DNA of 64,000 nt from Candidatus Pacearchaeota archaeon (GTDB lineage Archaea > Nanobdellota > Nanobdellia > Pacearchaeales > GW2011-AR1). Made by a program: the position numbers and the translations under genes. Positions 1 through 64,000 of this stretch are shown one piece after another. The notes below the pieces were generated by a model. The model made no database searches. It saw only the letters and a program-made list of their open reading frames with translations, and was not told where the DNA came from. The stretch spans positions 62,001 through 126,000 of the forward strand of contig JAGLGM010000002.1 of NCBI GenBank assembly GCA_023144035.1, given 5' to 3'. The first letter of the stretch is position 1; the number at the start of each line of letters is the position of its first letter.

Positions 1-1237
1 AAAAAAGAATTATTGCTCCTAAAATAAGCATAATCCCTCCGCTAATAAGAACTCTATATTTTTCTAAGTTTCCTTTTAGATATTTCTTTTTATTTATTAT
101 TAGAAAGTAATCTATAAATATAAATAATAAAACAATAGTTACTAAAATATTAGTTCCAGAAATAAAATGATTAAACATTCCTACAAGAGAAAACCCATAC
201 ATTGTAGAAAATATTGCGGTAAATAAAAACCAAACAAGATAAAACACCAAATAATTTTTTAATATATTTTTCTTATTTTCTTCATTATTTTTTTCTTTAA
301 ATAACCATATTAGCAAGAAACTTAAAGGAATAATTATGAAAGTAAATGTTGCAATACCACTCCAACTTGCAAAATTAAACGCAGAGAAGAAAGCAGTTGC
401 AATACCTAGAAGAGATATTTTAATTAAATTATTATTTTTTCTTCCTGTTTCTTGAGATTTTTTGTCCAGAAAATTTATAGATAAGGCATAAACCAGTAAA
501 ACCAAGAAAAAAGAAAACATACCAATTGATTCATGATCTGAAAAACCAGCTAAAGTCCTATATAAATACATAGGAATTATTGCAAGAAAACCAGTACTAA
601 TTAGTGCAGTAATTTTAGATTTTGTTAAAACAAAGATTAAAAAGAAAAAAGCGATTAAACCAAGTAGAAAAAAGATTACAGGAGAAACAACATTTACAAA
701 TTGGATAGAAACATCTGGATTAAATATTGTAAAGAATTTATACAAACCCACAGTAGCCCTTGGAGTAAATTCATTTGTATAGCCTAAATTAAGAGAAGGA
801 TATCTCATAAGGTCTGCATCTGGAAGACCTCCTTCAGAAATCATTGTTTCAGCAACTCTTAAAAAATAAAAAGGATCAAGTGCAAGAGGAATATTTTCTC
901 CGGTTGTAGAATCTACAAGAAGAGGTAGATTTTGTAATCTAATCCAAGTACCTCCTATTAAGATAATGATTAAAAGAATCATAATTAAGATATTTAGAGC
1001 TTTTTTTTGCTGAAATAAATTTAAAGCTTTTTTAAATCCACTTTTAATATCTTTTAAACTTTCTTTAATATCTTTTCTTTCATTTACTTGAATAATATTA
1101 TCATCTCCTTTAATCTCAACTTTTTTTACATCCTGAACTCGAACAACATTATCATCTCCTTTAATTTCAATTTTTTCTCCATCATCTATAATTATCTTAT
1201 TATCTTCCCCACTTATTTTTATTTTATCTTCTTCCAT
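1..1237 (-). CDS. Oligosaccharyltransferase STT3/AglB-like, partial (C-terminus outside window)
   Basis: Hand translation of minus strand from ATG at 1237: ...DPFYFLRVAETMISEGGLPDADLMRYPS...TNEFTPRATVGLYKFF... and ...YRTLAGFSDHESIGMF, typical STT3 features; open frame runs off the window edge; not listed in ORF track. Confidence 0.85.
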   Translation of the reverse strand, partial: MEEDKIKISGEDNKIIIDDGEKIEIKGDDNVVRVQDVKKVEIKGDDNIIQVNERKDIKESLKDIKSGFKKALNLFQQKKALNILIMILLIIILIGGTWIRLQNLPLLVDSTTGENIPLALDPFYFLRVAETMISEGGLPDADLMRYPSLNLGYTNEFTPRATVGLYKFFTIFNPDVSIQFVNVVSPVIFFLLGLIAFFFLIFVLTKSKITALISTGFLAIIPMYLYRTLAGFSDHESIGMFSFFLVLLVYALSINFLDKKSQETGRKNNNLIKISLLGIATAFFSAFNFASWSGIATFTFIIIPLSFLLIWLFKEKNNEENKKNILKNYLVFYLVWFLFTAIFSTMYGFSLVGMFNHFISGTNILVTIVLLFIFIDYFLIINKKKYLKGNLEKYRVLISGGIMLILGAIILF

Positions 1238-1277
1238 ATTTTATTTCAAAGAGAATTGTGTTTTAAAACTTTGTTAA

Positions 1278-2270
1278 TTACAATAATAAAGCTAATCCAA
1301 GAGCAATAATTATTAATTGAAATCCATAAATTAAATATACTACTTCTTTTTCATTTATTTTCTTACCTTGTTTTGTTTTTTTCAAGATTTTAATTGCTAA
1401 ATGCTCTAAACCATATATTTTATTATAAGGCATGTCCAAGCCTCCATCTTCATTAACTTTAGCAAAACTATATTTTTTTAATTTTCCTCTTAATTTTAAA
1501 ACAGTTTCAAGAAGATAAGGTATAAAAAAGAAAAGAGCAATTTTTTCAATATTTCCCAATATAGCAATACAAGCAATCAAGGCTCCTACAGCATAAGTCA
1601 TAACATCTCCTGGAAATACTTTTGCAGGATATTTATTAAAAATATAAAATGCAAGCAATGCAGCAACCATACATAAAGCAACTACACTTAACCAACTATT
1701 TCCTGTTATAAAAGTCACAAAAGCCAATGCAGATAAAATTAAGATACCTTGTCCTGCCTCTAAACCATTATATCCTGCAAGAAAATTAAAAGTTGTTGTT
1801 GCTCCAACAACTCCAAGGGGAATTACAATTAAAGGAAATAAAATTCCTAATTCAAAACCTAAAATACTTGATTCTCCTGCATTAATAACCATTAAAGGAA
1901 TTGCAGCAAATAAAATTAAAAATAACCTAGATTTTGCAGATAATCCTCCTTTTTGCCAACCAAATAAATCATCTACAATTCCTACAATTGAACTTATAAG
2001 TAAAACAGCTAAAATTACAAAAAGATAACTTGTAATATCTCCACCATCTTTAAAATAAAAGATTCTTATGGCAATATATAATAAAACTCCTAATAAGAAA
2101 CCAAAAACTACAATAAGACCTCCTGAACCTGCAACATTTTTTGGATGATTTAATTTATTCATGTCTTCCCAAACAAGGCCAATTTGTTTTGCTTTTTTTA
2201 TCCAAAAAGGCATTGCTAAAAAAGTACAGAAAAAACTAATAAAAATTGTAAATAATAGTAAAGGTTCCAT
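1278..2270 (-). CDS. GPT/MraY-family UDP-GlcNAc-1-phosphate transferase (dolichyl-phosphate type, AglH-like)
   Basis: Multi-TM protein with NFLAGYNGLEAGQG and GDVMTYAVGA motifs; adjacent to STT3. Confidence 0.85.
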   Translation of the reverse strand: MEPLLLFTIFISFFCTFLAMPFWIKKAKQIGLVWEDMNKLNHPKNVAGSGGLIVVFGFLLGVLLYIAIRIFYFKDGGDITSYLFVILAVLLISSIVGIVDDLFGWQKGGLSAKSRLFLILFAAIPLMVINAGESSILGFELGILFPLIVIPLGVVGATTTFNFLAGYNGLEAGQGILILSALAFVTFITGNSWLSVVALCMVAALLAFYIFNKYPAKVFPGDVMTYAVGALIACIAILGNIEKIALFFFIPYLLETVLKLRGKLKKYSFAKVNEDGGLDMPYNKIYGLEHLAIKILKKTKQGKKINEKEVVYLIYGFQLIIIALGLALLL

Positions 2271-2314
2271 GAAATACTCAGTTAGAGGTGATTTTTAAAT
2301 TTAATTATAAATCT

Positions 2315-3172
2315 TTATCTAAATAAAAGAGGAGTTAAATATACTTCAATTATTGCTGCAACAATTAAGATAACTATTGCTAAAAACAATAAAAGCGCGA
2401 CATTCTCAATAACTTTAATAAAATGTTTATTTTTTATTCCATGTTTAATTGTAGCAAAACCAAACATACCTCCGGCTAAGGCAGTTATAAAATAAGCAGC
2501 TATTTCTGGAAAACCATGTATCATATATCTAGCTATTCCAATTGGTATTTCAGCAATCTTATATTGTGTAAAAATTCCTATTGCTGCTGCTATTACACTT
2601 GCATTCCAAGCCAAGATAAATATTGCTCCTGCACCAAAAATTAAAGAAAATATAAGTGTAAAAATCATAACATAAACATTATTTTCTATAATTGATAAAA
2701 ATCTTAATTCTTTTGTAGCTCCTCCAGAAATGTTTGCTTCTGATAAAGAATATTCTGAAACACAATGCTCAATATTTCCAGGACTATTAATCATACAATA
2801 GGTTTCAACTTGTGCATTAAAAAGAGAAGGATTTTGAATTACCATAAACCAAAAAGAAAAAGCAATAACAAAACCTAAAAACAGCCACATTAAAGCATAA
2901 ATAGCATCTTTGTGGATTTTCCAGACTTTTATAATTCCTTCAACTTGTTCATCTTCTTCCTCTTCTTTTTTTATAATAAAGTACATAAAAGGAAGCGAAA
3001 ACATTACACAAAAGGTTACAACTAACATTCCAGAATATTGCGATAAAACTGTATCTTTCGCAAAAAACCAGTGAACTAATAATAAAGAAAGGGAGCCATA
3101 CAAAAGGCCAATAAAAAGCATTTTCCAACTTCCTTTTTCAACTCTTTTTGGATTAATTAAAGATTCTAACAT
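2315..3172 (-). CDS. SpoIIM/DUF95-family integral membrane protein
   Basis: Multi-TM, IPIGIARYMIHGFPEIAAYFITALAGG typical of stage II sporulation M-like proteins. Confidence 0.7.
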   Translation of the reverse strand: MLESLINPKRVEKGSWKMLFIGLLYGSLSLLLVHWFFAKDTVLSQYSGMLVVTFCVMFSLPFMYFIIKKEEEEDEQVEGIIKVWKIHKDAIYALMWLFLGFVIAFSFWFMVIQNPSLFNAQVETYCMINSPGNIEHCVSEYSLSEANISGGATKELRFLSIIENNVYVMIFTLIFSLIFGAGAIFILAWNASVIAAAIGIFTQYKIAEIPIGIARYMIHGFPEIAAYFITALAGGMFGFATIKHGIKNKHFIKVIENVALLLFLAIVILIVAAIIEVYLTPLLFR

Positions 3173-3222
3173 AATAATATTAAAAAAAGAGATTTTTTAA
3201 ATGTTAGTTAATTAATGAGGGT

Positions 3223-4026
3223 ATGCAAAAGGAAAAGAGGTTTAATCAGATTGTAAAAGATATAAAATCTGTTAAAATTCAAGGAGCTAGAAATATAGCA
3301 AAAAAAGCTTTGTATGCTTATTCTTTAATTCCAACTAAGGAATCAAAAAAGAAATTACTTTTATCTAGACCAACAGAACCTATGATGGAAAATGTATTAA
3401 ATTTAGCAGAAAAAAAACCTTATAATGAAATTGAAAAACATTTTGATGAAGCACAAGATAAAATAAACAAAGAGGTTTTAAAATTAGTTAAGAGTAAAGA
3501 TGTTCTTTTTACACATTGTCATTCTACTAATGTTGCAAATGCATTAATTTATGCAAAGAAAAAAGGAAAAAACTTTGAAGTATATAATACTGAAACCCGT
3601 CCATTATTTCAAGGAAGAGAAACTGCTCGTGAATTAAGAAAAGCAGGAATTAAAGTCACAATGTTTATTGATTCTGCATTAGGAGTAGCATTATCTAAAG
3701 AGCAAGGAACAAAAAAAGCAAATAAAATATTTTTAGGTGCAGATGCTTTATTAAGAAAAGGAGTAATAAATAAGATTGGGAGTGAAATTATTGCTCAAGT
3801 AGCAAAAAATAACAAGATTCCTGTTTATATCGTCGCTGATTCTTGGAAATTTACAAAGAAAAAAGTTCCAAGAGAACAGAGAAAGTTAGCAGAAGTTTGG
3901 GATACGGCTCCAAAGAATATCAAGGTAAAAAACCCTGCTTTTGAATTTGTACCTAAGAAATATATTAAAGAAATTATTTCAGAATTAGGGACTTTAAGAT
4001 ATAAAGAATTTTTAAGAAAAGTTTAA
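3223..4026 (+). CDS. eIF-2B alpha-like / ribose-1,5-bisphosphate isomerase family
   Basis: FTHCHSTNVANAL, NTETRPLFQGRETARELRKAGI, GADALLRKGVINKIGS motifs. Confidence 0.85.
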   Translation: MQKEKRFNQIVKDIKSVKIQGARNIAKKALYAYSLIPTKESKKKLLLSRPTEPMMENVLNLAEKKPYNEIEKHFDEAQDKINKEVLKLVKSKDVLFTHCHSTNVANALIYAKKKGKNFEVYNTETRPLFQGRETARELRKAGIKVTMFIDSALGVALSKEQGTKKANKIFLGADALLRKGVINKIGSEIIAQVAKNNKIPVYIVADSWKFTKKKVPREQRKLAEVWDTAPKNIKVKNPAFEFVPKKYIKEIISELGTLRYKEFLRKV

Positions 4027-4445
4027 TGTTTATGCTCACAATTCTCATCATGCACATGTTCTCCTTGTGCATTCATAAAAGTTGTTGTTAATTCATTATT
4101 TATACTTTCTAGATTACTATTTAGTTCTTTTTTAACTTCATCTAGTTTTACAATTTGATCTTCAATTAACTTTTTTGTTTCAGGAATACTTTTTTTAACA
4201 AGATTTTTCCCACCAACATCTACAGTTAATTCTTCAGATGCTAATTTTGTCTTTACAAAAATTCCTCTTCCAATTGGGGCAAGAATTTCTTTTTCCTTTG
4301 AACCGATTAACTCATCTAACCCAATTACAAGGGAGTTCATTTCAACAATTGCTTGTTCTACTGATTCTAATTGTTGTTGTAGTTGCATGATTTGTTGTTC
4401 ATACATCCCTAGCTTCTGCATTAATTTTTCTTGATTTTTATCCAT
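4023..4445 (-). CDS. Prefoldin alpha subunit
   Basis: Coiled-coil/beta-hairpin pattern; LAPIGRGIFVKTKL; His-rich tail. Confidence 0.8.
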   Translation of the reverse strand: MDKNQEKLMQKLGMYEQQIMQLQQQLESVEQAIVEMNSLVIGLDELIGSKEKEILAPIGRGIFVKTKLASEELTVDVGGKNLVKKSIPETKKLIEDQIVKLDEVKKELNSNLESINNELTTTFMNAQGEHVHDENCEHKH

Positions 4446-4457
4446 AGAATTACATAA

Positions 4458-5006
4458 TTAAACGACTTTTAAATATTTCCTTAAGATTGCTCCAAAGATA
4501 ATGGCAATTATAAAATAAAATAAAATCCAACTTCCAATTATTCCAAAGAATTTGACATCTCCTAAATTAACAAAGAAATCTTGAAACCATCTAAAAAATA
4601 AAATAAGCGGAACACCTGTAAATGCTATTGCCCTCATACTTAATTTCATTTGCTTTGGAAATAGTTTGAATTGTGATTTTTGAAGTTCCATTAATTTTTC
4701 AGGATGTTCTTTAAATTCTTTCATTTGTTTTTGAATTTCTTTTTGTTCTTTTTTCAATTCTTTTAGTGCTACTTGGTCAGTAGCATATTTTTGAGCTAAA
4801 GTAACAATTAAAGTTATAATTAAAATAATAAATGTCATACCCCAACTAACATCCCAAAGTAAGAGAGCACCTGCACTAGGATTTAATATTGCATGAATAG
4901 AATTCTTTATTACAGGAATCTTATCCCATAAACCAGCAATAACTAATGAGATTAACATTACAATAATAATTGGTCTAAAACTTCCCTCTTTTCCTTGGTT
5001 ATCCAT
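4458..5006 (-). CDS. DUF106/EMC3-TMCO1-like membrane protein insertase
   Basis: TM topology plus coiled coil QKYATDQVALKELKKEQKEIQKQMKEFKEHPEKLMELQKSQF. Confidence 0.75.
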   Translation of the reverse strand: MDNQGKEGSFRPIIIVMLISLVIAGLWDKIPVIKNSIHAILNPSAGALLLWDVSWGMTFIILIITLIVTLAQKYATDQVALKELKKEQKEIQKQMKEFKEHPEKLMELQKSQFKLFPKQMKLSMRAIAFTGVPLILFFRWFQDFFVNLGDVKFFGIIGSWILFYFIIAIIFGAILRKYLKVV

Positions 5007-5017
5007 TTTATGTTAAA

Positions 5018-5983
5018 TTAAAGTTTGTTTTTAAAGACTCCGCTCGGCGCATAATCTCCTTTTATTTCTTCTACAACAAGATACAAATCATGGATTTTAA
5101 TAGTTTCTCCAAAATTCTTTCTTAATTCTAAAATAAAATCTCTTAATTCAAAAGAATCCTTTATAATTAAACCAATATCCAAGTCCCAGTTTTCATTTCC
5201 TAGATATTTATATAAATAAATTGCATGTTTGTTGTTTCTCAAGAATATTTGTAGTTTCTCTTGTTTTCTGTTTTCTTTTATTTTCAACTGCAAATTATAG
5301 AATTCATAACCTAATTTATGTTTATCCACAGAAAGAGTATATCCTTTAATTATACCTAATCTCTCTAAATTCTTTATCCTATATTTTATTGCATTTGCAG
5401 TCATATTTAATTTTTTAGAAAGTTCACTATATTCTACACGAGAATTGTTAGAGAGAAGCTCTAAAATTTTTAAATCAGTTTTATCTAACTCCTTTTTCTC
5501 AGCTTTTTTATATTCAATTTCTTTTTTAGAACCAAAAATTTTTATTGGAAAATTTTCAAGTGTATTTTCCATAATAATTATAGAATATTTTTCAAGATGG
5601 TTTCCTATTTTATTAGTAATTTCATTAAGAATTTTTTGTAAATGTCCATTATCTTTTGCAAATATATCAAAAATAATATTCCACTTTCCAATTACAGGTC
5701 CCATATATGAAACAAATTCGTGTTTTAATAAATAATTCATAAATTCTTTTTCTTTTTCTTGTGAAATTCCTTTTAATTCAAAAAAACATCCATATCTAGA
5801 AAAATCTAAAACCTCTGTATCAATTACAGTATAGAATCCAAGAATCATTTTTTCTTTTATCAACTTGTTTAATCTATATGTTGCAACTTCTCTACTAATA
5901 CCAACTTTCTTGGCTAATCTATTTAAAGGAAGCTTTGAATTAAGAGTCAACTCCATTAATATTTTTTCATCTTTTTTATCCAT
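5018..5983 (-). CDS. Lrp/AsnC-type regulator with two HTH-Lrp segments
   Basis: DEKILMELTLNSKLPLNRLAKKVGISREVATYRLNKL and DLKILELLSNNSRVEYSELSKKLNMTANAIKYRIKNLERLGIIKGY. Confidence 0.85.
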   Translation of the reverse strand: MDKKDEKILMELTLNSKLPLNRLAKKVGISREVATYRLNKLIKEKMILGFYTVIDTEVLDFSRYGCFFELKGISQEKEKEFMNYLLKHEFVSYMGPVIGKWNIIFDIFAKDNGHLQKILNEITNKIGNHLEKYSIIIMENTLENFPIKIFGSKKEIEYKKAEKKELDKTDLKILELLSNNSRVEYSELSKKLNMTANAIKYRIKNLERLGIIKGYTLSVDKHKLGYEFYNLQLKIKENRKQEKLQIFLRNNKHAIYLYKYLGNENWDLDIGLIIKDSFELRDFILELRKNFGETIKIHDLYLVVEEIKGDYAPSGVFKNKL

Positions 5984-6094
5984 ATCTTACTATAATGCAA
6001 AAATAGTATATAAATTTTGTTATATTGTAAAAAATAAGGAGAAAGGTTTTATATTAACTATTTATTTTAACTTTTTTATAGGAGAAAAAATAAA

Positions 6095-6487
6095 ATGCCT
6101 ATGTGCGGATTTAATGAAAAAATGTTGAAGGGCTTAACTGCTTTAACAGAAGGATTAGTAGAACATGGATTAAAATACCGTTGTAAGAAAAATAAAGAAA
6201 CAATTGATCAAGGAATTAAGAGAGAAATTGCTGACATGGTAAGATTAATTCTAGAACTTAATGGAATTGATGATTCTGCAAAGAGAATCATGACTGAAGG
6301 AATTGTCAAATATGCTCAAGGATTTTATATGCATATGAGAAAAAAAGGAATTGATAATTATCAAGAAGACATTGGAAAGATTATGAAATATTTTGAGTTT
6401 ATGGATTCTAAATATTATGATAAACTTGAAGGTCAGCCAGAAGATATGAAAGAGCTAACTAAATTTCTTAATGAAAAGGAAATTTAA
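6095..6487 (+). CDS. Hypothetical protein
   Basis: 130-aa ORF, coding-like composition, no family recognised. Confidence 0.6.
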   Translation: MPMCGFNEKMLKGLTALTEGLVEHGLKYRCKKNKETIDQGIKREIADMVRLILELNGIDDSAKRIMTEGIVKYAQGFYMHMRKKGIDNYQEDIGKIMKYFEFMDSKYYDKLEGQPEDMKELTKFLNEKEI

Positions 6488-6501
6488 AAAGACCTATAAA
6501 A

Positions 6502-6535
6502 CTGAGGAGGTGATTAGCCTCAGATTAATTCTGAG
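6502..6535 (+). promoter_or_regulatory. Two mutually exclusive stem-loops (CTGAGG/CCTCAG versus CTCAGA/TCTGAG)
   Basis: Perfect 6-bp inverted repeats sharing the middle arm, between two genes. Confidence 0.4.
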
Positions 6536-6571
6536 AAAAAATAAGAAGATGAAGAATTTTAAAAAAAATAT

Positions 6572-6814
6572 TTGGATGAGAATTTTTTAAACTATTTAGC
6601 ATTTGCCACAACATCTTTATTTTTTTATACCCTTGCTGCTATTTCTGGAGAATCTTTAAATTTTACAAAATGGAAAGAGAACAGAATGAAATATATAAAA
6701 CAAATAAACTTAGAAGAGGAAATTCAACAAAATACTTATCGCCAAGAATTCCAATCTTTAGACAAAAATAAAGATTATTTAGTTGATTCAATAGAGTTTA
6801 TTTATAGAGAATAA
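6572..6814 (+). CDS. Small membrane protein with one EF-hand-like loop
   Basis: TM-like N-terminus and C-terminal FQSLDKNKDYLVDSIEF (DxNxDxLVDxxE); start is TTG in track. Confidence 0.5.
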   Translation: MDENFLNYLAFATTSLFFYTLAAISGESLNFTKWKENRMKYIKQINLEEEIQQNTYRQEFQSLDKNKDYLVDSIEFIYRE

Positions 6815-6817
6815 AAC

Positions 6818-8260
6818 TTACCCACTCCCCATAAATTTCCTCATTGCAGGATTCATATCAGTAGCATGTTGTTGTGCAATGTTTTGGTAAAACTGAAACA
6901 TAATCATAATTACCAACAATATAGCTGTTCCTGAAACAAGAGCACCTAACAAGTCAGTAGTAGCTGCTAACAAACCAATGGCTGCACCACCCATTACAGT
7001 TAAAGGCATAATATATCTATCTAAAATACTTTCTAATACTCTAATATCTTGTCTAAATCCTGCTACTTGTAAACCAGAAGCTGCAATTTTTTTCGCTTGT
7101 GATTTAGAATCCATTCCAGATGTTTTAACCCAAAATACAGAAAATAATGCACAAAGTGCAACAAAGAATAAAATATGTGTTATTCCTTGAAGTAAATATT
7201 TAGGTAAAAAACCTCCTCGAATAAATAATTCTAAAAGATTTGTTGAACCCATCCAAAACGCTAAACCAGATATAGGTTGACCTCCAGAAAAACTACCCAT
7301 CCAAGTAAAATAAGATGCAAATTTAGCCCCTCCAGTACAAATCCCTCCTTCAACAAGACATGGAGCAGCAGCATTTTCTATTAATCCTCCAAATAAAGAT
7401 ACATTTGCCATTAAAGCTGCAACTAAAATAACTGGGATAACAGAAGCATAAAAGAAAGATAAAGGCCATTTCATACCATAACCTCTAAGCCTACCAAAAG
7501 ATAAAGGAATTTCAACTTTTAATGATTGAGCCCATACAACTAATAAGAAAATTAAAATTGTTGCAACCAATACAGCCACAGCAGATATAAATTCAATAGG
7601 ATATTTATTAATAATTGATTGTATTAATACAAAGACTTTACCTGCACAAGGTGTCCCTTTAAAGTCTAATAAACAATTTCTTCCTTGTTGATTTATAAAT
7701 TGAAAAGCACTTGTGAATAATCTCCAACTAACTCCTGCCCCAATAAACAGACTTACTCCAGAACCAAATCCCCATTTTTCACAGAGTTCATTCATAAAGT
7801 AAATTGCTAGACCTCCGAGTATAAGCTGTATAATTAAGAGCCATCCAAGACCTGGAATAGGTTGTAAACCTTTCATCAAAACATAAATTAATGCTTCAAA
7901 TACAATAAAGAAGAAAACTAATAATTTTTGAATTCCTTGGAAAAACTTTTTACCTTCATCACTATTAGTATCAATATTTAAAATTCCAGAACCAACTAGT
8001 AATTGAAGAATAATAGAAGCCATTACAATAGGACCAATACCTAAAGAGATAATACTTCCAAAATCAGTACCCATAATAATTGCTAAGTATTCAAATCTCT
8101 CAAGAGCATTTACAGATAAACCAAAAAGAGGAATATTTGCCAAGATAAAAAAAGAAATTAAAACAATAAGAGTCCATTTAAGTTTAACATTAAATCCAAG
8201 TTTCTTTTCATCAGGTTTTTTAACTTCAGGAATTAAACCAAATATACTTTTAAAATCCAT
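6818..8260 (-). CDS. secY: Protein translocase subunit SecY (Sec61 alpha)
   Basis: 10-TM protein at the end of ribosomal operon; SLGIGPIVMASIILQLLVG, QQHATDMNPAMRKFMG. Confidence 0.95.
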   Translation of the reverse strand: MDFKSIFGLIPEVKKPDEKKLGFNVKLKWTLIVLISFFILANIPLFGLSVNALERFEYLAIIMGTDFGSIISLGIGPIVMASIILQLLVGSGILNIDTNSDEGKKFFQGIQKLLVFFFIVFEALIYVLMKGLQPIPGLGWLLIIQLILGGLAIYFMNELCEKWGFGSGVSLFIGAGVSWRLFTSAFQFINQQGRNCLLDFKGTPCAGKVFVLIQSIINKYPIEFISAVAVLVATILIFLLVVWAQSLKVEIPLSFGRLRGYGMKWPLSFFYASVIPVILVAALMANVSLFGGLIENAAAPCLVEGGICTGGAKFASYFTWMGSFSGGQPISGLAFWMGSTNLLELFIRGGFLPKYLLQGITHILFFVALCALFSVFWVKTSGMDSKSQAKKIAASGLQVAGFRQDIRVLESILDRYIMPLTVMGGAAIGLLAATTDLLGALVSGTAILLVIMIMFQFYQNIAQQHATDMNPAMRKFMGSG

Positions 8261-8262
8261 GA

Positions 8263-8796
8263 TTATTTCTTTTCCTTATTTTTTGTTTCTTTAAGCGAAG
8301 CAACTATTTTCGGAGCGCTTTCAACTTTTTGTTTTTCTTTAAGGACAATCATCTCTTTTTTTATAGGAAGGATTATTTCTCCTCCTGCTTTTTTAACTTT
8401 CTCAATTGCTGATTTAGAAGCTTCTTTAGCCTTTATAATTAATTTGCTTTTTACTTCTCCTGTTCCTAATATTTTATATGATTTTAAATTAATTTCAAAT
8501 CCTTTAGTTGTCTTTTTCCCGTATTTTTCAATATTTTTTTCAATTTCTTGAAGATTTATTCTATTTTCTTTATCTTTTTGAGTTCCTCTACTTGTAATTC
8601 CTTGTTTTCCAAAATATTTTCCTCCATAAAGTTTTGTTATCAATGTTTTTTTATGATCTGCTCGTTTTCCACTTCCTGCCATTCCTTTTCCTCCTCTATG
8701 TCCTGTTTTTTTTGCTTTTTTTCTAGCACCAGTACCATGAGTTCCCATTTTTCTTCCATGCATTCTCGAAGATTTTTTTCTTTTTTTAGTTTTCAT
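8263..8796 (-). CDS. Ribosomal protein uL15
   Basis: RMHGRKMGTHGTGARKKAKKTGHRGGKGMAGSGKRADHKK; operon position. Confidence 0.95.
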   Translation of the reverse strand: MKTKKRKKSSRMHGRKMGTHGTGARKKAKKTGHRGGKGMAGSGKRADHKKTLITKLYGGKYFGKQGITSRGTQKDKENRINLQEIEKNIEKYGKKTTKGFEINLKSYKILGTGEVKSKLIIKAKEASKSAIEKVKKAGGEIILPIKKEMIVLKEKQKVESAPKIVASLKETKNKEKK

Positions 8797-9137
8797 TACA
8801 ACATCCTCTCAACTAATTTATTTATTTTTTCTTTATGATCTCCTAAAACTCCTTTAGGAAAATGTAATTTTGTTTTAATTCCTCCTCTAGGAGAATGAAG
8901 TCTAAAGAAATTATCAATTTTAGTTTTTCTTTTTTCAACAAGTTTTTTATAAGTATCAGGATTTATTTCTCCAAAAGCAACAAAATCTCTTACTTTATTT
9001 ACCATTCCTAATTGTTCTTTAGTAGGATTTTCAAAAACTATACAACTATATTTTTTTCTTAATCTTAATCTATTAAAAGTTTCATTTATTTCTTTTCTTA
9101 AACCTACTTCTCCTGTTATTCTTATTACTATAATCAT
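8796..9137 (-). CDS. Ribosomal protein uL30
   Basis: IIVIRITGEVGLRKEINETFNRLRLRKKYSC; FRLHSPRGG; operon position. Confidence 0.93.
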   Translation of the reverse strand: MIIVIRITGEVGLRKEINETFNRLRLRKKYSCIVFENPTKEQLGMVNKVRDFVAFGEINPDTYKKLVEKRKTKIDNFFRLHSPRGGIKTKLHFPKGVLGDHKEKINKLVERML

Positions 9138-10006
9138 TGTCTTTTAACCTCCAAATTAGTTTTTTCAAGAGCATCCATACAAGCTTTGATTAAATTAAAT
9201 GTAGTTCTTACTCTTCCAGAAGTTCTACTATAAACATCTTTAATTCCTGCAAATTTTAATATTTTTTTCAATTCATTTCCAACAACTAATCCTGTTCCTT
9301 GTGAGGCAGGAATCAATGTAACTTTAACACTTCCAGCTTTTCCTGTAACTTTAAATGGAACTGTATGCAATTCTGAGCAATCACAATCAAAACCTGCACA
9401 AGTTCTTTTTACTTTGATTATGTTTAATTTTGCTTTTCTTATTGCTTTATCTCTTGCAGGTAAAGTTTCTTTAGCTTTTCCTGTACCAATACCTATATGT
9501 CCATTTTCATCACCAATAACAGCCATTGCAGAGAAAGTAGGTGCATTTCCCTCTTTTGTTTTTCTTTGAGTTTGTCTCCATGCTCTTCTTTTTCCACCAC
9601 CAAATTTACCTTTTGATTGTCCAATAGATAATAAATCAGATTTTAAATTAACTAATGAGTCAACAATTTCTGATTCCAAAATCTTTTTTTTATTGTCTAA
9701 TATTTCATCAATATTTTTAATTTTTTCAGATTTTACTTCATCTCCTAATTTTGTTTTAGGATTCCAAGCTTCAATTACTTCTTCTCTTGTAGGTTCTCCT
9801 CTTCTTCCCCTTTTCTCTTCCTTTTTAGGTTCTTCCTTTTTATCTTCTCCATTTTCTTTTTCCATTTTTTTTAATTCTTCTAAATCTGATTTATCTAAAA
9901 CTTCTTCTGGTTTTTCAGCATATTCGTCTTGTTCTTGATTTTTCAAGGGCGAAGCCTGAACTTGTTCAGAACTTTTTTCAATTTTTTGTTTTTCTTCTTC
10001 TGTCAT
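9134..10006 (-). CDS. Ribosomal protein uS5 with acidic N-terminal extension
   Basis: EAWNPKTKLGDEVK..., GHIGIGTGKAKETLPARDKAIRKAKLN; operon position. Confidence 0.95.
   Translation of the reverse strand: MTEEEKQKIEKSSEQVQASPLKNQEQDEYAEKPEEVLDKSDLEELKKMEKENGEDKKEEPKKEEKRGRRGEPTREEVIEAWNPKTKLGDEVKSEKIKNIDEILDNKKKILESEIVDSLVNLKSDLLSIGQSKGKFGGGKRRAWRQTQRKTKEGNAPTFSAMAVIGDENGHIGIGTGKAKETLPARDKAIRKAKLNIIKVKRTCAGFDCDCSELHTVPFKVTGKAGSVKVTLIPASQGTGLVVGNELKKILKFAGIKDVYSRTSGRVRTTFNLIKACMDALEKTNLEVKRQ
9951..9970. repeat. Palindromic element copy inside uS5 N-terminal extension
   Basis: GAAGCCTGAACTTGTTCAGA, identical 20-mer to 13759..13778; encodes SEQVQAS. Confidence 0.7.
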
Positions 10007-10008
10007 TT

Positions 10009-10494
10009 TTATTTTTCAATTTTTAATTTAATTTCTTCAAAAGGAATTTTATTTTTCATATGTTCTCCCTTTAATCTATTTTCATCAGGACAAACTTTAT
10101 CGTCACAACTAATATCTAAACCATTATCTTTTAATCCCTTTAAAAAAGCATATGTTTTTGTTTTATGAATCATTTTAATCATCCCAAAATCAATTATTGG
10201 TTTTTCTAATTTATTATCTTTTATTTTTTTACTCATTAATGAACCAAACAAATATGCAGCAGAAATAGATTTAAGACTCCCTTTAAATTCATTTGGCCAA
10301 CCAAATTTTAACAATTCTTTAGAATTTCCACCTAATTTTATTTCATCTTTAGCTTCTTTACTAATCACATATTGTGCAATTAAATATTTGTTTGTTTTTC
10401 TAAATACAAGTCTTGGAGAATTACTTTTTAAGAGTTTTATTCTTTTTGCATAATCTGTTTTTGCTTCTTTTCTTCTTCGCTTTACTACTTTCAT
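10009..10494 (-). CDS. Ribosomal protein uL18
   Basis: RRRKEAKTDYAKRIKLLKSNSPRLVFRKTNKYLIAQ. Confidence 0.93.
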   Translation of the reverse strand: MKVVKRRRKEAKTDYAKRIKLLKSNSPRLVFRKTNKYLIAQYVISKEAKDEIKLGGNSKELLKFGWPNEFKGSLKSISAAYLFGSLMSKKIKDNKLEKPIIDFGMIKMIHKTKTYAFLKGLKDNGLDISCDDKVCPDENRLKGEHMKNKIPFEEIKLKIEK

Positions 10495-10898
10495 TTTTTG
10501 TCCCTCCTAATATGTTCTTTTAAATTACCTAAACTTTTATAATATTTATTTCTTATTTTCTTTCGAATATCTAGGGCTTCATCTCTTGATAATTTTCCAT
10601 GGTTTCTTAATTCTCTAACATATTTTCTCAATTTTCTTGTCATAATAACATAATCTGCTTTTCTTGTTTTTACTTTTTTTCTTATATTTCCTGTACTTCT
10701 TTTACTTTTTTTCTTTAAATTCTTTTTTCTACCTTTAATTTCTTTTACAATTATTGCTCCATCTTTTTGAAGATCCTTAATATCTTGTTTAGTTATAGCT
10801 TCCTTAATATCTTCTAATCTTGATTTTACAAACACAATTCTATCTTTTCCAACTTTTAGTGTTTTTACAGCTAGTAATTTCTTTTTACTTAAATTCAT
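10491..10898 (-). CDS. Ribosomal protein eL19
   Basis: NLSKKKLLAVKTLKVGKDRI...GNIRKKVKTRKADYV. Confidence 0.92.
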   Translation of the reverse strand: MNLSKKKLLAVKTLKVGKDRIVFVKSRLEDIKEAITKQDIKDLQKDGAIIVKEIKGRKKNLKKKSKRSTGNIRKKVKTRKADYVIMTRKLRKYVRELRNHGKLSRDEALDIRKKIRNKYYKSLGNLKEHIRRDKK

Positions 10899-11317
10899 TT
10901 TTTATTCTCCATTGGTTTATCATTTGATTTTGGATTTTTATCAACTTTTTTTATTTCCTTTTTGATTTCTTTTTTCTTTAGTTTATTTTTCTCAAGAAAA
11001 GTATTCATATTTACATTTAGTAATTGAATTCTTAATTCTTTTGCTTTCTTTACTATTTCTATTTTCTTTTTCATTCCAACATTACCTATGCTAACAGCAG
11101 ATTTTTTATCAATTTTTTCAAGTTCTTTTGAATTATAAATAACAATTGTTTTTTCATTTTCAGTGTTTTTATAACCAATACTTACTCTAGCAGGATATCC
11201 TCTTCTTCTTTCTCTCATTTTATTATCTCTTCCAGTAGGTCTTCTCCAAACTTGTTTCTTTTTCCTTCTTTTTCCTAATTTAGAATATCTATTTGAAATT
11301 CTTCTCAAAAAAGTCAT
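10895..11317 (-). CDS. Ribosomal protein eL32
   Basis: FLRRISNRYSKLGKRRKKKQVWRRPTGRDNKMRERRRGYPARVSIGYK. Confidence 0.93.
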   Translation of the reverse strand: MTFLRRISNRYSKLGKRRKKKQVWRRPTGRDNKMRERRRGYPARVSIGYKNTENEKTIVIYNSKELEKIDKKSAVSIGNVGMKKKIEIVKKAKELRIQLLNVNMNTFLEKNKLKKKEIKKEIKKVDKNPKSNDKPMENKK

Positions 11318-11859
11318 TACATATCCCTCCCTGCTTTACTTGTAATAAAAATACCATCTTGAAAAACTCTACGATCTTTATTTCTAATTTTAGTGGCTTT
11401 TTCAAAGTTAGCTGCAGCTTGTCCTGCAGATTCTTTATCATTTGAAGTAATAGTTATTATTTCTCCTTTAATATCAACTTCAACGTTTTTTGGAATTTTT
11501 AATTTCCGAGGTATTTTTTCACCAACAAAGTTTTTTACAGTTGCATCATTACCTTGGATATCTACAGTCATAGGAAAGTGACTTGAACATATTTTTAATT
11601 TATATTCAAAACCTTCTTTAATTCCTTTAAGCATATTTTTTATATGTGCGGCAAAAGTATTTATCATTTTCTTTTCATTTTTTGTAGCCTTTTTAGCTCC
11701 AATGATAATTAAGTTATCTTTTTTCTCAAAATCAAGTTTACCTACTCTAAATTCTCTTTCATTTTCTCCTTTTTCTCCTTTTACAATTAACTTATTCTCT
11801 TCAATATTTGCTTCTACACCTTCTGGAATTTCAATTTTTTGAATAATTTCTTTTTTCAT
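11317..11859 (-). CDS. Ribosomal protein uL6
   Basis: EIPEGVEANIEENKLIVKGEKGENER, KATKIRNKDRRVFQDGIFI. Confidence 0.93.
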   Translation of the reverse strand: MKKEIIQKIEIPEGVEANIEENKLIVKGEKGENEREFRVGKLDFEKKDNLIIIGAKKATKNEKKMINTFAAHIKNMLKGIKEGFEYKLKICSSHFPMTVDIQGNDATVKNFVGEKIPRKLKIPKNVEVDIKGEIITITSNDKESAGQAAANFEKATKIRNKDRRVFQDGIFITSKAGRDM

Positions 11860-11926
11860 TTTATTTATAAAATAAATCCACAGGTTTTATCCAAGGACCC
11901 ACTAAAATTTATTTTGAGTGTTTTCA

Positions 11927-12307
11927 TTAGTAAAAATAAGCAATTAAGCTTCCTCCTATTTGTTCTTCTTGAGCTTCTTCATGAGTAATTAATCCTTTAT
12001 TAGTTGAAACAATCATTATACCAATATTTCTTGCAGGCAAGTATCTCCTTCTATATTTTTCAATATTTCCTTTTCCAACACTAAATCTAGGTTTAATTGC
12101 TTTACATTCAAATAAATCTCCAATAGTTATTTCTAAAGATTTTTCTTTTCCATCTATTTTATATCTCTTTATTGCTCCTTTTTGTTTCATAATTTTTAAA
12201 ACTTCAATTAAAAGATTTGAAATTCTTTTGATTACCACTACATCTTTTCTTGCCTTCTTGGCATTTCTTATCATATTTAATCCATCTGCAACAATATCTT
12301 GACTCAT
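11927..12307 (-). CDS. Ribosomal protein uS8
   Basis: DIVADGLNMIRNAKKARKDVV...PARNIGIMIVSTNKGLITHEEA. Confidence 0.95.
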   Translation of the reverse strand: MSQDIVADGLNMIRNAKKARKDVVVIKRISNLLIEVLKIMKQKGAIKRYKIDGKEKSLEITIGDLFECKAIKPRFSVGKGNIEKYRRRYLPARNIGIMIVSTNKGLITHEEAQEEQIGGSLIAYFY

Positions 12308-12308
12308 T

Positions 12309-12539
12309 TTAGTTATATTTTGTAAAACCGATTTCTACAGCAACTTCTCTGAAGCAATGTCGGCATAAATTTAATCCGTATGATTTTATATGTGCACCAT
12401 ATCTTCCACATCTTTCACATTTTTTTGCAGCAATTCCAATTTTTCTATCTTTTGGTTTACAGTGTTTTATGAACTTTGCCCTTACCTCTGGCTTGTTCTC
12501 TAATTGTTTCAATATTTTTTTCCAATCACTTGCTGTCAT
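12309..12539 (-). CDS. Ribosomal protein uS14
   Basis: [27 protein letters not shown]. Confidence 0.95.
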
Positions 12540-12542
12540 AGT

Positions 12543-13076
12543 TTAAGTAAATTCAGTATTGAATTTTTCCTCCATAAATTTGATTATTTCTTCCTTTGTA
12601 ATTGTTTGTTTTTTTGGAACTTTTCCTTTTTTTATTTTTCTTAATTTAATTCTTCTTCCACTTCTCTTAAAAACAATTGTAACATCAAATCCCCTTATTC
12701 CAATATCTCTTTGATATTCTGCTCCTGGAATTTCAATGTATTCTTTTATACCAAAAGAAAAGTTATTTTCACTTATTTGTTTTTTCTTTAAAGTGTTATC
12801 AATAGTAACTAAAAGTCTTTTTAAAAGTTCTTCAAAATCTTTTCTGATAGTTACTACAGCCCCAACTTCTAAATTAGGTCTCACATTTAAAGTAGGAATT
12901 CTTTTTCCAGATCTTGTTTTTGCAGGTTTTCTTTTAGTTAATAATTCAAGAAGTTTAAATCCTTTTTCTAATTCTTCTGCAAGCCCACCTACGCTTAGAA
13001 CAACTTTCTCTATTTTGATTTCTCTCATCAAATTTTCTTTGGAATTTGGTGAATGAGAATTTTGATTTGATTTCAT
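12543..13076 (-). CDS. Ribosomal protein uL5 (true start may be the internal MREIKIEKV)
   Basis: MREIKIEKVVLSVGGLAEELEKGFKLLELLTKRKPAKTRS; ORF-track start overlaps eS4 stop as ATGA. Confidence 0.92.
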   Translation of the reverse strand: MKSNQNSHSPNSKENLMREIKIEKVVLSVGGLAEELEKGFKLLELLTKRKPAKTRSGKRIPTLNVRPNLEVGAVVTIRKDFEELLKRLLVTIDNTLKKKQISENNFSFGIKEYIEIPGAEYQRDIGIRGFDVTIVFKRSGRRIKLRKIKKGKVPKKQTITKEEIIKFMEEKFNTEFT

Positions 13077-13720
13077 TTTATTATTAATAATTGTTTAATT
13101 AAAACATTAATTTTTGTATCTTCAAAAGATAGTTCTGCCATTTTTCTTACTTGGTCTATTTTATTTATATTTGCTTTTTTCCCTGCGTGCTTACCTGCAA
13201 AAACTAAAACATCTCCTTTTTCTTTTAATGGAAGACATTTTTCAATTTTCTTTTTATTTAAATTAATTAAAACAGAATCATTAACATTACATTTAATATC
13301 TGACAAGAAATTTTTCCCATCACTTAAATTTAATTGAGTTTTTTTACCTTTCAAAATTTTCTTATTGATTACTTTAGCAACTTTATGTGTTTCTTCTCCT
13401 GCATTAATCTTTTCAATTTGGAACTTTCCTTTTTCAGATAAAGAAAGCCTATAATTTTCATTTGAGGGAACAATTGTAAGAATATCAAATAATAAGATAC
13501 TATTTTTTTCATTTTTTATAAGAGACCCATTTAATAAAATATTTTTTTCATGAATAACTTTTTTTACTTCTTTCCTATTTTGAGCTAATTTTAACATATC
13601 TCTTAAAGCAACTAAGATGGGAATTCCATTAGAAATATTTGAGTTAGGTCTAACTACATAAGCTGTACCTTTTCTTTTTATTGGCCAATTTTTAGGAACT
13701 TTTTGTCTTTTTAAGTGCAT
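13073..13720 (-). CDS. Ribosomal protein eS4
   Basis: MHLKRQKVPKNWPIKRKGTAYVVRPNSNISNGIPILVALRDML. Confidence 0.95.
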   Translation of the reverse strand: MHLKRQKVPKNWPIKRKGTAYVVRPNSNISNGIPILVALRDMLKLAQNRKEVKKVIHEKNILLNGSLIKNEKNSILLFDILTIVPSNENYRLSLSEKGKFQIEKINAGEETHKVAKVINKKILKGKKTQLNLSDGKNFLSDIKCNVNDSVLINLNKKKIEKCLPLKEKGDVLVFAGKHAGKKANINKIDQVRKMAELSFEDTKINVLIKQLLIIK

Positions 13721-14162
13721 TTTCTTTTTCTCCTTTCGTTCTCAATTTTTTTGAGGATGAAGCCTGAACTTGTTCAGAGCCTGTTTTAATTTCTTTCTTT
13801 TTTAATCTTTTTTTATCTTCTAAAATTAATTCAATAATTTGAAGATTTGAAGGTCTTAAATTTACATTTACTTTTGAACCATCTAATTTCTTAACTTGAA
13901 TACCTTCAACTGTTATTTTTTGCATTTTTAACTTTACCGATAATACTTTTCCTTGTTTTCCTTTATATTTACCTCTTTTAATTTTTACAACATCATCTTT
14001 TCTAACAGCTAAATTTCTTTTTTCATGCTTTTTTCTTAATTCTTTAGATAAATTTACACTCACAAGTTTCTTTTTTACATGTAATGGGGCTTGAGCTACA
14101 TATTTTCTTTGTTTACGAGGCTGTTTACTCGATTTCCATGATGTACTAAATTTCTTTTTCAT
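13692..14162 (-). CDS. Ribosomal protein uL24 with C-terminal extension
   Basis: MKKKFSTSWKSSKQPRKQRKYVAQAPLHVKKK...VRKDDVVKIKRGKYKGKQGKV; start chosen at MKKKF rather than track start 14204. Confidence 0.92.
   Translation of the reverse strand: MKKKFSTSWKSSKQPRKQRKYVAQAPLHVKKKLVSVNLSKELRKKHEKRNLAVRKDDVVKIKRGKYKGKQGKVLSVKLKMQKITVEGIQVKKLDGSKVNVNLRPSNLQIIELILEDKKRLKKKEIKTGSEQVQASSSKKLRTKGEKENALKKTKSS
13759..13778. repeat. Palindromic element copy inside uL24 C-terminal extension
   Basis: GAAGCCTGAACTTGTTCAGA, identical to 9951..9970; encodes SEQVQAS. Confidence 0.7.
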
Positions 14163-14164
14163 TT

Positions 14165-14566
14165 TTAATATACAATTGAAGCAATTTTCGCAACTTGCGG
14201 CCATCGCTCTAAAACCTCCCTTGCAATAGGACCTTTAATTTGAGTTCCTTTTGGATTTCCTTTTTCATCTTTTAATATTGCTACTGCATTATCTTCAAAA
14301 GCAATTCTTTCTCCATTTAATCTTCTATAAGATTTTTTTTGTCTTATTATAACAGCATCAAATACTTTTCCTTTCATGTCTGGCACACCTTTCTTAACAC
14401 TAACTTTTACCCAATCAGCCATCTTTGCACACACTTGCTTTCCTTTTTTAGATTTACTTCTTTTTACTGAAACTAATTTAACCATTTTTGCACCACTATT
14501 ATCAGAAGAAGGCATGATTGCTCCTAAATTTAATCCTGCTGTTGCTTTTGCGCTTATAGGTTTCAT
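14165..14566 (-). CDS. Ribosomal protein uL14
   Basis: DNSGAKMVKLVSVKR...GDAVIIRQKKSYRRLNGERIAFEDNAVAIL-like. Confidence 0.95.
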   Translation of the reverse strand: MKPISAKATAGLNLGAIMPSSDNSGAKMVKLVSVKRSKSKKGKQVCAKMADWVKVSVKKGVPDMKGKVFDAVIIRQKKSYRRLNGERIAFEDNAVAILKDEKGNPKGTQIKGPIAREVLERWPQVAKIASIVY

Positions 14567-14567
14567 T

Positions 14568-14897
14568 TTAGTTTACATTTGTTGCAGGAATGACTAATTT
14601 TTTTCCTGCAGATAATTTAATTATTTTTTTTGTCAACATTGATTCAAACAATTCAGTATCTATTTTATCAATTTCCATAAAACCCTCTGTAGAAAGTTTT
14701 TTTCCATTATATATACCTACTTCTGAAGAAAGATTGTTATTAGTAATGTCTTCTGCAAATTTTGAACTAATATTTTCTAAAAATTTATTATACTCTTCTT
14801 TTTTTAAATCATAATTAACAGAGAGAGATTTATTTCCCATTATTAATTGGTAATTTTCACAATTATTTTCTTGACCAACAATAATTATTGCTTTCAT
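14568..14897 (-). CDS. Uncharacterised protein encoded inside the ribosomal operon between uS17 and uL14
   Basis: 109-aa ORF tightly packed between uS17 (overlap) and uL14 (1-nt gap); no family recognised. Confidence 0.75.
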   Translation of the reverse strand: MKAIIIVGQENNCENYQLIMGNKSLSVNYDLKKEEYNKFLENISSKFAEDITNNNLSSEVGIYNGKKLSTEGFMEIDKIDTELFESMLTKKIIKLSAGKKLVIPATNVN

Positions 14898-15256
14898 TTT
14901 CCAACCTCCGCAACATCTTTAATTTTTTTAATAACTACAAAATGGATTATTTTACTAAGAGGCCTACATTCTTGAATCTTAATTTGGTCACCAATATTAA
15001 TTTCTTTTTCCATACAAACAGGCAATCTAGCATGTAATTTTGTTCTTGATTTAGCATATCTCTCATATTTCCTAACATAAATCATTCTCTCAAATTCAAT
15101 AACTACTCTTTTATGAAATTTCTTAATAACTTTTCCTTCAAAAACTCTTCCTCTAACTTTTAAATTTCCATGTTTATGGCAATCTTTGTCAGTACATACA
15201 GCTTCAGCTATTTTTACTTTTTTCTCGTTGTTTATTTTTTCTTCTTTCTTTTTCAT
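14894..15256 (-). CDS. Ribosomal protein uS17
   Basis: RGRVFEGKVIKKFHKRVVIEFERMIYVRKYERYAKSRTKLHARLPVCMEKEINIGDQIKIQECRPLSK. Confidence 0.95.
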   Translation of the reverse strand: MKKKEEKINNEKKVKIAEAVCTDKDCHKHGNLKVRGRVFEGKVIKKFHKRVVIEFERMIYVRKYERYAKSRTKLHARLPVCMEKEINIGDQIKIQECRPLSKIIHFVVIKKIKDVAEVGK

Positions 15257-15280
15257 TTTCTTGTTTTATTTTGTGTATGC

Positions 15281-15580
15281 TTATTCCTCAATACTGTTTT
15301 CTTCAAATCCTAAACCAATTAAAAGAGGTTTTATTCTCTTTACATGATCTCCTTGAAGCTCGATTACATTGTCTTTAGAAGTTCCTCCGCAAGCCAGTTC
15401 ATTTTTCAGACTTTTTGCGATTTTCTTCACATCAACATCGTTCTCGAATCCACTAACCACAGTAACTATCTTACCATATCTCTTCTTATCTGTAGTTATT
15501 TTTATTCTTTGCGAACTTTTAACCATTTGTTCGCATACACATGCTTGCTCAGGCAAGCCACATTTTGGACATATTTCCAT
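15281..15580 (-). CDS. Translation initiation factor aIF1 (SUI1/YciH)
   Basis: MEICPKCGLPEQACVCE...RIKITTDKKRYGKIVTVVSGF...LACGGTSKDNVIELQGDH; start shortened from track to MEICPKCG to avoid overlap with uL29. Confidence 0.92.
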   Translation of the reverse strand: MEICPKCGLPEQACVCEQMVKSSQRIKITTDKKRYGKIVTVVSGFENDVDVKKIAKSLKNELACGGTSKDNVIELQGDHVKRIKPLLIGLGFEENSIEE

Positions 15581-15581
15581 G

Positions 15582-15749
15582 TTATTTGTTGAGTGTAAGT
15601 ATTCTTGCAATCATTTTTTTAATTTGGTGTGTTTTACTGCTACTAGTTTTAGCAGCTGCAGTTTTTGATTTGATTAATTCCATTTTTAATTCTTTTAATT
15701 TCTTTTCCCTATCTTCTTTATTTAAATTTTTTAATTGTTTGAATTTCAT
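15582..15749 (-). CDS. Ribosomal protein uL29
   Basis: Hand translation (absent from ORF track): MKFKQLKNLNKEDREKKLKELKMELIKSKTAAAKTSSSKTHQIKKMIARILTLNK*; operon position. Confidence 0.9.
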   Translation of the reverse strand: MKFKQLKNLNKEDREKKLKELKMELIKSKTAAAKTSSSKTHQIKKMIARILTLNK

Positions 15750-16447
15750 TTTTTAGATTTTAATTTTTTAATTTTCTTTTTAGGTTTTTCTTCTTTTATA
15801 GGTGCTTCAAAATTAGTTTTTAATGTTTGAAGTAATTTTTCATCAATATTGATTTTATCTTTTAATATAGCATGAGGCGAAAGAATACTAACTTTTACAC
15901 CAACTGTTCCAGGTTTTGTTTGTGCTCTTGCTTGAGCTCTATCAACTACTTTTGCACTATCTCCTGTTTTTTTTAAATATCCTTGAGCAAATCTCCATGA
16001 TTTAGCCCTTGAACCAGGAAGTTTACCACTTAATCTTATTTCAGTACCTAAAGCACCGGCGTTGATGATTTTTTGTAATGTTCTATATGCAACAACTTTA
16101 AATTTTAGTGGGCCAAATCTTTCTAATGAAAGAGCAATTTCATCTGCATTTATTTGTGCATCAAATTCAGGTTCTGTTATTTCATCAATTTCAACATGTG
16201 GATTTTCTAATTTAAATTTGGTTTTTAATATTGCAGTTAATTCCATAATCTTTTCTCCACCTCTCCCAATTATTAAACCAGGTTTATTTGTAGAAATAAT
16301 AATTTTTTCACCAACAGGAGTATATGCTATCTTAACTTTACTTATTTTACCTTTTCCTAAAGATTCCTTAATATATTCTTTAATAGCAAATTCTTCTTTT
16401 TTAAATTTTACAATGTTTCTTTCTTCCATCTTACTTTTTTCCTCCAT
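15746..16447 (-). CDS. Ribosomal protein uS3 (KH domain)
   Basis: KIIISTNKPGLIIGRGGEKIMELT, IRLSGKLPGSRAKSWRFAQGYLKKTGD. Confidence 0.95.
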   Translation of the reverse strand: MEEKSKMEERNIVKFKKEEFAIKEYIKESLGKGKISKVKIAYTPVGEKIIISTNKPGLIIGRGGEKIMELTAILKTKFKLENPHVEIDEITEPEFDAQINADEIALSLERFGPLKFKVVAYRTLQKIINAGALGTEIRLSGKLPGSRAKSWRFAQGYLKKTGDSAKVVDRAQARAQTKPGTVGVKVSILSPHAILKDKINIDEKLLQTLKTNFEAPIKEEKPKKKIKKLKSKK

Positions 16448-17135
16448 TCTTTTTAACTTTCTTTTTGTTTTTTAATTGAGTTTGATCTTTTGCAGTTATT
16501 TTAACATGTGTTCTTTTTTTCTGTGTTCTTCCAAACCTTCCATAAGGTCTTGCTGCCATATTAGCCATAGCTTCCACAATAATTGGTTCATCTAAACTAC
16601 CTTCATTTGCATTTGCAGCTAAACTTTTTAGTATATTTATAAAGTTCTTTGCAGCTTTTTTTGGAAATCTTCCTGAAGAAATTCCTTTTCCTTTTCTGTG
16701 TGGGATTTCCCCAGTCATTGGAACAGCTTTTCTTCCTATTTCTACTTTTCTTAAATCTCTAATAGCATCTCTAATTTTTTTCTTCATAATAAATTTACAA
16801 ACAAATTTAGCATCTTTAGTTGAAATTGGCAAATTAATTCCTTTTACAAAAACTTCTGTTTTTTTTATTTTTGGAGCTTCTTTTTTTTGTTTGACATTTT
16901 TAGTGGGGGAGTCCTGAGGTTTTGTTTCAGAAACTGCTTCTTTTTTTTCAGGAGCTTTTTGTTCTTCCACATTTTCTAATTTTTCTTTACTTGTTTTTAC
17001 AATTTCAGTCTTTTTTTCTTCTACTTTTTTAGAAGCTTCGATTACTTTTTCTGGTTTTTTCACTTTTCCAACTACTTCTTGTTTTTTCATAGCTTTTTTT
17101 TCTTTTTGTTGAGGGTTGTAATTTTTTTCTGTCAT
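16431..17135 (-). CDS. Ribosomal protein uL22 with charged N-terminal extension
   Basis: VPMTGEIPHRKGKGISSGRFPKKAAKNFINILKSL...MAARPYGRFGRTQKKRTHVKI. Confidence 0.93.
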   Translation of the reverse strand: MTEKNYNPQQKEKKAMKKQEVVGKVKKPEKVIEASKKVEEKKTEIVKTSKEKLENVEEQKAPEKKEAVSETKPQDSPTKNVKQKKEAPKIKKTEVFVKGINLPISTKDAKFVCKFIMKKKIRDAIRDLRKVEIGRKAVPMTGEIPHRKGKGISSGRFPKKAAKNFINILKSLAANANEGSLDEPIIVEAMANMAARPYGRFGRTQKKRTHVKITAKDQTQLKNKKKVKKNGGKK

Positions 17136-17137
17136 TT

Positions 17138-17533
17138 TTATTTCTTAGATTTTGATCTAGTTCCTTTAGTACCTCCTACTCCAGCACTACTATGTTTAAC
17201 TCTATTTCTTGTTGGAGCAAATTCTCCAAATTTATGTCCAAGCATTTCTCCAGTAACATCAACAAGAACAAAAGTATTTCCATTGTGAATTGAAATTTTC
17301 ATTCCAACCATTTGCGGAACAATAACCAAATCTCTTTGATGAGTTTTAATTCTTTTATCTTTTCTTTCTTTCTCTTTTGACCTATTAATAAAATCTTCAA
17401 TTTTTTGAAATTGTCTAAGAACAGTTCTTCTTTGTCTTGATCTTAAGTATTTTGCAAATTCTCGAACATCTAATTTTTTTAATTCTTCTATAGACATTCC
17501 CTTGTATTTGAATTCTTTCTTTTTTATTTCCAT
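17138..17533 (-). CDS. Ribosomal protein uS19
   Basis: KTHQRDLVIVPQMVGMKISIHNGNTFVLVDVTGEMLGHKFGEFAPTRNRVKHS. Confidence 0.96.
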   Translation of the reverse strand: MEIKKKEFKYKGMSIEELKKLDVREFAKYLRSRQRRTVLRQFQKIEDFINRSKEKERKDKRIKTHQRDLVIVPQMVGMKISIHNGNTFVLVDVTGEMLGHKFGEFAPTRNRVKHSSAGVGGTKGTRSKSKK

Positions 17534-17535
17534 TG

Positions 17536-18234
17536 TTATTTCCTTTTACCTGTTCTTCTTGGTCTTAATAGTCCAACTTTTCTTCCAGGAGGTGCATTTC
17601 TTTTAGCAATTTTACTTTTAGGATTTTTTGCTCTACCTGAACCAAATGGATGATCTATTGCATTCATCTTTACTGCAGATGTTCTAGGCCATAATTTACT
17701 TTTTGATCTTTTAATATGGTGTTTTTTACCAGCTTTAATAACTGGTTTATCAAGTCTACCACTTCCAGCACTAACCCCAATAATTGCTCTGCAATTTGAG
17801 TTTAACTTCTTTTCTTTTTTTGAAGGGAACATTATAAAAATAGAATCTTCAGTTATTCTATTAATTACTGCAGAATTTCCTCCACTTTTCATAAATTTTC
17901 CACCATCTCCAGGTCTAGATTCTATACAATATATTGGTGTTTTTATTGGAATATTTTTTAATTCAATTATATTTCCATCTTTTATTTCATTTCCACCAAA
18001 TTTTATTTTTTGACTTTCAAACATCCCTTTTGTTGCAGGAATATAAAAAGTTCCAGTAGGATATTTTATTTTTGCTAAAGGTGCTGTATGTGCTGAGGAA
18101 TTAAAAAGTTTTATTACTTGCCCTTCTCCTTCTAATTTTTTAGGATATTGGATTTTAAATCTAAAAGCTTTTCTTTTAACTTTATAAGTATGAGTTCCTC
18201 TTCCCCTTCGCTGCGAAATTATTCTTTTTCCCAT
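17536..18234 (-). CDS. Ribosomal protein uL2
   Basis: GKRIISQRRGRGTHTYK...MNAIDHPFGSGRAKNPKSKIAKRNAPPGRKVGLLRPRRTGKRK. Confidence 0.96.
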   Translation of the reverse strand: MGKRIISQRRGRGTHTYKVKRKAFRFKIQYPKKLEGEGQVIKLFNSSAHTAPLAKIKYPTGTFYIPATKGMFESQKIKFGGNEIKDGNIIELKNIPIKTPIYCIESRPGDGGKFMKSGGNSAVINRITEDSIFIMFPSKKEKKLNSNCRAIIGVSAGSGRLDKPVIKAGKKHHIKRSKSKLWPRTSAVKMNAIDHPFGSGRAKNPKSKIAKRNAPPGRKVGLLRPRRTGKRK

Positions 18235-18235
18235 T

Positions 18236-18472
18236 CTACATTAATCCTAATTTCGTCGCTATGTCAATAGCTGGAAATTGTTTTTTTAATTTAATATATG
18301 CATATTTTTTATTTCCTTTAATTAATGTTCTTATCTTATGAGCTTTTACATTAAAAATTTCTTCAAATTCTTTTTTTATTTCTTCTTTTGACCTAATTTT
18401 ACTAGTTTCAAAAGTAAGAGTATTTTGTGCTTCAATCATCATAACAGCTTTTTCAGTTACTATAGGTTTCAT
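18236..18472 (-). CDS. Ribosomal protein uL23
   Basis: PIVTEKAVMMIEAQNTLTFE...FNVKAHKIRTLIKGNKKYAYIKL. Confidence 0.94.
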   Translation of the reverse strand: MKPIVTEKAVMMIEAQNTLTFETSKIRSKEEIKKEFEEIFNVKAHKIRTLIKGNKKYAYIKLKKQFPAIDIATKLGLM

Positions 18473-19257
18473 TTCATTTCCTCCAAATATTTAATCGCTT
18501 GTTCAGTATAAAGAGTTAATCTTCCTAAGCCCCCTCTTGCCAAATCAGTTACTCCAAGAGATTTAACATTAACAACTTCAAATGCATTTGTTTTTAATTT
18601 TTCATCTTTTCCTATTACAATTAATAAACCTGCGTTACTTTTGTATTTTCTTCCTCTTCTTGTTCCTTTTCCTGCACGAACAGATTTCTTTTTAATAGCA
18701 AGATTATACAATTCATTCCCTAAAAGTTTCTTAATATTAATTAATAATTCTTTAATTTTGATTTTATTAAAGTTTGAGACAATTAAAGGAAATTCTTTAT
18801 CTAATTTTTCTAAAGTTTGATATCTTTTTACAATTTTATTTTTATTAGCTGTAGCACTTAATGCAGAAGATAATGCAATTTTCAATTCTTTTTTATTTAT
18901 ACTTTTTATACCCATCATTGATAAGACCTTTGGAGGGTGTGCCCTTCTACCACCTACTGTAGATGATATTTCCGCACCAATCCAATTAAATCTATTTCCT
19001 TTTGCAGAAATAATTTTTCTTGGGATTCTTGAGATTCCTTGACCATAATGTGTTTTCCAAACATGTCTCCTATGTCTAATAATTCCACTTGCAGAATGTT
19101 GTTTTCCTGCAACAAGTGAAGGTGCATAAGGTTGTTGTCTTTTTTTAGCTTCTAAAACTTTAGCAACAATATCTTCTCGAATATCAGCAGAAAAACATTT
19201 TGGGAGATTAATGTCTTTTAATTTCTTTCCATCTATATTTAATATATTTGCTTTCAT
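18469..19257 (-). CDS. Ribosomal protein uL4
   Basis: RQQPYAPSLVAGKQHSASGIIRHRRHVWKTHYGQGISRIPRK; operon position. Confidence 0.95.
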   Translation of the reverse strand: MKANILNIDGKKLKDINLPKCFSADIREDIVAKVLEAKKRQQPYAPSLVAGKQHSASGIIRHRRHVWKTHYGQGISRIPRKIISAKGNRFNWIGAEISSTVGGRRAHPPKVLSMMGIKSINKKELKIALSSALSATANKNKIVKRYQTLEKLDKEFPLIVSNFNKIKIKELLINIKKLLGNELYNLAIKKKSVRAGKGTRRGRKYKSNAGLLIVIGKDEKLKTNAFEVVNVKSLGVTDLARGGLGRLTLYTEQAIKYLEEMK

Positions 19258-19319
19258 TTGTATTTCCTCTTCAGTTTATTTGAAAGACGAATGATTGAAA
19301 ATTTTATATTTGCTTTCAT
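19254..19319 (-). CDS. Leader mini-ORF 2, 21 aa (MKANIKFSIIRLSNKLKRKYK), TGA overlaps uL4 ATG
   Basis: Hand translation; GAGG motif upstream of downstream ATG; ATGA overlaps on both sides. Confidence 0.5.
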   Translation of the reverse strand: MKANIKFSIIRLSNKLKRKYK

Positions 19320-19381
19320 TTGTATTTCCTCTTCAGTTTATTTGAAAGACGAATGATTGAAAATTTTATATTTGCTTTCAT
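19316..19381 (-). CDS. Leader mini-ORF 1, 21 aa (identical peptide), ATG overlaps uL3 TGA
   Basis: Hand translation; ATGA overlap with uL3 stop at 19378-19380. Confidence 0.5.
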   Translation of the reverse strand: MKANIKFSIIRLSNKLKRKYK

Positions 19382-20316
19382 TTTATTAATCCTATAAATT
19401 CAAAGTTTTTCTTTGATTGTTTTTTAGTTTCTCTTAAAGGAGCAGTAATTAATAATTGTCTTTTTGCAGATCCTTGCACAGAACCAGCAACAATAATATA
19501 ATCATTATTAACATTACCATAATTCTTTATATTTTTGAATTTGTCTTCTGCCTTTCCTAAATCAATTATTTTATTATTGTATATAACTCTTGTAAACATT
19601 CCTAATTGCCCTGCTTGTGGAACTCTAAAAGTAACTCTTGCAGGATGCCAAGGACCTAAACTTCCAGGTCTTCTTTGTCCTTTTTCAGATTTTTTAGCTT
19701 TAAGAGTAATTCCAAATCTTTTTACAGGACCTGAAAGTCCCTTACCTTTTGTTAAACCTCTTAAATCAATAAGTTGGCCTTTTTCAAAAAAATCTAAAAC
19801 AGAAATTTCTTTTCCTAAATTTTCTTTAATAAAATTAATTTTTTCTTCAATTGTTCCTGTAAGACCAATTTCACTTAAATCAGGGGATTTTTTTATTCCT
19901 GTTTTTTTAGATTGCGCATAAACTATAATTCTTACATCGTCATAATCTTTAACACCTTCAAGACTTCTTTCCTTTGCTTTAGGCAATTTAACTTTTCTTT
20001 TTAATTCCTTATCTAAATTGCTTCCAATAATTTCTTTAGCAACTTTACTATCTTTATAGAATCTAACTGAAAAAATCTTCATAGTAGGACATTCAAGAAT
20101 AGTCACAGGAATAATAATTTTTTTTCCTTTTGTCATAGAATCAGGAGTATCATTTTTAACAGAAGCAGAAGCCATGCCAGCTTTATAACATATAAATCCT
20201 TTCAAATTTTTACCAGAATCAATAGCATTCCAGTTAACACTAGGCAAAAATTTACTGGCTCTTTTTCTTGGCCAATATTGCAAACTTCCTTTTCTTGGTG
20301 ATTTTCTTGTCGGCAT
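19378..20316 (-). CDS. Ribosomal protein uL3
   Basis: RKSPRKGSLQYWPRKRASKFLPSVNW..., LRGLTKGKGLSGPVKRFG, RRPGSLGPWHPARVTFRVPQAGQLG. Confidence 0.96.
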   Translation of the reverse strand: MPTRKSPRKGSLQYWPRKRASKFLPSVNWNAIDSGKNLKGFICYKAGMASASVKNDTPDSMTKGKKIIIPVTILECPTMKIFSVRFYKDSKVAKEIIGSNLDKELKRKVKLPKAKERSLEGVKDYDDVRIIVYAQSKKTGIKKSPDLSEIGLTGTIEEKINFIKENLGKEISVLDFFEKGQLIDLRGLTKGKGLSGPVKRFGITLKAKKSEKGQRRPGSLGPWHPARVTFRVPQAGQLGMFTRVIYNNKIIDLGKAEDKFKNIKNYGNVNNDYIIVAGSVQGSAKRQLLITAPLRETKKQSKKNFEFIGLIK

Positions 20317-20403
20317 TTCTTAATATAGCGGAAATTATCATTTTTACTTTACCCTGGATGTGATATCAAGAAAAAAGAGGTTTTTAAGGGTTTCGGGAGC
20401 AGT

Positions 20404-21102
20404 TTAAACTTCAAATTCATATTCTTTTATAATCTTTTGTTCGTCTATTTCAGCTTCTCTAATTATTTTACCTTTTCTTTTAGCAAGCTCTCTAATTTTA
20501 GCAAAATCTTTTTCACCTTCTGGCATAACAATGCTTTCAATAATTAGTTTATGTTTAATATTAATTTTCTTAGCATCTGGAAGATCCCAAAAAAGGTCTT
20601 CTTTAATTTTAGGATAAAATTTTTCATCTATTTCTAATTGACAGAATTTTCCATCTATTTTATCTTCATTTTTTCCAGGTTTTGGAAGTTTCTTTTTAAT
20701 TTTTAATTTAAAATCTTCCCCTTCTAAATCTAATAAAGTAAAATAAGAATTTTCTTCTAATGATTTAAGTTGGTCTCCAGTTAGTTCTTGATTAGGAATA
20801 TTAATTTGATAATAAAGTCCTCCTTTTTTAGTTTCAGAATTTCCCTCAATATTTTTTTCTTTCATAATATTTGAAAGATTTATTTTACTCATAACAATTC
20901 CTGAAACTTTACAATTTCCAAAATCTGAACATAAAGCAATTAAATCATTTGCAAATTCAAAACTTGATTTGATTTTTATTTTTTTTGTTTTCCATAAACT
21001 TAATAGAAATCTTCCACCATATTCGCCTTTTCCAAATCTAGTAAATTGTCTGTGGACATTTTCATCTATTTTTTTTTCAACAACTTTTTTTACAAAATTC
21101 AT
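20404..21102 (-). CDS. Hypothetical protein
   Basis: 232-aa ORF with coding-like composition; family not recognised. Confidence 0.6.
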   Translation of the reverse strand: MNFVKKVVEKKIDENVHRQFTRFGKGEYGGRFLLSLWKTKKIKIKSSFEFANDLIALCSDFGNCKVSGIVMSKINLSNIMKEKNIEGNSETKKGGLYYQINIPNQELTGDQLKSLEENSYFTLLDLEGEDFKLKIKKKLPKPGKNEDKIDGKFCQLEIDEKFYPKIKEDLFWDLPDAKKINIKHKLIIESIVMPEGEKDFAKIRELAKRKGKIIREAEIDEQKIIKEYEFEV

Positions 21103-21186
21103 AATTTATTTTCATCAATTTTATTTATAAACTTTATGTTCGCAAACCTTTATAAATTTAGCCCACTTATTTTTAGTAACAAGAAG

Positions 21187-22224
21187 ATGGATAAAGAATA
21201 TTTAAAAAAAATAACTACTGCGATAATCCTTATGATATTAATTGTTTTATCATTTTTTTTAGTAAGACCAATTTTATTATCTATAATAATGGGGTTGATT
21301 TTAGCATTTATTTTTTCTCCTGTTTATGATTGGCTTTATAAACATTTTAAATCAAAGAATTTTTCCGCTTTATTAATTTGTTTATTATTAATGGGATTTA
21401 TTATTCTTCCTCTTTGGTTTTTAACACCTGTAGTAATTGATCAATCCATTAAAATATATACTTCCTCTCAACAAATTGATTTTGTAACCCCCCTTAAGAA
21501 TTTTTTCCCAGAATTATTTGTATCTGAACAATTTTCAGCAGAGATAGGATCTACAATCTATAGTTTTGTAACAAAAGCAACAAATTCTTTGATGAATTCA
21601 GTATCCAAGTTAATTTTAAATTTTGCAACAATCTTTTTACAATTATTAGTTGTTTTCTTTATTTTGTTTTTTGTATTAAGAGATAAAGAAGAATTAATTA
21701 AATATATTCAAAGTATCTTGCCTTTTTCAAAAGAAGTAGAAAAAAAATTATTCAAATCTTCCAAAGATATAACTGTTTCTGTTTTATATGGACAGGTTGT
21801 TATTGGTATACTTCAAGGTATTGTTGCAGGTATAGGGTTTTTTATTTTTAATATTCCAAATGCTTTGTTATTAACTTTTTTCACAGCTTTAGCAGGAATT
21901 TTTCCAATTATAGGGACTGCTTTAGTTTGGGTTCCAGTAGTAATATATCTTTTAATAGCAGGAGAATCTTTTCCAGCAGTAGGAGTGGCAGTCTTCGGTA
22001 TTTGTTCTTCATTAGTTGAAAATATGGTTAAACCTGTATTTATATCAAAGAGGACAAAAATGAATACTTCACTTATACTTATTGGAATGGTTGGAGGGTT
22101 ATTATTATTTGGAATTTTAGGAATTATTTTAGGACCTTTAATAATTGCCTATCTTTTAATTGTCCTTGAACTTTATAGAGATAAAGGGTCTCCAACTGTT
22201 TTTGTACAAGAAAACAATAAGTAA
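21187..22224 (+). CDS. AI-2E/PerM (UPF0118)-family transporter
   Basis: Eight-TM-like architecture, FFTALAGIFPIIGTALVWVPVVIYLLI; start chosen at MDKEYLKK. Confidence 0.85.
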   Translation: MDKEYLKKITTAIILMILIVLSFFLVRPILLSIIMGLILAFIFSPVYDWLYKHFKSKNFSALLICLLLMGFIILPLWFLTPVVIDQSIKIYTSSQQIDFVTPLKNFFPELFVSEQFSAEIGSTIYSFVTKATNSLMNSVSKLILNFATIFLQLLVVFFILFFVLRDKEELIKYIQSILPFSKEVEKKLFKSSKDITVSVLYGQVVIGILQGIVAGIGFFIFNIPNALLLTFFTALAGIFPIIGTALVWVPVVIYLLIAGESFPAVGVAVFGICSSLVENMVKPVFISKRTKMNTSLILIGMVGGLLLFGILGIILGPLIIAYLLIVLELYRDKGSPTVFVQENNK

Positions 22225-22278
22225 TTTAGTTAAATATAAAAATAGATTCTTCCAACTATGTTTAATAAAAGGTAAAAA

Positions 22279-23760
22279 ATGAAATTAAAAACTAAATTTT
22301 TAAAGTGGTCTGCTGGAGCACCAACTGCTATGTTAAATAAAAAAACAGCAGGTAAAATTGGAATTCATTCTAAAGATAGAATTTCAATTAGAACATATTC
22401 TAGATATCCTAAAGAAATGGTATCTCTTGTAGATACTGTTGAAGGATTTGTTAGGCCTGGAGAGATTGCTGTTTCTTCAGAAATAAGAAAAAGAATGAAA
22501 TTAAGAAAAGGACAACCAGTTGATATAAATCTTTCCACAATACCTCAAAGCACATTTTTTATAAAAGATAAATTAGATGGAAAAAAACTTTCTTCAGATC
22601 AAATAAAGGAGATTGTTAGTGATATAGTTAACAATTCTTTATCTCAAGCAGAATTATCTTTATTTGTTTCTTCAATGTATGTTCGGGGAATGGATTTTGA
22701 AGAAACAATTGCATTAATAGAAGCAATTTTAGATTCTGGAAATTTATTAAATTTAGGAAAGAAAGTAATAGTTGATAAACATTCTGTAGGAGGTGTTCCA
22801 GGAAATAGGACAACTCCAATAGTTGTTGCAATTTGTGCAGCAGCAGGATTAACAATGCCAAAAACTTCTTCAAGATCAATTACAAGTGCTGCAGGAACCG
22901 CAGATGTTATTGAAACAATAGCAAGAATAGAATTTTCAATGGATGAATTAAAAAAAATAGTGCAAAAAACAAATGCTTGTATGGTTTGGGGCGGAGCATT
23001 AGGAATGGTTCCTGCTGATTCTAAAATTCTTGATACAGAGAAAGTTTTAAAGATAGATCCAGAAGCTCAATTACTTGCGTCAATAATGTCTAAAAAACTT
23101 GCAGTAGGAAGCCAATATATTCTTATTGATATTCCTTATGGGAAACGTGCAAAAGTTAGTAAAAAAAACGCAATTCATTTAAAGAAAAAATTTGAGAAAC
23201 TTGGAAAACATTTTAAAAGAGAAGTAAGGGTTGTTTTAACAAATGGAAATCAACCTATAGGAAATGGAATTGGACCTGCATTAGAATTAATGGATATTTT
23301 AGAAATATTAACTCCTGAAAAAAAAGGTCCAAAAGATTTAGAAGATAAATCTTTATTTTTGGCTGGAGAACTTTTAGAGATGACAGAAAAAGCAAAAAAA
23401 GGAAAAGGAATTAAAATGGCTAAGGAAATTCTTGAATCAGGAAAAGCTTTAAAGAAATTTGAAGAGATTATAAAAGCTCAAGAAGGAGATTTTAGTAAAA
23501 TAAAATTTGCAAAATTTAAAAAAGATATTTTTTCACCAAAATCAGGAAAAGTAAAAGATATTCATAATAAAAAAATAAATGCAGCAGCAAGATTTGCAGG
23601 GTGTCCAATAGATAAATCTGCAGGATTACATTTTTCTCATAAACTTGGAGACCAAGTAAAAAAAGGAGAAAAATTAATAACAATTTATGCAGAATCAAAA
23701 TCAAGATTAAATTCTGCTGTTAACTTTTTTCACAAATCTAAACCTATTAGGATACGTTAG
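22279..23760 (+). CDS. Archaeal AMP phosphorylase / thymidine phosphorylase family
   Basis: VDKHSVGGVPGNRTTPIVVAICAAAGLTMPKTSSRSITSAAGTADVIE; N-terminal extension typical of archaeal AMPpase. Confidence 0.92.
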   Translation: MKLKTKFLKWSAGAPTAMLNKKTAGKIGIHSKDRISIRTYSRYPKEMVSLVDTVEGFVRPGEIAVSSEIRKRMKLRKGQPVDINLSTIPQSTFFIKDKLDGKKLSSDQIKEIVSDIVNNSLSQAELSLFVSSMYVRGMDFEETIALIEAILDSGNLLNLGKKVIVDKHSVGGVPGNRTTPIVVAICAAAGLTMPKTSSRSITSAAGTADVIETIARIEFSMDELKKIVQKTNACMVWGGALGMVPADSKILDTEKVLKIDPEAQLLASIMSKKLAVGSQYILIDIPYGKRAKVSKKNAIHLKKKFEKLGKHFKREVRVVLTNGNQPIGNGIGPALELMDILEILTPEKKGPKDLEDKSLFLAGELLEMTEKAKKGKGIKMAKEILESGKALKKFEEIIKAQEGDFSKIKFAKFKKDIFSPKSGKVKDIHNKKINAAARFAGCPIDKSAGLHFSHKLGDQVKKGEKLITIYAESKSRLNSAVNFFHKSKPIRIR

Positions 23761-23799
23761 TATAACTATATTTTTAAACTATATTTTTCTACTGAAATT

Positions 23800-24069
23800 A
23801 TGGGAAATTTAGATCATAAAAGAAAGATTATAGATTATTTTAAGAGAAATTTAACAAAAGGATATACTCCTGATTCATTAAAATGGGCATTAATAGACCA
23901 AGGATATTCAAGAGCAATAGTTGAAATGGCTTTAGATCAAGTCAATAAAGAACTTGCTGAAAAAGCACCAGTTCTTAAAGATAAACCAACTATAAAATAT
24001 GAGATAATCGATGAATATGATAAACCTATAATAATTAAGAAATCTTGGTGGAAGCGAGTATTTGGTTAA
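23800..24069 (+). CDS. Hypothetical protein
   Basis: 89-aa ORF; no family recognised. Confidence 0.5.
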   Translation: MGNLDHKRKIIDYFKRNLTKGYTPDSLKWALIDQGYSRAIVEMALDQVNKELAEKAPVLKDKPTIKYEIIDEYDKPIIIKKSWWKRVFG

Positions 24070-24172
24070 GTGAACTCTTTTTATTTATAAATAACAGCTT
24101 AGTCAGTGTGAGTAGAGTTTTGGGGTTTATAGGAATAACTTTTTAAACAAAAAACATCTATCTTTTTTATAT

Positions 24173-24253
24173 GCCTCCATCGCATAATGGTATTGCACCG
24201 GACTTGAGATCCGGGGCCTTCGGGCCATCCCCGTTCGATTCGGGGTGGGGGCG
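24173..24253 (+). tRNA. tRNA-Ser (anticodon UGA)
   Basis: Acceptor GCCTCCA/TGGGGGC, anticodon stem CCGGA-CTTGAGA-TCCGG, variable arm GGCC-TTCG-GGCC, T-arm CCCCG-TTCGATT-CGGGG. Confidence 0.9.
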
Positions 24254-24358
24254 TTTAGATTTATTTATAATACTTTAAAGTATATATTAGAAAGTATATA
24301 TTGTGAAATATATTTAGCACTAACTAAGTTTTAAGACTAGCCTTCTACAAAATTAAAT

Positions 24359-24655
24359 TTAACCAAATAGAGAAGACAAGCCTTCTGCTGCAGCTTCTTT
24401 CTTTTCTTCTTTTGGCGCTTCAGGTTTCTTTTCTTCAGCAGGTGCTTCAGAGACTCCACTTGTAGGAGCAGCAGAAACTAAACTAGCATTTTCTAGTTCT
24501 TTTGCTATATCAACGCCCTTCAAACTAGCGATTAAAGATTTGATTTTTGATTCATCAACTTCTTCGCCAACAGCTACAACAACTTTTTTCACATTTTCTT
24601 CATTAACTTCTTTTCCAAGTTTGTGCAACAAAAGTGCCGCATATATATATTCCAT
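24359..24655 (-). CDS. Ribosomal protein P1/L12
   Basis: MEYIYAALLLHKLGKEVNEENVKKVV...EEKKEAAAEGLSSLFG. Confidence 0.93.
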   Translation of the reverse strand: MEYIYAALLLHKLGKEVNEENVKKVVVAVGEEVDESKIKSLIASLKGVDIAKELENASLVSAAPTSGVSEAPAEEKKPEAPKEEKKEAAAEGLSSLFG

Positions 24656-25579
24656 TTATTTTTCCTCTCCTTCTTGTTTATTTTCTTTAGGAGTTTGAGT
24701 TTCTTCTATTTTTTCTTCTTTAATTTCATTTGTATCTTTTTCTTCTTCAACTGCTTCATCTTCTTTAGGGCTTTGTAAATTATTTTCTACTTCTGCAGGT
24801 TTTAAATTTTCTAATATTTTTTCATGCACACCTGCTTTTCCAATTAAAAATTTAATTGTTTCTTCACTTGAATATCCAATCTCAACTGCAAAAGGAAGTG
24901 ATTTTCCATAAGCTGTTTTTAATTCTTCTAATGTTCCTTCCTTGTCAATATTTAATTCTGCATAGAATTTTCCTTCTTCATTATCAAAAGCACATAAAGG
25001 AATAAACCCAACTGAAAATGGTTTAATATCTAGTTTACCCATAAGTTCTACTGCACCTGAAGAGATTTTTTCTCCTTCTTTTGCAATCACTTTTGGTTCT
25101 TTAATTGTAATTTTTCCTTTTTCTATTTGAATTTTAATTCCCAATGCTCCAAGTTCACTTATTGCTGGACCTGGGATTAAATCAGTTGGACCTGCTGGAA
25201 CTTCAATATCTTCAGGAGCTTCTTGACCTACTTTTCCTTTTGAAGGGGTTTTATTATTTAATAATTCGCCAGCTAATTCAAAAGAATCTAAATCAGAAAA
25301 TAAAATAACAACACTATCTTCAACTTTTTCTTTAAGATCTTTAATAGCTTCTTTACTAGATGAATCTAATGCTCTAAGAATTAAATTTTTTTTAGGGAAT
25401 GTAACTATTGCTTTCCCCCTAAGTTTTTTACTAATTTCTTGAAATTGAGATGCAGGAAGATTTTTTATAGAAGCCATTAAAATTGTCTTTTTAGTTTTTA
25501 TAAAATTCTTTAAATCTTCTACAGTTTTTACATTTCTTTTGTTTGGTTCTCGTACAGGAATATTGTTTTTAGATTTCAT
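24656..25579 (-). CDS. Ribosomal protein uL10 (P0)
   Basis: VPAGPTDLIPGPAISELGALGIKIQIEKGKITIKEP; operon. Confidence 0.93.
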   Translation of the reverse strand: MKSKNNIPVREPNKRNVKTVEDLKNFIKTKKTILMASIKNLPASQFQEISKKLRGKAIVTFPKKNLILRALDSSSKEAIKDLKEKVEDSVVILFSDLDSFELAGELLNNKTPSKGKVGQEAPEDIEVPAGPTDLIPGPAISELGALGIKIQIEKGKITIKEPKVIAKEGEKISSGAVELMGKLDIKPFSVGFIPLCAFDNEEGKFYAELNIDKEGTLEELKTAYGKSLPFAVEIGYSSEETIKFLIGKAGVHEKILENLKPAEVENNLQSPKEDEAVEEEKDTNEIKEEKIEETQTPKENKQEGEEK

Positions 25580-26199
25580 TTTATTTTTAATTTCTGAGGT
25601 TTAGTCATTGTAAATTTTAATTCAATATTTTTTATGTTTTCTTTATCTCTTGGAAGTTCTTTCACAATTGAATCATAAATTGTTTGAATATTTTCAAGAA
25701 GGTCTTCATTTTTCATACTGTATTTTCCTACAGGAACTTTAATGCTAGCTTCTTTTACTTTTATTTTTAAAATATTATTAACTTTATTTTTTAAATCATT
25801 AATTATTTTTTCATTAGCATCCATTATAATTCCTAATTGAGGAGAAGGCATTTTTCCAGCAGGACCTAAAACCCTTCCAAAAGTAGTTGCAACTTTTGGC
25901 ATCAAACTTGATTGTGCAATAAAGAAGTCATACTTACCAACTAAATCTTTTAATTTCTTTTTATCAGTATATTGTTTAAATTCTTCAAAAGTAATAGTAT
26001 CTACATCTTTATTTTTTACTTCTAAAAAACCTGCAATTTTCTTGTCTTTTATTTTATGAGGAAGTGTTACAATGAAATTTAATTGGCTTTTTTTAACATC
26101 AAATTTTTGGAGATTTACAATTAAATCTAAAGTTTGATCAAACTTTCTTTGTTTTTCTTTTCTTAATTCTTCTAAAGCTTTCTTTAGTTGTTCTTTCAT
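25576..26199 (-). CDS. Ribosomal protein uL1
   Basis: FGRVLGPAGKMPSPQLGIIM, IKVPVGKYSMKNEDLLENIQTI. Confidence 0.94.
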   Translation of the reverse strand: MKEQLKKALEELRKEKQRKFDQTLDLIVNLQKFDVKKSQLNFIVTLPHKIKDKKIAGFLEVKNKDVDTITFEEFKQYTDKKKLKDLVGKYDFFIAQSSLMPKVATTFGRVLGPAGKMPSPQLGIIMDANEKIINDLKNKVNNILKIKVKEASIKVPVGKYSMKNEDLLENIQTIYDSIVKELPRDKENIKNIELKFTMTKPQKLKIK

Positions 26200-26267
26200 T
26201 TGGATTTCCTCACCAATTTATTGGAAAGACGAATGACTGAAAATCTCTGATTTTCTCCAAGTTCCAT
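26196..26267 (-). CDS. Leader mini-ORF upstream of uL1, 23 aa (MELGENQRFSVIRLSNKLVRKSK)
   Basis: Hand translation; TGA overlaps uL1 ATG (ATGA); peptide homologous to uL4 leader peptides. Confidence 0.5.
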   Translation of the reverse strand: MELGENQRFSVIRLSNKLVRKSK

Positions 26268-26412
26268 CTTACTATTTACCTCCCAAATTATGCGCCACAA
26301 ACATAGAATATATTTTGCAACGATATGGTTCAATCGGTAAATTTGAGAGATAATTTGAGTTTATAAACTTTATTATATAAATCCTTAAAAACCAAAAGCA
26401 TATTTATTAGGT

Positions 26413-26763
26413 ATGGAACTTGTAGCTTTATTATCAACTGGAAAAGGAACATGGGGGCAAGTATCTGGATTAATGACTCATGGAGAATGGGATAATGTAA
26501 TTCTTATTGGAAGTGATTTTGCAAAGGATTTTAAACATGATAAAAAATTTGAGTTTATTAAAGTAGATTTAGATAAAAAATTAAAAGACCTTAAAGAAGA
26601 TATTTTACAAAAGTTAAAAGGAAAAATTAATGGAACAGAAGCAGCATTATCAATTGCTTCTGGAGACGGTAAAGAACACATGGCTTTAATATCTGCATTA
26701 ATTAATTTACCAGTAGGAATTCGTTTCGCAGCTTTGACAAAAGATGGAGTTATTGATTTGTAA
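26413..26763 (+). CDS. Hypothetical alpha/beta protein
   Basis: 116-aa ORF, MELVALLSTGKGTWGQVSGLM...ASGDGKEHMALISALINLPVGIRF; family not identified. Confidence 0.6.
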   Translation: MELVALLSTGKGTWGQVSGLMTHGEWDNVILIGSDFAKDFKHDKKFEFIKVDLDKKLKDLKEDILQKLKGKINGTEAALSIASGDGKEHMALISALINLPVGIRFAALTKDGVIDL

Positions 26764-27750
26764 TTAAATCTCTCTATTCTTAATTTTCATATCAGATTTA
26801 TTCTTTCCTAAAACATAAGCCCTACTTCTTTCATGTTTATCTAATAACTTTAATCCAGTTTCTTTTACAAGTTTATTAACAAAAACCATCATTTCTTTAT
26901 CTGTAGGCATTCTTTCATATCCTAATCTTTGCCTTGCAAAACCTACACTCATATATCCTTTAACATGCACAAAAGTTGGTTTTGCTTTATTAATCAATTT
27001 TACATATTCCTTAATATGTTTATCTTCCATATTTAAATCCTTAACCAAATTCATTCTAATAACTGTCCTAGAATTTAAACCAGATAAAATTTCTAATGTT
27101 TCATTAAATTTTTCCCAAGCATTTTTTATAGAACTTTTATGAAATTTAAGATAAGATTTTTCATCAGTAGAATTAAGAGATACTGTTAATTGAGTTGGAA
27201 GTTGTTTTTTATTTGCAAGTTCTTTTATTTTTTCAGGATAAAGACCGTTAGTAACTAAAAAACTAGTTTTACCCCTTCTACGGATTTCAGCGATAAGATC
27301 TCCAATTTTAGGGTAAATAGTTGGTTCTCCTGAAAGAGATATTGAGAAATGCATAGGTTCTTGGGCTTCTTCCCATTTTTTCATGTTGGCTTTACTAACT
27401 GTTTTATGTTTAGTTTCTGGAAGAATTTTAAATCCTTCTAATAATTTTTTTTGCGCTTTAATACATCCATCAACAATTTCTTTTGGAGAATTAAGTTTAC
27501 CTTTCATTTTATCTCCAATTGTTAATTCAGTTGCTCTCCAACAATGCACACATTTATTTGGACACCACATTACTGCAGGAGTCATTTGACAACATAAATG
27601 AGATTTTACACCATAAAATTGTTGTTTAAAACAAAATCCTTCATCTCGAATAGATTTCTTAGTCCATCTACAAATTTGAATTGCAGAATGATTTCCAATT
27701 ATTTTGTAGTGTTGTTTTTCCAAAGTTTTTTTTACTTTTTCTGGTATCAT
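26764..27750 (-). CDS. tRNA 4-demethylwyosine synthase TYW1/Taw1-like (radical SAM)
   Basis: MWCPNKCVHCWR radical SAM motif, FSISLSGEPTIYPKIGDLI, TNGLYPE. Confidence 0.92.
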   Translation of the reverse strand: MIPEKVKKTLEKQHYKIIGNHSAIQICRWTKKSIRDEGFCFKQQFYGVKSHLCCQMTPAVMWCPNKCVHCWRATELTIGDKMKGKLNSPKEIVDGCIKAQKKLLEGFKILPETKHKTVSKANMKKWEEAQEPMHFSISLSGEPTIYPKIGDLIAEIRRRGKTSFLVTNGLYPEKIKELANKKQLPTQLTVSLNSTDEKSYLKFHKSSIKNAWEKFNETLEILSGLNSRTVIRMNLVKDLNMEDKHIKEYVKLINKAKPTFVHVKGYMSVGFARQRLGYERMPTDKEMMVFVNKLVKETGLKLLDKHERSRAYVLGKNKSDMKIKNREI

Positions 27751-27794
27751 AAAATCACAATAATTCTTTTAAATAAAAACCTTTTGTATTTTTT

Positions 27795-28184
27795 ATGAGT
27801 TTAGAGGAATTTTTTAAAAAGGCATCTGAAGAAAAGAAAATATTTAATTCAAAAGTTGATAAACAAAAAGAGATATATGAATCTAAAATTGATAATTTAA
27901 AGTTTTTAATTACTCTTGATTCAATTAAACAAAAAACTTTGAAAGATAATATTATTGCAGATTTAATAGCTGAGAAAAATAATTTGGATAAAGAAAAAAT
28001 AAAATTTCTTGATTATAATTTAAATGAGCTTAGGGTTTGGGTCCAAGATGAAACATTATATGTTGGTTATGATAATAAGAGAATTGTTATTTTCGAAGGG
28101 AATAAAGTAGGGTCTTTTTATAAAGAATTATGTGCAAGAGTACTAGAGAGAATTCCTATTCTTCAAGATAATCTTCCATTTTAG
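27795..28184 (+). CDS. Hypothetical protein
   Basis: 129-aa ORF, TATA-like element and shared upstream motif. Confidence 0.6.
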   Translation: MSLEEFFKKASEEKKIFNSKVDKQKEIYESKIDNLKFLITLDSIKQKTLKDNIIADLIAEKNNLDKEKIKFLDYNLNELRVWVQDETLYVGYDNKRIVIFEGNKVGSFYKELCARVLERIPILQDNLPF

Positions 28185-28188
28185 TTTT

Positions 28189-29613
28189 TTAGAAAAAACT
28201 AATTACCCATAAAACCATAAGCAGGAATAATAAAAATAAGAAAAATTGAGTTACAAATTTAAATGTTTTTTCTGCTTTAACTTTACTTTTTGTTAATCCT
28301 AAAATAGTTAGATAAAAGAACCTTCCACCATCAAGGCCTCCAACAGGAAGCATATTGAATAAAGCAACTAATAAATTAATAAGGGCAATCCACCAAAATA
28401 AATTATAAAAAAACCAAGCTGCTTCAAATTTATCTTCATAATAAATATTTGATTTTTTAAAAGAAGAAATAAAATCTACAATTTTTCCCATTGCCCCTGA
28501 TCTTGCTGTATCTCTAAATCCAACACCAAGATATCCTGAACCTTCTTCATTAGGATTTTCTCCCAATTCAATTTCATAACTATTAGTATTTTCTTCAACA
28601 AAAGTTTCTATTGTAATATTATCTCCAGCAGAATATTTTGAAAGCTCATCTTGAAAAACTTCTAAACTAGTAATTTGCACACCATTAATATTTGTTATCG
28701 CACCTTTTAATCCACTATTTATAGCAGGTGAATCATAATACAAGAAAGTGTAATTATATATTTCTCCTTGGATATCTAAGAATTCTTTAGTAGAAACATA
28801 ATTATTATCTTCTGTCTGAATTTTATTTAAACCCTCTTCATTTATTAAATTAGAGATCTTTTCAAAAGTAGTATTTGTAAGAGCCACACCATTAACCATT
28901 GTAATTGATTCTATTCCCACCACATCATAAGCATAATCATCAAAGATTAATCCTGATGGAGCAAAAGACAATGAAAAGAATAAACCCATTATAATAAAAA
29001 AGAAAATAGCTGTAAGCACATTTGCAAAGGTTCCTGCAGATAATACAGCCATTTGTGAAAAGTTACTTTTACTTTTCATATCTTTTTCATCTTGTTCAAC
29101 AAAGGCACCTAAAAAAGCAGGAAAATATTTAAAAAAAGCAAACCCAGTTGATTTGATTTTAATATTATATCTTTTCATAAAAATACCATGAGAAAATTCA
29201 TGGATTGTTGCAACAACTATTATTGCTAAGATAAAGACAACAAAGTAAAATGTTGGGAACATTCCTTTTATCCCAGGTAGTTCAGTAAAATAAGGAACTA
29301 AAGGCATTATAGGAGGGACTTTAATTGACCTCACAACTTCAGGATATGCAATGTAAATATAAATGACTTTTCCAACCAAATAAAGCATACTTGTCATTAA
29401 AATATACCCTAACCCTATAGAAATATAACTTAGAAATTTTATAGTTTTTTTATATTTGCTCCCTACATGGTTAATAAGTTTTATACCCCATTTTGTTTTA
29501 TATAGGATAAGCGAACCTTCTTTTTTTAGATTTTCTCCTTTTTTGTAAAGGAAAAAACCAATAAATACTAAGAACAAAACCATGAAACTTAAATCATATA
29601 TTATAAAATTCAT
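28189..29613 (-). CDS. M50-family site-2-protease-like membrane metalloprotease with PDZ-like segment
   Basis: TIHEFSHG (HExxH), NMLPVGGLDGGRFF. Confidence 0.9.
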   Translation of the reverse strand: MNFIIYDLSFMVLFLVFIGFFLYKKGENLKKEGSLILYKTKWGIKLINHVGSKYKKTIKFLSYISIGLGYILMTSMLYLVGKVIYIYIAYPEVVRSIKVPPIMPLVPYFTELPGIKGMFPTFYFVVFILAIIVVATIHEFSHGIFMKRYNIKIKSTGFAFFKYFPAFLGAFVEQDEKDMKSKSNFSQMAVLSAGTFANVLTAIFFFIIMGLFFSLSFAPSGLIFDDYAYDVVGIESITMVNGVALTNTTFEKISNLINEEGLNKIQTEDNNYVSTKEFLDIQGEIYNYTFLYYDSPAINSGLKGAITNINGVQITSLEVFQDELSKYSAGDNITIETFVEENTNSYEIELGENPNEEGSGYLGVGFRDTARSGAMGKIVDFISSFKKSNIYYEDKFEAAWFFYNLFWWIALINLLVALFNMLPVGGLDGGRFFYLTILGLTKSKVKAEKTFKFVTQFFLFLLFLLMVLWVISFF

Positions 29614-29654
29614 TTTACCACCTTAATTAGTATAATTTAAATTAGTTTAAAAAA

Positions 29655-29816
29655 CTACTTCTTTTTTAAAGGACGAAATGCATTTTTTTTACACTTTCTA
29701 CATTTAACTTTTCCTTTAAGAATTTTTTGAGGATCAGATCTAACTTTTGTTTGACATTTTTTACAAACAAATATGTTCTTGAATATTCTATCTTGTGCTT
29801 CTTTTATTTTTGCCAT
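29655..29816 (-). CDS. Ribosomal protein eL40
   Basis: Hand translation (absent from ORF track): MAKIKEAQDRIFKNIFVCKKCQTKVRSDPQKILKGKVKCRKCKKNAFRPLKKK*. Confidence 0.88.
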   Translation of the reverse strand: MAKIKEAQDRIFKNIFVCKKCQTKVRSDPQKILKGKVKCRKCKKNAFRPLKKK

Positions 29817-29868
29817 GTTTATATTTTTCTCTCGTTTGGTTCGTTAGAGACGAGCGAATGAAAACTTA

Positions 29869-30255
29869 TTAAAGTTTTCTTTTTGTGATTTTTTCACCTT
29901 CAACATCCCAATATTCTACATTTGAGTTTTCTTCTAATTCAGATTTAATTTCATCTGAACAAGGAATTTCTAATGTTTCAAAACTTTCTGAATCCATAAT
30001 GCTAATTTTATCTCCTATTGAAAGTACTTGCCCTTTTCTTTTATCAACTAAAGGAACTTCGAATCTTTCATGCCCTGGAACAACAAAAACTTTTTTTTGT
30101 CCTGTGATTATACCTATAGCTTCTATCCTACATTTAGCATGTCCATGTTTACCAGTCTTGCTAATGTCAATACTTCTTACAGTACAAGGCACATCATCTA
30201 CAATTAAATTTGTACCTACTTTTGCTTCAGTGGCATTAATAATCTTTAAAACCAT
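29869..30255 (-). CDS. Translation factor aIF5A
   Basis: DISKTGKHGHAKCRIEAIGI hypusination loop. Confidence 0.95.
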   Translation of the reverse strand: MVLKIINATEAKVGTNLIVDDVPCTVRSIDISKTGKHGHAKCRIEAIGIITGQKKVFVVPGHERFEVPLVDKRKGQVLSIGDKISIMDSESFETLEIPCSDEIKSELEENSNVEYWDVEGEKITKRKL

Positions 30256-30305
30256 AATACATTCAAAAAAAATAGATTTATAAACATTTTTAATTAGGAA
30301 ATTAG

Positions 30306-30989
30306 ATGAAACTTCAGAAAAAAGATTTTATTGAGATAGAATTTACAGCAAAAGTAAAAGATGGAGAAATTTTTGATTCAAATATAAAAGAAGATTTAGA
30401 AGGAAAAGATATTAAAACAGACATTAAACCTTTTACTTTTTGTCTAGGAGAAAATATGTTTCTTCAAGGAGTTGAGGATTTTTTAATAGGAAAAGAGATT
30501 GGAGAATATAAAATTGAATTATCTTCGGAAAAAGCATTTGGAAAAAGAGATCCAAATTTAGTACAAATGATGCCTCTTAAAATATTCATAGAACAAAAGG
30601 TAAATCCTCTTCCAGGAGTCATGTTTAATTTTGATGGGAGAATAGGTAAGATATTAACTGTTACAGGAGGAAGAGTAATGGTTGATTTTAATAATCCAAT
30701 TGCTGGAAAAGATGTTGAATATAAAATAAAGGTCTTAAAAAAAGTTGAAGATTTAAATGAGAAAATAAAAGCATTAATTGAGTTCTTATTTAAAAGAGAT
30801 TTGAAATTTGAAGTTAAAGATAAGAAGTTAATAATTGAAGTAGAAAAACCAATGAGACAATTTGTTGAAATGTTTGCGATTAAATTTAAAGAGATTTTTG
30901 ATTTAGATTTAGAAGTTAAAGATATAGAAGAGAAGAAAGTTGAGAAAGAAAAAAGCAAAGTAATTGAAGACGATAAACAAAAAGAATAA
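30306..30989 (+). CDS. FKBP-type peptidyl-prolyl isomerase (SlyD-like)
   Basis: IEFTAKVKDGEIFDSN...GENMFLQGVEDFLIGKEIGEYKIELSSEKAFGKRDPNLVQ. Confidence 0.9.
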   Translation: MKLQKKDFIEIEFTAKVKDGEIFDSNIKEDLEGKDIKTDIKPFTFCLGENMFLQGVEDFLIGKEIGEYKIELSSEKAFGKRDPNLVQMMPLKIFIEQKVNPLPGVMFNFDGRIGKILTVTGGRVMVDFNNPIAGKDVEYKIKVLKKVEDLNEKIKALIEFLFKRDLKFEVKDKKLIIEVEKPMRQFVEMFAIKFKEIFDLDLEVKDIEEKKVEKEKSKVIEDDKQKE

Positions 30990-31018
30990 TTTATATAATA
31001 CTCTCTTTTAATTAGTTT

Positions 31019-31273
31019 ATGAGGTTACATTTAATAAAAAAACAGGTTTTGATTCTTTTAGTTTTCTCTGTTTTAATTTCTATTACATCAATAATCCATG
31101 GTATATTTTTTGATTTAGATTTTACACAAATAAAAAGATTAACTTTAGAAGGTTTGGTTTTGACTTTGTTAATTATTTTTCCTGCAATTCTTTTTTTAGA
31201 ATGGGTTTTTGATTTAAACAACAAAAAGAAGTTTGAAGAAATTGAAAGAAAATTAAAGAAATTAAAAAATTAA
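31019..31273 (+). CDS. Small hypothetical membrane protein
   Basis: Two TM-like segments. Confidence 0.5.
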   Translation: MRLHLIKKQVLILLVFSVLISITSIIHGIFFDLDFTQIKRLTLEGLVLTLLIIFPAILFLEWVFDLNNKKKFEEIERKLKKLKN

Positions 31274-31918
31274 TCACAATCCAATAATTTTTTTAATTAC
31301 ATTTTTAAATTTTCTATAAAATTTATCATTTCTATTTTCAACATAATCTAATTTTCTTTTTTTCAACTTTTCTTCCCACAAACCAAGGTGTCCATAAATA
31401 GATTCTTTAAGATTATACCATTTTTCTGGAAAATCTTTTCCAGGTTCTCTTGTATTTACTTTTTTAACTTTTACAAATTTTGGAAATCTATGATCTCTTT
31501 TTGCTTTTCTAATTAATTCTCTATATTCTAAATAATGTTCTGGAAAAGTTACAATTCCAACTCTTTCGCCCCCTTTTAACATCTTTCCTAATTTAAGAAT
31601 ATCTTCTTCACTGTCTTTACCCTTCATAATATAAACTTTTTTTATGTTTCCTTCCCTTCTTTCAAATTCTTTTATTGTAGTTTGTTTTCTTTTTTTCAAC
31701 AATCCTTCAGAACCATCTGGAATTAAGAGGTAATCTAAACTCTTTTTACTTGTAAAAATTAAAATTGAAGCTAATAAAAGCCCAATTACAATCAAATTTA
31801 GAGGAAGAAAATTCATGTTAAAATTATCTTTTATAATGTTTCCTGTAACACTAAATTTTTCAAAAAAGAAAACAATAAAAGCAAGAATTAATAATATAAA
31901 ACCACTTATTTTTTTCAT
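31274..31918 (-). CDS. Membrane-anchored hypothetical protein (possibly DUF218/YdcF-like)
   Basis: N-terminal TMs, then soluble domain GIVTFPEHYLEYRELIRKA...ESIYGHLGLWEEK; family tentative. Confidence 0.5.
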   Translation of the reverse strand: MKKISGFILLILAFIVFFFEKFSVTGNIIKDNFNMNFLPLNLIVIGLLLASILIFTSKKSLDYLLIPDGSEGLLKKRKQTTIKEFERREGNIKKVYIMKGKDSEEDILKLGKMLKGGERVGIVTFPEHYLEYRELIRKAKRDHRFPKFVKVKKVNTREPGKDFPEKWYNLKESIYGHLGLWEEKLKKRKLDYVENRNDKFYRKFKNVIKKIIGL

Positions 31919-32076
31919 AAATTAATTAATAAGAACCCCTATAAAAATTTAATTACTCTAAAAAATCACAATAATTCTTTATGCGAGAGACTACTACGAG
32001 CATTTTAATTTATAATTAAAAGAATTAGTGAATTTACCACAATAATTCTTATAAAGCATTACAAACTCTTTTAGTT

Positions 32077-33195
32077 ATGGATGATAATTATTCGTCAAAT
32101 GAAAGAAATATTTCTCAAGAAGTACATTCAGATTTATCACCTGAATTAAGATCTATTGACCAAGAATTAGCAGAATTATTAAAGAAACAAACAGCAAAGA
32201 TAAAAGTTATAGGTGTTGGAGGTGGAGGTGGAAATTCTCTAAGTAGAATGAGGGAAATAGGAATTAAAGGCGGAGAACTTATAGCTATTAATACAGATGC
32301 ACAAGATTTATTATATACTAATGCAGATCAAAAAATTCTTATTGGAAGAGAATTAACTCAAGGTTTAGGGGCAGGAAGTAATCCAAAAGTTGGGGCAGAA
32401 GCAGCAAGAGAATCAGAATCAGAAATCAAAAAGAAAATTTCAGGAAGTGATATGATATTTATAACATGTGGTTTAGGGGGAGGAACAGGTACAGGGGCAG
32501 CTCCAGTTGTTGCAGGTTTAGCAAAGAAACAAGGAGCTTTAACAATAGGGGTTGTAACTTTGCCTTTTACAATTGAAGGAAGAAAAAGATTAGAAAATGC
32601 ATCAGATGGTTTAGAAAGAATGGAAGCTGTTGTTGATACTTTAATAGTGATTCCTAATGATAAACTTTTAGAATTAGCACCAGAATTACCTTTACACACA
32701 GCATTTAAGATTGCAGACGAGATTTTAACAAATGCAGTTAAAGGAATAACAGAACTTGTGACAACAAATGGGCTTGTTAATTTAGATTTTGCAGATGTAA
32801 GGGCTGTAATGCTTGATGGAGGGGTTTCATTAATTGGAATGGGTGAATCAGATAGTGCCCAAAGAGCAATTGAAGCTGTTGAAAAAGCAATTCAAAATCC
32901 ACTTTTAGATGTTGATATTTCAGATGCAAGTGGTGCTTTAGTAAATGTTATTGGAGGGCCAGATATGAGTCTTGATGAATATAAAATTATAATTGAAACA
33001 ATAGGAGAAAGATTAGATCCAAACGCAAAATTAATTGGAGGAGCACATATTGCAGATGATATGGAGAAATCAATTAGGGTTTTATTAATAGTTACAGGTG
33101 TTAAAAGCGCACAAATTCTTGGGCATGGAGAGTCTTTAGAGTCTATAAAGCATGGTGAGATAGAGGATGAATTAGGAATTGAATTTTTTGAATAA
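32077..33195 (+). CDS. ftsZ: Cell division protein FtsZ
   Basis: VIGVGGGGGNSLSRM, GLGGGTGTGAAPVVA tubulin signature. Confidence 0.97.
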   Translation: MDDNYSSNERNISQEVHSDLSPELRSIDQELAELLKKQTAKIKVIGVGGGGGNSLSRMREIGIKGGELIAINTDAQDLLYTNADQKILIGRELTQGLGAGSNPKVGAEAARESESEIKKKISGSDMIFITCGLGGGTGTGAAPVVAGLAKKQGALTIGVVTLPFTIEGRKRLENASDGLERMEAVVDTLIVIPNDKLLELAPELPLHTAFKIADEILTNAVKGITELVTTNGLVNLDFADVRAVMLDGGVSLIGMGESDSAQRAIEAVEKAIQNPLLDVDISDASGALVNVIGGPDMSLDEYKIIIETIGERLDPNAKLIGGAHIADDMEKSIRVLLIVTGVKSAQILGHGESLESIKHGEIEDELGIEFFE

Positions 33196-33493
33196 AATGG
33201 AAAAAAGATTAAAAACTTTGATAATTGAAGATTACAAAAAGGCTTTTGAAAATTTAGATGATATAGTTTCAGGAAAAAGATTAAATGGTTTTGTATTAAA
33301 ACCAAACCAATATCTAACTCCTTCTATATTAATTAAAGATTATTCTTTAGAAGACCCTTATGGAGAATTTGCTCATTATAACTTAATATGTGAAAATCTT
33401 GAAAAAATGTTAGCAGGAGAAGAAGTAAAATATATGGGAAGATTTAGAGATGCCTCACCAGAAATTCTAAATCTTATGACTAGAACAGCTTGA
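33179..33493 (+). CDS. Hypothetical protein overlapping ftsZ 3' end
   Basis: 104-aa ORF downstream of ftsZ. Confidence 0.5.
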   Translation: MNFLNKMEKRLKTLIIEDYKKAFENLDDIVSGKRLNGFVLKPNQYLTPSILIKDYSLEDPYGEFAHYNLICENLEKMLAGEEVKYMGRFRDASPEILNLMTRTA

Positions 33494-33744
33494 ATAAAAT
33501 GAGTATAAAATATGATTTAGCAGTAAAAGTTATTGATGATTTAGTTGAAAAAGGAGAGGAATTTTCTTTAAAAGAAACTACTGAAAAAATAGATAATCAA
33601 AGATTGTTTTATAAGGTTGTTTCAAGAATTATTCGTAAAAATTATTTAAGAAAATTAGATAAATTAGGAGTTGTTAAATATTTTCCTCATAAGAAAAAAT
33701 ATATTAAATTTAATGAAGGGTTAGAAGAAACTTTAGAAAAATAG
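33490..33744 (+). CDS. Hypothetical, possible winged-helix
   Basis: 84-aa ORF directly following the previous one. Confidence 0.45.
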   Translation: MNKMSIKYDLAVKVIDDLVEKGEEFSLKETTEKIDNQRLFYKVVSRIIRKNYLRKLDKLGVVKYFPHKKKYIKFNEGLEETLEK

Positions 33745-33796
33745 AGCATCCTTTAGATTAAATAAACCTTAAAAACCCTTAACATTTCTTTTAATT

Positions 33797-33976
33797 ATGA
33801 AATCATTTACAAAAACAAGATCATTTTTACTAAAATGTAAACGTGTTTGGCTTACTTTAAAAAAACCAAGCAAACAAGAATTTGAACAAATTACAAAAGT
33901 ATCTGCAATAGGAATTCTTGTTTTAGGTTTATTAGGATTTTTAATTTCAATGATTATGAAATTATTTCTTCAATAA
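33797..33976 (+). CDS. secE: SecE/Sec61 gamma
   Basis: Hand translation (absent from ORF track): MKSFTKTRSFLLKCKRVWLTLKKPSKQEFEQITKVSAIGILVLGLLGFLISMIMKLFLQ*; precedes Spt5. Confidence 0.88.
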   Translation: MKSFTKTRSFLLKCKRVWLTLKKPSKQEFEQITKVSAIGILVLGLLGFLISMIMKLFLQ

Positions 33977-34052
33977 CAAATTTTATAAACTCAAATTATC
34001 AACTAATTATATCTATTCCTAAATAATTAAGGAGTAGTTGGAACAAAACAAA

Positions 34053-34508
34053 ATGATTTTTATTATTAAAGTAACAACAAACAAAGAAGAGAGAGCAGTA
34101 GATATGATCTCTGAGAGAATTGGAAAAAAGGAAATTAATGCATATTCTGTTTCAAGACCTCATGGTTTAAGAGGATATATTCTTTTAGAAGCAGAAGATA
34201 GAGATTCAGCAGAAGAATCTGTTTTTAATTTACCCTATGTTAAAGGAATTATTGGAAAAACAATTGGCTATGAAGAAATAAAAAATATGATTGAACCTTC
34301 TGCAACATCTGTAACAATAAAAAATGGAGATCTTGTTGAAATTCTTTCAGAACCTTTCAAAAAAGAAAAAGCAAAAGTTCTAAGAATTGATAAACAAAAA
34401 TCAGAAGTAGTTGTTAGTTTACTTGGAGCTGTTGTTCCATTGCCAGTTACAATTAAATTAGATAATGTTAAAGTAATAAGAAGAGAAGAAGGAGAAGAAG
34501 AAATATGA
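34053..34508 (+). CDS. Transcription factor Spt5/NusG
   Basis: FIIKVTTNKEERAVDMI..., KNGDLVEILSEPFKKEKAKVLRID; start chosen at MIFIIK. Confidence 0.93.
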   Translation: MIFIIKVTTNKEERAVDMISERIGKKEINAYSVSRPHGLRGYILLEAEDRDSAEESVFNLPYVKGIIGKTIGYEEIKNMIEPSATSVTIKNGDLVEILSEPFKKEKAKVLRIDKQKSEVVVSLLGAVVPLPVTIKLDNVKVIRREEGEEEI

Positions 34509-35170
34509 TAATCAAACTTTTAGTTGATGGCGGAGACATGAAACCAGGACCTGCACTTAGTCAAAAATTAGGGCCCTTAGGTATGAACATGGGTGAAATA
34601 ATTTCTAAAATTAATGATTCTACAAAAGATATGAAAGGATTAAAAGTTCCAGTAGAAGTAGATGTTAATCCTACAACAAAAGAATTTAGTGTACAAGTTT
34701 TTTCTCCACCTGTTTCAGAATTATTAAAAAAAGAATTAGGAATAGAAAAAGGTTCTGGAGAACAAAGTAAAGTTCAAGTTGCAAATGCATCTATAGAACA
34801 AATAATTTCTGTAGCTAAAACAAAACTTCAAAATTTATTAGCTAAAGATCTTAAAGCAGCTGTTAAATCAGTTGTTGGAACATGTGTAAGTTTAGGAATA
34901 TTAATTGAGAGTAAATCTCCAGTAGAAATTGAACAAGAAATTAACAATGGAAAATATGATAAAGAAATTCAAGAAGAAAAAACAGAGACTTCTGAAGAAA
35001 AAAAAGCAGAATTAAAAAAATATTTTGAAGAACTTAGGGAAGAACAAGAGAAAATAATCAAACAAGAAAAAGCAGCTAAAGAAGCTGAGGCAGAGAAAAA
35101 GGAAGAAACTGAAACTGAGGAGAAACCTTCTGAAGAAAGTAAAGAAGAAAGTAAAGAAGAAAAGAAATAG
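34505..35170 (+). CDS. Ribosomal protein uL11 with acidic tail
   Basis: LVDGGDMKPGPALSQKLGPLGMNMGEIISKIN; VVGTCVSLGILIESKSP. Confidence 0.95.
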   Translation: MIIKLLVDGGDMKPGPALSQKLGPLGMNMGEIISKINDSTKDMKGLKVPVEVDVNPTTKEFSVQVFSPPVSELLKKELGIEKGSGEQSKVQVANASIEQIISVAKTKLQNLLAKDLKAAVKSVVGTCVSLGILIESKSPVEIEQEINNGKYDKEIQEEKTETSEEKKAELKKYFEELREEQEKIIKQEKAAKEAEAEKKEETETEEKPSEESKEESKEEKK

Positions 35171-35183
35171 CTTTATAAATTCC
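35171..35183 (+). promoter_or_regulatory. TATA-like promoter for tRNA-Pro
   Basis: CTTTATAAATTCC about 25-30 nt before tRNA 5' end. Confidence 0.5.
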
Positions 35184-35202
35184 TATGGCCCTTAATTTCT
35201 AA

Positions 35203-35276
35203 GGGGCTGTGGGCCAGTTTGGTTAAGCTTCCAGGTTTGGGACTTGGTGACCCCGGTTCAAATCCGGGCAGCCCCA
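35203..35276 (+). tRNA. tRNA-Pro (anticodon UGG)
   Basis: GGGGCTG/CAGCCCC acceptor, anticodon arm CCAGG-TTTGGGA-CTTGG, T-arm CCCGG-TTCAAAT-CCGGG. Confidence 0.93.
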
Positions 35277-35285
35277 TTTATTAAA

Positions 35286-35504
35286 ATGACTTCAAAATCA
35301 AAAAAAACAAAAGCAGCAGGACGTTTTGGCGCAAGGTATGGAAAAAAGGTTAGAGTAAAATTAGTTAAAGTAGAATCAAAACAAAGAGTAAAGCAAAAGT
35401 GTCCTTTTTGCGAAAAACTAGGAGCAAAAAGATTATCAAAAGGAATATGGAAATGTTCAAGATGCGATAAGAAATTTGCTGCAGGCACTTATTATTTAGA
35501 TTAA
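35286..35504 (+). CDS. Ribosomal protein eL43 (L37Ae)
   Basis: AGRFGARYGKKVR...CPFCEKLGAKRLSKGIWKCSRCDKKFAAGTYYLD; start chosen at MTSKSKK. Confidence 0.94.
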   Translation: MTSKSKKTKAAGRFGARYGKKVRVKLVKVESKQRVKQKCPFCEKLGAKRLSKGIWKCSRCDKKFAAGTYYLD

Positions 35505-35505
35505 A

Positions 35506-35643
35506 ATGGCAAACTATAAATGTTTCAAATGTGGAAAGAAAATTACTAGTACCAACCTTGATAAAAGATTTGTGTGTTCTTCTTGTGGAAGTAAAATATT
35601 TTACAAACCAAGAAATAAAGTAAAGAAAGTAAAAGCAGAGTGA
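35506..35643 (+). CDS. RNA polymerase subunit P (Rpo12)
   Basis: Hand translation (absent from ORF track): MANYKCFKCGKKITSTNLDKRFVCSSCGSKIFYKPRNKVKKVKAE*. Confidence 0.85.
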   Translation: MANYKCFKCGKKITSTNLDKRFVCSSCGSKIFYKPRNKVKKVKAE

Positions 35644-35694
35644 TTTTACAATAAAGATAAAAAGGATGAATCACAATAAAATTAGTTAAATAAA

Positions 35695-36012
35695 ATGGTA
35701 GAAAACAATAAAATTCAAGAAATGCAATTTTTAGAACAGAATTTTCAAAATCTTGTTCTACAAAAACAAGCTTTTCAAATGGAATTATCAGAAACTAATT
35801 CTGCTTTAAAAGAAATAGAAAAAGCAGGAGAAGAAGTATTTAAGATAATTGGGCAATTAATGATAAAATCTGATAAATCAAATATTAAAAAAGAATTAGA
35901 AGATAAGAAAAAAGTACTAGATTTAAGAGTTAATTCAATTGAAAAACAAGAAACTTCTTTAGCAAAACAATTAGAAAAACTTAGAGAAGAAGTTGTAAAA
36001 TCAGTAAAATAA
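35695..36012 (+). CDS. Prefoldin beta subunit
   Basis: Coiled-coil protein with central hairpin, archaeal operon position. Confidence 0.8.
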   Translation: MVENNKIQEMQFLEQNFQNLVLQKQAFQMELSETNSALKEIEKAGEEVFKIIGQLMIKSDKSNIKKELEDKKKVLDLRVNSIEKQETSLAKQLEKLREEVVKSVK

Positions 36013-36069
36013 ATAAACATTGCAAAAAAGTTACGAAATCTTTATAAATCTCAACAAGTTAAAATTGTT

Positions 36070-36462
36070 ATGTTAAGAAAAATAAGAGATGCTTTTTCAA
36101 GTTCTGAAGAGGATTTAACTACAAATCCAGATTATCTTGAAATTGATTTAGAACAAGAAGAAAAAGAAAACAAAGTTATGGTTAAACTTTTTACATTAAA
36201 ACAATATGAAGATGTTAATTCTGTACTTAATGCTTTAAGAGAAGGATATACTATTGCTATTATTGATATAAAAATCTTAAGACAAAAAGACCCTATTGAG
36301 CTAAAAAGAGCTGTTTCAAAGATAAAAAAGACAGCAGATGCCCTTGAAGGAAGTATTGCTGGTTTTGGAGAAAATACAGTTATTATTACTCCATCTTTTG
36401 CAAAAATATCAAAAGAACCAGACAGAGTTCCAAAAGAAGAAAAAAGATTTGATGATTATTAA
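36070..36462 (+). CDS. SepF-like cell division protein
   Basis: MVKLFTLKQYEDVNSVLNALREGYTIAIIDI...DALEGSIAGFGENTVIITP. Confidence 0.85.
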   Translation: MLRKIRDAFSSSEEDLTTNPDYLEIDLEQEEKENKVMVKLFTLKQYEDVNSVLNALREGYTIAIIDIKILRQKDPIELKRAVSKIKKTADALEGSIAGFGENTVIITPSFAKISKEPDRVPKEEKRFDDY

Positions 36463-36471
36463 TTTTTAAAA

Positions 36472-36690
36472 GTGGTGAAAAATCCTAAGAAATATTTATC
36501 TAGAAAAAAAATTTATTATGATTCTGGCGAAGGCGCTATTTCTGGAGAATTAACTCAAGAAAAGGAAACATATTATTTTAATTCAGAAGATAATGAAAAA
36601 ATACCTCTTACATTTAGTGGTAAAAATAGAGTAATTGTTAAAGATGGAATGCTTGTACCTAAATTATTTATACAAAAACAAAGAATTTAA
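36472..36690 (+). CDS. Small hypothetical protein
   Basis: 72-aa ORF with GTG start between sepF and dph2-like. Confidence 0.5.
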   Translation: MVKNPKKYLSRKKIYYDSGEGAISGELTQEKETYYFNSEDNEKIPLTFSGKNRVIVKDGMLVPKLFIQKQRI

Positions 36691-36714
36691 AACCTATTAG
36701 TTCTGAACTTATTT

Positions 36715-37332
36715 ATGGTTAAAACTATATTTGTACCTGCAAAATCAAAAACAAGCTTAAATAAATTTAAAATAAAGGAGATTTCAAAGAAACTTCCAAA
36801 AGAAATAGTTATTGCTTATTCTATTCAATATCAAAAACTTGCATTTGAAATAAAAAAAGTTCTAACAAATCATAATATTTTAAAGATAGTTCAAGTTTTA
36901 GGATGTAGTCAGCCAAAATTTCCTAAGAACACAAAAGCAGTACTATTAATAGGGTCTGGGAGATTTCATGCAATTTCTTTAGCTTATGAAACAAAACTTC
37001 CTATTTATATACTAGAAAAAAACCAATTAACTAAGATTTCCAAGAAAGATATTGAATTATATGAAAAAAAGAATAAAGCTTCATATTTGAAATTTCTTAA
37101 TGAAGATAATGTAGGCCTATTAATATCTACAAAGCCAGGCCAAGAAAATCTTCAAAGGGCTTTAAATCTTAAAAAGAAACTAAAAAAGAATTCTTACCTA
37201 TTTATTAGCAATGCTATTGATATATCTGAATTTGAGAATTTTGGATTAGATTGTTGGGTAAATACAGCTTGCCCAAGGCTCGATATGGATAGCAGTGTAA
37301 TCAATATATCGAGACTTCTGACGAAATCTTAA
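36715..37332 (+). CDS. Dph2-like protein lacking the N-terminal domain
   Basis: VLGCSQP, IGSGRFHAISLAY, STKPGQENLQRAL, WVNTACPRLDMD. Confidence 0.8.
   Translation: MVKTIFVPAKSKTSLNKFKIKEISKKLPKEIVIAYSIQYQKLAFEIKKVLTNHNILKIVQVLGCSQPKFPKNTKAVLLIGSGRFHAISLAYETKLPIYILEKNQLTKISKKDIELYEKKNKASYLKFLNEDNVGLLISTKPGQENLQRALNLKKKLKKNSYLFISNAIDISEFENFGLDCWVNTACPRLDMDSSVINISRLLTKS
37279..37313. repeat. 8-bp perfect inverted repeat CTCGATAT...ATATCGAG
   Basis: Seen directly; within Dph2 3' end. Confidence 0.6.
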
Positions 37333-37356
37333 TTATATTTGTTTTGATTTCAGTCT

Positions 37357-37404
37357 AGGATGGACATGGATAGTTCAGTAATTAATATAAGTAAAGTAGA
37401 ATAA
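37357..37404 (+). pseudogene. Displaced in-frame duplicate of Dph2 C-terminus (RMDMDSSVINISKVE*)
   Basis: Same frame, 81 bp downstream of RLDMDSSVINISR; separated by TAA and TGA. Confidence 0.75.
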
Positions 37405-37530
37405 AAAATCATATTCATTGTATTACACTCGCAGGCGCGTGATAGTAATCTATAATTATTCTGTTAGAGAATTACTAATTAACAGTTTATCTAAAGCTGT
37501 TAGGCTGAGCAATTTATTATTTTGCTATTT

Positions 37531-37941
37531 TCATACTTTAGCAATAGAGAAAACTACTTTTAGAGCTACAAGAATTGTTGCAGGTACAAACAATACTAAT
37601 AAAGCAGCAAAAGTTGAAGAAACAGCATCACCTATTCCAATACCTATTAAAGAACCTGTGACACTTTCCATACCAAATTTACTAACAATAACTAATATTG
37701 CTCCAGCAATCATAAATGTATGAGAATCTTTACTTGTGACATTCATAGCCCCAACTATTAAACCAAGAATAACTAAAACTCCATAAATTTGAGCACTAAA
37801 TCTTGATAATTCAGGAATTGGAATCAAAGTTGTACCTATTCCAATAATAATTGCTAGGACAACACCTATTAAAAAAGCCCATGCCCCGATTGTGTTCTCT
37901 TTAGATTTAATAGCCATCTTTTCACTAAAATATCTAATCAC
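37531..37941 (-). CDS. Hypothetical four-TM membrane protein
   Basis: TM-rich 136-aa ORF. Confidence 0.6.
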   Translation of the reverse strand: MIRYFSEKMAIKSKENTIGAWAFLIGVVLAIIIGIGTTLIPIPELSRFSAQIYGVLVILGLIVGAMNVTSKDSHTFMIAGAILVIVSKFGMESVTGSLIGIGIGDAVSSTFAALLVLFVPATILVALKVVFSIAKV

Positions 37942-38037
37942 CGAGGATATTTAAACTTTTTGAAATAACTAGTTTCAGTATATGTTTTAGAGAATAGAAA
38001 TCTTTATAAACGCCCGTAACTCTCAAATGACTACAAA

Positions 38038-39726
38038 ATGAAAGCCAAAACATTAAGTTTAATGACTCTAAGTATTTTAGCGTTAGTATTAGTTATTGGA
38101 TTAACTAGTGCTGCTATTACTTTAACACCTACTACTTATACAACTGTTACAGAACAAGGAGATTCGGTCTCATTTACTTTCACTCTTGATAGTGATGGTG
38201 TTTGTTCAATTGGTGGTGTTCCTTCATCATGTACTTTAGGAGATCTTTATGTGACTCCTTCTGGATTAACTGGCGCTGGAACTATTCCTTCTTCTGATGT
38301 TCAAGTTACAGGAATCCAATCTACAATTGCTGCAGGTGGAAGTGCAACAATTACAGTTACAATAGCTGTAGATGAATTACAAACTCCCGGAGATTATGTT
38401 GGAACTCTTTTAGTTGGAGGAAATCATGTTGAAACAAGTTCGGCAGTAATAGAACAAACATTAAACATAAATCCTATCACAGTAACTGAAAAACCAAGAC
38501 CAACTGAAGTTAATGAATGTTTAGCAAATCCTGGTTCAACAAACCTTATGGAATTAGAAATCGAAGAGATTACTGTTGTTAGTGGACTTAGTGAAGAAGA
38601 TAATGAATGGGTACCTCTTGATACTGTTGAAGTTGAAGTTAGAGTAGAAAATACTGAAAATGATTTTAAATTAGAAAATGTTGTTGTTAACTGGGGATTA
38701 TATAATTTAGATACAGGAGAATGGGTAATTGAAGAAGAAGAAAGTGATTTTAATATTAAAGATGATGAAGAAGAAACATTATATCTTACATTTACATTAG
38801 AAGATCCAGAAGATTTTGAAAGTAATGATGAATATGCTTTTTTTGTTTGGACTACTGCAGAAGGAGAAGAAAATGAATTAGAAGTCTGTAGAGCTGTTTC
38901 AGAAGAGATTGATGTAATAGTTGAAAGCGATTTCTTAGTATTAAGTAATTTTGAAATTGAAGGAATTGCATTAGAAGATATGGAATACCCAGATGCACTT
39001 TCATGTGGAAGTACTTTAACACTTACAGCAGATATTTGGAATATTGGAGATTCTAATCAAGAAGATATTGAACTTAGAATATATAATAATGATTTTGGAA
39101 TTGATGAACTTTTAGAAATAGGAGAAGTTGATTCTTTTGATAGTGAACCAATAAGCTTTATATTTACAATACCAGAAGGAATGGAAGAAGGATGGGATAC
39201 TTTAGAATTTACAATCCAAGAAGATGGGGATATCTTTGAAAATGATTATACAGATGAAGATGCTGAATTTGAAATTTTATTTAACTTAGAAAATTGCGCA
39301 TTTCCGCAAGCATTTGTAAGTGCATCTTTAGATGATGGTGGTAAAGCAGGAAAAGATTTAATTGTTAGAACTACAATTACAAACACAGGAACAGAAGCAA
39401 CAACTTATTTAGTTAATGCATTTGGATATGCAGAATGGGCTTCTACATTAGATATTTCACCAGACACAGTTACTTTAGAAGCAGGACAATCAACAGATGT
39501 ATTAATTACACTTGATGTTAATAGAGATGCTTCAGGAGAAAAGTTATTCAATATTGAAGTACTTTCAGAAGGCCAACTTGTAATGAGTCAACCTTTATCA
39601 GTAAGTCTTGAAAAAGCTTTATTAGGAGATGTTTTCGAAAATGATGTTCTTTTCGCATTAGCTATAGGTATTGCTTTAATTATTTTAGCAATCATAATTA
39701 TTTTTATAGTTAGAGCTAGAAGATAA
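38038..39726 (+). CDS. Secreted cell-surface protein, beta-rich, C-terminal TM plus basic tail
   Basis: N-terminal signal peptide MKAKTLSLMTLSILALVLVIGLTSA, C-terminus LFALAIGIALIILAIIIIFIVRARR. Confidence 0.8.
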   Translation: MKAKTLSLMTLSILALVLVIGLTSAAITLTPTTYTTVTEQGDSVSFTFTLDSDGVCSIGGVPSSCTLGDLYVTPSGLTGAGTIPSSDVQVTGIQSTIAAGGSATITVTIAVDELQTPGDYVGTLLVGGNHVETSSAVIEQTLNINPITVTEKPRPTEVNECLANPGSTNLMELEIEEITVVSGLSEEDNEWVPLDTVEVEVRVENTENDFKLENVVVNWGLYNLDTGEWVIEEEESDFNIKDDEEETLYLTFTLEDPEDFESNDEYAFFVWTTAEGEENELEVCRAVSEEIDVIVESDFLVLSNFEIEGIALEDMEYPDALSCGSTLTLTADIWNIGDSNQEDIELRIYNNDFGIDELLEIGEVDSFDSEPISFIFTIPEGMEEGWDTLEFTIQEDGDIFENDYTDEDAEFEILFNLENCAFPQAFVSASLDDGGKAGKDLIVRTTITNTGTEATTYLVNAFGYAEWASTLDISPDTVTLEAGQSTDVLITLDVNRDASGEKLFNIEVLSEGQLVMSQPLSVSLEKALLGDVFENDVLFALAIGIALIILAIIIIFIVRARR

Positions 39727-39828
39727 AATTTGTTCTATATTTTTATTAAAGTAATATAAAAGATTTATTTATTATTTTCATCTCTATAAAACCTTAAAAT
39801 ACTTAAAGCAATTTTAACTCTTTTTCAT

Positions 39829-40392
39829 ATGAAATGCTTAAAAAAGAAAATTACAGATGTTTTTCTTAGATATGCAATAATGCTTTTATTATCTGTCTCA
39901 GGACTCTGGATATTTTATGCAATATTCACTCCTTTAACAATATATCCTACTTATTTTTTACTTGATTTATTCTTTGGAGCTACACTCTCGGGAAATATTA
40001 TATTAGTTAAGAATATGTTCCCAATTGAAATTGTAGAAGCCTGTGTAGCTGGTTCTGCCTATTATTTACTCTTAATACTTAATTTATCAACTCCTAATAT
40101 TGTTCTTAAAAAAAGGTTAAAAATTGTCTTAGAATCTTTCTTAGCACTTTTAATTATTAATCTTTTAAGAATATTCTTCTTAAGTATAATGTATGTATCA
40201 GGTTCTACTTTATTTGATGTAACTCATAAGATTTTCTGGTATTTTGCCAATATATTGTTTATACTTTGCATTTGGTTTTTTATGGTAAAAAGTTTTAAAT
40301 TAAAAGAAATACCTTTTTACTCAGATTTAAAGTTCTTTTTTAATTTACAGAAAAAAGCTAATAAATCCAAACATACCAAGAAAAATAAGTAA
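39829..40392 (+). CDS. Archaeosortase/exosortase-like transmembrane protein
   Basis: EACVAGSAYYLLLIL (Cys motif), NLLRI (Arg), DVTHKIFWYF (His) in TM context. Confidence 0.75.
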   Translation: MKCLKKKITDVFLRYAIMLLLSVSGLWIFYAIFTPLTIYPTYFLLDLFFGATLSGNIILVKNMFPIEIVEACVAGSAYYLLLILNLSTPNIVLKKRLKIVLESFLALLIINLLRIFFLSIMYVSGSTLFDVTHKIFWYFANILFILCIWFFMVKSFKLKEIPFYSDLKFFFNLQKKANKSKHTKKNK

Positions 40393-40824
40393 ACCAGCAA
40401 TTAAAACACCTAAAGCAATAGATAAAATACTTTTTCTTCTATCTAATCCCAATATCCATGCAACAAGACTACCTGACCAAGCCCCTGTTCCAGGTAAAGG
40501 AACAGCAATAAGTAATGTTAATGCAATAAAACCAAGTGCAGCATGCCTTTTTTCAAATTTATCCACTCTTTTTTGAAATCTTTTTAGAGAAGCTTTAAAG
40601 AATTTTTCATAGAATTTAAAATTCATTAACCATTTATGGATATGATCAAGAAAGAAAAATATAATAAAAATTAATAAAATATTTATTAAAACTATTAATA
40701 AAAATACAAGAATTAAGGAAACTCCATTTTCTTGAGCATATAACATTGCTAAAGGAAGCCCTACTCTTAATTCAAATACAGGTAAAAGCGTAAGTAGTAT
40801 AGCGTAAAGAAGTTTTAATGCCAT
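40345..40824 (-). CDS. COG2426/small multidrug export-like membrane protein
   Basis: LPVFELRVGLPLAM...AVPLPGTGAWSGSLVAWILGLDRRKS. Confidence 0.8.
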   Translation of the reverse strand: MALKLLYAILLTLLPVFELRVGLPLAMLYAQENGVSLILVFLLIVLINILLIFIIFFFLDHIHKWLMNFKFYEKFFKASLKRFQKRVDKFEKRHAALGFIALTLLIAVPLPGTGAWSGSLVAWILGLDRRKSILSIALGVLIAGLLIFLGMFGFISFFL

Positions 40825-40828
40825 TTAA

Positions 40829-41533
40829 TCAGTTTAATATTTTATTAATTTCAACAAAAGTTTCTAACATGAATCTTTCAGTTCCTTCTAATATTTCGCA
40901 TTCATTAATTGTTATTTTGTAACAAGTATTCCAAAATTGTTCAACTTTAGTTTCATTTCCCGCTTCAATTTGAAGAAAAACATATTTTCCTGTTGCATCA
41001 CATCCTGCTTCTTCATCTTTAATAACTTCTGTTCCAAGAAAATTGTATAAATTAACTATATTTGCAATTGCAATAACACCATCTCCATTACAATCAAAAT
41101 TTCCAGTCATATTAATAACCATGTTTTCTGATAAAGAAAGTTCCCCTATAAAAGGAACTTTTTCTAATTTTTTAGGGTTGTTTCTTATATAAAAATTATA
41201 ATTCGATATTTTTTCTCCATCTTCAGAATAGATTGGAAAAGCAGTGTTGTAAAAAACTAAATTTCCTTCTTTAACAATTTCAAATTTAACTCCCTCATAA
41301 GTAAAATGTGCTGTTTTATAATTAATAAACAAAACTAAGGCAAACAATAAAATAAAAAGACCTAATATACTTAAGATAATATTTAATTGTTTTTTTTGCC
41401 TTTTAATTTGATCTTTACTTGCATGTTTTATTTCTTCTTTTCCATGAAATATTTTTGTTTTTTCTTTTCCGTCTTTTTCTATTTTAACAATTTCAGTAAC
41501 TTCTTTTTTTACTGCTTTTTTTTTCTTAGCCAT
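40829..41533 (-). CDS. Single-TM hypothetical protein, paralog of 41566..42135
   Basis: Charged N-terminus, TM, extracellular domain with Cys. Confidence 0.6.
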   Translation of the reverse strand: MAKKKKAVKKEVTEIVKIEKDGKEKTKIFHGKEEIKHASKDQIKRQKKQLNIILSILGLFILLFALVLFINYKTAHFTYEGVKFEIVKEGNLVFYNTAFPIYSEDGEKISNYNFYIRNNPKKLEKVPFIGELSLSENMVINMTGNFDCNGDGVIAIANIVNLYNFLGTEVIKDEEAGCDATGKYVFLQIEAGNETKVEQFWNTCYKITINECEILEGTERFMLETFVEINKILN

Positions 41534-41565
41534 AGATATTTTTTCGTTTTTTAAGTTTATAAATT

Positions 41566-42135
41566 TTATCGTACTCCCAAAATATTAAATAAAAACTCAT
41601 CACTAATTTGAGTTAAGTTTTCTTGAGGTCCTTGAATAAAAACACAATTCTCTTCTTGAATTATATTTGTTTGGTTTTTTTCTTCAATAATTATAAAATT
41701 ATCTTCACAAGTTTTTAAAGGAAGATCTCCTTCACAATCATTTTCATCAAAACAAGCATTTTGCATTCTCAAAACAATTTGATTTAAATTTGAAACAATT
41801 TCAGATGTTGCTCCTGAATTTTCCGAAGAAATATAAAGAGGTTTATCATAATAATTATTTAAAAAATTAACTTCAGTTTCAATTTCTTGAACCTCATTTG
41901 GATTGTATGTGAAAATAAAATTAAAATTCCCAAGCTCCAATACCCAAAAATTACTTTGTTTAATAAATTCAAAACCATTATATTTTATTTTATCAATACT
42001 TTTTTCTGCTCCAAAAGAACCAACAATAACTCCAAAAACACTACCAAACATAACAATTATCAATATAACTCCAATTATTATCTGATTTTTTTTCTGCTTT
42101 TTAGCTTCAGAGCTTTTTGCTTTTAAACGTTTCAT
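41566..42135 (-). CDS. Single-TM hypothetical protein, paralog of 40829..41533
   Basis: Same architecture as neighbour. Confidence 0.6.
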   Translation of the reverse strand: MKRLKAKSSEAKKQKKNQIIIGVILIIVMFGSVFGVIVGSFGAEKSIDKIKYNGFEFIKQSNFWVLELGNFNFIFTYNPNEVQEIETEVNFLNNYYDKPLYISSENSGATSEIVSNLNQIVLRMQNACFDENDCEGDLPLKTCEDNFIIIEEKNQTNIIQEENCVFIQGPQENLTQISDEFLFNILGVR

Positions 42136-42185
42136 CTAATAAAACAGAATTTAGAATATAAAAAGCTTATTGCAATATATTTAAT

Positions 42186-42539
42186 TTATTTGTACCTTAA
42201 TTTTTTATCATAATTTGGATGGTCAACTATATCAAGAATAAAAGAGATGACTTCAATTTTAGATTCACCTTCTGTTAAAGTATAAAGCATTCTCCAAAAA
42301 TTTGGTAATTCAACTCGAAATAAATTTGTAATTCCATATTTAATTTTGTATTCTTCTGGAATCAATTTTTTAGATAAAGGATTTCCATATTGAGGATTTT
42401 CTTTTATGAATTCCATTTTTTGTTTAATTGATTTAAGAAGGGTTCTCTCATTTTTTGAGTTTACAGATTCTTTATTAAGATATCTAAAAACTTCTTTTGC
42501 TGCTGGAGAAAGAATAATTTTTACTTCTTTTTTATACAT
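42186..42539 (-). CDS. RelE/ParE-superfamily toxin-like
   Basis: IILSPAAKEVFRYL...IKENPQYGNPLSKKLIPEEYKIKYGITNLFRVELPNFWRMLYTL. Confidence 0.75.
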   Translation of the reverse strand: MYKKEVKIILSPAAKEVFRYLNKESVNSKNERTLLKSIKQKMEFIKENPQYGNPLSKKLIPEEYKIKYGITNLFRVELPNFWRMLYTLTEGESKIEVISFILDIVDHPNYDKKLRYK

Positions 42540-42811
42540 TAAACTTCAATCCCTCTTTTTACAGCTTCTCTTAATTTTTGGTTTGTATTGTGAATCCAGG
42601 TTATGCCTTTTAACCCAACAATAATTTTATTACTTTCCTCTAAGTAATGAAGAATAACTATAAGTGTATTATGATTTACTTGTCTCGGCAGTTTTCTTTT
42701 TAACTCTGCTACAGAAATCACACTTTCATTTATATTTTTTAAAACTTCTTCCACCATCATGACTGTATTTAAAGTTGGCCAATGAGAAGGTTTGTTTTGT
42801 ATTTGAACCAT
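42539..42811 (-). CDS. Putative cognate antitoxin (wHTH-like)
   Basis: ELKRKLPRQVNHNTLIVILHYLEESNKIIVGLKGITWI; overlaps toxin start. Confidence 0.65.
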   Translation of the reverse strand: MVQIQNKPSHWPTLNTVMMVEEVLKNINESVISVAELKRKLPRQVNHNTLIVILHYLEESNKIIVGLKGITWIHNTNQKLREAVKRGIEV

Positions 42812-42896
42812 TTGATTACATATTTGTAATAAATTGTTATTTATATATCACTAATAGGTACAAGTTAGTATTTAAACTTTCCTAATTATTACAAAA

Positions 42897-42963
42897 GCTT
42901 TCGCCGAGGTTCTTAGACAGAGACAAATCTAAACAATAAATAACGATTTTTCAAGAGCCAAGC
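42897..42963 (+). ncRNA. Candidate structured RNA
   Basis: GCTT/AAGC and GGTTCTT/AAGAGCC stems; TATTTAAAC TATA-like about 24 nt upstream of 42897. Confidence 0.3.
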
Positions 42964-42971
42964 TAAGCCTT

Positions 42972-43012
42972 AAAAAAAAAGAAAAAGAAAAAAATAAAAA
43001 ATTAAATTTTGG
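42972..43012 (-). terminator. T-rich termination tract downstream of S-layer gene
   Basis: Minus strand T-runs ...TTTTTTATTTTTTTCTTTTTCTTTTTTTTT. Confidence 0.55.
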
Positions 43013-43013
43013 T

Positions 43014-45359
43014 TTAACTAAATGCTGTAAGAGCAGCTGTACTAGTTGTTCCTACTCCTCCTACACTTGTATCTACATTTTGTGTTCTTAGATATGTAGC
43101 AGCATTTCTTGTGTCTGCAGCTTCATAACCTGCAACCAATAATGCCATTCCACTAGTAATTTCTGAAGTAGCGTATGATTTAATCAGGAATTGTCCTGTT
43201 CCTACACCAGTAGCTTCAGTCCATGCAGCACCACAATAAGCACCACCAACTAAAGCAGCAGCAGCTGAGTTAATACAACTTCCACCAACAACAATTAAGT
43301 TCTTAGTAGCAACTGAACTAACTTCTGTATCTTTTACAATTATAACTCCTGTTTCTCCATCTGTTGTTACAATAGCATCTGCAGAACTAATATATACATT
43401 AGCAGCAACTTCATCTCCGTGGTAAACTAATTTTACACTCTTTTGTCCTGAACTTGGCTTATTATATAAGATTTCAGTTGAAAGATCTGAGTAAGTAAAG
43501 TCTCTCCACACATCAGTTTCACCAATTTCTGAAGATGTAGCATCTGCAGCAGTACTTGTATTAATACTTGATACTTCAACTTCAGCAGTAGTAGAACTGT
43601 CCCATCCAATAGTCATATTAATCCAATCACCAGAATATTTGTTTTCTGATTTATCTTCTTCTTTCATAACTAACCAGAAAGATGTTCCATTTGTACCTGT
43701 TCCAGTTGCACTCCAACCAGTACCATTAATAACACCAGCAGCATAAGGGGTTGTAGCATTTACATTTGCCACATGATATGGCAAGTAAACAGTAGCTCCT
43801 TCTTCTGAATAAAGTGTATGGAAATCAGTATTTGTTCCTGAAGGTTCAACAGTTACATTGTTGTAAGTATCGTTTACTTCATAAACAGTTATTTCTGCAT
43901 TACCTATTCCAATAACATCAGAATCTTTTGCTCCTGTTTTTTTATCAGTCCAAACTCCAGCTTTGTAATATTGGAAATTTGCTTTGTTAGTAGAACTATC
44001 TAATGTAAAACCATTAAATCTAGCTAAATAAGATTCTGCATCACTTCCATCACTCCATGAAACCACAAAGTAATCATCTGTATCAGCATCAAAACTCAAA
44101 TTAGTATCATCTGCAGAAGTAACTAATTGATTATCTGCATCTTTACCAAGACCTGCGAAAGTCCCAGCTGTAGTTGCATATAAAAAGTTAATATCTGCTG
44201 CACCATCTTTTAATGGAAAGTTTTCAAGAACAGCATAAAGTTCTCCACCTTGTTGAACTTGAATAGTTTCTTCAGCAGGATAATTTAATCCTCCAAAAGA
44301 CATACTAACAACTTCAAATCCAGGCATAGTAATTGCTGTATCTTCTGCTATAAATAAGTCATCACTTGCTTTCCAAGCTAATTCAATATTTGATAATACA
44401 TTAGCTGTTAAATCAAAATCAGATTCAAGTCCAGATATAGTTACATCATTTATTTGAACTTCAACATCATTATCTGTAAGTTTTAACTTACCTTTACCAA
44501 TACTAAATTCAACTTTTTTAATTCCACCTGCATAATCTTGAGCAGTAATATCTTTAACACCAATCCAACTTCCATCTGCTAATTTTCGAGTTCCACCTTC
44601 TGCTAAAGATGTTGTAGATACTCCATCTACACTGAATTTAACTTCAGTACTTGAAATAAAATCAAGAACTACAGTTTTTCCATCAACAGTTGTTGTTTCA
44701 CCTTCTGATAAAGTAGTTTCTACAGCAGAATCTAATAAAGTCAAAGTCGTTGAAGTATTAGATAACACATAATATTCTTTACCCATAATAGGTAAATCAG
44801 TTGTAGGCATATCAGTCATTAGCAAAGAATCACTAAAAGCTAATTGATATGTCAAAACAGTTGAACCAGAACTAATCTTAAACCCAATAGTAGGTACATC
44901 TTCTTTATAATCATTGTCTTCAAACATAGTTAATTGAGATGCAGCCATTGTAATCTTTTGAGTATAGTCAATTTCATCATTATCATCATCTATATATTTT
45001 CCATCTGCTAAAAGACTTGGTAATTCATCTTCATCTAAAGCTGAAGAAATAACAGTAGTAATTGCATCACCTAAATGATATTTAGTAGATGTTTTTTCAA
45101 AGGCAAAAATATCTCCATCAGAAAGAGTTACAGTACCAGTACTTGTAACACCAGTAGCTAAATTGGTTTGGATATTTCCAGCTTCAACAGCATCTAAAGC
45201 AGAAACTCCTGATCCTGTACCTTGAACAATTGCCACGTTTGCACTTCCACCAGACACGAAAGGTTCTGGATAGTTAGCAGCCATAGCAGTTCCCATGGTT
45301 AAACCAGTCATTAATATGCTTGCTCCGATTGCCGAAATTTTTCTAATATTAAATTTCAT
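43014..45359 (-). CDS. S-layer protein (MJ/Methanococcus-type architecture)
   Basis: Signal peptide MKFNIRKISAIGASILMTGLTMGTAMAANYP; C-terminal LIVVGGSCINSAAAALVG...LLVAGYEAADTRNAATYLRT. Confidence 0.9.
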   Translation of the reverse strand: MKFNIRKISAIGASILMTGLTMGTAMAANYPEPFVSGGSANVAIVQGTGSGVSALDAVEAGNIQTNLATGVTSTGTVTLSDGDIFAFEKTSTKYHLGDAITTVISSALDEDELPSLLADGKYIDDDNDEIDYTQKITMAASQLTMFEDNDYKEDVPTIGFKISSGSTVLTYQLAFSDSLLMTDMPTTDLPIMGKEYYVLSNTSTTLTLLDSAVETTLSEGETTTVDGKTVVLDFISSTEVKFSVDGVSTTSLAEGGTRKLADGSWIGVKDITAQDYAGGIKKVEFSIGKGKLKLTDNDVEVQINDVTISGLESDFDLTANVLSNIELAWKASDDLFIAEDTAITMPGFEVVSMSFGGLNYPAEETIQVQQGGELYAVLENFPLKDGAADINFLYATTAGTFAGLGKDADNQLVTSADDTNLSFDADTDDYFVVSWSDGSDAESYLARFNGFTLDSSTNKANFQYYKAGVWTDKKTGAKDSDVIGIGNAEITVYEVNDTYNNVTVEPSGTNTDFHTLYSEEGATVYLPYHVANVNATTPYAAGVINGTGWSATGTGTNGTSFWLVMKEEDKSENKYSGDWINMTIGWDSSTTAEVEVSSINTSTAADATSSEIGETDVWRDFTYSDLSTEILYNKPSSGQKSVKLVYHGDEVAANVYISSADAIVTTDGETGVIIVKDTEVSSVATKNLIVVGGSCINSAAAALVGGAYCGAAWTEATGVGTGQFLIKSYATSEITSGMALLVAGYEAADTRNAATYLRTQNVDTSVGGVGTTSTAALTAFS

Positions 45360-45401
45360 TTGTTTTTATTTTTTTAACCTCCTTTCAACTCTATTAAACA
45401 T

Positions 45402-45508
45402 GTTGTCTTATGACAAACAAATATTTCAATTCCACAGTCATAGGGGAAACTATCTTATTGAAATACCTAGGTTTGTTTATTCCCTATAAAAACACCCGCT
45501 AAGGTGTA
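45402..45508 (-). promoter_or_regulatory. Structured 5' leader of S-layer mRNA (three inverted repeats)
   Basis: TTGTC-TTAT-GACAA; TATTTCAAT...ATTGAAATA; ACACC-CGCTAA-GGTGT. Confidence 0.5.
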
Positions 45509-45587
45509 TAGTCACTAATTGATTTTCTTTAAAAAGGTTGTTGCCTATTTCTATACAATTTCCAATAAAACCTTTCAAAGTAGGTTA

Positions 45588-45600
45588 TCTATTTATAAAG
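45588..45600 (-). promoter_or_regulatory. TATA-like promoter of S-layer gene
   Basis: Minus-strand CTTTATAAATAG; implies ~200-nt leader. Confidence 0.5.
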
Positions 45601-45680
45601 CTTTCGATGTCACTAACCTATTAATACACTTTATTTTACCCTCGGAAACAAAAGGTTTATTAACATATGGTTACTAATAC

Positions 45681-45756
45681 TAATATATATTAAATAAGAT
45701 TATATAAGTGTAATATATATACTCTACATATATATTCAAAAAAGACATATATACTT
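45681..45756. repeat. Four ATATATA-core sites upstream of HTH gene
   Basis: TAATATATATTA, TAATATATATACT, ACATATATATTC, ACATATATACTT. Confidence 0.5.
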
Positions 45757-45767
45757 TATCGACGATA

Positions 45768-46121
45768 ATGGCAAAAACAAAAACAAGAGAAATAACTCTC
45801 CAAGAAGCAAAAGGAAGCTTCTTTTTAATGAAAAAGGAAAAAACCTCAAAAAAAGACTATGATTTTTCAGGTATTTTAGCTCTTAGACAGCTTTTAAGCA
45901 ATGAAAAAGCTAGGATGTTATCTGTTATAAAAGAGAAAAAACCTCAATCTATCTATGATTTAGCAAAGAAGCTAAATAGAGGGTTTAAAGCAGTAAATGA
46001 TGACTTAAAACTACTAGAAAAGTTTGGATTTGTAGAATTAACAGAAGAAAAGACTAAAAATAGAGTAAGACACAAACCAACTATAGTAGTAGATACAGTT
46101 ACAGTTCATTTTAAGATATAA
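45768..46121 (+). CDS. HVO_A0114-like winged-helix DNA-binding protein
   Basis: RMLSVIKEKKPQSIYDLAKKLNRGFKAVNDDLKLLEKFGFVEL. Confidence 0.8.
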   Translation: MAKTKTREITLQEAKGSFFLMKKEKTSKKDYDFSGILALRQLLSNEKARMLSVIKEKKPQSIYDLAKKLNRGFKAVNDDLKLLEKFGFVELTEEKTKNRVRHKPTIVVDTVTVHFKI

Positions 46122-46661
46122 TCAATAATAAGCAGTAAAATCAATTACAATTGACATACCTCTAGAACTAAATTCTTGCATAGAACCTTTATAACTATTA
46201 GTAGAGTTACCTGCTTTAAAGGATATTAACTCTATTTCTTCTGCCCCTATGAATAATTCATAACCTATTATAGGTGTATTTTCACTTATTTTCCAACTTT
46301 CATCTACTATTCCACTTAAAGTAGAACTTAATACATCACAAGTCCCTCTTCCATCTAAACAAGAACTTTCATAATTAATACATTCAATTATTAAATCTTG
46401 TATTGAATAATATGTATTTGAATATTCCTCACAATCTGTTGTATAAGATAAAAATGATTGAATAAAACTATCTACTTCATTAACTCCTAAAACTTCTTTA
46501 TTTGAATTTTTTAATGAAACAGTTAAGAAAACTAAAAGAATTACAGCAACAATTATGATTATTAATCCAAATCCAATCATTTCTTCCTGACCTCTTTTAG
46601 AGGTTAGCTTTGGAAAATTTTTCAAGGAAATTTTTTCTTTCTGACCTCTTTTATTTATCAT
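46122..46661 (-). CDS. Pilin-like protein with two class III signal motifs (KRGQ)
   Basis: MINKRGQKEKISLKNFPKLTSKRGQEEMIGFGLIIIIVAVILLVF. Confidence 0.7.
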   Translation of the reverse strand: MINKRGQKEKISLKNFPKLTSKRGQEEMIGFGLIIIIVAVILLVFLTVSLKNSNKEVLGVNEVDSFIQSFLSYTTDCEEYSNTYYSIQDLIIECINYESSCLDGRGTCDVLSSTLSGIVDESWKISENTPIIGYELFIGAEEIELISFKAGNSTNSYKGSMQEFSSRGMSIVIDFTAYY

Positions 46662-47242
46662 TGTACTGACTCATAACTCACTATAAGTTTAGCAAGTTCA
46701 CATTTATTATAAGGATATCCTTCAAAAGATTCTTTTCTACATAAAGACACAAAATTTGAAACACTGTATCCTGTTAATTCTCCCTCTTTAATTTGAAGAA
46801 AATTACAATTTGGATATGTAAAAGAATCACATTCTATTTCTGATCCAGTTACAGGATATATTTTTCTTATTTCTATATTAGAAACTCCCCAAAAATCCTT
46901 GTATTTTTCTGAATTTTCCTTTAAAGCCATAACTTTATCAAAATCAATACAATCTACTTTTGAAGTTCCAAAAGCAGTTCCACAAGCAAATTCAGGAGAA
47001 TTCGCAAGCCGACTTATTAATAACATTGCATTATCTTGTTCAAGAACTGATGCAGTTTCTCGCATGCCACCCATTCTAAACATTAACACGAACAACCCAA
47101 CTAATACAAAAAAGATTGTTATTGCTAATAACATAAACGCTGTTTGCTGAATTTTTAATTGTGCTTTTTTATTTTTTATCAGGCGTGACCCTATTTTAAA
47201 GGAGGAGTCATAAGAGGAACCTTGCTTCCTTTTATTTACCAT
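46658..47242 (-). CDS. Pilin-like surface protein
   Basis: KNKKAQLKIQQTAFMLLAITIFFVLVGLFVLMF. Confidence 0.7.
   Translation of the reverse strand: MVNKRKQGSSYDSSFKIGSRLIKNKKAQLKIQQTAFMLLAITIFFVLVGLFVLMFRMGGMRETASVLEQDNAMLLISRLANSPEFACGTAFGTSKVDCIDFDKVMALKENSEKYKDFWGVSNIEIRKIYPVTGSEIECDSFTYPNCNFLQIKEGELTGYSVSNFVSLCRKESFEGYPYNKCELAKLIVSYESVQ
47178..47237. repeat. ~60-bp repeat copy A in pilin-like N-terminus
   Basis: Near-identical to 48584..48644; one C deleted. Confidence 0.9.
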
Positions 47243-48156
47243 AGTTTACAATTTCCTTTATTTTTATTTTCAATTTCATCTATAATATTATTCATTGTAT
47301 AAAGTTCATTAGAATCACTTAAACTAGATGCAGAATTAATTAAACTAGATAAATAAGGATTTAATATAGGGTCACATCCTTTAGTTGTAAGTGAGTTTGC
47401 TTTATTTATATATATTAAAGACAATTGTTCAATTCTTTGCATTAATCTTTTTAACTGGCATTCATAGACTTCTTCATCAGAAAAAATAGCAGCATACATT
47501 AAAGCATCTGTCTCAAAATACATTTTTTGATTTCCCTTTTCAACTTTTCTTGCATCATAATTAACTTCTATTTCACAAGTATCAAATCCAAAACAAACTT
47601 TTATATCTTCTTCAGTACAGTCTTCTACCCTTAAATTTGGTTGTTTTAAATCTGAAATTTCATCTTCAATATCTTCAGGAGCATCAATAAAACAATAATT
47701 TGTAGAAGCAGAAGTTATATACATTAAATTTGCAACTTTAAATGGAAACTCAAAAGGTTTTGAGAAAATATATATTTTTTTCCCTTCACTATATCTTTCA
47801 GAGAAAATATATTTATTTTGAAAATCTACTACAAGATTTGTTTCTGTCCATTTATTAAAGTTTTTTTGCATTATTTCTATACCTTGTGTTCCAAAATTTC
47901 CATAATTATCACAAGTATTGTATACTCTTGTTTCTCCAGAAAATATGATATGGCTTGTTATTGCAGATTCAAAACTTGTTTCTAAAGGATTTAATAATAT
48001 TCCAATTTCTTTACTTGTTTTCGCACTTTGAATTGTTCCTTGTGTTCCTACTATTTTAGTAACAAAATAAATAGCTAGAGCAATTATAACAATTCCTACA
48101 ATAATAGCAAATAACCAACCAAATGATATTTGCAAATAACCTCTTTTGTTTTTCAT
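47236..48156 (-). CDS. Pilin-like surface protein
   Basis: MKNKRGYLQISFGWLFAIIVGIVIIALAIYFV. Confidence 0.7.
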   Translation of the reverse strand: MKNKRGYLQISFGWLFAIIVGIVIIALAIYFVTKIVGTQGTIQSAKTSKEIGILLNPLETSFESAITSHIIFSGETRVYNTCDNYGNFGTQGIEIMQKNFNKWTETNLVVDFQNKYIFSERYSEGKKIYIFSKPFEFPFKVANLMYITSASTNYCFIDAPEDIEDEISDLKQPNLRVEDCTEEDIKVCFGFDTCEIEVNYDARKVEKGNQKMYFETDALMYAAIFSDEEVYECQLKRLMQRIEQLSLIYINKANSLTTKGCDPILNPYLSSLINSASSLSDSNELYTMNNIIDEIENKNKGNCKLW

Positions 48157-48160
48157 TTTA

Positions 48161-48652
48161 TTATCTTGTTATAGTTACTAGCTCTTCTCCAAAATCTTTA
48201 GAGATAGTTAATTTAACTTTTCCATCTGTATTTGGAATACAATAAGGGTCTTCACTAGAAGTTATTTTTGCAAGATCTATATGTTTTATATTTTCCTCGT
48301 CAGGATAATTAGAAGAACGAAACATTAAATTATTAAATTCATCATTTGTAAAACATACTGCTTCTATGTGGTTAGGTAAAAAATAAGTTTCTTCTTGCGA
48401 ACCTTTTGGAGATTTCCACATAGCATCTACATGTGTTTGAAGATCCTTTGAAAAACTTTCTAGTTGAATTGTTTTTTGTAAATTAAGAAATTTAGTAATA
48501 GCATAAATAGCAAAAGCAATAAATATAATTATAAGAAAAATAGAAAAAATCATTCCAAAAGATAATTTCATTTGTCCTCTTTTATCAGGCGTGACCCCTA
48601 TTTTAAAGGAGGAGTCATAAGAGGAACCTTGGTTCCTTTTATTTGGAAACAT
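48161..48652 (-). CDS. Pilin-like surface protein
   Basis: DKRGQMKLSFGMIFSIFLIIIFIAFAIYAI. Confidence 0.7.
   Translation of the reverse strand: MFPNKRNQGSSYDSSFKIGVTPDKRGQMKLSFGMIFSIFLIIIFIAFAIYAITKFLNLQKTIQLESFSKDLQTHVDAMWKSPKGSQEETYFLPNHIEAVCFTNDEFNNLMFRSSNYPDEENIKHIDLAKITSSEDPYCIPNTDGKVKLTISKDFGEELVTITR
48584..48644. repeat. ~60-bp repeat copy B in pilin-like N-terminus
   Basis: ATCAGGCGTGACCCCTATTTTAAAGGAGGAGTCATAAGAGGAACCTTGGTTCCTTTTATTT; contains AGGAACC-TT-GGTTCCT palindrome. Confidence 0.9.
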
Positions 48653-48965
48653 CTTTTATAACCTTTTTTAATTCTGGAAGCTTGTTTTTAATAATATCCC
48701 AAATTATGTCTTTGTTAACATTAGAATAAGCATGGCTTATAATATCTCTAGTTCTCTCAAATTTATTCCAACTTATTTTATAACCTTTTTTTATCTTAAG
48801 AGGAATTTTTTTTATATTTTCTCTTATTGTCTGCAACCTCATTAAAGTGGAATCAAATTTTTCATCGTTTTCTAAAAACTCTTTTTTTAAATATCCTTTT
48901 AAAGATTTATCAATTTTATCAATTGTTTCAAGTATTTCATTAATATAAATTTTATACTTTAACAT
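48639..48965 (-). CDS. HepT-like (DUF86) protein of MNT/HepT system
   Basis: RDIISHAYSNV (R-x4-H-x-Y) and helical fold. Confidence 0.8.
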   Translation of the reverse strand: MLKYKIYINEILETIDKIDKSLKGYLKKEFLENDEKFDSTLMRLQTIRENIKKIPLKIKKGYKISWNKFERTRDIISHAYSNVNKDIIWDIIKNKLPELKKVIKDVSK

Positions 48966-49254
48966 ATTCAGCCTCTTTCTTTACATAGTTTAACTCTGGT
49001 TTCAAATTTTTCTCTATAACTAAATCAATTCTTCTTTTCAAAAGGTTTTCAAGAAGTATTAAAAGATTCATATAATTATCAAAAGTATCTTTTTGGAATT
49101 CAACAAGAAAGTCTATGTCGCTTTCTTTTTTTTGCTTTCCTTTTACAAAAGAACCAAATAAACCTATTTTTTTAACTCCTATTTTTTTAAGTTGTTCCTT
49201 TTCTTTTTGAATTTTTCCTAACACATCTTTTCCAGTAAGGTGTCTTTTATTCAT
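48952..49254 (-). CDS. MntA-like minimal nucleotidyltransferase
   Basis: GLFGSFVKGKQKKESDIDFLVEF (GSx10DxD). Confidence 0.9.
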   Translation of the reverse strand: MNKRHLTGKDVLGKIQKEKEQLKKIGVKKIGLFGSFVKGKQKKESDIDFLVEFQKDTFDNYMNLLILLENLLKRRIDLVIEKNLKPELNYVKKEAEYVKV

Positions 49255-49315
49255 AAATACATTAAAAGATTATAACTTATAAAGTTTTATAAAAAATCCA
49301 AAATTTTTAGAAACC

Positions 49316-51766
49316 TTAGCTGTAAATATCAAAAGGCCTTACAATTAAACTACATTGATCTTGATTAGGATATAAACCATTTTCATCTTTACATTTAATG
49401 TAAAAGTTCACATTACTATTCCAACCTATATAGTGCTCTAAGTCGTCAGTAGTAATCATTGAAACACCTTCATCAAAATTATAATTACACCCTATATTAC
49501 TTGAGGTACTATGCACACATTCAGATTTTTCATCAGTAATAATTTTTAAATATCCATCCTCGTGATATACTCTTGCAATTATTGGAGCAGAAGTATCTGT
49601 TTCAACATCAAAGTTTATTGTTGCTGTGTCTGCATTTCCACCTAGGTCAATACATTTAACATAATAATCATATGTTCCTTCACTTACCCATAAATCTTGA
49701 GAATGTTTAAATGAATTTGTGTCATAAAATTGAATATAACTTCCATCTTCTCCTGTTTCACTATAATAACAAGTAGATATTCCATCTTCATATCCTGCTG
49801 AAGTTTCTGATTCTATTGTAACTTTAACAGAATTTGTTGGTCCTTTAACTAAAGTATTATTCGGAGTAACCCAGTTTAAAATTAATGGTTCTGTTCCAAT
49901 TAAAGTATATTCATATGATTCTGTATTTGTGTTTCTTTGTTCTGTTGAAGAAGGCTGGTCTTTACATCTTACATAAAATTTATTTTCAACATTATTTTCT
50001 AATCCTGTTAAAGTTGTTGTACAAGGATATAATAAATAAGCATTTGTTTCCATAACACTTGCTGAACAAGACATTGTATTTTCCATGTTTTCATAATCTT
50101 GATCTAAGTGACTCCATCTACATTCTGCAGGTTCATTAATGTAGAATATAGTTTCTAATGATTCTGCATTATGACTAATTGGTTTTCCATTTAAAGGGTC
50201 TGCAAAAACAATTAAAGGATTTGTATAATCTGGTTCTGGGTCTACACAATATTTAAACACAAAGTTTGCAGGATTTGAATTTCCATTTTTATCTTCACAT
50301 CTTACATATAATTCATAATTTCCATCATTTTCTATTTCAATACCTTCAGAAGTTAATGAACTTGAGCCAGGCATAACTAAAGAGAAAGAATGATTATAAT
50401 CTGCCATTCCACCACTTAAGAAATAACCTCCCATTCCTTCAAAATTATTTACTCTTATTGGGCTAATTTGACATCTTGCAGGTTCATCAAGAGAAACTCC
50501 AAAAGATAATGGTGTAAATGCAGGAATACATCCATCACTTGATAAATATTGGATGTCCACTCCTCTATCTGGTGGGTTTATTGTATTTACTGGAGAATAT
50601 TTATATTTCTCATTTAATAATGCATTTTCCCATGGCTCTATTATAGGATATTTTACATCATTTGGATTTATCCAAACACATTTTTCATTTCCTGTTCCTT
50701 GATTTATTAATTCACAACCTTGTCCTAAACTTCTACATTGATAATCTGTGCAAGGAAGCAACCCTTGATTATTACATTGTTCACAATCATCTCCTCCTGT
50801 TTGAGGTTGCCAAGCATTACATTGATAAGTAACTGGTTGATATCTTTCATTTTTAAAAAACATTAAACTAACAATAATTCCTGCTCCAGCCATCATCCAA
50901 CCAAATCCAGGCAAAGCTATAAGTCCAGCTAAAGGTCCTAATGTTCCAATAACTGTTGATTGTGCTACAGCAGCAGTCACACCTGATTTAATCATCTCTG
51001 CAGCAACTTGTTCAGTAATTTTTTTCATAAGAATTTGAGTTGCAATTCTTCCAGCAGTAAATCCAATTGAACCACCAGCAGCAGCTACATTAAAACCTCT
51101 TTGAATATTTACATCATCTGTAACTCGTGTTCCTAAAAATCTAATACCTCCATAAATTACCGCAGCCCATCCAGCTGTTTTTAAAATAAAACCTCCCCAA
51201 GGATTAAGTGCAGCAGCAGCACTTGCAGCAGCTTCAGCAATTTCAGCAGTAGTAAGTTCTTTAGCAGCTTCCTCAACAATTTTCGCAGCAGCTTCGTTTG
51301 GGTTTACAGGAGGTTTAGATTTAAGATTTGATTTATAAAAATTATAAGCTTGAAAACCTTGAGAAGCCCATTGAGCGTAACTTGAGTAATCTGCTGATCC
51401 TGAATTTTGACCTCCAACATCTGTTTGAAGATTAGGATTTACAGGAACATTGAAATTACTTGGTCCTGTGTTAGGATAAATAATTGAATTAATACAATTT
51501 CCTGCAGAACACACTTGAGGATTAGAAATTGAAAAACAATTTTTAAATATTTCCCATTTATTTGAAGGACAATGCATTGCTACAGTTCCTTCACAAGTTT
51601 TTTCTCCAAAAATACAAGGAGTTCCTTCTTTAGAAACTGTTTCTTCCTCAAAAGCACTCACAACATCAACACTACTTCCAATAGTATAAGATATTGCCAT
51701 AATTCCCACAATTAATAAAATAATTTGAAATAATGCTTCTGCTTTAGGACTTCTTTTTTTAATCAT
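49316..51766 (-). CDS. Large pilin-signal surface protein, Cys-containing
   Basis: N-terminal hydrophobic segment, Ala/Gly-rich helices, Ig-like/Cys-rich C-terminal repeats. Confidence 0.7.
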   Translation of the reverse strand: MIKKRSPKAEALFQIILLIVGIMAISYTIGSSVDVVSAFEEETVSKEGTPCIFGEKTCEGTVAMHCPSNKWEIFKNCFSISNPQVCSAGNCINSIIYPNTGPSNFNVPVNPNLQTDVGGQNSGSADYSSYAQWASQGFQAYNFYKSNLKSKPPVNPNEAAAKIVEEAAKELTTAEIAEAAASAAAALNPWGGFILKTAGWAAVIYGGIRFLGTRVTDDVNIQRGFNVAAAGGSIGFTAGRIATQILMKKITEQVAAEMIKSGVTAAVAQSTVIGTLGPLAGLIALPGFGWMMAGAGIIVSLMFFKNERYQPVTYQCNAWQPQTGGDDCEQCNNQGLLPCTDYQCRSLGQGCELINQGTGNEKCVWINPNDVKYPIIEPWENALLNEKYKYSPVNTINPPDRGVDIQYLSSDGCIPAFTPLSFGVSLDEPARCQISPIRVNNFEGMGGYFLSGGMADYNHSFSLVMPGSSSLTSEGIEIENDGNYELYVRCEDKNGNSNPANFVFKYCVDPEPDYTNPLIVFADPLNGKPISHNAESLETIFYINEPAECRWSHLDQDYENMENTMSCSASVMETNAYLLYPCTTTLTGLENNVENKFYVRCKDQPSSTEQRNTNTESYEYTLIGTEPLILNWVTPNNTLVKGPTNSVKVTIESETSAGYEDGISTCYYSETGEDGSYIQFYDTNSFKHSQDLWVSEGTYDYYVKCIDLGGNADTATINFDVETDTSAPIIARVYHEDGYLKIITDEKSECVHSTSSNIGCNYNFDEGVSMITTDDLEHYIGWNSNVNFYIKCKDENGLYPNQDQCSLIVRPFDIYS

Positions 51767-53457
51767 ATTATATCACCAAAATCAATTTCATATTCATCAT
51801 AATATCCTTCACTTCCAACATAATTATAACTTACTCCACAATCTCCTGTTGAACCACATATTTCTTGAAAACTTGATAAAAAGTCTGAATTACTTTCACA
51901 TCCTGATTCACATTTACTTGAATCTCCTTTTTCATATCCTGGAATACACTTACAATTTTCTTCACATTTTTTTCTTTTTAATTCATCTTTTTCTTCAATA
52001 CTTTCTTTTCCAGTAAAGATACCATATTCATATTTAACAAGACAATAATATGTTCCAATACTACATATGCTTTCAGATTCTGATTCTGCATTCCAAAAAT
52101 CAAATCCTGGAGAAAATTCTGGAACACAAGATGATTTTAATTCTTTACCAGCTAGATTTTCTAATTTTATTTCTAGACCTTCTTCATCTTTTAAAATACT
52201 ATATCCTTCTATCCATTCACAATCTCTTTTATCAATATTTGCACAATCTTTTTCTGTTGTTTGATCTATACAATCTTGCCATCTATTTGATTTACATGCT
52301 GCATAAGAAAAACCCTCTACTTCTGATTCAACACAAATAGTTGATCTCCAAGGATCACAAGGTTCAACAGTAACTTCTCCATCATAACATAATAATCTAA
52401 AATCCTCACTTCCTGGAAGATTAAGTTCTACATTTTTTTCAGTGTTTGAAGCACACCACACTTCTCCATGTTGATAATCTTTTCCTTCATATTCACAGCT
52501 TAAATCACTACAAACATAATCTCCATACCTTGCTGCAGGACTATCTGTATCTCTATATGATTTACAAGTACTTCCAGCATAATAATCACAATTTCCACAT
52601 TCTCTTGAATTTGCATTTGATTGTTCATAACCACAACTATCTTCAATATTTACTATATATGTCCAATAATTTTGATCATTTCTTTTTGAATAATCATAAA
52701 CATTTGCAAGATTTCCACAAGTATCTACAAAATATACTTGGTCAGCATTCTCAACACAAGTTGTTCCTTCTCTTGGTCCGCTTGGTCCGCAATTAGTTGC
52801 TAAAACATCAGCAGAACACAAATATCCTTCATGAAAAGAAATATCTACACTATCTATAGTAGATTCATCATTAGATAAATCCTCAAATAAATTTTGATCA
52901 GAGTCAGGATTTAAATTATCCATTGTTCGGCAATCTTCTTGAGTAACCATTTGACAAGTTCTTTCTCCATTTTTTTCAATAACACAAGCTCCTTTTGCAT
53001 CAGAAGTAGCACTTGCAATACACATAATTTGATTATTTATATCATTTCTAAATATTGTTTCTAATCCATAAAGAGATGAAAGAGTTTTACATCTTGTTTG
53101 TGTAACAAAAGCACCTTGGTCTCCTAATAAACAACATCCAAGTTGACATTGAGGTAATTCATCTTTTGGTTTGTCATACCATATTCCTTGATTATTTTCA
53201 CAAACTTTTTGAGGTGTATTTTCTTGACAAAATCCTTCTCCAACATCAACACAAGTTCCTAACTTACAATATGTTGTTGCTTCACAAGAAGTAGCAGCTT
53301 TTCTAAAATTATCTACACATTGTTCAACAGGAGCATTTTGACACCACGCACCATTTATAGTTTTTTCACAACAATATGAATTTTGAGCATTAACAAAACT
53401 TACCAATAAAACTAAAAACAAAAATACAAACAAGCTCATAAATATTTTTTTATTCAT
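51763..53457 (-). CDS. Secreted Cys-rich protein
   Basis: Signal peptide MNKKIFMSLFVFLFLVLLVSFVNAQNSYCC and dozens of Cys. Confidence 0.75.
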   Translation of the reverse strand: MNKKIFMSLFVFLFLVLLVSFVNAQNSYCCEKTINGAWCQNAPVEQCVDNFRKAATSCEATTYCKLGTCVDVGEGFCQENTPQKVCENNQGIWYDKPKDELPQCQLGCCLLGDQGAFVTQTRCKTLSSLYGLETIFRNDINNQIMCIASATSDAKGACVIEKNGERTCQMVTQEDCRTMDNLNPDSDQNLFEDLSNDESTIDSVDISFHEGYLCSADVLATNCGPSGPREGTTCVENADQVYFVDTCGNLANVYDYSKRNDQNYWTYIVNIEDSCGYEQSNANSRECGNCDYYAGSTCKSYRDTDSPAARYGDYVCSDLSCEYEGKDYQHGEVWCASNTEKNVELNLPGSEDFRLLCYDGEVTVEPCDPWRSTICVESEVEGFSYAACKSNRWQDCIDQTTEKDCANIDKRDCEWIEGYSILKDEEGLEIKLENLAGKELKSSCVPEFSPGFDFWNAESESESICSIGTYYCLVKYEYGIFTGKESIEEKDELKRKKCEENCKCIPGYEKGDSSKCESGCESNSDFLSSFQEICGSTGDCGVSYNYVGSEGYYDEYEIDFGDII

Positions 53458-54216
53458 TTAAATACCATACCCTGGAGGCCAAGCAACACTTCTCGAAGCA
53501 AATTGAAATTTCCCACCAGTATCTCTATTTGTTAAGATATAAATTGTAGAGCCCTCCACTTGATTTAATTTTTCAACTTTTAAGTCATGATAATAATTCA
53601 TATAAGTAGTTGTTTCAACATCTCCATATGCTGCTTCCCAAGCAATCATACTTCTAGCAATTCCTATAAATTCATAAAGACCATTATTTACAAGAACTCT
53701 AAAGGTTTCATAATTTTCAGTATCTCCTTTTGTTAAAGATAACTCATGAGTTAATGTTGTAAGGATTTTTTCAGGAAGTAATTCAACTGTTGTGTCTCCT
53801 TCTGTTAAAATTACATCATATCCTTTATCTTCAAAACTACTTTTCAAATCTTCAAAACAAGCATCAACTATTGGAGAGATTTCATTTTTAATTTCAGATT
53901 CAATATGTGATTTTAGCATAGGTTGTTGAACAACGCATGTTATGTAATATTCATTTGTATAACAAAGATATTCTATTGGATTATCTTCATATAAATAATA
54001 ATGTTCAGGATTCATACTTCCTCCTTGTAAAGAAAGAATTTCAACAACATCTTCTATTTCATCTTCAAGACAAGTTTGCATAAATGCATTAGGATTATTA
54101 CTATCAGATCTTACAAGAGATTGAAGTTTTGGATAAAAAAGATATATTAAAACACCAATCGCAACAATTGCTATTCCTATTATTATAAATATAGTCACTT
54201 GCCCTCTTTTTCCCAT
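53458..54216 (-). CDS. Pilin-like 'KRGQVTIFIIIGI' surface protein
   Basis: MGKRGQVTIFIIIGIAIVAIGVLIYLF. Confidence 0.75.
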   Translation of the reverse strand: MGKRGQVTIFIIIGIAIVAIGVLIYLFYPKLQSLVRSDSNNPNAFMQTCLEDEIEDVVEILSLQGGSMNPEHYYLYEDNPIEYLCYTNEYYITCVVQQPMLKSHIESEIKNEISPIVDACFEDLKSSFEDKGYDVILTEGDTTVELLPEKILTTLTHELSLTKGDTENYETFRVLVNNGLYEFIGIARSMIAWEAAYGDVETTTYMNYYHDLKVEKLNQVEGSTIYILTNRDTGGKFQFASRSVAWPPGYGI

Positions 54217-54286
54217 GTTTTATATACGATATTTTTGTTTATAAATATTTCATTAGTTTTAAATAAATCTTGCACAAAATATTTTA

Positions 54287-54533
54287 TTATTTTTTAGATA
54301 AAACCAATTTAATAAATACAATAATTAATAATACTAAAATAATAAGAACCACTCACCAATAATAATTTATATTTTTTTCTTTTTTAATATTTTCTTCAGC
54401 AACATCCTCTTTTTTAATAATCTCTTCATTAGAAATTTTTTTCTGTTGTAGAATCATTAAAAGAAATACTTATTTTATTTTTAAATATAAAATATAAAGA
54501 TACAATAGCAACTAAAATTATAGAAATCTCCAA
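54287..54533 (-). pseudogene. Degenerate small two-TM protein (frameshift plus in-frame TGA)
   Basis: Frames ...ISIILVAIVSLYFIFKNKISISFNDSTTEKNF* and MILQQKKISNEEIIKKEDVAEENIKKEKNINYYW*VVLIILVLLIIVFIKLVLSKK*. Confidence 0.5.
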
Positions 54534-54571
54534 TTTCTACATGTAAATTAAAAATATCTAAGAGACAAGAA

Positions 54572-56365
54572 CTAAAAAATAACTCTATTCATAACAACAG
54601 GTTCTCCATAACCAAATCCTTTTGTAGTTACATCAACATAATAATTCCATAATTCAAAAGAAGAGTCAAAAAAATTGCAAGAGTGAGACATTAAAGGACC
54701 AAAATAAATTTCTTCAATATTTTTTCCTTCTTCTCTAGGGGAACGTATTAATCCTTCATATTTTTTAATATTTTCCAAAAGTTTATAGCTTTCATAAAAT
54801 CTTTCAATTGTTAAACTTGGGTCTCCTATCTCTTGAGACCACTTATTTATTGTTTCTCTCATTTGATTAGGACTAAGGGGTGTGCCTAAAGATTCTCTTT
54901 TAGCATCTAAAATTTGCCCAGCAGAAAAAACAAAGGAAGCATCTTTTTTTATTTTTGTAACATAGCTTTGATCAGCTAATCGAGTAAAATCATAAATTCT
55001 AGCAGAATCTGCATCATTAATTAAAACATTAAAAGTATTTTTAAGTCCAATAGGATTAATAATTTCATCATAATTAAAAAACTCTCCTTTTGGAAAAGGC
55101 GAATAAATAATATTGCCATTTCCTCCAACTCTTATTAGAATGTTGTTTTCTTCTTTTGACCCATCATAAATTTCAAATTCCACTATTTTTGAAATATCTG
55201 TTTTTTCAAGATTAGATTCAAATATTCCTTCTTTATTTACTTCTATGTCTAGAACATTATTAAAATTAAATTTTGCTCCTCCTTCTACAATGTTAACACC
55301 AGGAATAGATCCATCATCTCCTAGAGGATGATTTGCAAAAAGATTTAATTCTGTATTTGGTTCAGTAATTTCAAAAGATATTTTTCCTCCAGAACTTATT
55401 CTAGAAATAGCTAACTCTTTTTCATAAGAATCAATTTCTTCATCATATAAACCTGAAGCAATTTCATACAAAAACCTACCTTCTGAATCTTTTAGATGAT
55501 AATAATTATTCGTAAGGGGTTGATTATAATCAGGTGCAGAAAAAGAAAACTCTCCCATCCCTGGATTTCCAGACAAAACAATATTTCCTTCAGGACCAAA
55601 AGAAATTGATTCTTTTCCTGGGCGAGCTTTTCCATCTAAAGAAAAAATAGTATCTTTATTAACAAGAATTTCAAAACCATTATAACTCACAAGAGTGTCT
55701 TTTGGGTAATAGTAATAACCTTCTTCAAGATCCTTTCCAACTTTAAAATTAATTTTATTAGCAGAATTAACTGGAATTTTATTTCCATCTTTTTCAATAA
55801 TTGTAAATCCTTCTCCAACAAATTCAATTTCATCAAAACTCTTTAAATCACTATTAAATGAAATTTCTTTTCCTGAAAGATCTTTTAAAAATAAATTACC
55901 CTCTTGATAAATAACAATTGAACCTTTGGGAGCAATAAAAGATTCTTCATTAATAAAAATTTTAGAATCAAATTCATCAGAAATCTTTAATTCTGCTTCT
56001 TTAATTTCCATATCTTGGTTAAAAACAATTGTAGATCCTTTCTTTATATTTTCAAAAATATTTCCCTCAACTTTTATTTTTGAGTCTTCTCCATTAAAAG
56101 TTAAAGTAGAAAGAGAGTTTTCTTTTCTAAGAAGAACATTTTCAACAATCAAATTTTCAGAAGGACATTCAGGACAAACTAAATTTCCTATTTGAAAAAC
56201 TTCTCCACTATAATCTGTAATAATTGTTGTTTCTAAATCCTCTACAGCTTCAATTAAAATAAAACTAATTCCAATTAATAAAAGGAAAATACCTAAAGTA
56301 AAAAGTAATTTTTTATTCATTTTAAACTGCAAATACAAACTCAAAAGTCTTATTATATTCTTCAT
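54572..56365 (-). CDS. Large secreted protein of surface cluster
   Basis: Hydrophobic N-terminus KLLFTLGIFLLLIGISFILIEA followed by beta-rich domain. Confidence 0.7.
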   Translation of the reverse strand: MKNIIRLLSLYLQFKMNKKLLFTLGIFLLLIGISFILIEAVEDLETTIITDYSGEVFQIGNLVCPECPSENLIVENVLLRKENSLSTLTFNGEDSKIKVEGNIFENIKKGSTIVFNQDMEIKEAELKISDEFDSKIFINEESFIAPKGSIVIYQEGNLFLKDLSGKEISFNSDLKSFDEIEFVGEGFTIIEKDGNKIPVNSANKINFKVGKDLEEGYYYYPKDTLVSYNGFEILVNKDTIFSLDGKARPGKESISFGPEGNIVLSGNPGMGEFSFSAPDYNQPLTNNYYHLKDSEGRFLYEIASGLYDEEIDSYEKELAISRISSGGKISFEITEPNTELNLFANHPLGDDGSIPGVNIVEGGAKFNFNNVLDIEVNKEGIFESNLEKTDISKIVEFEIYDGSKEENNILIRVGGNGNIIYSPFPKGEFFNYDEIINPIGLKNTFNVLINDADSARIYDFTRLADQSYVTKIKKDASFVFSAGQILDAKRESLGTPLSPNQMRETINKWSQEIGDPSLTIERFYESYKLLENIKKYEGLIRSPREEGKNIEEIYFGPLMSHSCNFFDSSFELWNYYVDVTTKGFGYGEPVVMNRVIF

Positions 56366-57092
56366 TATAATCGCTTATAACAAATAAAGAACTTCCAATC
56401 CCTCCTTGTAACAAATCTATTTTCAAATCTCTTTCTAAAATCATATCATTAAAACAACTCAAACAAACTCTTTCTTCATTATAATAATCATTTTCAATTA
56501 AATCATAAATTCCATCGTAGATAGAACCCAATTTAACATAATATGTATGTTCTCCAAAATCTTCTAAAAGATAACTCTTCTCATCAAAAGAAATTTTCAA
56601 AGGCAATTCTAAATTATAAACAATCTGATCATCAAATAAATCCACATCTATTTTAAGTTCACTTCTTCTAATGTCATAATTTTTAAAATTTTGAAAATTA
56701 TTTAAACATAATTCAACTTCAGAAAAAAGAGCCTGCAAAAGTTCTTCTTCTAAGTCCTCTCTAGAAGGAAAATAATTTACACCTTCATAAAAATAATAAG
56801 TAAAACCATTTGCATTAAAATATTTTGGAGGGATAAAATATCCTCCTCCTATACCTATTTTAGAGATTGATTCTTCAATACTTTCTTCGATACATAAATC
56901 AATAAAATTTTTAATTGGGCTAACTTCTACAGGAACTTCTAAATTTTTAGTTGATGACTCTCTAAGTATAAAAAACAAAGAAACTCCCGTGATAATTATC
57001 ACTGCAATTATAATAAAAATAGTAACTTGTCCTCTTCGATTTTCTGAAAGAAAATTAAATGAGGGAATCTTTGATTTCACTCTTTTGTTCAT
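56322..57092 (-). CDS. Pilin-like 'RRGQVTIFIIIAV' surface protein
   Basis: ENRRGQVTIFIIIAVIIITGVSLFFIL. Confidence 0.75.
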   Translation of the reverse strand: MNKRVKSKIPSFNFLSENRRGQVTIFIIIAVIIITGVSLFFILRESSTKNLEVPVEVSPIKNFIDLCIEESIEESISKIGIGGGYFIPPKYFNANGFTYYFYEGVNYFPSREDLEEELLQALFSEVELCLNNFQNFKNYDIRRSELKIDVDLFDDQIVYNLELPLKISFDEKSYLLEDFGEHTYYVKLGSIYDGIYDLIENDYYNEERVCLSCFNDMILERDLKIDLLQGGIGSSLFVISDYNEEYNKTFEFVFAV

Positions 57093-57244
57093 GAAACCTC
57101 TAAGTAATTAACATTTTAAAAGTTTATCAATGTCTACCCCAACCTCTATCACTACCTCTTAGAACGATTTATTACTAGTAACATTCAAAATATGTTTTAT
57201 TAGAATTTAAATTTTTATCAATTTCTATCTTTCTTTCATACAAT

Positions 57245-57982
57245 TCAATCTCCAGTTTCTACACGCGGAGCAAGAATAAATGAAAGTTCGAGATAATCTG
57301 TTTTAAATTGCAACTTTAAGGGATGATCTTCAGCAAAATTTAAACTTGTTTTTTCAACAAGTTTTGCACCTTTGATAAATTTTTGTAGATATTCTAAACT
57401 ATATTTTGCTTTACAATTTTCAGCTTCTATTTTTACCTCATCACTTGAAAATTCAGATCTTGCAGAATTCAAACCTTTTGCTTCAACAATAAATTTTCCT
57501 TGGTCAATAATAAAAGCACAAGCATCTGAAACAACAGCACAATCTTCAATTGAAGCAACTAAATCAATAGAATCTATTTCAATTTTAGAAGTAAATTCCA
57601 TTTTTTCTGTTTTTGCATTAAAATCAATATCTTCTCCTCCTAAATCAAGCAAGTTTAGTGTAAAGTTTCTATGAATTCTATCTTGAATTTGAATTTCTAA
57701 TAAATTTTCCTTTTTCTCTAAAATTAAAGAACTTCCATTTCCACATCTTTTTAAGATTCTCTTAAGATCATCTAAATTAACTTCCAGAGTTTCATCTCCT
57801 GCTTCAAGTTGGGAAAAATTAATTCTTGGAAGTTTAAACCCCACCATTGCAACATTTGCAGGATCCATTGCAGTAATACTCATTCCATATTCATTTACTT
57901 TTATTTTAACTTCTGTAACTAATTCAGAGATAAGTTCAATAGCTTTAGACAATAATGTTGGGTTTTCTAATTTAACTAACAT
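57245..57982 (-). CDS. pcn: DNA sliding clamp PCNA
   Basis: ITAMDPANVAMVGFKLPR...KLQFKTDYLELSFILAPRVE. Confidence 0.94.
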   Translation of the reverse strand: MLVKLENPTLLSKAIELISELVTEVKIKVNEYGMSITAMDPANVAMVGFKLPRINFSQLEAGDETLEVNLDDLKRILKRCGNGSSLILEKKENLLEIQIQDRIHRNFTLNLLDLGGEDIDFNAKTEKMEFTSKIEIDSIDLVASIEDCAVVSDACAFIIDQGKFIVEAKGLNSARSEFSSDEVKIEAENCKAKYSLEYLQKFIKGAKLVEKTSLNFAEDHPLKLQFKTDYLELSFILAPRVETGD

Positions 57983-58066
57983 GTGTATATTAAACTCTGG
58001 TGTTTTTTAAGGATTATTGTTTTCAAGATAAGGTAATTATATAAATTAATAGGCTTTATTTCTAAT

Positions 58067-59590
58067 ATGGAGCAAAGCATTAGAGAGAAGAGAATTAGGA
58101 AGATTACTAACTTATATTATTCTAAACCAGATATTCAAAAAGCTATATTTGAATTTTGTAAAAATAGAGAAACTATTCCAAGATATTTTGAAGGTTTTGG
58201 TAAAAGACCTGATTCATTTGAATACAAAGGAGATTCTTTTGAATTAGTAAAAAAAGGAGCAACTTCTCTTCATTGTTCAGAAGAAATTTGGCAAGACCCA
58301 ATGAAAATATATACAGGGATGAATGAAGAACAAGCAAATGAATTAAGAATAGGTTGGGATTTGTTAATTGATATTGATTGTAAATGGTTTGATTATTCAA
58401 AACTTGCCGCAAAAGCAGTTATTAAAACTTTAAAAAAACACAAAATTAAAAAAATAGGAGTTAAATTTTCTGGAGGTAAAGGTTGGCATATATTAATTCC
58501 TTGGAAGACGTTTCCAAAAGAAATTAATGGAATAAAAACTTCTAGTATGTTTCCAGAATTACCAAGAAAGATTATTTCTTATATTAGATATTATTCAGAA
58601 AAAATTTTACAAGAATCTTTACCAAAAGATTTTTATTCTCAATTTAAAAATGTGAAAATAAAACGAGGGGTTAAATGTAAAATATGTAATGAAGTTGCAA
58701 GAGAGTATGAACAGGTTGAATTATATTGTTCAAAGTGCAAAAGGAGTGAAATAAGAAAATTTGAAAAAAATGAAAAAAAAGAAGAGTCTTTTTGTCCAGA
58801 ATGTAAGGGAAAGATATCTTTAAAAAATCAAGTAGAAATGATGGAATGTATAAATTGTAATTTTAACTCTATTGATAAGCCTTCAAGTTTTTCTAAAAAC
58901 ATAGAAGTAGATTTATTTGAATTAATGGGTTTAGATTTAGTTTTAGTTTCTCCAAGGCATTTATTTAGAACACCTTATTCTTTACATGAAAAAACATCTT
59001 TAGCAAGTGTTGTAATAGACCCTGAAAAAGTTTCTGAATTTGAAATGAAAGATGCAGATCCTATGAAAGTAAAAGTAAAAGATTTTATGCCTAATGTGGA
59101 AGAAGGAGAAGCAAAAGAACTTATAACTCAAGCTTTAGATTGGTATAAAGATAATAACCCAGACCAAGAAGAAAAAAAGACTGGAGATTTTAAACAAATT
59201 AAACTTTCAAATTTATCAGAAAAAAACTTTCCACCTTGCATAAAAAATATTTTAAAAGGAATTTCAGATGGAAGACAAAGATCGATATTTGTTTTAATAA
59301 GTTTATTTAGGTCTGTTGGAATGGATAGAGATGAACTTGAAAAAAGAATGTATGATTGGAATGAAAAAAATACTCCTCCATTAAAACAAGGAATAATAAA
59401 AAACCAATTAAAAGTTGCATATAAAGGAAAACCACTTATGGCTCCAAATTGTAAAGAATATTATCAAGGAATAGGAGTTTGTGAACCAGATAGTTTTTGT
59501 AAATTAATTAAAAATCCTGTAAATTATCTTGTGAGAAAAACATTTAGTTCTACAAAAAAAGAATTTAAGCCAAAGAAAAATAAGAAATAA
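58067..59590 (+). CDS. Single-chain archaeal primase: PriS-like catalytic core with PriL-CTD-like Fe-S region
   Basis: WDLLIDIDCK, KFSGGKGWHILIPW; C-terminal FPPCIKNILKG...APNCKEYYQGIGVCEPDSFCKLIKNPVNYL; four CxxC pairs. Confidence 0.85.
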   Translation: MEQSIREKRIRKITNLYYSKPDIQKAIFEFCKNRETIPRYFEGFGKRPDSFEYKGDSFELVKKGATSLHCSEEIWQDPMKIYTGMNEEQANELRIGWDLLIDIDCKWFDYSKLAAKAVIKTLKKHKIKKIGVKFSGGKGWHILIPWKTFPKEINGIKTSSMFPELPRKIISYIRYYSEKILQESLPKDFYSQFKNVKIKRGVKCKICNEVAREYEQVELYCSKCKRSEIRKFEKNEKKEESFCPECKGKISLKNQVEMMECINCNFNSIDKPSSFSKNIEVDLFELMGLDLVLVSPRHLFRTPYSLHEKTSLASVVIDPEKVSEFEMKDADPMKVKVKDFMPNVEEGEAKELITQALDWYKDNNPDQEEKKTGDFKQIKLSNLSEKNFPPCIKNILKGISDGRQRSIFVLISLFRSVGMDRDELEKRMYDWNEKNTPPLKQGIIKNQLKVAYKGKPLMAPNCKEYYQGIGVCEPDSFCKLIKNPVNYLVRKTFSSTKKEFKPKKNKK

Positions 59591-59691
59591 TTTTACTACT
59601 TTTTATTATCGGCGTGAGCTCAACGTTCGGAGCAGGCATTTTATTTCAAATAAATAAATTCTTAAAACTTTTCATCTTAAAAACATAATCT

Positions 59692-59715
59692 AAAATTTGT
59701 TCTACAACAAATTTT
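59692..59715. repeat. Perfect 10-bp inverted repeat AAAATTTGTT-CTAC-AACAAATTTT
   Basis: Seen directly, 5' of surface-protein gene. Confidence 0.8.
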
Positions 59716-59741
59716 AAAAACAAGGTTTAACTCTAGATAAT

Positions 59742-61508
59742 ATGAGAAAAAAGGTGTTGTTATTTATTTTAGTATTAGTTATGCTTTCTATTCTTCCTTT
59801 AATATTTGCAGCTCAAGAGAATATAGATGATGCTTATGCTTGTTTAAATGATAAAATAACTGAAAGAACTTGTGATAGTCTTTCTGTAACTGAGAAAATC
59901 TTTTCCTCTCTTGCAGTCAAAGAATGTAGTTCAGAACTTAGGGAGATTTCAAAAGATGGAGAATGTTGGCCAGAAGAAGATTGCAATATTAAAAAGACTG
60001 CGCAAGCAGTTTTAGCTTTAGAAACTGCTGCAGCAAGAGATTGGCTATTAGGACAAAAAGGAAACCCTTCTGAAGTAATTTGGTATTTACAAATAGAAAC
60101 AAGTTTAGAATCTACATGTACTATTGCTTATGATGGAAATGACTATTCTATAGATATAGATGAAGATAAAAAAATAGATTCTTCAGCAGGAAGTTGTTTG
60201 TCTTTAAGTTCTTCAAATTATTGGTTAGAAATAGGTTCTGATTGTTATGAAGAAGAATTTGAAATTTCTTGCGATGAAAATTTTATAACAAACTTATTAT
60301 TTAAAAGCGATACTTCTTCGACAATTCATGTTTCAGAAAAAACTTCTTCTGTAACAGGAGGGGGAACAACAGCTGAAGAAGTAAATTCTTTTTGTTTTAT
60401 GGAAGAAGATGCTTGCGATTATGAAGGAAGTTTATGGGCTGCATTAGCTTTAAATTCTATGGAAGAAGAAATCTCTTCCTACATACCTTATTTAATTACA
60501 ATGGCAGACACTAATCAAAAATATTCTCCAGAGATTTTTTTATATGCTTTAACAGGATATGAAGATTTTCATTATGATATTCTTTCAAAGCAAGCTAGTA
60601 ATGGGTATTGGTCAATTTCAGGAGACAAATATTATGACACTGCTTTAGCACTTTACCCTTTTATGTATAGTGAACCTTTTACTGAAAAAGAAGAAGCTAT
60701 GATGTGGTTATTAGAAGAACAAGAAGAAGATGGTTGTTGGAATTCAGAAAGTATTTTAGACACAGCATTTATTTTACATTCTATATGGCCAAAAGAAGAT
60801 GTTCTTGTTGGTGAAACTTGTTCAGATGAAGGATATTTTTGTATGTCTTCTGCTAGTTGTGATGATTCAGGAGGAAATATTTTAGATTATTCTTGTTCTA
60901 CATATTATGTTTGTTGTGATACTGAAGAAATTCAAGAAACTTGTTCAGATGCAGGAGGAAAAATTTGTACAATTGGAGAAGAATGTACAGGAAATACTTT
61001 AGATGCATTAGATACAGTCAGATGTTGTTTTGAGGAATGTGAAGAACTAGAACCTGAAAATCAATGTGAATCTGTTGAAGGAGGAGTATGTGAGCCTGCA
61101 GAATGTGGGGAAGGTTATGAAAGAGATTATGATTATGACTGTGATTATTATGGAGATGTTTGTTGTATGGAAGCAGATAAACCAGGAATAAATCCTTTAT
61201 TTTGGATATTAATTATTTTAGTTGTATTAGTTGCTTTAGGAATAATATTTAGAGAAAAATTAAAATCTTTTTGGTTTAGAATGAAATCTAATTTTAGAAA
61301 ATCACCACCTCCTAAAAGAAGTTTAAGGTCAGGATTACCTTCTATTTCATCAAATCAAATGAGAAGAAGAGTTATGCCTAGAAGAGTTATGCCTTTAGAA
61401 CATAGACCTGCTCCAAGACCTACGCCAAAACATGCTCCAAAAAAACACGCAAGAGGACATTCTGAACTTGATGAAGTTTTAAAGAAGTTAAAAGAAATGG
61501 GAAAATGA
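59742..61508 (+). CDS. Secreted/membrane-anchored protein with alpha-helical (terpenoid-cyclase-like?) domain and Cys modules
   Basis: Signal peptide, CC-containing repeats, C-terminal TM and basic tail. Confidence 0.75.
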   Translation: MRKKVLLFILVLVMLSILPLIFAAQENIDDAYACLNDKITERTCDSLSVTEKIFSSLAVKECSSELREISKDGECWPEEDCNIKKTAQAVLALETAAARDWLLGQKGNPSEVIWYLQIETSLESTCTIAYDGNDYSIDIDEDKKIDSSAGSCLSLSSSNYWLEIGSDCYEEEFEISCDENFITNLLFKSDTSSTIHVSEKTSSVTGGGTTAEEVNSFCFMEEDACDYEGSLWAALALNSMEEEISSYIPYLITMADTNQKYSPEIFLYALTGYEDFHYDILSKQASNGYWSISGDKYYDTALALYPFMYSEPFTEKEEAMMWLLEEQEEDGCWNSESILDTAFILHSIWPKEDVLVGETCSDEGYFCMSSASCDDSGGNILDYSCSTYYVCCDTEEIQETCSDAGGKICTIGEECTGNTLDALDTVRCCFEECEELEPENQCESVEGGVCEPAECGEGYERDYDYDCDYYGDVCCMEADKPGINPLFWILIILVVLVALGIIFREKLKSFWFRMKSNFRKSPPPKRSLRSGLPSISSNQMRRRVMPRRVMPLEHRPAPRPTPKHAPKKHARGHSELDEVLKKLKEMGK

Positions 61509-62506
61509 AAAAAACAATCTTAATTTTGCTTTTGTTAATGTTACCTTTAATGACAGCCGTTGAAATAAATATGAAAGATGAATTTGCTCAAGGTGAAACT
61601 TTAATGGCAAAGATTTCAGGAAATTTTTTAGATCAAGTTGAAAAAGAAAATATAGTTTTTTATAGAGAACATGTAAAAGTTCCTTTAGAATATGATATTT
61701 CAAAAATAGATGATGAATATTATATTTATGCTCAATTAGGAGATAAGCTACCAAATGATTATTCTTTAAGAATTGAAAATATAAATTATATGCAAGGAGT
61801 AAATATTGTTGATGAAGACATTATAAAGAGCTTCACAATTACTGAAGAGTTAGCAGATTTTAAAATAACTCCTGGATTTGTTATTGCAGATGAATCTTTT
61901 ATAATAGAAGTTCAAAATTTAAGAAACTTTAAGATAGAAATAGATATTAATGAAAATCAAACTGAGACTACAGGAAATATATTTGAATCTTTATTTAGTT
62001 TAAGAACTTTTGAAGGAAATATAGAATTATTTTCAGGAGAAATTAAAAATTTAGAATTTGATTTAGGAGATGAAACTTATTTTAGTTTTATAGAATTAAA
62101 AACAGAAAATATAACTTATGAAGTACCTGTTTATCTTTTTGTAAGTAAAATAATTCAGACAGAAGAACAAGATGAATCTGAAGAAACAACAGAAGAAGGA
62201 GAAGAATCTGAAACACCAAGTGAAGAGGAAGAAGAAATAAAAGCTGCTTCAACAAAGATTTGTATTGAAATGAATGGAACTGTTTGTGGAAAAAATGAAG
62301 CATGTAATGGAACAACAGAGTATGCAAAAGATGCTGTTTGTTGTATAGGTAATTGTGAAGTAATTGAAAAAGACAACACAGGAAAAATAATTGGTTGGTC
62401 TATGATTATAATTATTCTTGCAGCAGTAATTTGGTTTTTTAAGACAAAATATAAAGGTGCAAAAAAAGAAATTAATTTATTAAAAATAGCCAAGGGAAAG
62501 AAGTAA
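61505..62506 (+). CDS. Membrane-anchored surface protein sharing Cys module with upstream gene
   Basis: ATGA overlap with upstream gene; KICIEMNGTVCGKNEACNGTTEYAKDAVCCIGNCE; C-terminal TM. Confidence 0.75.
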   Translation: MKKTILILLLLMLPLMTAVEINMKDEFAQGETLMAKISGNFLDQVEKENIVFYREHVKVPLEYDISKIDDEYYIYAQLGDKLPNDYSLRIENINYMQGVNIVDEDIIKSFTITEELADFKITPGFVIADESFIIEVQNLRNFKIEIDINENQTETTGNIFESLFSLRTFEGNIELFSGEIKNLEFDLGDETYFSFIELKTENITYEVPVYLFVSKIIQTEEQDESEETTEEGEESETPSEEEEEIKAASTKICIEMNGTVCGKNEACNGTTEYAKDAVCCIGNCEVIEKDNTGKIIGWSMIIIILAAVIWFFKTKYKGAKKEINLLKIAKGKK

Positions 62507-62797
62507 TTAAATCTTTGAAAGATATTTTTCTAAATCTTTGTAATTCTTGTTTCTATCCATTAAACAAACTAAAATTATTTTTGGAGACAAAATAACATAA
62601 ATCAATCTTTTTTCTTTTCTTTGAATATTTAATCGAATTCTAAAAACCTTTGAAAATTTTTTAGAATGGATTTTTTTATTTCTATATGGGTTTTCTTTTA
62701 TTAATTGTATTTTTTCATGAATAATCTTTTTGGATTTTGAATCAATTTCTTTAATTTGCTTAAGAAATAATTTAGAAGAAATTATTTTAAAACTCAT
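62507..62797 (-). CDS. RelE-like toxin
   Basis: FKIISSKLFLKQIKEIDSKSKKIIHEKIQLIKENPYRNKKI...FRIRLNIQRKEKRLIYVI. Confidence 0.8.
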   Translation of the reverse strand: MSFKIISSKLFLKQIKEIDSKSKKIIHEKIQLIKENPYRNKKIHSKKFSKVFRIRLNIQRKEKRLIYVILSPKIILVCLMDRNKNYKDLEKYLSKI

Positions 62798-63051
62798 TCC
62801 AGTAAAATTTTATTTAATTCTTCTTCTGTAGAGAAATCCTTATTTTTAATTATTTTTTCAATTAAATTATCAATTATTTCAATTTCTTCCTCATTAAAAT
62901 TTTCATCAAATTTATTTTTTTCAAATATTTTTTCTCTTATACTTTCAGTAGCTAAATCCTGAATATTTCTAAATCCGAAATTTTCAACATAATTTTGAGC
63001 AGCGTCAAGAAGATTTATAGGGATTTTAAGATTTATTTGCTTTGTTTCCAT
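62794..63051 (-). CDS. Ribbon-helix-helix-like antitoxin
   Basis: METKQINLKIPINLLDAAQNYVENFGFRNIQDLATESIREKI; overlaps toxin. Confidence 0.7.
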   Translation of the reverse strand: METKQINLKIPINLLDAAQNYVENFGFRNIQDLATESIREKIFEKNKFDENFNEEEIEIIDNLIEKIIKNKDFSTEEELNKILLE

Positions 63052-63096
63052 GATATCTATAGGTATCTATAAGTATTTAAATGTTTTGATAAATAA

Positions 63097-63582
63097 TTAT
63101 TTTTCTTTAGGATCTTTTTTTTCAGGTTTTTTCTTTTTATCTTTAGGCATAAGTTCTGTTAATTTTTCTTTCAATTGATTATTTTGAAACCTTAAAACTC
63201 TTGCAACTTCATCATAAGCATGGAGCCTTCTAGTTAATTCACTTAAGATATCTCCCCATCCATTATTTGTTAAAGCAACTAATTCTGGAGAAACAACTTC
63301 AATATGGGCAGGCATATACTTAAACATTAAAAGAGCTAAATATTGAATATCTTCAACTTCAACTTCAATCTCTGCAAAAGTTGTGAAAAAACCTTCTTGA
63401 TCCTTTAGAGGAGTAGGTTCTTTAATATCTTTAGATTTTACTTCAACTTTTTTTTCTTCGTCAATTTGTTTAATAATATTCTCTAAAGTTTTTATTAAAT
63501 TTTCTGCAGGCCTTCCAATTATTTCAAAGATTAACATTGAACGAATTCCCTTAGTTTCCAAGTTTTCTTTAGACGATTTCAT
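63097..63582 (-). CDS. Hypothetical protein
   Basis: 161-aa ORF; no family recognised. Confidence 0.6.
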   Translation of the reverse strand: MKSSKENLETKGIRSMLIFEIIGRPAENLIKTLENIIKQIDEEKKVEVKSKDIKEPTPLKDQEGFFTTFAEIEVEVEDIQYLALLMFKYMPAHIEVVSPELVALTNNGWGDILSELTRRLHAYDEVARVLRFQNNQLKEKLTELMPKDKKKKPEKKDPKEK

Positions 63583-64000
63583 TTTTATATTTTCTTTTAT
63601 TTTTTAATATTAATAAGACACCAATTAAAATACAAAATCCAATAAAACCATATCTTGCATAATCGGTCTTGTCTAAACTTTCAGTATTCTCTTCGCTTTT
63701 TATATCTTTTGGAGTTAAACTTATCACTTCTGGAGTTAAAGGAATATTAAATTCTTCTTTTTCTTTTTCAACATATTCTTTAATATTTTCTTCAACATCT
63801 TCAACTTGTTCATCAGTAATCTTTTCTTCAGATTCTTCTGTTTCACATCTATTTTTCTCTCCTTTTGTTGCTTCTAAAAATTTCCAAGAGTTGCATAATT
63901 GCCAAGTTTTATCATTATTATAAGAATCATCAAAAATTCCACTTTCATCTATTAAGTTCTCGTTTTTATACAAAAAAACTTTTTCATCTAAATTATCAAG
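63569..64000 (-). CDS. Membrane-anchored hypothetical protein, partial at window end
   Basis: Frame remains open upstream of track ATG to window end; C-terminal TM. Confidence 0.5.
   Translation of the reverse strand, partial: LDNLDEKVFLYKNENLIDESGIFDDSYNNDKTWQLCNSWKFLEATKGEKNRCETEESEEKITDEQVEDVEENIKEYVEKEKEEFNIPLTPEVISLTPKDIKSEENTESLDKTDYARYGFIGFCILIGVLLILKNKRKYKNEIV

Follow-up and report, generated by a model that had tools for sequence, protein, structure and literature searches.

In Haloferax, coupling of translation by termination and reinitiation at four-nucleotide overlaps is established (PMC6728339, PMC10666635), and an alternative mode of coupling is known in which a start site hidden in RNA structure is opened by translation of the upstream gene (PMC6728339). 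Engineered leaderless bicistronic designs require both translation of a fore-cistron and a Shine-Dalgarno sequence (SD) internal to it (PMC10367133). Two further kinds of element have to be considered for the locus described here, namely the structured leaders of archaeal ribosomal protein genes such as L4-Archaeoglobi (PMC7247131) and the Rickettsia palindromic elements (RPEs), which are 100-150 bp long and have been noted within open reading frames (PMC3767692). The locus is the uL3/uL4 junction in a stretch of 64,000 nucleotides from a Candidatus Pacearchaeota archaeon, the whole of which is called the window below. We think it probable that this junction carries, in tandem, a mobile leader cassette of 47-77 nt which would enforce translational coupling between a short leader ORF and the gene behind it.

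On the minus strand the junction reads ...ATTAATAAA ATGAAAGCAAATATAAAATTTTCAATCATTCGTCTTTCAAATAAACTGAAGAGGAAATACAA ATGAAAGC..., with a 62-nt unit present twice, letter for letter, 5' of uL4. Each unit forms a 21-codon ORF, and the two entries in the ORF list are identical to the letter (MKANIKFSIIRLSNKLKRKYK; Table 1). The ATG of the first leader ORF shares bases with the stop codon TGA of uL3, its own TGA does so with the ATG of the second leader ORF, and the TGA of the latter overlaps the ATG of uL4, which gives the chain uL3-ATGA-uORF-ATGA-uORF-ATGA-uL4. Both leader junctions therefore show the four-nucleotide stop/start overlap of pairs coupled by termination-reinitiation. A GAGG lies 8 nt 5' of each ATG and, as in bicistronic designs, the SD for the second cistron sits within the first short cistron. 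The duplication, the chain of overlaps and the preserved GAGG had been noted in a sequence-only reading of the same DNA and are confirmed by the ORF coordinates, by the letters of the minus strand and by a tandem repeat search, in which TRF reports a repeat of period 62 with 2.4 copies (score 283), by far the top-scoring tandem repeat of the window. The 0.4 copy is the first 15 nt of uL4 itself (ATGAAAGCAAATATA); because uL4 of relatives already starts in a similar way (ATGAAAGCAAA-ATATT-like), this partial third unit is the gene's own start.

Table 1. Positions in the window of the leader copies and of the genes that they precede
Feature	Position	Strand	Remarks
uL3 gene	19378..20316	-	TGA overlaps ATG of leader ORF 1; from ORF list; homologous uL3 in 30 relatives
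Leader ORF copy 1 (MKANIKFSIIRLSNKLKRKYK, stop)	19316..19381	-	R1 CM match, 67.7 bits
Leader ORF copy 2, identical to copy 1	19254..19319	-	TGA overlaps uL4 ATG; R2 CM match, 65.3 bits, E 2e-11
Copy 1 hairpin region (UCAUUCG...CAAAUGA)	19316..19356	-	SD GAGG 19328-19331; structure from family covariation
Copy 2 hairpin region	19254..19294	-	SD GAGG 19266-19269 and uL4 start codon; structure from family covariation
uL4 gene	18469..19257	-	Opens with the same 15 nt as each leader
Third copy, leader ORF (MELGENQRFSVIRLSNKLVRKSK, stop)	26196..26267	-	Splits ancestral uL1 start between codons 3 and 4; leader stop TGA overlaps uL1 ATG
uL1 gene	25576..26199	-	First in uL1-uL10-L12 operon
Fourth, diverged (decayed) copy at uL5	13026..13076	-	R2 match, 36.6 bits, E 1.4e-5; in-frame N-terminal extension (MKSNQNSHSPNSKENL)
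uL5 ORF including extension	12543..13076	-	Conserved core from 13028 (MREIKIEK)

According to the sequence-only reading, the leaders arose when 62 bp at the uL4 start were duplicated locally. This origin was rejected, since the 47-nt middle of the unit matches neither uL3 nor uL4. The leader is absent from both same-genus genomes (n=2) and from most of the family, where the uL3 stop and the uL4 start share a single ATGA, and the 124 bp are thus an insertion in the window's lineage. Lack of a leader at this junction in close relatives, together with a lack of ribosome occupancy, had been named beforehand as counting against the proposal; the first half of this holds, the leader being indeed lacking in both same-genus genomes, but as relatives have the element at different junctions, its absence at uL3/uL4 does not refute a function. 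To judge from the sequence, the uL4 leaders are a copy of a dispersed element that was inserted and then tandemly doubled, and not the outcome of a one-off local duplication. Unrelated inserts of about 90-280 nt occupy the uL3/uL4 junction in other relatives (L007, L013, L015, L024 and L030), and in L024 and others small ORFs open at the ATGA overlap with uL3 and extend into uL4; the junction seems prone to small-gene insertion.

Could the second copy be spurious? The true genome might have a single leader 5' of uL4, and the identity of the two units as well as the draft state of the genome (0.78 Mb in 15 contigs, a size that suits the DPANN affiliation assumed in the sequence-only reading) would fit such an assembly artefact. 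Short-read assembly, however, usually collapses short tandems instead of creating them, and tandem leaders recur in independent genomes, with two identical 56-nt units 5' of uL14 in G162, three diverged units 5' of eL41 in G180 and two diverged units each in G086, G016 and G032. This recurrence makes the tandem duplication at uL4 credible as biology, and we regard an artefact as very improbable.

When the unit was used to search its own genome, the 52-nt core was found again at 26193-26244 of the window, just 5' of uL1, with 88% identity. The ancestral uL1 start, ATGGAACTT followed by AAAGAACAA, is unbroken in G001 and G002 and split by the insertion in the window, where the host gene's own start and SD now head the leader ORF and the leader TGA overlaps a new uL1 ATG. 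At uL5 the leader ATG of a decayed copy lies 48 nt from the conserved uL5 ATG, a length divisible by three, and the copy is therefore read as an N-terminal extension; the extension is missing from both sister species, and the hairpin of the copy still folds. The expectation that the insert would act as a coupled mini-ORF instead of an N-terminal extension thus applies at uL4 but not at uL5, where the element did become such an extension. The sister species have empty sites at uL4, uL1 and uL5 alike.

A separate conserved structured leader is found 5' of uL1 in the relatives examined and at 26279-26338 of the window (minus strand; ACCGATTGAACCATATCG...GCGCATAATTTGGGAGG here). It shows compensatory changes at 15 of 19 predicted pairs among 19 sequences, has no match in Rfam and is likely to be an undescribed archaeal uL1 ribosomal protein leader that includes the SD. 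That the repeat itself is a copy of the uL1 autoregulatory site was rejected, because this conserved leader is a separate upstream structure and because the element precedes many other genes. In the uL1 matches L045 (G016) and L063 (G014) one in-frame TGA and TAA were reported within the aligned stretch.

A nucleotide search of the 191 genomes of the archaeal family revealed clear copies in several genera. Profile R1, built from sequence only, matched 116 of these 191 genomes when the cut-off was loose. Searching the order's 211 genomes with the structure profile R2 (E<=0.001) identified 67 carriers, with as many as 20 copies in one genome; every carrier belongs to the one family and none to the 20 genomes of the order's other families. 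Extending the search to 384 genomes sampled across the class brought in a single weak match outside, and an exact-pattern scan of genome contigs gave only scattered bacterial matches, which we take as chance. A viral origin was rejected, as the exact 24-nt pattern had no match among viral contigs.

The consensus of the family is ATGAAAGCAAATCAAAGATTTTCATTCATTCG-stem-loop with AGGA/GGAG-stem-AAATGAAAG, and the leaders are 16-26 codons long. The distance between leader ATG and gene ATG takes at least nine values in the range of 47-77 nt (e.g. 47, 50, 53, 56, 62, 65, 68, 71 and 77 nt), and in 71 of the 91 matches with a leader ATG it equals 2 mod 3 (p=3e-18, uncorrected for relatedness). Exact ATGA closure on the gene is seen in 69 of the 91; the rule is broken in 20, and the Rpp14 copy in G000 is decayed. 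The claim that the frame of the insert yields coupled mini-ORFs therefore extends from uL4 to the element family, and such frame closure suggests that the short cistron is translated. An SD-like core is present in 52 of 67 leaders, as compared to 13 expected by shuffling (maximum 23); a search for the 3' end of 16S rRNA as a check of the anti-SD found only a truncated gene, which matches the archaeal 16S model of Rfam. The 69 exact copies differ in their upstream context: a TATA-like box stands 25-34 nt 5' of the leader ATG in 20, a spacing that would suit leaderless mRNA, 16 overlap an upstream stop by ATGA, another 16 lie within 15 nt of an upstream stop, 7 stand in tandem and 10 have other contexts. 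In L117, L226, L223 and L232 the terminal ATGAAAG runs on as ATGAAAGGAGGT..., which adds a micro-ORF or an SD before the true gene start, and L110 (G137:C26:3892-3960), a well-conserved copy of 63.8 bits, adjoins a tRNA-like sequence and no protein gene.

Conservation of the element is at the level of nucleotides and not of the peptide. Third codon positions are no more variable than the others (entropy of 0.50, 0.50 and 0.33 at positions 1, 2 and 3), and in some copies the motif falls in a different frame (KIFIHS as opposed to RFSFIR) although the ORF still ends at ATGA. It is therefore unlikely that the peptide is what counts, and a conserved leader peptide or peptide-sensing attenuator of the tnaC or erm type was ruled out on the same grounds. 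A CRISPR-like array, considered because the tandem units have similar ends, was dismissed as well, as the 'spacer' part is conserved as much as the rest.

Covariation across the family shows that the 3' half of the element is a hairpin (UCAUU...AAUGA) which encloses the SD and the start codon. UCAUU/AAUGA and the adjoining stem form 92.7% standard pairs over 38 leaders, compared with 31-57% in slid-pairing controls, and double-changed cells in the stem number 41, against 15.4 in shuffles (none of 500 as high). If arms are exchanged between leaders, the variable stem retains 42% Watson-Crick pairing instead of 69% (z=11.9). Compensatory stems include CUC/GAG, CAC/GUG, CAUA/UAUG and GAAUU/AAUUC, and one subtype has a 10-bp stem, UCAUUCAAAA/UUUUGAAUGA. 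Predicted folds of 54 hairpins have a mean z of -1.37, with the AUG fully paired in 37 of them. Because the z-scores from single-sequence folding of the window's own copies are weak and not significant, it is the family covariation that carries the structural claim; the best predicted fold of the uL4 and uL1 copies of the window pairs the SD and not the AUG.

The genes behind the leaders are mostly those of ribosomal proteins (uS3, uS4-like, uS7, uS13, uS14, eS8, uL14, uL18, uL30 and eL33 and, by sequence similarity, uL4, uL1, uL23, uL29 and eL41). The others encode an RNA polymerase beta domain protein (rpoB), apgM, Rpp14-like protein, a TPP enzyme, NTP transferases, a class-V aminotransferase and cold-shock, PIN, DHH and M48 proteins. 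This strong bias towards translation and core growth genes would also be expected of a protein-binding or signal-responsive leader, in which the hairpin is the putative site of a ribosomal protein or global regulator that switches many growth genes together; the hairpin is conserved with covariation, and ribosomal protein leaders are known before archaeal L4 operons (PMC7247131). Yet the stem letters vary freely as long as pairing is kept, which would limit specific recognition to UCAUUCG and the 5' half, and targets as diverse as apgM, NTP transferases, PIN and a peptidase are unlike ribosomal protein autoregulation. Moreover, the element has no match in Rfam, where a cmscan search with 19000-27000, at E values up to 10, returned nothing beyond a tRNA and a snoRNA match due to chance. 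We therefore consider a leader of this kind rather improbable.

The copies appear to have spread within genomes. The most similar other leader lies within the same genome for 19 of 69 leaders, compared with 3.0 expected (maximum 13 in 2000 shuffles), and these nearest pairs are mostly at different genes, a few being tandem neighbours; the nearest leader is at the same gene in another genome in only 9 of 69. Close pairs are uS14/uL14 in G094 (98%) and apgM/NTP transferase in G093 (96%) and, across genomes, apgM in G000 and a nucleotidyltransferase gene in G181 (93%). A few copies are embedded in frame within proteins (L233:629-682 in G000:C9, L242:607-666, L176:735-779 and L216:752-795), by inspection a HisRS-like protein in the window's genome, a secreted-type protein and an Elp3-like protein. 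In two of these the C-G pair beneath the start codon is swapped to A-U with both sides changed, so that pairing is held where a start codon is absent.

Would a selfish repeat explain these observations? In this main rival explanation a palindromic repeat akin to RPEs moves by its own or borrowed machinery, copies at start sites that obey the 2 mod 3 rule survive since other insertions into essential operons are lethal, and leader ORF and SD are camouflage. The spreading within genomes, the in-frame copies inside proteins, the pairing held in two of them and the patchy occurrence, with absence from the sister species, all favour it. However, such a repeat would be expected to pile up between genes, yet at least 86 of 107 matches lie exactly at a gene start, and neither covarying stems with an SD in the loop nor TATA boxes at leaderless distance are needed for mere survival. 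Y1 transposase genes (PF01797), which would be expected as mobiliser if the repeat were a non-autonomous element of the IS200/IS605 type, were found in 3 of 8 carrier genomes checked, compared with 1 of 8 genomes without copies, and they show no clear correlation with copy number. On balance, a purely selfish repeat seems unlikely to us, and selfish or accidental spread and retention by function can both be true.

We therefore return to translational coupling as the preferred reading, and infer from the anatomy of the element that the leaders are translated, are coupled to the genes behind them and matter to the cell. A ribosome would enter the leader ORF on a leaderless mRNA whose 5' end lies at the AUG of the leader (with a TATA box at -27/-29) or, alternatively, by ATGA coupling from an upstream gene, as from uL3 at the junction in the window. 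The 3' half of the leader would fold such that UCAU(U) pairs with (A)AUGA of the real gene and hides its start, with the SD in the hairpin loop or upper stem. The leader ribosome would then melt the hairpin, halt at the UGA which overlaps the AUG of the gene and re-initiate with the aid of the internal SD, making translation of the gene dependent on that of the leader. Two successive steps of this kind at uL4 would link uL4, and probably the genes behind it too, to the translation of uL3 and may perhaps lower or smooth the yield of uL4. The tandem may be a translational attenuator or a dosage device, the two roles suggested in the sequence-only reading. Against this reading stands that two-thirds of the family genomes do without the element and that the copies inside proteins show that it can persist without leader function. 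The breakers of the frame rule, the decayed copies and, in the window's uL4 and uL1 folds, the predicted pairing of SD instead of AUG and the weak z-scores also speak against it.

If the coupling is real, the element is a natural genome-wide counterpart of synthetic bicistronic design, and a repeat has, in spreading through core genes of small archaeal genomes, rewired how their translation starts. With dozens of natural replicates and empty sister sites it offers a view of how a start codon moves and of the way in which an SD and a leader are acquired by leaderless genes, and it bears on how ribosomal protein stoichiometry is set within long operons. For annotation it is also a warning: leaders escape notice, and the start codons of genes such as uL5 and uL1 are misjudged.

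With the ATGA coupling of Haloferax volcanii, likewise an archaeon, and of E. coli (PMC6728339, PMC10666635) the element shares the four-nucleotide overlaps and the SD in the upstream ORF. There, however, both partners are genuine genes, whereas here the upstream partner is a short leader without peptide conservation before many unrelated genes. The synthetic bicistronic designs, including the leaderless BCD of Corynebacterium glutamicum (PMC10367133), are alike in having a short fore-cistron that contains the SD of the second and a stop beside or overlapping its start; they are engineered, whereas the element is natural and dispersed and has a conserved hairpin predicted to hide the start. 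Like RPEs (PMC3767692) it is a short dispersed palindrome with some copies in frame inside proteins, but these are only a handful, and it is set apart by its length of about 50-70 nt and by its placement, as most copies form a separate ORF with an SD at the start of a gene. Finally, it resembles ribosomal protein leaders such as L4-Archaeoglobi (PMC7247131) as a structured RNA 5' of archaeal ribosomal protein genes; unlike a leader that stands before the gene or operon of its own binder, the same element precedes many unrelated genes, occurs in many copies per genome and is probably translated. A dispersed, structured and translated leader repeat before many core genes was not found described in the open-access literature. 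We tentatively suggest, as a real possibility somewhat short of an even chance, a novel class in which a mobile element is itself a translational control device: it would insert just behind start codons, hijack the host gene's initiation site for its leader ORF and supply a new SD, hairpin and start, so that a lineage rewires ribosomal and core genes into leader-coupled chains in which tandem copies may set dosage. The parts of the proposed mechanism are known from the systems above; such an element as a whole is apparently new, and it may well merit a separate class.
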